From Verrucomicrobium sp. BvORR034 (GTDB lineage: Bacteria; Verrucomicrobiota; Verrucomicrobiia; Verrucomicrobiales; Verrucomicrobiaceae), in assembly GCF_000739635.1 (NCBI RefSeq), contig NZ_BATQ01000132.1, positions 1-34,493 of the forward strand: a stretch of DNA of 34,493 nt, given 5' to 3'. Made by a program: the position numbers and the translations under genes. Under the pieces are notes generated by a model. That model was not told where the DNA came from. It did no database searches and saw nothing but the letters and a program-made list of their open reading frames with translations. Each line of letters starts with the position of its first letter. Position 1 is the stretch's first letter. Shown piece after piece: positions 1 through 34,493 of the stretch.

Positions 1-326
1 ACAGAGTCTCTGACGCACGTTCGAAGCGCTCATCACACCCCTACCCCTGCCAATGATCCCGAACACGCAAAAACTCACCCCCGGCGAACCGAAGCTCTTC
101 CTCGAAGAGGATGCGGCTACAAGCCCAACGTTGACGAGCTTCCAGCGAGTCTACGGTGGGTTCCGCAATAGCATCACCTACTCCGAAGGAGTTGCGGCGG
201 TCTGGCTCGTTGTCAGCCCCCTATCTCCCCCCTGGCACAGAGTCCGACACTCCCAATTACATTGCTACAGGAGAACCAGGATGTAACGGCACGCCTTTCG
301 ACCTAACCCTACTGGACTACTATGCA
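1..326. other. Region without a supported gene
   Basis: Two overlapping short plus-strand frames exist here (about 53-286 and 156-449). Neither resembles a known family, neither is preceded by a ribosome binding site, and the second runs antisense into the better supported gene at 327-704. The stretch could be the decayed end of a gene lying to the left. Nothing else is visible. Confidence 0.4.
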
Positions 327-704
327 CTAGTCGCCAAGCCACCATTGAAACTGCCCGTGGTATTGCAGTTTCGAAACAGAGGAGAGTTTCGCCTTATTGT
401 CCCGAAGCGCCGGGCTCATGATGAGGACGAGTGTATCAGCCCCTATTGAAAGCTCCTCGCGGAGCTTGGCTCTGTCCTCCTCATTTCTCAGTTGGCTCTC
501 CAGATATTCCACCAAGTCCCCTCCAAAAATGGTCTCTATAAAGTCGGAATTCAGTCCCCCTACCCCCAAATCATCACTCAGGAGCCAAGTGCAGTCAGCG
601 TCATTGTTGTCATCAACCACATCCTGCCACTGGCGCTCGGTATAGCGACAAGCCTCGCTCCTGGAAAGAAACCGGCCTGAAAACACATGGATCGTTGGAG
701 GCAT
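327..704 (-). CDS. Small Imm22-like protein (possible orphan immunity protein)
   Basis: A 125-residue acidic soluble protein with no signal peptide or membrane segment. It opens with an HVFSGRFLSRSEACRYTE block, followed by a conserved-looking W at about 26, a DLGVGGLNSDFIETIFGG block near residues 45-62, and a TLVLIMSPAL strand near 90-100. This layout (G-R-F strand, a Y-T-E helix, then a DLG and DFIE core) resembles the Imm22 family of polymorphic-toxin immunity proteins as I remember it; that match is from memory and was not searched. No toxin gene adjoins it: the right neighbour is an unrelated exported TIM-barrel protein 112 bases away and the left flank holds no clear gene. It may be an orphan immunity gene. 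The ATG at 704 is the only good start. Alternatively it is simply a hypothetical cytosolic protein. Confidence 0.6.
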   Translation of the reverse strand: MPPTIHVFSGRFLSRSEACRYTERQWQDVVDDNNDADCTWLLSDDLGVGGLNSDFIETIFGGDLVEYLESQLRNEEDRAKLREELSIGADTLVLIMSPALRDNKAKLSSVSKLQYHGQFQWWLGD

Positions 705-816
705 AAGAATCCAATGGCAAGCCTTGCAACCGAAGACGCAAAGGACGGCCTACCCTGTATGCCCACTCTCTCGCTGACAAGAAGCGAGGGGCAGGTCCTA
801 CCATCTCATTTCGACA

Positions 817-1710
817 TCACGACACCTTCCGCGCATCCGCCAGATACTTGTCGAACAACGCCTTCTGTTCGCCCAGCGCCTTGACCTTGTCCTCCACCTT
901 CGTGTTGGCCTCCATGAGCACCCAGCCTTCATAATCAGCTTCCGTCAGCAGCTTGATCAACTTGGCGAAGGGGTACTTCTCATCGCCCAGCGGACGGACG
1001 TGGGTCGTCTTGCCCAAATACTCCTTCACGAGCGCGAAGTTCTTCTCCAGACCTTCGCCCTCAAGATCGGCCGGGTTCGAGTTCCAACAAACGCGCACGT
1101 TGTCTGCGGAAGCGATCTCCATGACTTTCTTGATGTCCGGCAGCGCGGTCACCTGGCCGTGCACCTCCAGACGAATCTCCTGACCAAAGCCAAGCGCAAA
1201 GTCTCCGAGTTCCGCTAGCGACTTGCCGATCTGCTCCAAGGTCTTCTCTTTCGCCACGCCTTCCTTTTCATGAAGCTGATCCGGCTTCACCTTCACACCA
1301 CTGCCGCCAATGTCGTGGCTGAGTTTGATGTACTGCTTGGCCACATCCAGGTTCGTCAGAAGCTTGCCTTTGTCAGGAGAATCAAAGGCCGCATTCGTCC
1401 CCATACCCACGATCTCGATGCCACCATCAGTGAACTGCTTCTTCACCTCGCTCCGCTGCTCCGGGCTCAACGTCGGCGACACCTTGTGCGCGTGATCGAC
1501 ACGCAGTTCCACGCCGGAGATGCCGAGCTGGGTGAGGTTCGCGATGATCGTGGGAATATCCCACTCTGCGCCCCACATATAGGTCACCAGACCAAAGGAG
1601 ATGTTCTCCCCCTGCGGCTTCAACTGCTGGGCAAAAGCGGACAGCCCCAAGGCCCCGGCGGCAGTAGCGACAGACTGATGCAGAAATTGGCGACGCGTGC
1701 GGATGCTCAT
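817..1710 (-). CDS. Tat-exported TIM-barrel sugar phosphate isomerase/epimerase-like protein
   Basis: A 297-residue protein of the xylose isomerase-like TIM-barrel superfamily (AP endonuclease 2 fold). The chosen ATG at 1710 begins MSIRTRRQFLHQSVATAAG, a twin-arginine signal with RRQFL followed by an Ala-rich hydrophobic stretch and a likely cleavage after AFA. An upstream in-frame start near 1806 would bury this signal and is rejected. Barrel features include GVELRVDHAHKVSP (second strand), GIEIVGMGTNAAF, GVKVKPDQLHEKEG, a GQEIRLEVHGQVT strand with the usual acidic and histidine metal-site pair, VRVCWNSNP, and a C-terminal GWVLMEANTKVED strand supplying a late glutamate. Family members isomerise or epimerise sugars, inositols or hydroxypyruvate; the substrate cannot be told here. 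Exported versions are frequent in Verrucomicrobia and Planctomycetes. The gene stands alone, ending 112 bases before the Imm22-like gene. Confidence 0.85.
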   Translation of the reverse strand: MSIRTRRQFLHQSVATAAGALGLSAFAQQLKPQGENISFGLVTYMWGAEWDIPTIIANLTQLGISGVELRVDHAHKVSPTLSPEQRSEVKKQFTDGGIEIVGMGTNAAFDSPDKGKLLTNLDVAKQYIKLSHDIGGSGVKVKPDQLHEKEGVAKEKTLEQIGKSLAELGDFALGFGQEIRLEVHGQVTALPDIKKVMEIASADNVRVCWNSNPADLEGEGLEKNFALVKEYLGKTTHVRPLGDEKYPFAKLIKLLTEADYEGWVLMEANTKVEDKVKALGEQKALFDKYLADARKVS

Positions 1711-1853
1711 GCCGCGAAGCTGACAGGCCGAGGGCAAACTGTCAACGTCGGGCAAAAGAGTGCGGTGGAGCAAGCGATCCATCCACTCGGCGCCCACGCG
1801 GGCCACAGGATGCCCCCAAGCGATCCCAATTCGGCGCTCTGGTCTGCCGAATG

Positions 1854-1953
1854 GACGCCAAGGGCGTCACACAAAATAGCCCGGGGTAAGGCGAGGAACG
1901 AGCCGCCACCCCGGGGGTAGCCCGGTCAGGAAGCTCGAACTCCAACGGAGTTC
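1854..1953 (+). repeat. REP-like palindromic element, copy A (left flank of the RAYT gene)
   Basis: The unit is bounded by two perfect palindromes: GACGCCAAGGGCGTC at 1854-1868 and GAACTCCAACGGAGTTC at 1937-1953. Between them lies a conserved core, AGGCGAGGAACGAGCCGCC (about 1888-1907), with CCCGGGG next to it. The whole unit occurs again inverted on the other side of the transposase gene (2501-2598), with loop trinucleotides changed (AAG/AAC against TTT). This is the arrangement expected of a REP element mobilised by a RAYT. Confidence 0.8.
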
Positions 1954-2013
1954 TACAAGCTGACCAATCACCTGTTTGATTCACTCTATGCATAGCAGTA
2001 AACCTTCACACCC

Positions 2014-2469
2014 ATGCCCCAATCCCTCAGTCAGAACTACGTCCACTTGGTCTTTTCCACCAAAGATCGAAAATCGTTTCTCCAAGACACGGAGCTTCAA
2101 AAGCGTGTTCATGCTTACGTTGCCGGGACATGCAAAAACCTAGATTCGCCCGCCATCATTGTCGGTGGCATTGCAGATCACGTGCACATTCTCCTACAAC
2201 TCGCGCGGACCAAGGCTCTCTCGGATGTGGTTCGTGACATCAAGAGAGAGTCAACCAAATGGATTCGAGAGGAAGCGCCTCGATTATCCGAGTTCCACTG
2301 GCAATCCGGCTATGGTGCCTTTTCCGTTAGTCACTCCCTCGTAGACACGGTCGCACACTACATCCGCAATCAAGCTGAGCATCACCAGAAGATGTCCTTT
2401 CAGGATGAATTTCGAAAGCTGCTCAAAAAGAGCGGCCTTCAATGGGACGAGCGATATGTCTGGGATTGA
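2014..2469 (+). CDS. REP-associated tyrosine transposase (IS200-like Y1 HUH family)
   Basis: A 151-residue single-domain Y1 transposase of the IS200/RAYT type, which cuts single-stranded DNA at hairpin ends through a tyrosine-phosphate link. Visible hallmarks are an N-terminal NYVHLVFSTKDRK strand, the metal-binding HUH pair in ADHVHILLQL (His56 and His58), WQSGYGAFSVS near residues 96-106, and the catalytic helix HYIRNQAEHH with Tyr116 and Gln120. All catalytic residues are present, so the protein looks intact. Start is ATG 2014, with no clear ribosome binding site. Inverted copies of a roughly 100-base palindromic element lie about 60 bases upstream and 30 bases downstream, and further partial copies occur elsewhere in the window. 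That favours a RAYT that domesticates or spreads REP elements over an autonomous IS200. No accessory TnpB gene is present. Confidence 0.92.
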   Translation: MPQSLSQNYVHLVFSTKDRKSFLQDTELQKRVHAYVAGTCKNLDSPAIIVGGIADHVHILLQLARTKALSDVVRDIKRESTKWIREEAPRLSEFHWQSGYGAFSVSHSLVDTVAHYIRNQAEHHQKMSFQDEFRKLLKKSGLQWDERYVWD

Positions 2470-2500
2470 AGGTGCCCCTGCGGCATTTGCCCGGTCTGTA

Positions 2501-2598
2501 GAACTCCTTTGGAGTTCCGGCTCCTCCCTGCAAATACCCAGGGTGGCGGCTCGTTCCTCGCCTTACCCTGTGCTAACATGTATGACGCCTTTGGCGTC
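2501..2598 (-). repeat. REP-like palindromic element, copy B (inverted, right flank of the RAYT gene)
   Basis: Inverted copy of the element at 1854-1953. Palindrome GAACTCCTTTGGAGTTC is at 2501-2517, the shared core GGCGGCTCGTTCCTCGCCT at about 2545-2563, and palindrome GACGCCTTTGGCGTC at 2584-2598. Together the two copies enclose the transposase gene as a long inverted repeat. Confidence 0.8.
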
Positions 2599-2648
2599 GA
2601 ATCACTCGCAGGCTTGGATGCCTGCGGACAGGTTGAAACGAACGCTCT

Positions 2649-2716
2649 CACGCCAACGGCGTGGCACAAAATCGCCCAGAGTCAGCAAAGAACGAGCCGC
2701 CACCTTGGAGACGCCA
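2649..2716 (+). repeat. REP-like element, copy C (partial)
   Basis: Palindrome CACGCCAACGGCGTG (2649-2663) is followed by GCACAAAATCGCCCAGAGTC and the shared core AACGAGCCGCCACC. It has the same orientation and spacing as copy A but lacks the distal GAACTCC palindrome. It sits between copy B and the end of the rsmA gene, so copies B and C form a back-to-back pair. Confidence 0.7.
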
Positions 2717-2774
2717 AGCCAAATGCCCACACTCATGTCTTTGGTCTTTCGTCTGTCCGTCTTCTGCCTGTTCC

Positions 2775-4079
2775 TCACAACGCCCGCCACCGCGCAAAAC
2801 ACTCAATGAACCCGCTCGCAAAATCCTGCGGCCGGGCCTCGATCCAAGCCTGAATTTCCTCCACCCGGAAAAACAATCCCGTGGTGATCTCATCCGGCGC
2901 ATATTTCATGGGCCCATTGTGTTCAGCCACGTGCAGCTCCACAAACTCCTGCCCCGTAGCTTCGCAGGCCGGGATCGTGGCCACACACCGCGTCGGCGCG
3001 CTGATCCCGATCTCTTCCTTCAGCTCGCGGGCGGCTGAAGTAGCATAGTCCTCTCCGGCGTCCAGATGCCCTGCGGCACTGCTATCCCACGTCAAAGGAT
3101 GCACGTCCTTCAAATGTGAGCGCTTCTGCAGCCAGAGTTCGCCGTGCTTGTTGAAGACAAAGATATGCACCGCCCGGTGCTTCAACCCCTTGGCATGCAC
3201 CTCGCCACGCGGAGCCTGGCCAATCACCACGTTGTTCTCATCCACCACATCAAAGATTTCCGTCGCCTTCTGCCCGCGATCTTCCTCATGACGCCCTTCA
3301 TAGTGCCGGGTCAACGCCACCCAGTCCCAAAGCGTTAGTTCCTCGGCCCGAACGGTAAGCGGCTTGCTCAGGCTGCCCATCAGGCTGTCCCACCCGCCGG
3401 GACATTCCGGCAAGAGATTCTTCAACTGCTTGCGACGCTGGGAAAATCCCATGCGCACAAGGCGGTCAAACAACGCCCGATCATGCACGGGCAGATCCCC
3501 CGGAGGCCGCGGCGTGAGGCGCACAATCGCGGAATCCACCTTGGGGCGGGGCTTGAAGACCTCCGGCGGAATGATGCGCCGAATCTCAACCTCCCAGTCA
3601 TGCTGCACTACCAGGCTCAGACCGCCATAGGCGTCGTCCTCCTGATCCGCCGCAAGACGCTGGCACACCTCCTTCTGGAGCATGAACACCGCCTCAGTCA
3701 CCGGAGTGGGTGGCGTCAGCACATGGCGCAGGATCTCGCCCCCCATCGAGTAGGGCAGGTTACCGATTACCTTCACGCCGCCAAACTTGAACAGCGGGCG
3801 CAGATCAAACCGGGTCGCATCCCCGTGCCAGACCTCCACATCTTCACGCCCGTCAAATTTCGCCTTCAGATCTGCCGCCAGGGTGTTGTCCTTCTCCAAC
3901 AGCAGGGTCTTCGCCGCCCGGCCCACCAGATGCGTCGTCATCGCCCCCTGCCCCGGACCAATCTCCACGACCAGCGGTGCGCCGTCAGGCCGGATCTCGT
4001 CCGCGATCCATTTCGCGATTCCCACGTCGTGCAGGAAGTTCTGGCCGAGGCTTTTCTTGGGTGCAAAGGAGGATGCCAT
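2775..4079 (-). CDS. rsmA: 16S rRNA A1518/A1519 dimethyltransferase RsmA fused to a C-terminal NUDIX hydrolase
   Basis: A 434-residue two-domain protein. Residues 1-262 are RsmA/KsgA, which dimethylates two adenines in the 3'-terminal helix of 16S rRNA using S-adenosylmethionine. Seen are KKSLGQNFLHD (9-18), the SAM-binding VVEIGPGQGAMTTHL (37-51), a DATRFDL block, the catalytic NLPY (107-110), and the late FKPRPKVDSAIVRLTPR block. Residues about 272-434 are a NUDIX domain: a VHIFVFNKHGELWLQKRS strand pair and a complete Nudix box near 337-359 (G-x5-E-x7-REL-x-EE-x-G). EIFDVVDENN and the PLTWDSSAAGH stretch resemble isopentenyl-diphosphate isomerase-like/YfcD-type NUDIX proteins. Stand-alone RsmA is about 260-290 residues, so this is a true fusion in one frame. 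ATG 4079 begins MASSFAPKK; an upstream in-frame ATG at 4100 would add seven residues. The NUDIX substrate is unknown. Confidence 0.93.
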   Translation of the reverse strand: MASSFAPKKSLGQNFLHDVGIAKWIADEIRPDGAPLVVEIGPGQGAMTTHLVGRAAKTLLLEKDNTLAADLKAKFDGREDVEVWHGDATRFDLRPLFKFGGVKVIGNLPYSMGGEILRHVLTPPTPVTEAVFMLQKEVCQRLAADQEDDAYGGLSLVVQHDWEVEIRRIIPPEVFKPRPKVDSAIVRLTPRPPGDLPVHDRALFDRLVRMGFSQRRKQLKNLLPECPGGWDSLMGSLSKPLTVRAEELTLWDWVALTRHYEGRHEEDRGQKATEIFDVVDENNVVIGQAPRGEVHAKGLKHRAVHIFVFNKHGELWLQKRSHLKDVHPLTWDSSAAGHLDAGEDYATSAARELKEEIGISAPTRCVATIPACEATGQEFVELHVAEHNGPMKYAPDEITTGLFFRVEEIQAWIEARPQDFASGFIECFARWRAL

Positions 4080-4310
4080 GTCGCGGAGGACATAGCGCAT
4101 CCGGCGCTAGCGTGCAATGAGCTCTCCACGGCCGGGGTCGCCGCCGCCCCTTTGTTCGGAAGTATCGCGAGATCGATTCGGCCATCCTCTGCGTTTTTCG
4201 GCCACCATCTCATGCAAAGAACCTGCCAAGACAGCAAGTGACTGGATGACTGATTTTCTCAGCACGCCTGCAGTCCGGCAGTATGTTTGCCGAACCAGAA
4301 GCCCGCCCAG

Positions 4311-4703
4311 ATGCCCGCCATCCCGGAAGTCTTTCCTCCACGAGATGTCTCCGAATTCCTCGCATGGGAGGTAATTCGTCCTCAAATCGAAACCTACGGT
4401 GACCAAGGAAATCCGGTGACGGCTCCAATTGTATTTTGGGCGAACAGCGAATCCAGGCCAGGTCCCACCCTGGGAGCCGTTGGCAGGGCCAAGCTGACGA
4501 CAGTTTACGTGCATTGTCATCTCTTGTTCGGAGATGTGCTTCAAGCGCGTTGTTACCACAGACTGAGGTCTCAACCAAAAGAACAGGATGCAGCATCCCT
4601 GGAATGGGACTTGGAAGTTCAAGTCCGAAGGGACGACAAAGGACTCTATGCTCAGAACTTCAAGATCCATCCGAAATCCAGTTCGCATGATTCAGGCACG
4701 TGA
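4311..4703 (+). CDS. Hypothetical protein
   Basis: A 130-residue frame with no recognised family, signal peptide or membrane segment. Its middle holds an IVFWANSES segment and a LTTVYVHCHLLFGDVLQARCYHRL stretch with beta-strand-like alternation, and its end has EWDLEVQVRRDDKGLYAQNFKIHP, which reads like natural protein. A TTG 24 bases upstream is a possible alternative start. It ends 13 bases before the frameshifted exported gene and could be co-transcribed with it. The overlapping minus-strand frame (4107-4688) has an unnatural, Arg/Trp/Cys-scattered composition and is rejected. Coding status is uncertain. Confidence 0.4.
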   Translation: MPAIPEVFPPRDVSEFLAWEVIRPQIETYGDQGNPVTAPIVFWANSESRPGPTLGAVGRAKLTTVYVHCHLLFGDVLQARCYHRLRSQPKEQDAASLEWDLEVQVRRDDKGLYAQNFKIHPKSSSHDSGT

Positions 4704-4716
4704 AGGCACAAGCACC

Positions 4717-5369
4717 ATGATGAAGTCGATCCTTCGATTCGGAACCTCAGTGTTCGCGTTGATGGTGACAGCGCTTCCAGCTGGCGAGACCAAGAGCAGC
4801 CCATCCGAGGGTGGTTGGTCGCCCAAACACACGTTCCGCATCGAACAACGTTCTCACACCGAAGAGGGGATAGCGATTCCATGCCCCGGCTCTGGCAGAG
4901 TTGGATCGTTCCCGCAAATGGTAAGCCTTCCTACCGCTTGGTCCTCTGTCACGAAGGAGAGCTGAATTGGCCAGGTCTCTTCCAGATCTCGCCCAATGAG
5001 CAGTACATTTTTCACGTTCAGAAAACAGGGAGCGGTGACAACTATGGAACGCTCTTTGCCCGCGACTCCGATGGAGTGTTCCGTCTCACAACGCTCACTT
5101 CACCGTCCCTTCCCTTTTCCGATGCAGCGTGGAAATTTTTCCAACAAAACACCCAGCTTGAAATCGCTCTGTATCATGACGGAGTCGAGTTTCTTTCTTG
5201 GGGCGAAGACGGCAAATGCTTCGAGTTCAGCCTTCACGGAACCGACACTGGCGAGAGCTACTGGATTTCTGATTGGCGTCTCCACTTCAATACTACGACC
5301 GGGCGATTTTTTTGCACCCCCTCTCAGAAGAAGCACAACCTGAAATCGATTCACTATCGGCGCAAATAG
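4717..5369 (+). pseudogene. Exported hypothetical protein interrupted by a one-base frameshift
   Basis: Two frames read as one protein. From ATG 4717 the first frame gives a signal peptide (MMKSILRFGTSVFALMVTAL, cleavage near PAGE) and then WSPKHTFRIEQRSHTEEG. Past a GGGG run at about 4866-4869 this frame turns into unlikely sequence, while the next frame continues convincingly with DSDSMPRLWQSWIVP and runs through LVLCHEGELNWPGLFQISP, ARDSDGVFRLTTL and FLSWGEDGKCFEFSLHG to a stop at 5369. Restoring one G would give a protein of about 217 residues. This could be a recent null mutation, a slip in the sequencing of a G run, or, less likely, a programmed shift. The family is not recognised; a secreted verrucomicrobial protein with repeated W/F-rich beta strands is the best description. 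Confidence 0.55.
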
Positions 5370-5463
5370 CACTGCGAACAAGCAAGAGGGAGCAGCCTTG
5401 CTTATCCGCCGATGTCCATTCTTATGGGAAGGCAGGAAGTGCTCTGGTCCTGCGGCGACTGAG

Positions 5464-5480
5464 CCGACGGGGACCGTCGG
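5464..5480. other. Perfect short hairpin in the 5370-5589 intergenic gap
   Basis: CCGACGG-GGA-CCGTCGG forms a 7-base perfect stem between two convergent genes. It lacks a T run on either side, so a terminator role is doubtful. The rest of the gap holds only an ACTGATT-rich short tandem stretch (about 5553-5590) just before the next gene's stop codon. Confidence 0.4.
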
Positions 5481-5589
5481 ACTACCCCGAAATCGACGTC
5501 AGAAGAGGTTTGCGCCTCCACGCTCACCAGTTCCCGCCCATCGCCCGCTTTACTGACTTACCGAATCACTGATTCACTGAACCACTGAT

Positions 5590-6828
5590 TTAGCCGCCCA
5601 CCTTCCAAAGCTTCCGGTCACTGCGCACGAAAATCTTCCCGCCACTCAGCGACGGCGTGCACAGGATCAGCTCCTTCTCCGCCAGTTCATCTTTGAAATC
5701 CAAGGAGCCCACCACCGCGCCCTCTGGCGCAGTAACATCCACGATCTGCAGCAAACCTTTCTCACCAACTGCGGCCAGCAAGTTGCCCGCGCCCACGGGT
5801 GATCCGCTGAAGGGTCCTTTGAGACGGAGTTTCCACCCACGCTCGCCAGTCTTGGCATCCGCCACGGCCAGCACCCCAGCGCTGTTAATGATATAGACTT
5901 TGTCCCCCATCACCACCGGACTGCCCGTGGCGGCATTCATCTGCTCCGACCGCCAGATCTGGGCGGGGTCGCCTCCCGTCTTGGCTGGTTGGATGGCGGT
6001 GATGCCTTTGGAAGCCGCATAAATAACGCCATTGGCCACGACGCTGGAGGACATGGTGGAAGCCCCGTCCTTGTACTCCCAAAGGCGGCTCCCAGTGGCG
6101 GGGTCCACGCCCATTAGCCCATCTTTGCACTGGAGCACGGCCACTGGGGCACTCTCAGCATCCGGCTGCCACACGATGGGGCTGCTCCAGTTGGCCGCCT
6201 TGGGGCGTTCCAGCTTCCACAGATTGCGCCCCGTGGTCACATCGATGCCCAGGGTGTAGCTCTCGCTGTCATTCTCAATGACGGTCACCACGGTCTCCCC
6301 CACGATGATGGGTGAGGACGACATGCCCAGACTGTTGCTGGCATTCGCGTAGTCCACCGTGAGCCCTCGAACCCAAAGCAGGTTTCCCTCCAGATCAAAT
6401 GCGGCCAGATCATTCGACGACCAGAGCGCGACCACCCGTTTGCCATCACTGCACGGCGTCGGAGCAGCCACGCAGGTCTTGCCATGGCTCATGGTCCGGC
6501 CGGTGGCACGCAGGTGACGTTCCCAGACCTTGCTTCCGTCCTTGGCGCTGAAGGCGATGACGTGCAATCGCTCCTGCTTGGGCCCGCTGGAAGCGGTGAC
6601 ATACACCCTGTCCCCCACGATGATGGGGCTCGACAGCCCCCTCCCGGGGAGCTCTGCAGACCACTCCACCTTGGGGGCAGCTGGCATCTGCGCCCCGGCG
6701 AGATAGGCAGCGCTGTTGGGTCCGCGGAACTGGGGCCAATCGGACGCCCAGACACAGGCTGGTTCTGCCATGGCCAGCAGGCCCGACACAAACGCGGCCT
6801 TCGAGATCGAGGAAACTTTATGGGTCAT
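5590..6828 (-). CDS. Exported PQQ-like beta-propeller repeat protein
   Basis: A 412-residue periplasmic protein of the BamB/PQQ-like WD-style propeller group. After a signal peptide (residues about 1-29, ending VWAS) comes DWPQFRGPN, the usual opening of these proteins in Verrucomicrobia and Planctomycetes. Propeller blades follow with repeated 'D...G..W' closures: SAKDGSKVWERHL, FDLEGNLLWVRGL, DVTTGRNLWKLERP, DPATGSRLWEYKDG, DAKTGERGWKLRL, and the end KLWKVGG. This group holds scaffold-like or sugar/alcohol-binding proteins; no PQQ-specific catalytic residues can be assigned, so enzymatic activity is not claimed. It is the second gene of a minus-strand pair, starting 20 bases after the stop of the exported gene at 6849-7961, and the two are probably co-transcribed. 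Confidence 0.9.
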   Translation of the reverse strand: MTHKVSSISKAAFVSGLLAMAEPACVWASDWPQFRGPNSAAYLAGAQMPAAPKVEWSAELPGRGLSSPIIVGDRVYVTASSGPKQERLHVIAFSAKDGSKVWERHLRATGRTMSHGKTCVAAPTPCSDGKRVVALWSSNDLAAFDLEGNLLWVRGLTVDYANASNSLGMSSSPIIVGETVVTVIENDSESYTLGIDVTTGRNLWKLERPKAANWSSPIVWQPDAESAPVAVLQCKDGLMGVDPATGSRLWEYKDGASTMSSSVVANGVIYAASKGITAIQPAKTGGDPAQIWRSEQMNAATGSPVVMGDKVYIINSAGVLAVADAKTGERGWKLRLKGPFSGSPVGAGNLLAAVGEKGLLQIVDVTAPEGAVVGSLDFKDELAEKELILCTPSLSGGKIFVRSDRKLWKVGG

Positions 6829-6848
6829 CGGTACTCAAAAAAAAGGGT

Positions 6849-7961
6849 TCAAGGATTGCTCGCGAGGATCGCGGTTCCGGCCGCATCACAGACCCGGAGT
6901 TGAAACTCCCATTCCACGGTCCATTGCTCTTTCTGCTCATTCTGGCAGCACTTCACCAAGATGGTGTTGGCACCCTTCTTAAGCCGGCACTTCAGGGTGT
7001 ACTGGTCCATCTGCGCTCCCCGATGGTACTCGTCCCGCCCAAACAGCAGCTCTCCATTGAGCCACACCTTCCAGCCGTTTTTGCAACCCAAGCGGATTTC
7101 GGCCTCACGATCGGTCGTTGAATCAAACGTGCTCACTGCGTAAGCCGTGGCGTCTTTCAGCATCGTGAGCGGTTTATTGAAATCCAGCTTGCCGTACTCA
7201 TGCTTGGTTTCAAAGGGCTGCCAGGCCACTTCCGCCCCTTTGCCCGCGTACTTCGCATCGAGCTTGATCTCCTTTTCCGGCGGATACACCGCGTCAAACC
7301 CTGCCCGCTGCGCATTGTCGAACGGCCCAATTACGTTCCATTTCGTGATGAAGCCAAAGTGCCTGGGTAGATCCACCTCCACACCCAGCTTCGTCAGCGC
7401 TTCCGCGATCACTTTCACCTGGTCCTCATCCCGTGCCGCATCCAGCGCCGCCTGATAGGTGCTTTTTGCGGCCGCTTCGTCTTTGGCGTCCGCCTTTTCC
7501 TTCCCTGCCACGATCAAACGCTGCACGGCACCGCGTCGCAGTTCCTGGGCGGGATCACTGATCAGGGTCGGCTCAATGGCATTCGCCTTGGCCTGATCCG
7601 CGTGCTGAATGACGTCAAACGCGATCGACCGGGCAGATGAGGCATGGTGGGTGTCCCGCAGAAAGCTCTCCAACTCCGCTACGGGCAAAGGCTTCTTGGC
7701 CTCCAGGGCTTCGTCTGCAATCACTGTCGCAGCCATCCGCAGCCAATTGTCCGCCACCACGTTGCCCTTGCCAGCCCCCTCTACAATGGCAAGCAGCCCT
7801 TCTGGGCCCGCTTTCACCAGCTCTCGCCACGCCACACTTGCCTCCTCATTGCCCTGCCCCTCCCGGCCCACGGCCAGGATGGCTTTGACGGACGAAGCGA
7901 CATCCGCCTGCGCAAGCGAGGCAGAAATGAACAGCAGCAAGCAGGAGGTACGCAGGATCAT
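6849..7961 (-). CDS. Exported HEAT-like/PA14-like hypothetical protein
   Basis: A 370-residue secreted protein. ATG 7961 gives MILRTSCLLLFISASLAQAD, a clean signal peptide; an ATG 15 bases upstream would weaken its n-region. Residues about 20-200 are Ala-rich helices (EASVAWRELVKAGPEGLLAIVEG; AQELRRGAVQRLIVAGKEKAD) of the armadillo/HEAT type. From about 205, FGFITKWNVIGPFDN begins a beta domain of the kind seen in PVC-group secreted proteins, continuing with EIRLGCKNGWKVWLNGELLF and LKKGANTILVKCCQNEQ, a carbohydrate-binding-like jelly roll with the 'W.vwlNG' motif familiar from glycosidase and esterase accessory domains. It lies 20 bases upstream of the PQQ-like propeller gene on the same strand, suggesting a shared extracytoplasmic role. 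Exact function is unknown. Confidence 0.8.
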   Translation of the reverse strand: MILRTSCLLLFISASLAQADVASSVKAILAVGREGQGNEEASVAWRELVKAGPEGLLAIVEGAGKGNVVADNWLRMAATVIADEALEAKKPLPVAELESFLRDTHHASSARSIAFDVIQHADQAKANAIEPTLISDPAQELRRGAVQRLIVAGKEKADAKDEAAAKSTYQAALDAARDEDQVKVIAEALTKLGVEVDLPRHFGFITKWNVIGPFDNAQRAGFDAVYPPEKEIKLDAKYAGKGAEVAWQPFETKHEYGKLDFNKPLTMLKDATAYAVSTFDSTTDREAEIRLGCKNGWKVWLNGELLFGRDEYHRGAQMDQYTLKCRLKKGANTILVKCCQNEQKEQWTVEWEFQLRVCDAAGTAILASNP

Positions 7962-8174
7962 GGCAAAGCGGGGCAAGTCTGCCAGAATCTACGCCAAAAT
8001 GTCACCTCTCATTTCTGGAGTTTGATCAATTGACGCATCCTCCAGCACCCGTGCCGTCTAGTCCAAAAATCCATCAGATCTCATGGCCAGCAGCATCGTG
8101 TTGCCGGACAAATGAAAGCAGATGACCAGGAAGACACGACTTCATCCACTCAAAAACCTGACATTTGAGACGTC

Positions 8175-8498
8175 ATGAATGCAACTGAACCTTATAGAGC
8201 ATCACCAAAACCGCTGACTTTCGCGGCCTTCACGCTGTCACTCGCTCTCGGCGGATGCTGGCTGAACTACCCCTCCATGATTTTTGGATCTGGCGAGATT
8301 GCACAAATCTTCTGGGCCGGAGGTCTGGGTCTGGCCGCGGTGTCAGCTTTAACTTTGCTGTTCACCGTTTTTCAGTATGGCTGGCTCACATTGCGAGGAC
8401 GATGTTCCCCCGTATTGCTTGTTACGGCACTCGGTGTTTCAGCAGGATTCACGGCACTCTGGCTCGCCTACTATCGTTTCCTTGAGCGCATGCCATAG
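8175..8498 (+). CDS. Small integral membrane protein
   Basis: A 107-residue hydrophobic protein with three predicted membrane segments: LTFAAFTLSLALGGCWL (about 14-31), IFWAGGLGLAAVSALTLLF (about 45-65) and VLLVTALGVSAGFTALWLAYY (about 81-102). No family is recognised and there are no catalytic motifs. Start is ATG 8175. The upstream gene is divergent, with a gap of about 210 bases that could hold both promoters, though no clear -35/-10 pair stands out. Confidence 0.6.
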   Translation: MNATEPYRASPKPLTFAAFTLSLALGGCWLNYPSMIFGSGEIAQIFWAGGLGLAAVSALTLLFTVFQYGWLTLRGRCSPVLLVTALGVSAGFTALWLAYYRFLERMP

Positions 8499-8608
8499 AT
8501 GTTGCCCATTGTTCTCCGTCCCAACGCCCCTTGCCTGGTTGGCATGCCGCCCTCCCCAAGCTCTTCAGACCTATTGTCGCATCGGCATTCAGCGTTAGAA
8601 TATCCACA

Positions 8609-8905
8609 ATGATCGAGCCGGTTCCCATCTCCCCATTGCCCGTGGAAGCAGCTCCCATTGCGCCTGGCGAGGTGGTGCCCATGCAGATCGCGGCTCAGTT
8701 GGTGAACGCCGAGAAAACCGTGCCGATTGACCTCGAAAGCATGCCGATTCTCCCTGATCCGATTCAGGCCGATCCGGTGCCTACCCACTTGATATTGCCG
8801 ACAGAGATTCCAGCACAAGTGATCGCGCCACAGGCCATCTCCGCAGCCCCCGTTGTCCCGGAAGCCATCGAGGCTCAATCGATCGAGCGCATGATGCCGG
8901 AATGA
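8609..8905 (+). CDS. Doubtful proline/isoleucine-repeat frame
   Basis: A 98-residue frame from ATG 8609 whose translation is a loose hexapeptide rhythm of V/I-P dipeptides (EPVPISPLPVEAAPIAPGEV, then VPIDLESMPILPDPIQADPV). It has no hydrophobic signal, no recognised domain and no clear ribosome binding site. The opposite strand is also open across most of the stretch, so base composition rather than selection may keep it open. It might be a degenerate low-complexity protein or simply repeated non-coding sequence. Confidence 0.25.
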   Translation: MIEPVPISPLPVEAAPIAPGEVVPMQIAAQLVNAEKTVPIDLESMPILPDPIQADPVPTHLILPTEIPAQVIAPQAISAAPVVPEAIEAQSIERMMPE

Positions 8906-8911
8906 AAGAAA

Positions 8912-8933
8912 GGCCTCGACTTCCCACGAGGCC
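8912..8933 (-). terminator. Possible hairpin terminator (minus-strand direction)
   Basis: GGCCTCG (8912-8918) pairs with CGAGGCC (8927-8933). Read leftward on the minus strand the stem is followed by TTTCTTTC. No minus-strand gene ends here, so the role is uncertain. The remaining interval to 9188 shows nothing else recognisable. Confidence 0.3.
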
Positions 8934-9188
8934 CCCTTGCAACTCCTTCAGGCTCGACCAGCGCCTGCCCTGATCCACGATCAGAGCGAACCCTCAAGTT
9001 TGCCTGAAATTGCCTTCATTTTCGCCTTTTGAGCCTCAGAATTTGCCCGAAAAAGTCCACATTCGGTGTCTGAGGACGTTTGATTTCCACTGAATTTGCG
9101 TTTCCTCCAGTTCCCGCTTCCGACCGTCCGGCGGCTCATTCAATTCAGTGCCTCGTTCTCTGTCCAACACACTTACATCCGTCCCGCC

Positions 9189-12100
9189 TTGTCCCGCCGT
9201 TTCAAGCTCCTGCCCGCGCTCAGCGCCCTGCTGACGACCACCTCCCTCCTCTCAGCCCCGGCCAGTTCTCCTTCCGGCGCCAACTTCTCCTTTGAAGGAG
9301 ATGGCTTTGATACCTGGACCGAAGACGGCTCCGCCTTTGGCCGTGGCCCGGCCGCTGGCAAAGTTCCCGGCATGAATGGCACCGTCACCGGCTTTGCCGG
9401 GCATGCCTTTGCCTGTTCCGGCCATGGAGGAGACCCCGCCACCGGTGCTCTCACCTCTCCGGAGATTGCGCTCACGGGTGGCCACCTGCATTTCCTCGTG
9501 GCTGGTGGCAATCAGCCCGGCAAGACCGCCGTCCAGCTCCTGGTGGATGGCAAGGTCGTTCAAGAGGCCACGGGCCAGAACAGTCTGCAGCTTCGGCAGG
9601 TCACCTGGGATCTCAGCCCTTGGCAGGGCAAGAAGGCCCAGCTGCGCATTGTCGATCAGGCCACGGGAGGCTGGGGCCTGATCGTGGCGGACGAATTCGT
9701 CTTCTCCAATGACAAGAATTTCGTCATCAAGGTGGCGTCGCCCAAGAAGGCCGGAGCGGACGAGAACGGCATCGAACTGGTCTCCACCCCAGTCATTCCC
9801 GGCAACAGCATCCCCAAGGGCACGAGTATTCAGATTTTTGCCACCCATGAGGGTGAAAAAGTAACGAGCCCTACGGCCTTCGCCTTTGACGAAAAGGGTG
9901 CCCTGTATGTGGCGGAGACCCACCGCTTCCGTTTCGGCATTCATGACGACCGGAACAACCGCTACTGGTACCTTGACGACATTGCCTCGCAGACCACCGC
10001 GGATCGCCGCGCCATGCACGAGAAGTGGAAGGCCAAGGTCCCGCTGGAATCCATGACGGAGAAGTCCGAGGTCATCCGCAAGCTGGTGGATGAGAACGGC
10101 GACGGCAAGGCCGACAAGATGACGGTCTATGCGGATGGCTTCAATGATCTGCTAGACGGCACGGCCGCTGGCGTCTTCGCCCATGAAGGGCGCGTTTATT
10201 TTGCCTGCATCCCCAAGATCTACTCCCTCCTGGACAAGGATGGCGATGGCAAGGCAGACCAACGCGACGTGATCGAAGATGGCTTCGGTGTACGAGTTTC
10301 ACTCTCCGGCCATGATCTCAACGGGTTCGTGCTCGGCATGGATGGCCGCATCTATGGCACCGTGGGGGACCGCGGTTTCAGCTTCACCACCAAGGAAGGC
10401 GTCACCTACAAGTCTCCCGACCAGGGAGCCATCTTCCGGTTCGAGCCCGATGGCTCCAACTTTGAAGTCGTGCACACCGGGCTGCGCAACCCCAAGGAAC
10501 TGGCCTTTGATGAGTACGGCAACGGCATCAGCGTGGACAACAACTCCGACCAGGGCGATCCCGCCCGCGTGGTGTACATGATTGAAGGTGCCGACTCCGG
10601 CTGGCGCATGCAGCATCAGGCGCTGCACACCTTCCGCGATGACATCGGCCTCCCAGAGCGCCCCATCTCTCCCTGGATGACAGAGCGCATGGCGGAGACT
10701 CGCAATCCCTCACAGCCAGCCTACATCGTGCCCCCGGTGGGCACAATCACCAGCGGCCCCTCCGGCCTCACCTATCACCCTGGCAGTGGTTTCCTCGAAT
10801 CCGAGAAAGGCCGTTTCCTCGTCTGCGACTACCGTGCCAATGCCGCCAGCTCCGGCATCTGGTCCTTCAAGGTCACCCGCGATGGCGCAGGCATGAAGTT
10901 TGAAGATCCCTACAAGTTCAACTGGGGCGTCTGCCCCACGGATGTGGAGTACAGCTATGACGGCCGCCTCTTTGTGTCGGACTTCATCAGCGGTTGGGAA
11001 TCCCATGACGCGGGTCGCATCTATGCCATCACGGCGGATTCGGAAAAGAATGCCGGTCGCACCCCGGATGTCGCCAAGCTCATGTCAGAGGACTTCAATC
11101 AGCGCTCCGAGGATGAACTGGCTGGCCTGCTGTTGCACGCCGACCAACGCGTCCGTCTGCGCGCCCAGATCGCCCTGGCGGCCAAGGATGGCAGCACTCC
11201 GCTGCTGGTGAAGGCCACGCAGGACCAAGACCATCTCCTCACCCGCTTGCACGGCATCTGGGGTCTCGGCATCCGCGCCCGCAAGTCGGGTGACGCCGCC
11301 GCCGCCACTGCGCTGGTGGCCCTGCTGAAGGACCAGGACGCCGAAGTGCGCGCTCAGGCCGCCCATGTTTTGGGCGAAGTGAAGGGCACCCCTTCCGCAA
11401 GCCTGCTCCCCCTCCTGTCTGATTCCTCGAACCGTGTTCGCGGGTTCGCTGCCATCTCCCTTGGCCGGTTGAAATCCAAGGATGCCTGGGCTCCCTTGAT
11501 TGAAGTGCTCGCGCAAAACGGCGACGCGGATCTCTACCTGCGCCACGCCGCCATCATGGGCCTCCTTGGTGCCGGTGGTGAAGCCGAGTTCGCAGCGCTG
11601 AAGACGCACAATGCGCCCGCAGTCCGCATGGCAGCCGTTATCGCCCTGCGTCGCCTCCACAGCTCTTCGCTCGCCAGTTTCCTGGCCGATGCGGATCCCC
11701 GCATCAGTGATGAAGCCATCCGCGCCATCCACGAGGAAAAAGTGGACGCCGCCCACCCGGCGTTGAATGCCATGCTTGATGCCTACATCGGCCCCGATGC
11801 TGCGAAGGCGCGCAAGCTCAGTCCCATGATCGCGCGCCGCGTCATCCACTCTGCCTTCCGCACCGGTGGCAAGGAGAATGCCGACCGCCTCATCAAGCTG
11901 GCTGCCCAAAAGACGTTTGACCTCGATCAGCGCAAGGAAGCCCTGCGTCTGCTCCTCCAGTGGCCCCAGCCGCACCCGGTGGATCAGTCACTCGGCCGCC
12001 TGGATCCCAAGCCCGCCCGTGATCCCAAGGAAGTCGCGCCTGTGCTGGAAGCTGGCATCCCTGCCCTTCTCGCCTCTGAGGAGGCCCTGCTGGCCCCGAC

Positions 12101-13100
12101 GCTGAAGTTGGTAGAGGATCTGCATCTGAGCCGTGCCGCCTTCACGGAAGCCGACCTGCGCCGCATCATCACCACCCGTACCCTGCCTGCCGCCGCCCGC
12201 GCCACCGCACTGGAACTCTGGATTGCAGGCAAGCCCCAAGATGCCGACTCCCTGCTGGTTGAACTCTCGACCGATTCCGCAGACGAGGTGGCCGCGGCCG
12301 CCCTCACGGATCTGGCCAAGACCAGCCCGGAGAAGGCCCTCGCAGGCGCCACCCAGGCCCTGAAGTCCAAGTCGGTGACGCGCCGCCAGTCCGCCTGGAC
12401 CGTGCTAGCCGGCATCCCCGGCGATGCCGCCGCCCAGCTCATTGCCAAGGCGGTGCAAGACATCCCCACCCCGCAGTCGGACAAGGAAAGCCAGCTTGAG
12501 ATCCTGGAAGCCGCTGCCAAACGCAATGAGCCAGCCGTGAAAGCGGCCCTCACCGCCTACGAGAGCAGCCTCAACCCTGCCGACCTGCTCGCCAAATGGA
12601 TGCCTGCCCTCTACGGCGGCAATGTCGAACGGGGCGGCAGCCTCTTCTTCAGCCACGGCAGCGCCCAGTGCTTCCGCTGCCACCGCGCCGGTGAAGGCGG
12701 TCACGATGCGGGCGGCGATGCCGGCCCGAATCTGGCTGGCGTGGGTGCCAAGCATGAGCGGCTTTATTTCCTTGAAGCCCTCATGAATCCCGGTGCCAAA
12801 GTCGCCCCCGGCTATGGCATGGTCTTCCTGACTTTGAAAGGCGGCGGCAGCGTGGGTGGCGTACTGCAGAACGAGACGCCCGATGCCTACGAGATCCTCG
12901 TGGCACCCGACCTCTGGAGCGTGAAGAAATCCGACGTCGCCGCCGCGTCCCCACCTGTCTCCGCCATGCCTCCCATGAGCGTCTTCCTCAACTCCCATGA
13001 AGCTCGCGACATCGTCGCCTGGCTCAGCACCCTCAAGAAGCCGCTGAAAGGCGAGGCCAAGAAGCTCGAAGCAAAGCCTTACAAGAAGACCAAAGACTAA
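9189..13100 (+). CDS. Large exported membrane-bound-dehydrogenase-like propeller, HEAT repeats and c-type cytochrome protein
   Basis: About 1303 residues. The start chosen is TTG 9189, giving MSRRFKLLPALSALLTTTSL, a proper signal peptide; the frame is open upstream to 9096 but would bury it. Domain order: a beta-sandwich (about 30-175; FSFEGDGF...LIVADEFVF) like C-terminal modules of levanases; a PVC-type sorbosone-dehydrogenase-like propeller (about 200-640; TAFAFDEKGALYVAETHRF, HTGLRNPKELAFDEYGNG) with two calcium-loop-like stretches (DENGDGKAD, DKDGDGKAD); Ala-rich HEAT repeats (about 640-1120); and a heme domain with CFRCH at about 1161-1165, GPNLAGVG, and a distal methionine candidate in GYGMVF. 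The C-terminal part matches the Verrucomicrobia/Planctomycetes putative heme-binding domain family. It probably oxidises a sugar or alcohol in the periplasm and passes electrons to the heme; the substrate is unknown. It is monocistronic, ending at a strong terminator. Confidence 0.93.
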   Translation: MSRRFKLLPALSALLTTTSLLSAPASSPSGANFSFEGDGFDTWTEDGSAFGRGPAAGKVPGMNGTVTGFAGHAFACSGHGGDPATGALTSPEIALTGGHLHFLVAGGNQPGKTAVQLLVDGKVVQEATGQNSLQLRQVTWDLSPWQGKKAQLRIVDQATGGWGLIVADEFVFSNDKNFVIKVASPKKAGADENGIELVSTPVIPGNSIPKGTSIQIFATHEGEKVTSPTAFAFDEKGALYVAETHRFRFGIHDDRNNRYWYLDDIASQTTADRRAMHEKWKAKVPLESMTEKSEVIRKLVDENGDGKADKMTVYADGFNDLLDGTAAGVFAHEGRVYFACIPKIYSLLDKDGDGKADQRDVIEDGFGVRVSLSGHDLNGFVLGMDGRIYGTVGDRGFSFTTKEGVTYKSPDQGAIFRFEPDGSNFEVVHTGLRNPKELAFDEYGNGISVDNNSDQGDPARVVYMIEGADSGWRMQHQALHTFRDDIGLPERPISPWMTERMAETRNPSQPAYIVPPVGTITSGPSGLTYHPGSGFLESEKGRFLVCDYRANAASSGIWSFKVTRDGAGMKFEDPYKFNWGVCPTDVEYSYDGRLFVSDFISGWESHDAGRIYAITADSEKNAGRTPDVAKLMSEDFNQRSEDELAGLLLHADQRVRLRAQIALAAKDGSTPLLVKATQDQDHLLTRLHGIWGLGIRARKSGDAAAATALVALLKDQDAEVRAQAAHVLGEVKGTPSASLLPLLSDSSNRVRGFAAISLGRLKSKDAWAPLIEVLAQNGDADLYLRHAAIMGLLGAGGEAEFAALKTHNAPAVRMAAVIALRRLHSSSLASFLADADPRISDEAIRAIHEEKVDAAHPALNAMLDAYIGPDAAKARKLSPMIARRVIHSAFRTGGKENADRLIKLAAQKTFDLDQRKEALRLLLQWPQPHPVDQSLGRLDPKPARDPKEVAPVLEAGIPALLASEEALLAPTLKLVEDLHLSRAAFTEADLRRIITTRTLPAAARATALELWIAGKPQDADSLLVELSTDSADEVAAAALTDLAKTSPEKALAGATQALKSKSVTRRQSAWTVLAGIPGDAAAQLIAKAVQDIPTPQSDKESQLEILEAAAKRNEPAVKAALTAYESSLNPADLLAKWMPALYGGNVERGGSLFFSHGSAQCFRCHRAGEGGHDAGGDAGPNLAGVGAKHERLYFLEALMNPGAKVAPGYGMVFLTLKGGGSVGGVLQNETPDAYEILVAPDLWSVKKSDVAAASPPVSAMPPMSVFLNSHEARDIVAWLSTLKKPLKGEAKKLEAKPYKKTKD

Positions 13101-13134
13101 AAGACGAAAGACAGAAGACCTGAAAGTCGATCGA

Positions 13135-13164
13135 GGGGCAGCCACGCATGGCTGCCCCTTTTTT
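13135..13164 (+). terminator. Rho-independent terminator of the propeller/HEAT/cytochrome gene
   Basis: A perfect 10-base stem, GGGGCAGCCA (13135-13144) and TGGCTGCCCC (13149-13158), with a CGCA loop and six T residues. It lies 35 bases after the stop codon. Confidence 0.9.
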
Positions 13165-13222
13165 GTCGCTGTTCCGGGCCATCTTCTATCAAACACTCCA
13201 AGGAACCGTGATCCCCACGGAG

Positions 13223-13249
13223 CGGCGGTTTGTGCTTGCACAACCGCCG
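13223..13249. repeat. Intergenic hairpin palindrome
   Basis: CGGCGGTT-T-GTGC and GCAC-AACCGCCG pair around a TT loop with one bulged T. It lies in a non-coding stretch with no T run and looks like an extragenic palindrome rather than a terminator. Confidence 0.5.
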
Positions 13250-13307
13250 ATGGCGAGAGGAGCGATTGGCGAGATGCTTCCATTCCACATTCCCATCGCC
13301 CCGCGCG

Positions 13308-13377
13308 CTGTAGGGCAAGCGCTCCGCTTACCATGAGCGGCTCCTGACTGAGGCAACCGGGGCGGTCGCCCCTACAG
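13308..13377. repeat. Intergenic imperfect inverted repeat, about 70 bases
   Basis: CTGTAGGGCAAGCGCTCCGC at the left is mirrored by GGGGCGGTCGCCCCTACAG at the right; the outer CTGTAGGG/CCCCTACAG arms pair. Between them lies CATGAGCGGCTCCTGACTGAG. It resembles a dispersed extragenic palindrome. No open frame of interest runs through it, and the stretch 13380-13639 shows only the small palindrome ATCCCCGAAGGGGAT (13614-13628). Confidence 0.5.
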
Positions 13378-13639
13378 ATGCTGCTGGGAGGTTTGGGGCA
13401 GAGGGAAAATGGAGACCTCATGAGACGTTTGGCCGGGACCGGGACAAGAATGTCCCTCGCTCTATCTACTGACGGTTGAGCTCTTGTGTGCAGGTGAGGA
13501 CTTGTGTCTTCTTGGTAGCGCGTACGGGCTTTGGATTAGCTCAAAACAAGGGAACCACGCTCATTCACGGGGAGCGCAATCCCAAGCGCTTCGGCTCCTG
13601 TTTTTGGAAGCTCATCCCCGAAGGGGATATCTATCACAG

Positions 13640-13902
13640 CCCAGGGTTGGACGAGCCCTAAGAACCTGTTTGGATAAAAACGCTGGGTGTGTTGCGAGGC
13701 ATTTTGAATCTGGACAAGGCGCGAAGAGGGCGTGAATCGAGATTCACAACCGATGAGCAACGCAGTCCAGACTCAAAAGGACCGCAACCCGGAGGGGGCA
13801 GTTCTCAGGCTCGGCGAAGCCGCTTTTATCTCATTCCCTTAATTGAACCTGCCACACCCGGATGTTTTTATCCAAACAGGTTCTAAGCGAGTCAACCCTG
13901 GG
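13640..13902. repeat. Hairpin repeat split by the MITE-like insertion
   Basis: CCCAGGGTTG at 13640-13649 and CAACCCTGGG at 13893-13902 are perfect complements but lie 243 bases apart. Removing the MITE-like insert and one TAA copy brings them to about 18 bases apart, restoring an ordinary stem-loop. This is the target site of the insertion. Confidence 0.65.
13662..13883. mobile_element. MITE-like non-autonomous element with TAA target duplication
   Basis: The 222-base element has perfect 20-base terminal inverted repeats, GAACCTGTTTGGATAAAAAC and its complement, with similarity continuing inward (CTGGGTGTG against CCGGGTGTG). It is flanked by TAA on both sides (13659-13661 and 13884-13886). 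It encodes no transposase. Terminal sequence and a 3-base TNA-type duplication fit the IS1031/IS5 type of transposase; that assignment is inference. Confidence 0.8.
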
Positions 13903-14021
13903 TACCGCATGACATGACATCTCAGGTGTGGAGGCCGGTCCGATACTCTTGCACCCCCGACATCGTCAGAAGTCCCTGACGACAAACCGGTGCTCCATGA
14001 ACAACTCGAACCTCGCCCCCC

Positions 14022-14693
14022 TCACCATTTCCCGCGGCTTAACAACCCCTGAGTGTAGGCCCTCACCTCCTCCTGGCTGATGACCTGTTTGGAAGTGTGC
14101 TGCACATACACCGCCAGCTCACCTTGCATGTAGGCATATCCCACCCCCATCAGCCACTGTGGATCTCCCGGTTTTGCCGGTTTCTCAGTCGGAATCTCAT
14201 AGAGCTGGATGTACTCCAGCGCCTCCTGTTCCCTGCGGCTGCCGTCTGTCATCCGCACCACCAGCTTTTCCGGCACAGGTAGCTTAAGAGAGAGCACAGA
14301 CCATCCGGTTTCAGGTTTCAGGAAACGTCCGCGATCAGGCGTGAGTATCGGATATCCGGCCACGAAACGATCCCCTATCGACTGCAGATGGGATTCCGTG
14401 CCCAGATCCCGGGCAATACCGGCATAGCGATCCACCACCACGGCCATCAGATCACCTGACACCTCCTTCTTGAAAACACACCAGGAATACGTGTAGGGGT
14501 ACCTTCCACCCTGCCGCGATGGCGAGCGCTGGTCCGCAGCAGCGGATGTCCCCCTCTCCAACAGCGTCCAAGTCCGGTCTGGTGCCTTCAAGTTCTCCAG
14601 AGGCGGCACCTCCTGGGCCAAGGCTGGCAGGATGAGGGATGCGACGAAACAAGCCTGAAGGGTCCAGCGCCGAAAGCTGTAGTTCGTCTTCAT
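14022..14693 (-). CDS. Exported hypothetical protein
   Basis: A 223-residue protein with a clear signal peptide (MKTNYSFRRWTLQACFVASL, cleavage after ALAQ near residue 27). The mature part shows alternating polar/hydrophobic strands: YPYTYSWCVFKKEVSGDLMAVVVDRYAG, GWSVLSLKLPVPEKLVVRMTDG, EALEYIQLYEIP and a C-terminal GYAYMQGELAVYVQHTSKQVIS, suggesting a compact beta-rich fold. One Cys is present in the mature chain and no lipobox is seen. No family is recognised. It lies just downstream of the LysR gene on the same strand (31-base gap), so it may be read from the same transcript. Base composition matches its neighbours. Confidence 0.65.
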   Translation of the reverse strand: MKTNYSFRRWTLQACFVASLILPALAQEVPPLENLKAPDRTWTLLERGTSAAADQRSPSRQGGRYPYTYSWCVFKKEVSGDLMAVVVDRYAGIARDLGTESHLQSIGDRFVAGYPILTPDRGRFLKPETGWSVLSLKLPVPEKLVVRMTDGSRREQEALEYIQLYEIPTEKPAKPGDPQWLMGVGYAYMQGELAVYVQHTSKQVISQEEVRAYTQGLLSRGKW

Positions 14694-14724
14694 CCTACGA
14701 TTACGCGGCCAACGCCCCGGCCTG

Positions 14725-15636
14725 TCACCTCTCTTTTTCCGGGCTCGAATTGCGTGCGCCCACTTTCCCCAGAATCTCCGCCATCGCCTTCACCACCACA
14801 GACGCCTTGCCCCTCTGCCAGAGTAGCAGAAGGTCCCACGTGGCTGCCTTGTCGATCAACGGCACCAATGCCACACCTGGCGGTGGGCTCTGGGCGAAAT
14901 AGTCGGGCAGCAAAGTCACCGCCCCCTCGCTCGCGATCATGGAGAAAGCCTCGCCAATGCTCTCCGCATCAGCGATAAACTTGGGCTTGAAGCCACCCGC
15001 CCGGCAGATCCGAACGATCCACCGATTTCTCCCAGGGACATCCTTTTCAGGTGCGCCGATGAAAACCTCCTTTTTCAGATCAGCCGGTGACAGTTCGCGC
15101 CGGCCTGCGAGGACGTGATCAGCGGGCAGGACCACACACACTCCCAAGGTGGCGAGCTTCTTGGTGTAGTACTCGCCCGCCATCGCTCCGCCTTCCTGGC
15201 CGATCAGGGCCAGGTCGATCTCCCCTTTCTTCAGCGCATGAAGTTGCTCGCCGGGCGCTTGATCCAGCAGCTTCACCCGCACCTCAGGATGTCGTTTTCT
15301 GAGCTCTGCCAGCGCGGGGTTCAGGTAAAACTGCGCCGCAGAGCCAATGTAGCCGATGCGCAATTCCGAGCGCTGGCCACGCGCCTGATGGCGCAATTCC
15401 GCCAATTCACTCTCGTATCGCTCCAGCACCGGCTTCATGCAGGCCACTGTGGCCTGCCCCAGTGCTGTAGGCTTCACACCGCTGGCCTGACGTTCCAACA
15501 AAGGTCCCCCGATCTCATGCTCCAGAGCCTGCATCTGCCTCGACAAAGAAGGCTGCGACACATGCAATCGCGTCGCCGCCCGATTGAGACTGCCCTCCTC
15601 CAACACCACAAAAAAGGCCCTGAGCAAATCAATCAT
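14725..15636 (-). CDS. LysR-family transcriptional regulator
   Basis: 303 residues, typical LysR length. The N-terminal winged helix-turn-helix is clear: LLRAFFVVLEEGSLNRAATRLHVSQPSLSRQMQALEHEIG (residues about 4-43), followed by the long linker helix. The C-terminal half is the two-lobed effector-binding domain, with ELRIGYIGSAAQFYLNPALAELRKRHPEV (about 90-120), KKGEIDLALIG and SMIASEGAVTLLPDYFA. The gene is divergent from the DoxX-family gene, with 203 bases between the two starts, the classical layout for a LysR regulator and its target. A direct repeat just upstream of this gene's start is a candidate binding site. The effector is unknown; by analogy with catDE-like genes it may be a catechol or quinone. 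Confidence 0.93.
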   Translation of the reverse strand: MIDLLRAFFVVLEEGSLNRAATRLHVSQPSLSRQMQALEHEIGGPLLERQASGVKPTALGQATVACMKPVLERYESELAELRHQARGQRSELRIGYIGSAAQFYLNPALAELRKRHPEVRVKLLDQAPGEQLHALKKGEIDLALIGQEGGAMAGEYYTKKLATLGVCVVLPADHVLAGRRELSPADLKKEVFIGAPEKDVPGRNRWIVRICRAGGFKPKFIADAESIGEAFSMIASEGAVTLLPDYFAQSPPPGVALVPLIDKAATWDLLLLWQRGKASVVVKAMAEILGKVGARNSSPEKER

Positions 15637-15648
15637 AGAAGGAAGCTC

Positions 15649-15681
15649 ATCTTGTTAATCCATTGAGAATCTTGTCAATCC
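15649..15681. promoter_or_regulatory. Candidate LysR operator: direct repeats 20 bases apart
   Basis: ATCTTGTTAATCC (15649-15661) and ATCTTGTCAATCC (15669-15681) differ at one base and start exactly 20 bases apart, so both face the same side of the helix. The second half also forms the dyad ATTGA-N8-TCAAT (15662-15679). They lie 13 bases upstream of the LysR start codon, which fits autoregulation and control of the divergent promoter. No confident -35/-10 boxes are assigned. Confidence 0.6.
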
Positions 15682-15839
15682 TGTCTCTGAAAAGCTCTCA
15701 ACATCCTCAAGGGTATACGCAAAACGCATAACGGCAAGAGCCAGCCAGCATTATCGCGACCTTGGCAGGTGAGCCATGCTCCACCCAGACAGGCAACCGC
15801 CTGAAACAGAAAACGAAAATCTTCTATCAAGTAACCAAG

Positions 15840-16355
15840 ATGAATACGACCTCCACTTCCCCTGCCGTGCTCAGCGCCAACACCACCGACAACAGCGTGG
15901 TCCGCACGGTCCTCAACACGGCACTCGGCACCAACAATGCCCTCGCCCCCACCGTGCTCCGCCTGGCCCTTGCCGCCGTCGTCTTCCCCCACGGTGCCCA
16001 GAAGCTCCTCGGATGGTTCGGCGGCTATGGTTACGAAGGCACCATGGGCTTCTTCACCAGCACGATGGGCATCCCCTGGATCCTCGCCCTGGGCGTGATC
16101 CTGGTGGAGTTCTTTGCCCCGCTCTTCCTGATCGCTGGCGCGGCCGTCCGCCCCGCCGCGATCGCCATCGGCACCGTGCTTGGCACCGCTATGGTGAAGG
16201 TTCACCTGGCCAACGGTTTCTTCATGAACTGGATGGGCACGCAGAAGGGTGAAGGCGTTGAATTCTTCGTCCTGGTGCTGGGCATCGCCCTCGCCCTCGT
16301 CATATCCGGTGCCGGCCGCTTCTCGGTTGACCGCGCCGTGAGCAAGCAGTCGTAA
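15840..16355 (+). CDS. DoxX-family membrane protein
   Basis: 171 residues from ATG 15840; the frame is open further upstream but that part has no membrane character. It has four hydrophobic helices typical of DoxX: LAPTVLRLALAAVVFPHGAQK with the signature FPHGAQKLLGWFGGYG, then IPWILALGVILVEFFAPLFLIAG, AAIAIGTVLGTAMVKVHLANGFF, and GVEFFVLVLGIALALVISG. DoxX proteins are linked to thiosulfate or quinol handling and to oxidative and quinone stress responses. In Bacillus the DoxX-like CatD is encoded beside the catechol dioxygenase CatE, and here the next gene, 113 bases on, is a CatE-like VOC protein. That suggests a catDE-like detoxification unit controlled by the divergent LysR regulator. Confidence 0.92.
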   Translation: MNTTSTSPAVLSANTTDNSVVRTVLNTALGTNNALAPTVLRLALAAVVFPHGAQKLLGWFGGYGYEGTMGFFTSTMGIPWILALGVILVEFFAPLFLIAGAAVRPAAIAIGTVLGTAMVKVHLANGFFMNWMGTQKGEGVEFFVLVLGIALALVISGAGRFSVDRAVSKQS

Positions 16356-16379
16356 TCAGTCTTCAGCTCCCTTTGCCTC

Positions 16380-16408
16380 CAAGGGCGGCCCGATTCGGGT
16401 CGCCCTTG
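16380..16408 (+). terminator. Hairpin between the DoxX and VOC genes
   Basis: CAAGGGCG (16380-16387) pairs with CGCCCTTG (16401-16408), and the inner GCCCG/CGGGT extends the stem to a two-base loop region. No T run follows, so it may be a weak terminator, an attenuator or an mRNA-stabilising hairpin that separates expression of the two genes. Confidence 0.45.
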
Positions 16409-16468
16409 AGCAACGCCCGCCCCCGACCCGCCACACCATCCCCTCGTCCACCCTCAGCCTTTCCTGCC

Positions 16469-17287
16469 ATGAATGCCCCCGCCCCCATTTCTAATGCCCC
16501 CACCACCAACTCCATCATCGGGCGGGTCATTCTCCGCACCCGCGATGCCAAGACACTGGGGACCTTCTACTCTCACTTGCTAAGCCTGATCCCCGAGTCC
16601 CGCTCCGGAAAACCTGGCACCGTCGATCTCGTGCATCCCGTCAGCAAGGCCGTGCTTGTCACCCTTCTTGAAGACAAGCACGCACCTGCTCCCACCCGCG
16701 GCGCTCCGGGCCTGTTCCATGTCGCGTTTCTCTTTCCCGACTTGCTCGAGTGGAAGCTCACCCTGCGCCGTATGTTCGCCATGCCGGGACTGGACTTCCA
16801 CGGAGCAGCGGACCACGCCGTGAGCTGGGCCGTCTATCTGGCAGACCCCGATGGCAATGGTATCGAACTCGCCTGGGACAAGCCGGAGAACGAGTGGCCC
16901 TGGAAGGGCGACAAGATCCAGATGGTCAGCCTATCTCTGCCCCTCCGGTCCATCCTGGCTCAACAAGATGCGGTCAAGGATGCTCCTGCGGCACCGATGC
17001 ACATCGGTCACATCCACCTACAGACGTCTCAACTCACCAACGCCCAAGCCTATCTCGACTACCTCAAACTCCGCGTCACTCAGGACAACTACTCCGGCGC
17101 CATCTTCATGGCCCGGGGCAGGTACCACCATCACCTCGCCGTGAACACCTGGAACACGCGCCCCGGTATCAGCAGCGCCCCTAACGCCACCGGACTGGTG
17201 GGTTGGGACATGGCGATTCACGGAGACAACTCCAACCGAAGCTGGACCGATCCGGCAGGGGCTGAAGTGAGACTGATCCCGGGTTGA
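16469..17287 (+). CDS. Two-domain VOC-family protein, catechol 2,3-dioxygenase-like (CatE type)
   Basis: 272 residues from ATG 16469 (the frame is open upstream but Pro/Arg-rich and not protein-like). It has two glyoxalase/extradiol-dioxygenase modules. Module one (about 15-137): IGRVILRTRDAKTLGTFYSHLL, GLFHVAFLFPD (His84) and DPDGNGIELAWDKP (Glu133). Module two (about 178-272): IGHIHLQTSQLTNAQAYLDY (His181/His183), YHHHLAVNTWNTR (His220-222) and AEVRLIPG (Glu266), giving the two-His-one-carboxylate iron or manganese site expected in the C-terminal half. DPDGNGIEL and HHHLAVNTW strongly recall Bacillus CatE, which opens catechol rings. It probably detoxifies catechol-like compounds together with the DoxX protein. 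A glyoxalase or another VOC activity cannot be excluded. Confidence 0.87.
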   Translation: MNAPAPISNAPTTNSIIGRVILRTRDAKTLGTFYSHLLSLIPESRSGKPGTVDLVHPVSKAVLVTLLEDKHAPAPTRGAPGLFHVAFLFPDLLEWKLTLRRMFAMPGLDFHGAADHAVSWAVYLADPDGNGIELAWDKPENEWPWKGDKIQMVSLSLPLRSILAQQDAVKDAPAAPMHIGHIHLQTSQLTNAQAYLDYLKLRVTQDNYSGAIFMARGRYHHHLAVNTWNTRPGISSAPNATGLVGWDMAIHGDNSNRSWTDPAGAEVRLIPG

Positions 17288-17365
17288 TCCAAAGCTTGTC
17301 CCCGGACCAAATCCTTGCGCACCCAAGCGACCACGGTTCCCAGCCTTCACACTCATAAGTACTCT

Positions 17366-17405
17366 GACGCCAAGGGCGTCGAACATGAGTGCCCGGGGTT
17401 GCCCC
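17366..17405 (+). repeat. REP-like element, copy D (partial)
   Basis: GACGCCAAGGGCGTC (17366-17380) is identical to the palindrome of copy A at 1854-1868. GCCCGGGG follows at the same 10-base distance as in copy A, and then GTTGCCCCG. It lies some 15 kb from the RAYT gene, between two convergent genes. Confidence 0.65.
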
Positions 17406-17408
17406 GTT

Positions 17409-17765
17409 TTATTGTCTACCGCAACCATCAGTTGGCCAATGGGCATCCTCTCGCGCCCAGACTACGCTTTCGCCACTTAAACCAAGTAGTTGCAACACCC
17501 CTTCAATCTGCTCATGAAGGGAGAGAGAGTGATTTTTTTCTGCCAGCAGAAACACCCCGGAACTTGGGCAATTTCGATAGCGTTTGATCCCAAAAGCTTG
17601 CCCTTTGCTATCGGTAAATAGCGCTATTTTGTACCAATCAAGGTCATCATAAGTTTCAGTAAAGATCAGAAGACCTTCTCTCTCAAAGTACTCTGGCTCT
17701 TGTTCGAGAACCGCCACGTCCTCGATGGGACGACGCAGATACTCACTTAGTGACAACTGGTTCAT
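17409..17765 (-). CDS. Hypothetical protein
   Basis: A 118-residue acidic protein without signal or membrane segments. It starts MNQLSLSEYLRRPIEDVAVL, followed by a strand-rich middle (REGLLIFTETYDDLDWYKIALFTDSKGQAFGIKRY) and a helix-prone end. Size, acidity and isolation resemble small immunity or antitoxin-type proteins, but no family is recognised and no partner gene adjoins it. Its C-terminal end abuts the partial REP copy, so the last residues may have been altered by that repeat. Confidence 0.5.
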   Translation of the reverse strand: MNQLSLSEYLRRPIEDVAVLEQEPEYFEREGLLIFTETYDDLDWYKIALFTDSKGQAFGIKRYRNCPSSGVFLLAEKNHSLSLHEQIEGVLQLLGLSGESVVWAREDAHWPTDGCGRQ

Positions 17766-17815
17766 CGTTATGGCGTCTGAGTATTTTCTAAAAAAACTTT
17801 CCTATGGGTATCCGG

Positions 17816-18331
17816 CTAGCGCCGCACGGTATAGAGGTAAACAATACCCCTCTTGCGGTTGATCAGGCGCCAAGTCAGTTCATCCGGCCCATTGACCGCG
17901 TGAACAAAGTCCTCAGGCACGTCCGAGGCGGTGATCCATAGGTGCCTCGGGGCATCGCGCTCCAGCATATTGCTCCAAAGCGAGTCCTTGGGAAGTCCAT
18001 CGGACCAGCCTTTTCCGGCCTTGATGTCCGTGATGAACGCATCGGAGTCTGCGGGATCATAACTGTAGATAGTCAGGGATTCCCCATCTCCATTGACCCG
18101 GGATGAATGTCCCACCTCAAACACCCGGTGAATTGACGATGGATAGTGCTGCTCAGCAAATCCAGCAAGGTCAGTGGCAGTTGGAGCATAGTCCCGACGC
18201 CAATAGTCCGTTTTCGAGTGCTCGTGAAACTTGAACATGCTCCACGCAAAATACGTCACCACCGTCGCCACGAGGACGATACCAGCGCTTATCGCAAGGT
18301 TCTTTGCCGTTGCAGAGTCGGAAGATGACAT
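17816..18331 (-). CDS. Single-pass membrane protein of unknown function
   Basis: 171 residues from ATG 18331 (MSSSDSATAKN); a GTG 18 bases upstream is an alternative start. One N-terminal membrane segment, AISAGIVLVATVVTYFAWSMF (about 12-32), anchors a soluble domain of about 135 residues. That domain contains YPSSIHRVFEVGHSSRVNGDGESLTIYSYDP and ERDAPRHLWITASDVPEDF, and ends in RGIVYLYTVRR. No catalytic motif or family is recognised. It is probably anchored with the domain in the periplasm. It lies 50 bases from the 17409-17765 gene on the same strand and 197 bases from the divergent glycosyltransferase island, at the point where base composition becomes more AT-rich. Confidence 0.6.
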   Translation of the reverse strand: MSSSDSATAKNLAISAGIVLVATVVTYFAWSMFKFHEHSKTDYWRRDYAPTATDLAGFAEQHYPSSIHRVFEVGHSSRVNGDGESLTIYSYDPADSDAFITDIKAGKGWSDGLPKDSLWSNMLERDAPRHLWITASDVPEDFVHAVNGPDELTWRLINRKRGIVYLYTVRR

Positions 18332-18528
18332 CAACCGGCATCCTACCACTCACTGGAATAAAGGGTCAAGATCGCATACAAAGCGAAAACTTTAGCGCCT
18401 TCAATAGCCAGTAGTTGCCCGCACCCGACCGACTCTAAAGAATCTCTTACGGGAACATCATTTTTTTCGACATTCAATCATCCGATTGCTAGGGTTCCGT
18501 CAGACGAAAAGTTTTTCACGTTGAGCCT

Positions 18529-19761
18529 ATGATTTACGTGCAAATCGCAGCATATCGGGACCCTGAACTCATTCCTACTCTGGAGGATTGCATTTCAAAA
18601 GCCAAGTATAAGAACGATCTCACTTTTGGGATTTGCTGGCAAAGTGATAGCGAAGATCGAAGACTTGATGAATGGAAGACCAGGTCAAACTTCAGAATAG
18701 ATGAAGTCCCATGGCAGGAGAGCAAGGGGCTGTGTTGGGCTCGCTCTCGGATCCAGAAAATGTATGAAGGCGAATCTTTCACCCTTCAACTAGACTCACA
18801 TCATCGTTTTGAGAAAGAATGGGACCGTAAGCTTCTATCCGACCTAGAGTCGATTGGAAGTCGCAAGCCCATTCTGACCACCTACGCAGGCGTCTATGAT
18901 CCACCCACCAACACCAAGGCAGGAAACGACCCCTTCAAAATGGTCGCAGATCGTTTCACGCCGTCAGGCACCATCCTGTTTCGCCCCCATCTTATTCCGA
19001 ATTGGCGCGACCTCACTGGCCCAATCCGGGCCAGATTTGTTTCGGGACACTATTTTTTCACGATTGGTCAACACTGTGAAGAGTATGCCTATGATCCCAA
19101 CCTGTACTTCGCAGGAGATGAAATCAGCCTAAGCATCCGATCCTATACGCTCGGATATGACCTGTTTCATCCCCACCGCACTTTGGTCTGGCACGAATAC
19201 ACTCGTAAAGGCAGGGTCAAGCACTGGGATGATCACACCACTGCCAACAAAGAGCTGGTGGGAGCTGCTTGGCATGAACGCGATGTCGTGAGCAAGAAAC
19301 GTCTACGGAAGCTGCTCAAGGAGGAAGAGAACGAGGTGGAGCTGGGGCGTTACGGCCTGGGTTCAGTTCGCAGTCATCGCGACTATGAAATCTATGCTGG
19401 AATCAACTTCGCAGACCGACTCCTGCATAACGACACCATCGCGGGGAAGGAGCCACCCAGCACATTCTCGACGGAGGCCGAGTGGGCTCGACAATTCGCG
19501 CGCAACTATAGTCTAACCTACAGTTGGCAGCCCACAGACGTTCTCCTGGCGGATGACCTTCAGTTTGTGTATTTTGGCATTGAGGATGCAAACGGAAAAG
19601 TTCTGCATCGGCACGATGCCCCTTACGATAGCCTGGAGGCACTGGGTTCGGTCCGAGAACGTCAAGTCCAGTTTCTAGCCGGCTCCTCCCCTGCCCGACT
19701 GGTGGTGTGGCCGGTGAGTCGCTCGCAGGGGTGGATGAAAAAGACCGTGTACTCGCTTTAA
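18529..19761 (+). CDS. GlcNAc-transferase family glycosyltransferase (Skp1 hydroxyproline GlcNAc transferase-like)
   Basis: 410 residues, cytosolic. The N-terminal MIYVQIAAYRDPELIPTLED is the hallmark opening of the Pfam GlcNAc family (UDP-GlcNAc transferases first known from the Dictyostelium Skp1 hydroxyproline enzyme). Also present are GICWQSD (35-40 region), a QLDSHHRFEKEWD block with D-S-H-H at 89-92 serving as the DXD-like metal site, and a YFAGDEISLSIRSYTLGYDLFHP stretch with the acceptor-side glutamate, ending in HPHRTLVWHEYTR. The final 100 residues (SLTYSWQPTDVLLADDLQFVYFGIED) look like an added beta module. It is the first gene of a plus-strand run and ends four bases before the OCH1-like gene, so they are co-transcribed. 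Sugar donor and acceptor are unproven. Confidence 0.88.
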   Translation: MIYVQIAAYRDPELIPTLEDCISKAKYKNDLTFGICWQSDSEDRRLDEWKTRSNFRIDEVPWQESKGLCWARSRIQKMYEGESFTLQLDSHHRFEKEWDRKLLSDLESIGSRKPILTTYAGVYDPPTNTKAGNDPFKMVADRFTPSGTILFRPHLIPNWRDLTGPIRARFVSGHYFFTIGQHCEEYAYDPNLYFAGDEISLSIRSYTLGYDLFHPHRTLVWHEYTRKGRVKHWDDHTTANKELVGAAWHERDVVSKKRLRKLLKEEENEVELGRYGLGSVRSHRDYEIYAGINFADRLLHNDTIAGKEPPSTFSTEAEWARQFARNYSLTYSWQPTDVLLADDLQFVYFGIEDANGKVLHRHDAPYDSLEALGSVRERQVQFLAGSSPARLVVWPVSRSQGWMKKTVYSL

Positions 19762-19765
19762 GATC

Positions 19766-20401
19766 ATGGTTCCTCAGGTGATTCATCAGACTTGGAAGGT
19801 CAACGAAATTACCTTCTGGATCTTCAAGCGATCCCAGGCCTCAGTACGAACCCATCTGGGGCACTGGCAATACAGATTCTGGACCGATGATGATCTCGAC
19901 AACTTCATCCGCGACTGCTACTCCGCGTACTATGAACGCTGGAAGGCACTGAACAAGCCCATCAAGAAAGTTGACGTGGCCCGCTACTTCATCCTTCACC
20001 GTTTTGGCGGTGTGTATGCAGATCTCGATTTCGTCTTCACCGACTGTATCGACAGCTTGTTTAAAGATGAGTCTGACTTGTATTTCTACCAGTCCACCCA
20101 AGCTCGAGTCAAGAAGTGGTCCTTCCTCGGTAATGCGTGGATGGCCGCGACCCCCGGCAAGGACTTCTGGCTGGAAGCGGTGGACTTCATGCTGGCGTTG
20201 CCAGACAACACGCCAGTCTTGCGCCACACAGGCCCCCTGGCCCTGGGTGCATTTTACGACTCGCTCCTATCCAGGCAGGCCGACGTAGGCTGCATCAGGA
20301 TTCTCGATCCCGACATCTTCGACAACGAACGGTGTGGTGATGGTGTTGGCGAGCGTCGCTACGGCTATCACATCCGCGCGGCCACCTGGCAGCGCCAATG
20401 A
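19766..20401 (+). CDS. OCH1-like DXD glycosyltransferase
   Basis: 211 residues with the full signature of the 'glycosyltransferase sugar-binding region containing DXD motif' family (OCH1, capsular polysaccharide GT32 type). It opens VPQVIHQTWK, has the WQYRFWTDDDLDNFI block at 34-48, the RYFILHRFGGVYADLDFVF block with D86-L-D88 as the metal and nucleotide-sugar site, and the later LGNAWMAATPGKDFWLEAV. It lacks a signal or membrane anchor, as in bacterial members that act on lipid- or protein-linked acceptors in the cytosol. Length is at the short end for the family but complete. It lies between the GlcNAc-type gene (four bases) and a sulfotransferase gene (22 bases), so one operon is likely. 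Confidence 0.9.
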   Translation: MVPQVIHQTWKVNEITFWIFKRSQASVRTHLGHWQYRFWTDDDLDNFIRDCYSAYYERWKALNKPIKKVDVARYFILHRFGGVYADLDFVFTDCIDSLFKDESDLYFYQSTQARVKKWSFLGNAWMAATPGKDFWLEAVDFMLALPDNTPVLRHTGPLALGAFYDSLLSRQADVGCIRILDPDIFDNERCGDGVGERRYGYHIRAATWQRQ

Positions 20402-20423
20402 ACTTCACTCCCAGGCACTTTAC

Positions 20424-21056
20424 ATGGTCTATCCCAATCCTCAGATCTATGACCACCTGCGAGCCATCTTTGTGCACGTGCCCAAGTGTGCTGGCACTTC
20501 CATTGAAAATGCCCTCAAAGAATCGAAAGACCGCGTTGTGGGAGGACACACCACCGCGTTGGGCTACCGGCGCGCATTCCCTGAAAAATTTCGTGACTAC
20601 TTCAAGTTCGCGATCGTTCGCCATCCGGCTGATCGCCTTGTCTCTGCATTCTACTATCTACGAGAGAGACCCATCAACCCTGCCCTGAACAATCAAGCTG
20701 TCCACGAAGCGAAAGATTTTCGCTCATTTGTCGTCAAACTTGCAGAATCGAGAGACCTGTTGATGAACACCGTCCATTTGATGCCTCAGCATTGTTTTGT
20801 GTGTGACCACACAATGAAGATCTTGGTGGACAAAATCTATCGATTCGAAGCAATGACCAAGACTTGGACTCAACTCTGTCGCAAATACGCTCTCAACGGC
20901 ACCCCTTTGCCGAAGAGGAACGCATCATCACATGCTCCTTGGCAGGACTGCTATGACCCAGCATCGCTGCAACTGGTGGCAAGTCTCTACCAAAAAGATT
21001 TCGCCCTTTTTGGTTACAGCCCTGTCACGCTCACTTCGCCAATGCCATGTGACTAA
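20424..21056 (+). CDS. Sulfotransferase family protein (first copy)
   Basis: 210 residues from ATG 20424; the frame is open upstream but overlaps the previous gene. PAPS-dependent carbohydrate-type sulfotransferase: the 5'-phosphosulfate loop is FVHVPKCAGTSIENAL (16-31), and the 3'-phosphate site is FAIVRHPADRLVSAFYYLRE, with Arg66 and Ser74. Downstream stretches YRFEAMTKTWTQLC and LYQKDFALFGYSP are typical of the sulfotransferase_2 group, which sulfates sugar hydroxyls. A second, related gene lies at 25360-25998, and an APS kinase that makes the donor PAPS lies at 26012-26581. Substrate unknown, most likely a glycan built by the neighbouring transferases. Confidence 0.9.
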   Translation: MVYPNPQIYDHLRAIFVHVPKCAGTSIENALKESKDRVVGGHTTALGYRRAFPEKFRDYFKFAIVRHPADRLVSAFYYLRERPINPALNNQAVHEAKDFRSFVVKLAESRDLLMNTVHLMPQHCFVCDHTMKILVDKIYRFEAMTKTWTQLCRKYALNGTPLPKRNASSHAPWQDCYDPASLQLVASLYQKDFALFGYSPVTLTSPMPCD

Positions 21057-21096
21057 TCCGCAAATTCACAAAGCTCTGACTGCGGTCAATTTTGTG

Positions 21097-21108
21097 TTGC
21101 CATGGCAA
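21097..21108. promoter_or_regulatory. Perfect palindrome in the 80-base gap before the GT25 gene
   Basis: TTGCCATGGCAA is a 12-base perfect palindrome 28 bases upstream of ATG 21137, in an AT-rich gap with GTTAATTTTTCTCC. It could be an operator or a small stem; there is no further support. Confidence 0.25.
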
Positions 21109-21136
21109 TGACTTTTAGCGTTAATTTTTCTCCGTT

Positions 21137-22219
21137 ATGGCCACCCTGAGCGATTACTTTGAACGCATTTGCATTCTCAATCTACCTTATAAGCCGGAAC
21201 GCAGAGAGAGGCTGACCCGCCATCTTGCCGAGCAAGGTTTTGAGAAGAATATCACCTGGGTAAGATCGTATTCTGGAGACAAAATGCCCCCGCCGGCATG
21301 GTGGAATGCCGGCAACGGAGCATGGGGCTGTCTGCTTTCCCACGCCAGAGTCCTGGCCGAAGCGATTGCCGACGGGATTGAGAACGTCCTCATCCTCGAA
21401 GACGATGTTGTGTTTCAACCTGATGCGGGGTCCCTTCTAAAGGGATTCATGAAGCAAGCCCCAGACGACTGGGGCCAAATCTATCTCGGTGGCCAACACC
21501 TTAAGGATCCTACGCCTGTAGCGGGCTCCTCCTACGTGCTAAAATGCCATTGCGTGAATCGCACTCACGCCTTTGCCGTGCACAAGCGAGCTATGGTACG
21601 CATGCATCAGCACATTTGGCATGCGCCAGACTACATGCAGCACCCGGGGGGATGGCACGTCGATCATCAGTTGGGAACTGCGCACGAGCGCGGTGACTGG
21701 TCCGTGTACGGACCGTCCTATTGGATTGCGGGACAAGATGCAGAATGGAGCAATATTAGCGGAAGATACAATTCCCGCCATTGGTGGCATCCCTGTACGT
21801 GGTCCAAACACCTTCCATTCATCTGGCTCCCCCCCGCAGTTGGGGCGACACTTCACGGAGACGAGCGATGGTTACATGGAGGTTACAACCTTAAGCCCAA
21901 TACCTTCGAAGATATTGGACTCGATGTGGCAGCCATTAGCGATGATCGACTTTCCGCATGGCTCAATGTCGCGGCACGTGAGGCGTTGGATATAGAGAAA
22001 CTTCCTGCCGTGCAGCACCCCTATATCGGAATTGACCGCTTGAAAAAAATATGGCACGGAGGAGTGATACCGTGGGCCCCGAGGTGCATGGAGAGAACGG
22101 CCAGCATGCAACTACACGATCTCCGCACTCGCGTGCTGGAACTGTCAGGCGAGGAATACGATATTCCAAAGCATGGCGGGCATCCCCAAGCAGGATCTCC
22201 CGTTTTGACGGTAGATTGA
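21137..22219 (+). CDS. Glycosyltransferase family 25-like protein
   Basis: 360 residues. The N-terminus ICILNLPYKPERRERLTRHL (11-30) is the standard GT25 opening (the LPS beta-galactosyltransferase LgtB/procollagen galactosyltransferase family), followed by GAWGCLLSHARVLAEA (61-76) and the metal-binding LILEDDVVF with E88-D-D-V. The central WGQIYLGGQHL and CVNRTHAFAVHKRAMVRM blocks, and the FHPHGGWHVDHQLGTA-type region (about 168-185), complete the fold. A C-terminal extension of about 100 residues is not recognised. It usually transfers galactose or glucose from a UDP donor. It lies 80 bases after the sulfotransferase gene and 27 bases before the two-module transferase gene. A second GT25-like gene lies at 33416-34078. 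Confidence 0.85.
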   Translation: MATLSDYFERICILNLPYKPERRERLTRHLAEQGFEKNITWVRSYSGDKMPPPAWWNAGNGAWGCLLSHARVLAEAIADGIENVLILEDDVVFQPDAGSLLKGFMKQAPDDWGQIYLGGQHLKDPTPVAGSSYVLKCHCVNRTHAFAVHKRAMVRMHQHIWHAPDYMQHPGGWHVDHQLGTAHERGDWSVYGPSYWIAGQDAEWSNISGRYNSRHWWHPCTWSKHLPFIWLPPAVGATLHGDERWLHGGYNLKPNTFEDIGLDVAAISDDRLSAWLNVAAREALDIEKLPAVQHPYIGIDRLKKIWHGGVIPWAPRCMERTASMQLHDLRTRVLELSGEEYDIPKHGGHPQAGSPVLTVD

Positions 22220-22246
22220 TGATCTTTTTCGTGCCAAATCGCTTCC

Positions 22247-23587
22247 ATGAAGACGACACTTTATGTGAACTTGTTTGACCATCCGCATCCAAAGCGATTA
22301 GCGGAAATTCTAGAGGCCTTTCATCGGAACCTACAAGAGCCGGAAATTGATCGCATCGTGGCTCTGATCGACGAGCAATATCAAGGACGTGAAAGCGTAG
22401 ACGATGCCAAAGTCATTTGGGAGACTTTCGACTGTTCACGATATGAATATGGCCGCCCCACCTATCGTGTGTTCTTTGACCTCGTCAACAAGCACACAGA
22501 ATCGCCATACGACATCAATATCGTTGCTAATTCGGACATCGTCGTGGGTAACGACATCGCACTGTTGAAAAACCTCGATTTGGAGGGTCTCTGCCTTGCC
22601 CTCACGCGTTGGGACTTTGTGGACGGGAAAGCGGACCTTGTAGCATGGGACAACTCTCAAGCCACTTGGATCTTTCAAGGTAAAATTCGGCCCCTGGGAT
22701 GGGTCGACTTCCCTATGGGAGCATGGGCCAGTGACAACAGGTTGGCATGGCAACTACGCCATGATGACTATGTGGTGCTCAACCCGTGTAAAGAGATCAA
22801 AACACTACATATCCATCAATCCAACATTTGCAACATTGCAAAACACGTGGGAGGGAACTCCGCCAACGTGCGCCGCATCACCTTGGCTGAGTGCCGACTG
22901 CAAGCCAAACGTAAAAGTTCATGCGGCCTGATTGCCTTCAGCTTGTGGGGAAACGATCCGAAATATTGTAAGGGAGCGACACAGAATGCTGTGCTTGCCA
23001 AGCATCTTTATCCCGGGTGGACTATCCGTTTTTATCACGATGATACAGTCCCTGAATCCATATTGAGGGAGCTTCGCGAGCTTAATGCCGATCTCGTAAA
23101 GATGGAGGCCACTATAGGATCATCTGGAGCGTTCTGGCGATTCCTTGCAGCGGACGACCCAGGTTTTGAAAGGTGGATCATAAGAGATGCAGATTCCCGA
23201 TTGAACTACAGAGAGCGTCGGGCAGTCGATGAATGGATCGCCTCCGAAAAGCCATTCCACGTCATGAGAGATCATCCTTACCATGTGAAACCCATCATGG
23301 GGCGTGGTTTCGGAGGGACTAGAGGCAGCATCCTCGGCATGGGCGAAAAGTGTTCGGCCTGGTATCGGCAAACCCAATATGGCGATGACGAGGAATTCCT
23401 CGCAAAGGTCATCTGGCCAGAAATTCACGACCTCGCACTCATTCACGACATTCAACCAGAGAGCCCTTTTGGTCCAGTCTCTCCATTCCCATGTGCGCGG
23501 GAGTTCTGGAGATTTGTGGGAGAAACTTGTCATCATGACGAGCATTGGGTCCTAGCGCACCGAGAGCGACTATTTTGGAATTCTTAG
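22247..23587 (+). CDS. Two-module glycosyltransferase-like protein
   Basis: 446 residues that split into two glycosyltransferase-like halves. The N-terminal half (1-215) opens TTLYVNLFDHPHPKRLAEIL and carries INIVANSDIVVGND (90-103) with an N-S-D metal-site candidate, and later GWVDFPMGAWASDNRLAWQL. The C-terminal half (about 225-446) starts CGLIAFSLWGNDPKYCKGA (226-244), continues YPGWTIRFYHDDTVP, and contains a clear D-A-D motif in IIRDADSRLNYRER (311-324), then AFHVMRDHPYH-like and IMGRGFGGTRG segments. Both halves look like GT-A fold enzymes that would add two successive sugars, or one active and one binding module. I do not know a named family for the first half. It lies three bases before the pyruvyl transferase gene, so the two are translationally close. 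Confidence 0.75.
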   Translation: MKTTLYVNLFDHPHPKRLAEILEAFHRNLQEPEIDRIVALIDEQYQGRESVDDAKVIWETFDCSRYEYGRPTYRVFFDLVNKHTESPYDINIVANSDIVVGNDIALLKNLDLEGLCLALTRWDFVDGKADLVAWDNSQATWIFQGKIRPLGWVDFPMGAWASDNRLAWQLRHDDYVVLNPCKEIKTLHIHQSNICNIAKHVGGNSANVRRITLAECRLQAKRKSSCGLIAFSLWGNDPKYCKGATQNAVLAKHLYPGWTIRFYHDDTVPESILRELRELNADLVKMEATIGSSGAFWRFLAADDPGFERWIIRDADSRLNYRERRAVDEWIASEKPFHVMRDHPYHVKPIMGRGFGGTRGSILGMGEKCSAWYRQTQYGDDEEFLAKVIWPEIHDLALIHDIQPESPFGPVSPFPCAREFWRFVGETCHHDEHWVLAHRERLFWNS

Positions 23588-23590
23588 GGT

Positions 23591-24364
23591 ATGAAGAAAC
23601 CACAGTTCGAGGTGTTGGCGTATCGCAAAACGCTTAATCTAGGGGATGCCATTCAGACCTATGCCATGGCCAGATTGCTGCCCTCACCGCTGGGGGCAAA
23701 GTATCGAGACAGTCTCGATCGGGACGATGCGATACCACTCGTCATCAACGGATATCTTTGTGACAGCGTTCCAACAACGCAAAACTGTCTTTTTGCGGGC
23801 ATCTACATCGGTCGGCGACTGGATGAGCACGTGCAATGGATCAAGAACAGCAAGTACAGGGTTGGGGCACGGGATCCATTCACTGCAAATCTTCTGCAAA
23901 AACGTGGAATTGACTGTCAAATGATTGGCTGCGCCACACTGACCCTGCCGCGATATGAGGGACCTCGAAAGGGAGTGATTCGCGTCGACGACATCGCCGA
24001 CAACATAGGCAGAGGGCAATACACTCAATCAATTGGGCATATTTCATGGGTACAACAATGGCATGAAGCAATGGACCGCCTGGCAACTATTCGGACTGCC
24101 GAGTTGGTTTACACTAGTCGACTTCACATCGCGCTGCCCTGTCTCGCCTTCGGCACACCAGTCCAGATCCCCTCGCGGGCACGGTCAAATGTCCAACAAT
24201 CTGAGAGGCTAAGCATCCTGGATGCCATTGGCTTCCAATATGACAAGCCCAATGTGATCGATGTGTCAGAGTTTTCTGCGGCATTCAAAAGTTTCCTGAA
24301 GTCAAAGTTGGGGATAAGTTTAGAAGAGGTCTCCAGACCAATAATGCCCAATCCATGGCTTTGA
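23591..24364 (+). CDS. Polysaccharide pyruvyl transferase family protein
   Basis: 257 residues of the CsaB/WcaK-like family, which transfers pyruvate from phosphoenolpyruvate to make ketal groups on sugars. Seen are LNLGDAIQTYAMARLL (the G-D-x-I-Q helix near 15-30), PLVINGYLCD, KYRVGARDPFTANLLQKRG with the conserved G-A-R-D, the IGCATLTLPRY strand, and near the end LVYTSRLHIALPCLAFGTPV with the S/T-x-R-x-H active-site region. It is shorter than CsaB (about 360) and looks like the compact form. It closes the plus-strand transferase run, following the two-module enzyme by three bases. A pyruvate ketal would add negative charge, as sulfation would. The 119 bases after the stop hold no clear terminator. 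Confidence 0.88.
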   Translation: MKKPQFEVLAYRKTLNLGDAIQTYAMARLLPSPLGAKYRDSLDRDDAIPLVINGYLCDSVPTTQNCLFAGIYIGRRLDEHVQWIKNSKYRVGARDPFTANLLQKRGIDCQMIGCATLTLPRYEGPRKGVIRVDDIADNIGRGQYTQSIGHISWVQQWHEAMDRLATIRTAELVYTSRLHIALPCLAFGTPVQIPSRARSNVQQSERLSILDAIGFQYDKPNVIDVSEFSAAFKSFLKSKLGISLEEVSRPIMPNPWL

Positions 24365-24483
24365 CCGTCGGAATCAGAATGGCGTGGCCTAACGACAATA
24401 TTAGTGATGCAAAAAATCCATGAACCTCAAGTTACTGTCATCAGTCAGGATATGGGTAACCTTCGATTCTGACATGGCAGAGT

Positions 24484-25299
24484 TTATGGCTTGCTACCAC
24501 CCTCAAATACTTTGAAAAAGTCTGACTCCTTTTCGATATTTTGGTAAACCAGGTTGCTCATCCGCCCAAAACAGCATCGCATATGCTGCATGGCTTGAGA
24601 TTTACCGCGAACAGCAACGATGTGAACATCAACGATTGGACTCCTGCTTCCACATCCATGGTGATATACAGTGTGCCCGTAGATGCCAAATAACACGGGC
24701 GCAAAGTCCACAACATTTGTTCGATTGAGAGGCAGCCACTTCACCCCCCGCCGTTTGATTTCATTGTAGATTGCCCCTCCGGTATCGCACTTTCTTGGTC
24801 TAAAAACGCTATCAGTGCGGCCTAGATTCCACATTGGCCCATTTGTTCCGCAGCTTCCATTAAGGGACTTCCACGTACGCACAGTGGTCATGAAGAAACA
24901 GGGGTGGCTATGACGGTCCCCATTCTCCAACCTTTGCACAGAGATGACGGGATATAGCTTCAATTCTTCGACCAACGGTTCTATGCTTCGAATTAAAAAA
25001 GCGTCTGAGTCAAGAAACACCAATACATCCTCCTCGGCAACCAGCGATTGACTGATTACATGCCGGGTAAGCTTGTTCAGCCTCGCAACGTGACGTCCTG
25101 ATGAACGTGAGTTTGGAGGATCCACGACCCCGCTTCTGGCAACGTAGCAAGTAGAAGAAGAGTACATTGAACACACTTCATCAGCATCATCTTCAAGGTA
25201 CAACCAGAATCGATGAGGCGTTGCGACATTCCCTTCAATGAATCGTCGTTGAATATCAATCCATCGCGTACTCGTGTGGACGGACAAAAAATGAATCAT
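24484..25299 (-). CDS. DXD-containing glycosyltransferase-like protein
   Basis: 271 residues from ATG 25299 (a GTG nine bases upstream is also possible). An MIHFLSVHTSTRWIDIQRRFI opening and FWLYLEDDADEV lead to VLVFLDSDAFLIRSIEPLVEEL (93-112), in which L-D-S-D-A is a typical GT-A metal and sugar-nucleotide motif; the WNLGRTDSVFRPRKCDTGGAIYNEI stretch resembles the acceptor-side loop of such enzymes. No named family is recognised. It is convergent with the pyruvyl transferase gene and divergent from the second sulfotransferase gene, with only 60 bases between the divergent starts. This gene and the next ones are noticeably more AT-rich than the left half of the window, a sign of separate origin. 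Confidence 0.6.
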   Translation of the reverse strand: MIHFLSVHTSTRWIDIQRRFIEGNVATPHRFWLYLEDDADEVCSMYSSSTCYVARSGVVDPPNSRSSGRHVARLNKLTRHVISQSLVAEEDVLVFLDSDAFLIRSIEPLVEELKLYPVISVQRLENGDRHSHPCFFMTTVRTWKSLNGSCGTNGPMWNLGRTDSVFRPRKCDTGGAIYNEIKRRGVKWLPLNRTNVVDFAPVLFGIYGHTVYHHGCGSRSPIVDVHIVAVRGKSQAMQHMRCCFGRMSNLVYQNIEKESDFFKVFEGGSKP

Positions 25300-25359
25300 A
25301 GTGAGCACATGCTAGTTTTTGTTTTGCTAGGAGCCAGAACGCGTAAGATATCACCACTA

Positions 25360-25998
25360 ATGATCGCATCCCTACCGAAGCCATTTATTTTCATCCATAT
25401 TCCAAAATGTGCAGGAACAAGCATCGAAAACGCGCTCATGAATTCATGTTTGGGCGTGCCGGATTGGAGCAAACTCTCCAAAGAGATGGCTCGACGCCAC
25501 TGTCTTCCTCCGACTGGCAGGCAACACAACAAAATCAAGTGGTTCCAAAAAAGCAACTACGACTTACCAGCATATTTTAAATTCGCTTTTGTGAGAAACC
25601 CATGGAGCCGAGCGGTCTCTCAAGTTCGCTACTTGCAAGCCAGGACTGGGAAGCAAGTATTCAATGGGAAATGCATTTCTGATAACCTTAAGATCCTATG
25701 CTTCACGAGGCAGTGGTTATGGGGTCAGGACTTAGGTGCACAGCAATCAGACTACTTGACCGATAAAGAGGGAAGACTTAACGTGGACTTTATCGGGAGA
25801 TTTGAACATCTTGAGGCCGATTTTTCTCTTATTTGCAACCGGTTGGGAATCAAAACTCCAGAGTTGCCACATATTTTCAAACAAGAAGATTTAGGTCACT
25901 ACTCCACGCACTATGACGAAGAGCTTGTCCAGCAAATTGGGCAAAAGTACTGTGACGACATCAGGCTGTTTGGTTATCAGTTTGAAAGGCAATACTGA
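25360..25998 (+). CDS. Sulfotransferase family protein (second copy)
   Basis: 212 residues from ATG 25360. The frame is open back to 25213, but that part overlaps the divergent gene. The 5'-phosphosulfate loop FIFIHIPKCAGTSIENAL (9-26) is nearly identical to that of the gene at 20424-21056, and the 3'-phosphate site is FAFVRNPWSRAVSQVRYLQ (75-93). Then follow VDFIGRFEHLEADFSLICNRLG and a C-terminal YCDDIRLFGYQFE, all typical of sulfotransferase_2/carbohydrate sulfotransferases. Outside the motifs it differs from the first copy, so the two probably modify different positions or acceptors. It ends 13 bases from the convergent APS kinase gene. Confidence 0.9.
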   Translation: MIASLPKPFIFIHIPKCAGTSIENALMNSCLGVPDWSKLSKEMARRHCLPPTGRQHNKIKWFQKSNYDLPAYFKFAFVRNPWSRAVSQVRYLQARTGKQVFNGKCISDNLKILCFTRQWLWGQDLGAQQSDYLTDKEGRLNVDFIGRFEHLEADFSLICNRLGIKTPELPHIFKQEDLGHYSTHYDEELVQQIGQKYCDDIRLFGYQFERQY

Positions 25999-26011
25999 TT
26001 GGAGATGGATG

Positions 26012-26581
26012 CTACAACTTCAAACCTATCCGCTGAATGACAAACTCTGCAATTTCCAAAGGGCCTTCATTGGGGGCCACAATAAACTCGGCTTCCCGCA
26101 CCGGATCAATGGGCTCAAATTTCGAGGAGATCCCAGTCATGTCATTGACTTCACCCCTGAGCGCCTGGGCATAAAGCCCCTTTGCATCACGTGCCACACA
26201 GGTTTCTGCACTTACAGGGAGGTACACAAAGTGAACTCTTACGTCTCCTAGAAGTAAAGCAACAAGACTACGCTGATGCACAAGTGGTGTGATACACGCC
26301 ACAACTACAACATTCCCAAATCGAGCCACGAGGTTGGCGACTTCCGCGACCCGTCGGATATTCTCAGTACGATCTGCAACAGAATACCCAAGGTCCTTGC
26401 ATAGACCTTTGCGAACTTCATCTCCATCCAAAACGATTAGCTGACTTCCATTTTTGGTCAATCGCTCAAGAAGGTTCAGGGCCAAAGTGGTTTTTCCAGA
26501 CGATGGTCTTCCGAAGATCCAGATTACCAATCCTGACGATGGAATGCAAGAAGTCCCCAGACTGTCATAATTCTCACTCAT
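26012..26581 (-). CDS. cysC: Adenylyl-sulfate (APS) kinase
   Basis: 189 residues from ATG 26581. It phosphorylates adenosine 5'-phosphosulfate to PAPS, the donor used by sulfotransferases. Visible are the Walker A loop IFGRPSSGKTTLA (a variant of the usual GLSGAGKST), VLDGDEVRKGLCKDLGYSVADRTENIRRVAEVANLV, the VVVACITPLVHQR strand, ETCVARDAKGLYAQALRGEV and NDMTGISSKFEP, the complete family pattern. The frame is open to 26767, but the extra 62 residues do not resemble the family and would overlap the next gene upstream, so the shorter form is preferred. No ATP sulfurylase gene is in the window. Its place beside two sulfotransferase genes, away from assimilation genes, points to PAPS supply for glycan sulfation. 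Confidence 0.93.
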   Translation of the reverse strand: MSENYDSLGTSCIPSSGLVIWIFGRPSSGKTTLALNLLERLTKNGSQLIVLDGDEVRKGLCKDLGYSVADRTENIRRVAEVANLVARFGNVVVVACITPLVHQRSLVALLLGDVRVHFVYLPVSAETCVARDAKGLYAQALRGEVNDMTGISSKFEPIDPVREAEFIVAPNEGPLEIAEFVIQRIGLKL

Positions 26582-26729
26582 AGTGATGTCATCAGTGAAG
26601 TTCGTGCGCCCCCGAAAGGTCATAGGCAAAGCCCACAACGCTGGAGTCGCATCGTAAATGGGCTTCCCATTAGATTCTTTGCTCTGATGAGCATTGCCGC
26701 AGCGTTCGCTCATTAGACCTCTGCTACTT

Positions 26730-26975
26730 TTAAAAGAGCTCATTAAGCAACTCAAACAACCACTCAAGGAATTTGTGAAGAGGCTCCCAATATCTCTCTA
26801 ATACTCCGAGTGGCAGAAATAAGTAGTAGAGTATTATTCCGACACCCCGATCGGAACTTATGATGTTGAAGTAGTCCAACACAGCATAAATCGGGTAAAG
26901 CAGAAAGTATCCTAGCAAAAAAACAGCGACGCACCCTACATGGCGTCCAGTTTTAGATTCGCTTTCCTCCTTCAT
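26730..26975 (-). CDS. Small two-helix membrane protein, translationally coupled to the RHS gene (candidate immunity protein)
   Basis: 81 residues. MKEESESKTGRHVG is a charged N-terminus; GCVAVFLLGYFLLYPIYAVLDYF and GVGIILYYLFLPLGVL are two membrane segments, and the tail (RYWEPLHKFLEWLFELLNELF) is amphipathic and aromatic-rich. Its ATG overlaps the RHS stop codon as ATGA (26975-26972), a classic coupling arrangement. Polymorphic-toxin genes are commonly followed directly by their immunity gene, and a membrane immunity protein would fit a toxin acting on the membrane or in the periplasm. No family is recognised, so the role is inferred from position only. A holin-like or anchoring role is also possible. 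Confidence 0.7.
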   Translation of the reverse strand: MKEESESKTGRHVGCVAVFLLGYFLLYPIYAVLDYFNIISSDRGVGIILYYLFLPLGVLERYWEPLHKFLEWLFELLNELF

Positions 26976-29900
26976 CGCGTGAGAATGGATTGAACTTTAG
27001 TCGCATGTGCATCCACATCTTTCGTAGCGGGAACAGAGAGCCCTGCTCCATTCTTTGTGGAAGAGTCGGGTCTCGGGTCGTAGCCATACATAGCGTTGGC
27101 ACCATACTTGGCAATAAACCACGCATGCATGGCATCGTTTGCTTTCGCATGACCTGTGCCTCGATTGAGTGGCTTAGGAAGGCTAGATGCGGCCGCAACA
27201 AGGGCTGCAATGTCCGGATTAGAAGCAGCGCCAGCAGCCCCCCCCTTCCCTCCCAACGTTTCGTACAGATTGTTGACGTACTCTGAATACTTCTGCGTAT
27301 TGGCCGCACTTGATGTGATATGATCCGGGATCTTACCGTCCAGGCCGTGCCCTATGCCGGTCGCATATCCGCTAAGTTTTCCACCACCACTATCACGGGT
27401 GTGGGCATACGTGTCCCCCAGAGTGTGTATCGCAAAACCAGTTTCCCAATCTGTAGAAAACTCACCGCCTTTGATTGCGCCCGCAATGTTTGTCCTTGCC
27501 TTCTTGATCGCTGTGTCATCTGCACCACTTAGATAGTGAAGCCCGCGCTGAATGTTTCCCATGATGCCCAATTTTTCAGCCATGTCCTTCGTGTCTGACA
27601 CAGATGGGGCTGGCGATTTCCCGCCAGTAATCTGGGCTTTAGCCGCCTTCGTTTGTACGTTTTTCACCGCGCTACCAGCCTCGTATGCAACCTCTACTGC
27701 ATCAAATCTTGCAACCTCATCTGGAATCTGTGAATAGTATGCTAACGCGAACGCTCGCTGCTGCGGGACCCCTGCCGCCAGGGCTACCGCGTAAGTAGTG
27801 TAGAAATGCCCCGCCTCAGCCCACAGCCCTTTCGCATCAAACTTTGTCCACGGATTCTGCCGTACATACGCGTACAAGTTGGAGCCATCCACAAAGCCCG
27901 CTGGGTCCCGCGTAATGAACGTCCCGGTCTCAATATCACGGTACCGGTACCCTTCATTCAACAATCCTGTTGGGTCCTCATCTTTACTGTTCGCGCGCTG
28001 GCGGTCGGGATTCGCACCCGTTTCTTCAGGTCGGCGGCCAAACGCTTCGTACTGCGCCTGCCAGGTCATCGTGCTGGTGCTCTCATCCACCTTTGCCACG
28101 ACATCACCTCGGACGCTGCTGTGCGCCAGGCTCGCCGCACCGCTGCGCACACTGTAGAGGATGCCTCCCACCCCGCCGCCTTGATCGGGCCCCCTCACGT
28201 ATTCCACCGTGGGACTGGGCAGGCTTCCCACGCTGGTGCCGGGACTGGCGGCATACTCCTGGATGCTGACTCCGCCCTGGAAGCTTAGCACTGTCGGGGC
28301 GCCCAACTCCTCACGAGACACCCGGCGGGTGCGGGCGTCATAGCTGTACTCATAAAGACCGCGATCACCCGGAGTCGCCGGGGTTTGCAGGTCAAGCGTG
28401 AGGAGGCGCGTCCACACGTCGTAGCTGTAGGTATCAGTGCGCGTGTCATCGATGCGGCTGGTGCGAGCTCCGGTGAGATCATAGGTGAATGCTACCACAC
28501 TGGTGTCTGGTCGGGTGAGGCTGGCGATCTGGTTGGCTCCGGTGCCGTTGCCTCCGTTGCCGATGGCATAGGTGGTGGCGCCAGCCTCAGGACCGCCGAA
28601 GACCTCGCGCGAGATGCGGTTGTCCGCCTTGTCATAAGTGTAGTTGGTAACGATAGCCGGATCCACACCTCGCTGGTCGGCCTCCACAATGAGGCGATGG
28701 GTGCCGTCATACGCGCAGGTGAGCACTCGGGTGGGCAGGCTGCCCACGGCACTGCTTTCCTCCAGGGCGATGAGATTACCTGCCAGATCATACTCATAGG
28801 TCTGGAGCAGACGCGTGGTGGTGCCGTCGGGCTCTTTCACATGCAGTTCAACGACGCGGTTGCGCACGTCGTAGGTGCGATTCTCCGTGCTGCTATCGGT
28901 GAGGGTTTTCACCAGCAGGTTCCCCTGCGGATCATAGGAAAAACTAGTAAGTCGCGTGGGCTCGCCACTCACCACATCCTCCTGGGTGAGGAGGCGGTTG
29001 CCGGGATCGTAAGTGCGGGTAAGCACACGGCTCGTCTTGTCGTAAGTCGTGGTGAGGCGGTTGCTGGCCTGGTCGTAGGTATGAGTGTGAGTGAGACCGG
29101 AACTGGTCTCACTCAAGACCCGATTGAGGGCATCATAGGTCTGGGCGGTATCCCGCCAGGTGTACCCGGCGTGGGTGACGGAGAGGAGGTTGCCCACATC
29201 GTCATAGGTGCGGGTGCGATTGTCCTGGGTTTGACTAGGGACGGTTTCGCTGGTGAGACGGTTGCGCACATCGTAGGCATACTCGATCACGCGACCCTCT
29301 GCATCTTCATAGCTGACCTTGTTGAGGTCATTGTAGACGTTGGTCTCCGTGGCCTCCAGAGCAGTATCGGCATCATGCACGGTGGTGAGGAGTCGGTTGA
29401 GACCGTCGTATGTAAAGCGAACAATGCAGTCACGACCGTCTGTCTGGCGGGTGCGGTTGCCGACCTGGTCATAGGCATAACTCACAATGATGTCATCGCC
29501 AACCGAGGGCGTGGTGGCGGTGCTTAGGAGACGGTTGAGGTTGTCGTAGGTGTTGACCGTAACATTGCCCAGGGGATCTGTGACGGAGACGGCATTGCCA
29601 TTCGCGTCATAGGAGGTTTCCGTGATCGCACCGTCGGCAGCGGTCATAATCGCGGGCCGGTTCGCCGCATCATAGTCTGTCGTGGTGGTGTTGCCATTGG
29701 CGTCCGTCACCGAGATGACGTTGCCCACAAAGTCATACGCGGTGACGATGAGCCGGGAGATGGCCGCAAGCTCTTCCTCGATCTTCCGGTTCCTGTCGTC
29801 GTAGGTGAAGGTGGTGACGTGCAGGTTGGGATCGGTTTGAGACACCTGATTACCAGCGTCGTCGTAGTCCATGAGCACCTCAGGTGAGCCGCCACCCGGA

Positions 29901-32900
29901 TTGGGGAAGACCGTGCGGATGCGACGGCCAGCGTCATCGTAGTGATGTGTGGTCACACGGCCCATCTCATCCGTCAGCGTGCGCTCCAGCCCGGCCGGTG
30001 TATAGGTTTTTTCAGTAAAGGTGGTGTCAGCAAAGGTGACACGAACCGGCCGATTCAGGGCGTCAAACTCAGTAGCGATCGAGTGTCCAAGCGGATCCGT
30101 GACCGAGACAGGGTTGCCAACATCGTCATAGCCCGTCTCCGTGGTGGCGATACCTCCGCCGTATTCGGCCGCCTGTTCGGTGGCGCGATAGAGGGCATCG
30201 TAAGTGAAGTGCGTGTCGTATCCACGGGGATCGCGGATGCGTACGGGCTTGAATCCGGAGACATCGAAGGCGCTGGACCCGCTGTTCGCTCCATAGAAAC
30301 GGCCGGTCGTGTGGTTCAGCGGATCCGTCGTACTAGTGAGACGCTGGATGTCGTCGTACTCAAAGGTCGTGACGTTGTTTCGGGGGTCCGTGGTGGAAAG
30401 CCGCGAGCCTAACGCATTGTACGTATGTGACGTGACCAGCGGAGGACCGTCATCCATGTCCCGCGTACTAGAGAGAAGACGATTGAGACGGTCGTAGGTG
30501 TGCCATGTCATGTGGCCGTTTTCATCCTCCTCCTGGATCTTGTTCCCCGCCGTGTCGTAGCCCATGTAACGGGAGGAACCGTCCTCAAAATCCGTCTGAA
30601 TGAGGCGATTGGCGTCGTCATAGACAAACTCCGTCTCCAGTCCGCGCCCATCGGTCATCTTGGTCCGGTTTCCATTGGCGTCGCGATCAAAGGAGCGAGG
30701 CATGAGGCCGCCTACATTTTCCGTGGCCTTGTAGCCATAAGCATCGGCGGTGTAGGTGGTGACGAGGTCGTTGCCCGCACTCACCCCGTTTTGCACCGTA
30801 GTCTTTGTGAGGAACGAGGGGAAGCTCCCGTTGCCGTACTCATAATCGGTTTGCCGAACCAGCAAACCGCCGGCAGCTCGTACTTTTTCTGAATGACGAA
30901 GCCCTCGGGTGCTGTCCACATCGTACTCCGTACGCCTCCCTTCCTCATCAATGACGAGCGTCATCACCCGCGCACCTGGGAGAGTCGGGTCTTCCGAGAG
31001 GTACTCAAAGGTTTTAGTCTTGCCGAGCGCGTTTGTCTGGCTCGTGGGGTCGGAATAGCGCGTAACAAAGATGGGGCTATTCTTCAGCGCAGCAGGAAGC
31101 CATGGGAAAACATCGTCCACCGACCACGAGTCCTCGTAAGCAAACGTCGTCGTGTTGCCACTGTAATCATCAATCCTGGACAAGGCCATGTTGGCCTCCG
31201 GATTGAACCTGAACACCTCAGTGACATTGGTCGGATGCTTGAGCGCAAGGCGCGTCCATAGAATGAGGAAAAAGCGTTTGCGCGGGCTGCCTGTGTCAAA
31301 GAAGAGATCCTCAAACTCCTTGGCATCAATGAACTCCGGCTGAGAGAACGTGTAAACCCTGCTCTTGCCCAAAGCATCGGTAACCGTATTGACGCGATTT
31401 CCCGTAAGATAGCTGCGAAACCCATCCGGTTCACTTGGATCAGCCTCAAACTGAATACGCAAAGGGGCCGCGGCTTGGGAGAAGATGCTGAAGTTGTTGT
31501 CGGGCAGCGTCACGCGCTGGACCACCCTGGGAAGACCGGGCTGCAGGTACCACGTAGGAGTGCCAGATGCGGTAGAGTAGGTCTCCTTTGAATGGTCAAA
31601 TGCGTACAGAAAGCGGTGAGACCGCCCTAGAGGGTCTGTGATCGCAGAGACATTGTAGTGGTAGAAGTACTGAGGAGGAGGCGACGGCTGCCCTGGAGAA
31701 GGCGGAGGCTGAGGAGTATTGTCTGGCTCAGTGGCTCCCGCATAGCCATAGCGAATTCGGATGCCCTCTGGCCGACCGACCTCGATCAGCCGCTGGAAGG
31801 TATTGCCTCCGAAAGTGACGGTTCCGTAGCGATAAGTCGTGCGATTTCCGCGGGGATCCGTAACGGCCGTGATAAGCTGGCCAGTTCGCTCAACCGTAAT
31901 GCTGCGGCTCCCGCAGGCAATGGTCTGCGGGATCAAAGTACCCGTACCACTGAAAGAGAAGTCGATCTCATTCCCCATGCGATCGGTGGCCTTTTTGAGA
32001 CGGCAGTAGGAATAATACTGCATCTTGGGCGGTGAAGCACCGGGATTGAGCTGGTAGCTCTGAAGCAGGCCTGCGGTTTCGAACTCGAGCTTAGTTCCGA
32101 ATTTTCGGGTGAACAAGAAACGCCACTGCGAGCGTGGGTCGCCAGGATTCACCACCTCAAGGCGCATGAGAAAGGAGTCCTTCTCAGACCGATTGGAGGC
32201 AATGGGCATGAAATAGGGCGAAGCTCCCCCGCCCGCCTTGTTCCATATCAGAACAAACCGGTGCGAGGCCCCGTTTTCATCCACCACAAAGGTGTAGTCA
32301 GGATCGGGGCGTTCCACCTCGCACTGGTGTCCTGAGGGAGCATCAGCATCTTTCCATGTGAATTTGACATGGGCCGCCAGACCAGATGTCCAGCAGGGGC
32401 CAAAAGGCTTATCAACCTGCTGACTGGGCTTCAATCCAGGGTGGGTGCTCCATTGCTCTTCAGAAACACTGCGTTTTACTGCAAGAGCGAGCTCGCCGCC
32501 AGGCAGAGGCACATAGATGTCGCTGGTGTCGTGCCTGAGAGACAAGGTGAGGGCATCTACGTAGGTCTCTTCTGAGTCCTCGTCAGACTCATCCGCCGAT
32601 TGGGGTTTTGAATCCGATAGAGGCAAACCATTCAATGCCACCTTGCGATATTGTGGCCCGGATGCCTCGGAGAAGTCTTGGAAGGAGGACGGATTGTCAC
32701 ATGGCCCCTCACTGCTGCTTGAGCTGCTGCTATCGGAGGAACTGGAACTGGAGGTCGAATAGGAGCTGCTGCTACTACTGCTGCTGCTCGAACTTGAACT
32801 GGATGACGATGAAGACGAGCTGCTGGAGCTCGACGAAGACGAACTGCTTGAGCCCGAACTGCTTCCGCTTCCTGAACTGGAACCACTGCTGCCAGAGCTG

Positions 32901-33187
32901 GACGAGCTGCTCGGTGTCGGGGTAGGCGTTGGAGTCGGCGTCGGAGTGACGGGCACAAACGTTGGCGTTACCGGTGCAAACGTCGGAGTCGGGGTAGGCG
33001 TCACCGGTACAAACGTCGGAGTGACGGGCGCAAACGTTGGTGTTGGCGTCACTGGCACAAAGGTTGGCGTGGGCGTGACCGGCGCAAACGTCGGAGTCGG
33101 AGTAACAGGCACAAACGTCGGTGTTGGCGTAGGCTCAATGTTGTTCGATGAACTTGGCACGTTGCTGGGGGAAGACGCCTTTTTCAT
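26972..33187 (-). CDS. Giant RHS/YD-repeat protein with mucin-like N-terminus and C-terminal toxin-like domain
   Basis: 2071 residues. Order: a short start (MKKASSPSNVPSSSNN) without a signal peptide; a Pro/Thr repeat with TPTFVPVTP/TPTFAPVTP units (19-92); a poly-Ser stretch (93-159); an N-terminal RHS domain (about 160-650) with DTSDIYVPLPGGELAL; many YD repeats (Y-D-x2-G-N/D-x3-S...D), for example TYDDVGNLLSVTHAG and TYDANGNAVSVTDP, to about 1690; the RHS core LNEGYRYRDIETGTFITRDP with SNLYAYVRQNPWTKFDAKGLW (to 1789); and a 282-residue C-terminal domain. RHS repeats form a cage that encloses a C-terminal effector, released after the core motif. The sequence is intact. The export route is unclear: Rhs toxins can be delivered by type VI systems, but none is visible here. 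It is coupled to the small membrane gene. Its neighbours are glycan enzymes, raising the possibility that the Ser/Thr stalk is glycosylated. Confidence 0.92.
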   Translation of the reverse strand: MKKASSPSNVPSSSNNIEPTPTPTFVPVTPTPTFAPVTPTPTFVPVTPTPTFAPVTPTFVPVTPTPTPTFAPVTPTFVPVTPTPTPTPTPTPSSSSSSGSSGSSSGSGSSSGSSSSSSSSSSSSSSSSSSSSSSSSSSSSSSYSTSSSSSSDSSSSSSSEGPCDNPSSFQDFSEASGPQYRKVALNGLPLSDSKPQSADESDEDSEETYVDALTLSLRHDTSDIYVPLPGGELALAVKRSVSEEQWSTHPGLKPSQQVDKPFGPCWTSGLAAHVKFTWKDADAPSGHQCEVERPDPDYTFVVDENGASHRFVLIWNKAGGGASPYFMPIASNRSEKDSFLMRLEVVNPGDPRSQWRFLFTRKFGTKLEFETAGLLQSYQLNPGASPPKMQYYSYCRLKKATDRMGNEIDFSFSGTGTLIPQTIACGSRSITVERTGQLITAVTDPRGNRTTYRYGTVTFGGNTFQRLIEVGRPEGIRIRYGYAGATEPDNTPQPPPSPGQPSPPPQYFYHYNVSAITDPLGRSHRFLYAFDHSKETYSTASGTPTWYLQPGLPRVVQRVTLPDNNFSIFSQAAAPLRIQFEADPSEPDGFRSYLTGNRVNTVTDALGKSRVYTFSQPEFIDAKEFEDLFFDTGSPRKRFFLILWTRLALKHPTNVTEVFRFNPEANMALSRIDDYSGNTTTFAYEDSWSVDDVFPWLPAALKNSPIFVTRYSDPTSQTNALGKTKTFEYLSEDPTLPGARVMTLVIDEEGRRTEYDVDSTRGLRHSEKVRAAGGLLVRQTDYEYGNGSFPSFLTKTTVQNGVSAGNDLVTTYTADAYGYKATENVGGLMPRSFDRDANGNRTKMTDGRGLETEFVYDDANRLIQTDFEDGSSRYMGYDTAGNKIQEEDENGHMTWHTYDRLNRLLSSTRDMDDGPPLVTSHTYNALGSRLSTTDPRNNVTTFEYDDIQRLTSTTDPLNHTTGRFYGANSGSSAFDVSGFKPVRIRDPRGYDTHFTYDALYRATEQAAEYGGGIATTETGYDDVGNPVSVTDPLGHSIATEFDALNRPVRVTFADTTFTEKTYTPAGLERTLTDEMGRVTTHHYDDAGRRIRTVFPNPGGGSPEVLMDYDDAGNQVSQTDPNLHVTTFTYDDRNRKIEEELAAISRLIVTAYDFVGNVISVTDANGNTTTTDYDAANRPAIMTAADGAITETSYDANGNAVSVTDPLGNVTVNTYDNLNRLLSTATTPSVGDDIIVSYAYDQVGNRTRQTDGRDCIVRFTYDGLNRLLTTVHDADTALEATETNVYNDLNKVSYEDAEGRVIEYAYDVRNRLTSETVPSQTQDNRTRTYDDVGNLLSVTHAGYTWRDTAQTYDALNRVLSETSSGLTHTHTYDQASNRLTTTYDKTSRVLTRTYDPGNRLLTQEDVVSGEPTRLTSFSYDPQGNLLVKTLTDSSTENRTYDVRNRVVELHVKEPDGTTTRLLQTYEYDLAGNLIALEESSAVGSLPTRVLTCAYDGTHRLIVEADQRGVDPAIVTNYTYDKADNRISREVFGGPEAGATTYAIGNGGNGTGANQIASLTRPDTSVVAFTYDLTGARTSRIDDTRTDTYSYDVWTRLLTLDLQTPATPGDRGLYEYSYDARTRRVSREELGAPTVLSFQGGVSIQEYAASPGTSVGSLPSPTVEYVRGPDQGGGVGGILYSVRSGAASLAHSSVRGDVVAKVDESTSTMTWQAQYEAFGRRPEETGANPDRQRANSKDEDPTGLLNEGYRYRDIETGTFITRDPAGFVDGSNLYAYVRQNPWTKFDAKGLWAEAGHFYTTYAVALAAGVPQQRAFALAYYSQIPDEVARFDAVEVAYEAGSAVKNVQTKAAKAQITGGKSPAPSVSDTKDMAEKLGIMGNIQRGLHYLSGADDTAIKKARTNIAGAIKGGEFSTDWETGFAIHTLGDTYAHTRDSGGGKLSGYATGIGHGLDGKIPDHITSSAANTQKYSEYVNNLYETLGGKGGAAGAASNPDIAALVAAASSLPKPLNRGTGHAKANDAMHAWFIAKYGANAMYGYDPRPDSSTKNGAGLSVPATKDVDAHATKVQSILTR
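26975..27820 (-). other. C-terminal effector domain of the RHS protein (possible zinc-phospholipase C-like fold)
   Basis: Residues 1790-2071 follow the RHS core. Helical segments carry regularly placed His and Asp: AEAGHFYTTYAVALAAG (His5 of the domain), AYYSQIPDEVARFDAVEVAYE, RGLHYLSGADD, FAIHTLGDTYAHTRDSG, GIGHGLDGKIPDHI and a late AMHAWFIAKYG. H-x3-D-x3-H in IHTLGDTYAH, an all-helical pattern and the GD-x2-AH motif recall bacterial zinc phospholipase C/S1-P1 nuclease proteins, whose metals are held by His and Asp from several helices. This is a structural guess. It could also be a metalloprotease or an unknown hydrolase. Confidence 0.5.
32711..32911 (-). repeat. Poly-serine coding tract
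   Basis: Encodes residues 93-159 of the RHS protein, nearly all Ser with Gly, Tyr, Thr and Asp breaks. Codons are mixed AGC, AGT, TCC and TCG, which shows the tract is maintained by selection or built by codon-level drift rather than by simple trinucleotide slippage. Confidence 0.85.
32912..33133 (-). repeat. Tandem repeat encoding Pro/Thr-rich stalk
   Basis: About seven units of 21 to 36 bases encode the residue pattern TPTF[VA]PV-TP. The units are imperfect copies of a sequence containing ACAAACGTCGG or GCAAACGT, with alternating V and A versions. Unit number could vary between strains through slippage. Confidence 0.85.
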
Positions 33188-33415
33188 GGGGGGGAAAGCG
33201 AATCAAAACTCACCGAAGATCTTCGAAGCACCTGGTAAATGCCCTGTCTCCTGAAATTATTGCCAACACTAAGGATTGCTGCGCAAACTTTGTCGAGACA
33301 ATAATAAAAACGTTACAGTAAAAATCAACCTACGGCGTGGCGTGAAAAATTTTTGTAAGAACCGTATCACGATTGATCATTGCTGGCATTTGAGCCAACG
33401 TCCTTCTTACCTACA
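33188..33415. promoter_or_regulatory. AT-rich divergent promoter region between the RHS and second GT25 genes
   Basis: The 228 bases between divergent start codons include AACAATAATAAAAACG-like AT-rich sequence near 33300 and a GAAAAATTTTTGT stretch near 33347. Both genes must be read from here. No -35/-10 pair is assigned with confidence. Confidence 0.4.
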
Positions 33416-34078
33416 ATGAAACAACCAGGCCAGAAGTGGACGCTGCAAACAAGCTGCATCTGCATGAATTTGCCTCGTCGACAGGATCGTCGTTTTGTCC
33501 TCCTGCAAACCGCCCCCCATGATGTTGCCACGATGATCCAGTTTATCGACGCTGCTGACGGTGAGTGCGTCTCAGAAATGAAATGCCGCAAGTGGAACAT
33601 TGGAAAGAGGTCTTACGCAGTGGGACTATCCAAAAGGATAGCGATCCGAAGGTTCCTCCAGTCCGACGACGATGCGCTGCTTCTTTTAGAGGATGACGTG
33701 ATGTTCACTAAAGATTTCACAAGTAAAATCGACTTCTTAATAGACAACTTACCCGATGGTTGGGGGATGTTCTTTCTAGGGGGAAATCACGTCAGACCAC
33801 CCCTGGAAACCGATTCCCCAGGGTTGGTCCGTTGTGTTAAGACCCACTTCAACCATGCTCTGATGATTCGCCGTTGGTGCGCCTCCAGAATTCTCAAGGA
33901 ACTCGGCAAAAAGCCCTTCCGACAGATGTTCAGTGACCAAACCGTTGGGAAACTGCAGTCTGAGATCCCTACCTACGCCCCGGAAAGATTGAGGTGGACC
34001 CCGCGCTCCGGCCAAAGTTGCTGGAAGTTAAGCTATGGTGGGCTGGCTGTTCACTGGGTTAGGTTGGTTCCGTCTTGA
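33416..34078 (+). CDS. Glycosyltransferase family 25-like protein (second copy, possibly shortened)
   Basis: 220 residues from ATG 33416. The GT25 opening is WTLQTSCICMNLPRRQDRRFVLL (8-30), followed by AVGLSKRIAIRRFLQSDDDALLLLEDDVMF with L91-E-D-D-V, and WGMFFLGGNH. It matches the core of the first GT25-like protein (21137-22219) in order: opening, EDDV, W-G-x-FLGG, then the H-A-x-MIRRW acceptor part. It lacks a C-terminal extension comparable to the 100 residues of the other copy, ending just before the insertion sequence, so the end may have been cut by that insertion or the gene may be naturally short. It is divergent from the RHS gene and separated from the main transferase run. Confidence 0.75.
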   Translation: MKQPGQKWTLQTSCICMNLPRRQDRRFVLLQTAPHDVATMIQFIDAADGECVSEMKCRKWNIGKRSYAVGLSKRIAIRRFLQSDDDALLLLEDDVMFTKDFTSKIDFLIDNLPDGWGMFFLGGNHVRPPLETDSPGLVRCVKTHFNHALMIRRWCASRILKELGKKPFRQMFSDQTVGKLQSEIPTYAPERLRWTPRSGQSCWKLSYGGLAVHWVRLVPS

Positions 34079-34100
34079 TGTCAACTATCACATTTCTCTT

Positions 34101-34175
34101 CCGATCGATGGGGTTGTGTAACGAAAGGCTCGGAGCGTAGCGGAGAGCCTGAAGTGCAACAACCCCATCGATCGG
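34101..34175. repeat. Perfect 17-base inverted repeat forming a long hairpin at the insertion-sequence end
   Basis: CCGATCGATGGGGTTGT (34101-34117) is the exact complement of ACAACCCCATCGATCGG (34159-34175). Inside, AGGCTC and GAGCCT add a second stem around GGAGCGTAGCGGA. It lies between the GT25 stop and the transposase end, so it is probably part of the insertion sequence or its target; it would also act as a strong barrier to transcription from either side. Confidence 0.7.
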
Positions 34176-34201
34176 ACCGCGCCCGGGGGGGACAGGGCTG
34201 T

Positions 34202-34493
34202 TCAGGCTGCCAGGGCTAATGGCATCCTCGGTGGGGTCGGCGGTAACTTCACCATTCCCGCATACGCCTGCTGAGGGGTGTCGTAGGCCAGCGCTTCGTG
34301 CGGTCGCCACGTGTTGTAGTGCTCAAACCACTGCGCCAGCCCGACTTCAAGCCTGGGTATCGTCGCATGTTCGCGCTGGTAGATTTCCTCGTACTTCACA
34401 CTGCGCCACAACCGCTCAATGAACACGTTGTCCATCCACCGTCCTTTGCCATCCATGCTGATGCGCGCTCCCAGCTCCTCAACCCGCTTGATC
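34202..34493 (-). CDS. IS3-family transposase (OrfB type), C-terminal part; continues beyond the window
   Basis: The visible 97 residues are the end of the DDE integrase core. GARISMDGKGRWMDNVFIERLW contains the third catalytic residue, the Glu of N-V-F-I-E, followed by RSVKYEEIYQREHATIPRLE and the closing WFEHYNTWRPHEALAYDTPQQAY, the standard IS3 integrase tail (rve_3). The frame is open through the window end, so the first two catalytic Asp residues and OrfA lie beyond it. The insertion sequence lies at the right edge of the accessory island, next to the shortened GT25 gene. The left terminal inverted repeat was not firmly located between 34079 and 34100. Confidence 0.92.
   Translation of the reverse strand, partial: IKRVEELGARISMDGKGRWMDNVFIERLWRSVKYEEIYQREHATIPRLEVGLAQWFEHYNTWRPHEALAYDTPQQAYAGMVKLPPTPPRMPLALAA

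Follow-up and report, generated by a model that had tools for sequence, protein, structure and literature searches.

What could tie a ribosomal RNA dimethylase to a Nudix hydrolase is the question raised by a gene of Verrucomicrobium sp. BvORR034, carried on contig NZ_BATQ01000132.1, the whole 34,493-nt stretch of which was analyzed and is called the window here. The gene occupies positions 2775-4079 of the minus strand, where a single stop-free frame translates into 434 amino acids followed by a stop codon; an alternative in-frame ATG at 4100, 7 codons upstream of the start at 4079, possibly yields a longer protein. Judging from the domain models described below, its product joins a complete N-terminal RsmA/KsgA 16S rRNA dimethyltransferase to a Nudix domain that resembles YfcD and DR_0079. 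The original prediction had stated that both domains keep their full catalytic motifs in one uninterrupted frame. Indeed, the translation ran through both domains, and the RsmA SAM motif I EIGPGQG (residues 39-45; 3945-3965, minus strand), the RsmA catalytic motif IV NLPY (residues 107-110; 3750-3761, minus strand) and the Nudix box GHLDAGEDYATSAARELKEEIGI (residues 337-359; 3003-3071, minus strand), which fits the pattern GX5EX7REUXEEXGU, were all intact. Directly upstream on the same strand, the ORF list holds a 193-aa ORF (4107-4688, minus strand), a possible operon partner that gave no Pfam or NCBIfam match. An IS200-like Y1 transposase gene (PF01797; 2014-2469, plus strand) lies directly downstream of the fusion gene, and the rest of the window includes a 1334-aa ORF (9096-13100, plus strand) that matches DUF7133, HEAT repeats and cytochrome c, as well as a 2071-aa RHS-repeat protein (26972-33187, minus strand).

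For the N-terminal half, the assignment is specific. RsmA/KsgA is the dimethyltransferase of A1518 and A1519 of 16S rRNA, and residues 5-258 (3306-4067, minus strand) matched positions 1-254 of the 256 positions of the RsmA equivalog model TIGR00755 with 211.6 bits (cut-off 171), while the best Foldseek matches of this domain were KsgA structures. The Erm 23S methyltransferases were considered and rejected, with model NF000499 scoring 148 bits, below its cut-off of 212. In its own genome, the fusion was the sole match of a whole-protein search, and among the three PF00398 matches it alone covers most of the family, making it the sole full-length RsmA. The two others, at 26.3 and 25.1 bits, exceed the Pfam cut-off of 24 but are partial (56-69 of 263 positions), and were not counted as a second RsmA. 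The helix-45 target GGGGAACCTGCGGCTGGATCACCTCC occurs exactly once in this genome and is present in five of the eight genomes searched. In the alignment of relatives, residue counts were restricted to distinct sequences no shorter than 200 aa for RsmA and 140 aa for Nudix, omitting archaeal and other-phylum rows; on this basis, E39, G41, G43, D64 and D87 of RsmA are invariant (138/138 distinct rows) and N107 is kept in 136 of 138, the remaining two having Ala. One family of fused loci (f4: L191, L193, L197 and L198, from genomes G038, G045, G051 and G054) carries ALPY in place of NLPY and retains the Nudix fusion, and each of these four sampled genomes gave one query match only. Several columns, W24, W162 and W230 among them, distinguish fused from unfused RsmA, differences that may merely stem from common descent.

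The C-terminal half (residues 270-434; 2778-3272, minus strand) matched the NUDIX family PF00293 over residues 300-409, with 56.2 bits against a cut-off of 21.1. Its catalytic residues are almost invariant too: R351, E352, E355 and E356 are invariant (157/157 distinct rows), G358 is kept in 155 of 157 and E343 in 150 of 157. At the four loci fetched from family f109 (L174, L180, L184 and L185), E343 gives way to Gln in two, to Cys in one and to Asp in one, with the later RExxEE intact. Taken together, the motifs of both halves suggest that both are active. By sequence, the closest solved structures were 2fkb (YfcD; 7.9e-16) and 1q27 (DR_0079; 1.6e-12), and the separately modelled Nudix domain (pLDDT 93.6) returned the same two proteins first in Foldseek, with TM-scores of 0.86/0.90 for 2fkb. 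The dedicated YfcD model NF011922 gave 85.6 bits, under its cut-off of 152. A Nudix protein 54-55% identical to the window domain was also found at two loci of archaea related to Marine Group II (L107 and L108), with no RsmA in the fetched stretch.

IPP isomerases come next in the Foldseek ranking, raising the question of whether the Nudix half could be an isopentenyl-diphosphate isomerase tied to RsmA, in keeping with the isoprenoid-diphosphate option of the original prediction. The matches to the curated models NF002995 (68.2 bits, cut-off 127) and TIGR02150 (53.9 bits, cut-off 105.8) point the same way in kind, but both fall below cut-off, and the RExxEExG box is complete in the window protein and incomplete in the aligned IDI. 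In addition, residues 335 and 336 are both Ala. The cysteine of the E. coli isomerase, which lies before GH and which we take to be catalytic, aligns at position 336; the E. coli IDI chains in the alignment show Ala there, the Cys itself not being visible. Relatives have Ala or Ser at 336, rarely Gly and in one case Cys. The cysteine criterion is not clean, as 14 of 41 unfused rows have Cys at the neighboring position 335, but the low model scores, the two alanines and the complete box together led us to judge the isomerase reading very unlikely, and the isoprenoid-diphosphate option is thus unsupported.

As for the substrate, it is plausible, as a putative function, that the Nudix half senses or clears some nucleotide. 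DR_0079 prefers cytosine nucleotides, according to passages of PMC5389931 and PMC5158307, a preference that is not transferable to the window protein because the identity is only about 25%; the final Gly of the DR_0079 box is also described as replaced by Asn. YfcD is among the enzymes in a Nudix study of ADP-ribose, passages of which provided no YfcD substrate (PMC4680915). The host genome encodes 10 Nudix domains, which speaks against assuming a ribosome-specific role for the fused one. To our knowledge, the physiological role of the YfcD/DR_0079 group is unclear, and the fusion could supply a cellular context for it.

We then consider whether the fusion is genuine. The original prediction had named a sequencing-created join, unique to this genome and with separate genes in close relatives, as the case that would overturn it. 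Instead, stop-free matches through both domains were found in 56 of 57 genomes of the genus, family and order, the window's own included; in the remaining one (G001), the contig ends inside the Nudix domain. Two genomes of the same genus carry full-length copies that are 97% and 96% identical. At the 106 loci L001-L106, a set that includes some genomes more than once, both domains lie in one ORF in 104, and the remaining two stop at contig edges. A survey across Verrucomicrobiota, as proposed at the outset, placed the fusion in many genomes of the window's class: among the matches listed, 54 of 387 genomes of the phylum sample are fused, all within the 126 from this class, and the 261 genomes outside it have no full-length match among those listed. 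In a larger sample of the class, Verrucomicrobiia, 86 of 236 genomes are fused among the matches listed; a stop separates the in-frame halves in two others, and six gave no match at the threshold applied. These counts, from genus to phylum level, were made by hand from the listed rows, and most of the compared genomes are split into many contigs. An assembly artefact was rejected on the order-level occurrence, the class-wide spread and the 104 intact ORFs. The fusion is carried by Verrucomicrobium sp. BvORR106 and by Brevifollis gellanilyticus NBRC 108608, among others; the remaining named carriers are mostly metagenome-assembled, and two fused genomes of the class sample are only 0.9 Mb in size. 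In another class, that of genome G108, none of 59 genomes is fused; 29 of them have both genes listed, on separate contigs in 27 (drafts, in which different contigs are not strict proof of separation) and at least 290 kb apart in two. Beyond the phylum, fusions were sought with a single contig pattern scan of six peptide patterns, the reach of which is limited to close relatives.

To see how the two genes are arranged where they are unfused, we fetched 80 loci, hand-picked by family and state and thus non-random. Fusion was seen at 38 of them; at 20, rsmA precedes nudix on one strand; the remaining 22 show neither state, and one of these (L156), retrieved for its rsmA, contains no nudix. The nudix gene is thus present at 41 of the hand-picked unfused loci, and at 20 of these, from 16 families, the fetched stretch has rsmA ahead of it on the same strand; five of the 20 belong to a single family (f86). 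The linked genes are mostly tightly spaced: 16 of the 20 pairs lie within 65 nt of each other or overlap, six of these 16 with a possible 4-nt start/stop overlap (ATGA/GTGA), and the other four have longer gaps of at most about 2.5 kb. At two loci (L158 in G433 and L159 in G541), rsmA and nudix share a frame, with nothing but a stop and a short gap between them. At two linked loci (L130 and L139), rsmA is broken into two frames, possibly through assembly errors. At the other 21 of the 41, no rsmA turned up within the roughly 3 kb fetched on each side (one, L124, meets a contig end), so linkage is not obligatory. A further gene family recurs upstream on the same strand in 13 loci; it has no obvious meaning here, and the one member identified, a class-III aminotransferase at L121, looks unrelated. 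What is new here is that separate rsmA and nudix genes often adjoin in unfused relatives.

We next traced the fused state through three trees: one for the Nudix domain with 94 rows, one for RsmA with 69 rows and one for the joined domains with 68 rows and 417 columns. The two RsmA-containing trees omit loci that lack a linked rsmA, as well as two in which rsmA is broken (pieces under 200 aa). The fused label has to change four times in each of the three trees, with three of the changes forced by starred branches in the Nudix tree and four in both the RsmA and the joined tree. The fused main clade comprises f1-f4, f6, f10, f11, f15, f18, f19, f21, f107, f109, f113 and f120, with f5 placed there by its both-domain matches rather than by the trees. 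Further fused groups are f85 (five genomes), f100 (two near-identical genomes) and f93 (one genome), and in both f93 and f100 the fused and overlapping-gene states are sisters with support of 100/100. A single fusion event for all fused rows was rejected by the AU test (p 5.5e-7), and a single origin was recovered in none of the 200 bootstrap trees of the joined alignment (0%). Uniting the main clade and f85 as one fused group, a grouping named after the tree had been seen, was likewise rejected (AU test, p 0.001). The fusion thus appears to have been made several times in evolution. The trees alone give no direction, and some of the state changes could be splits rather than joins; as the class of G108 showed no linkage, the simplest order is separate, then neighboring, then fused, several times over, and we infer that the genes went from separate to fused.

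An apparently repeated join together with a neighboring-gene state is the kind of genomic pattern behind which a functional connection often lies. The explanation we favor, and hold to be somewhat probable, is that a joined and probably coupled rsmA-nudix gene pair gave rise to a bifunctional protein, the halves of which are selected together on the pre-30S particle. The N-terminal half would dimethylate both helix-45 adenines late in 30S assembly, and the C-terminal half would be an active, YfcD/DR_0079-like Nudix pyrophosphohydrolase. In Verrucomicrobiia, neighboring and probably translationally coupled rsmA and nudix genes would have lost their stop/start junction more than once. Selection would favor the joint production of both activities in fixed amounts and probably at one site, the pre-30S particle; there, the Nudix half would clear a compound of the nucleoside-diphosphate type.

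A neutral or merely economical fusion is a less probable but serious competitor: the genes may have come to share an operon by chance or through growth-phase co-expression and then lost a stop codon, leaving two halves that work independently. The linkers are what such a history might leave behind, since they are short and variable: in the window protein, the linker is YEGRHEEDRG (residues 260-269; 3273-3302, minus strand), and across the 38 fetched fused loci linkers range from 5 to 29 aa (median 12) with variable sequence. The neighboring-gene state in relatives, the 21 of 41 unlinked loci and the seemingly unrelated recurrent upstream neighbor can be read in the same way. This reading has to accommodate, however, the four state changes that the tree requires, the retention of the fusion in genomes of 0.9 Mb, and the predicted packing of the domains. 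The AlphaFold (AF2) model of the whole protein has a pLDDT of 94.4 and a pTM of 0.90 across two domains, which suggests that these are packed in a fixed arrangement, although AlphaFold may overstate the packing of linked domains.

What the Nudix activity might do on a ribosomal particle can be approached through the surroundings of the 16S 3' end. KsgA/RsmA monitors late 30S assembly, and its methylation is assumed to trigger release, as a passage of PMC9032327 puts it. It meets the GTPase Era at helix 45 (a passage of PMC10582724), and structure 3r9x holds Era, the 16S 3' end and KsgA. The same source describes inhibition of Era by (p)ppGpp and reports that Era forms a complex with MazG, a nucleotide pyrophosphatase. 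One could therefore imagine that the Nudix half is a regulator, binding or hydrolyzing (p)ppGpp or another alarmone and thereby tuning late 30S assembly at the 16S 3' end. We find this quite improbable: the passage describes the MazG complex as having no known meaning, with Era GTPase unaffected and MazG unable to use pppGpp, the fused protein has no feature of alarmone specificity in its sequence, and the proteins of solved structure that match it best are YfcD and DR_0079, the latter an enzyme of pyrimidine nucleotides. A broader version, to which we also assign a low probability, is that RsmA-Nudix forms a nucleotide-gated checkpoint of 30S maturation, repeatedly selected in Verrucomicrobiia, with the Nudix half binding or destroying an alarmone or a stress-marking diphosphate on the pre-30S particle. 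If this were true, ribosome release would respond to nucleotide state. More generally, the apparently repeated join hints that ribosome finishing and nucleotide chemistry may be connected in a way so far unrecognised, a link that is testable by splitting or joining the halves, as these are still separate genes in many relatives. Our literature search, judged partly by titles and with subscription journals mostly outside it, found no description of an RsmA/KsgA-Nudix fusion, and domain databases may already list the architecture.

Compared with known systems, the window protein resembles RsmA/KsgA (TIGR00755) in its whole domain, its motifs I and IV, its single full-length copy and its KsgA fold, and differs from it by the Nudix domain added at its C-terminus; the PDB chains retrieved under the name RsmA are 215-298 aa long. 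YfcD of E. coli (2fkb; NF011922) represents the best Nudix subfamily by both sequence and fold, but the window domain is only 31% identical to it, and the solved YfcD chain, of 180 aa, is unfused. The CDP/CTP-preferring DR_0079 of Deinococcus (1q27/2o5f) is second closest by sequence and fold, and is also unfused. ApaH and Nudix proteins are different enzyme families. All the same, the view of the original prediction that a link between the two halves is not obvious overlooks a known grouping: ksgA, apaG and apaH are listed as a single unit in E. coli, and ksgA is stated to share an operon with apaH in Vibrio (passages of PMC2731931 and PMC6606805, respectively). There, as here, the RsmA gene is grouped with a gene for a nucleotide hydrolase, a diadenosine tetraphosphatase in that case, whereas those genes are unfused. 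The ksgA-apaH and Era-MazG pairings are parallels rather than proof.
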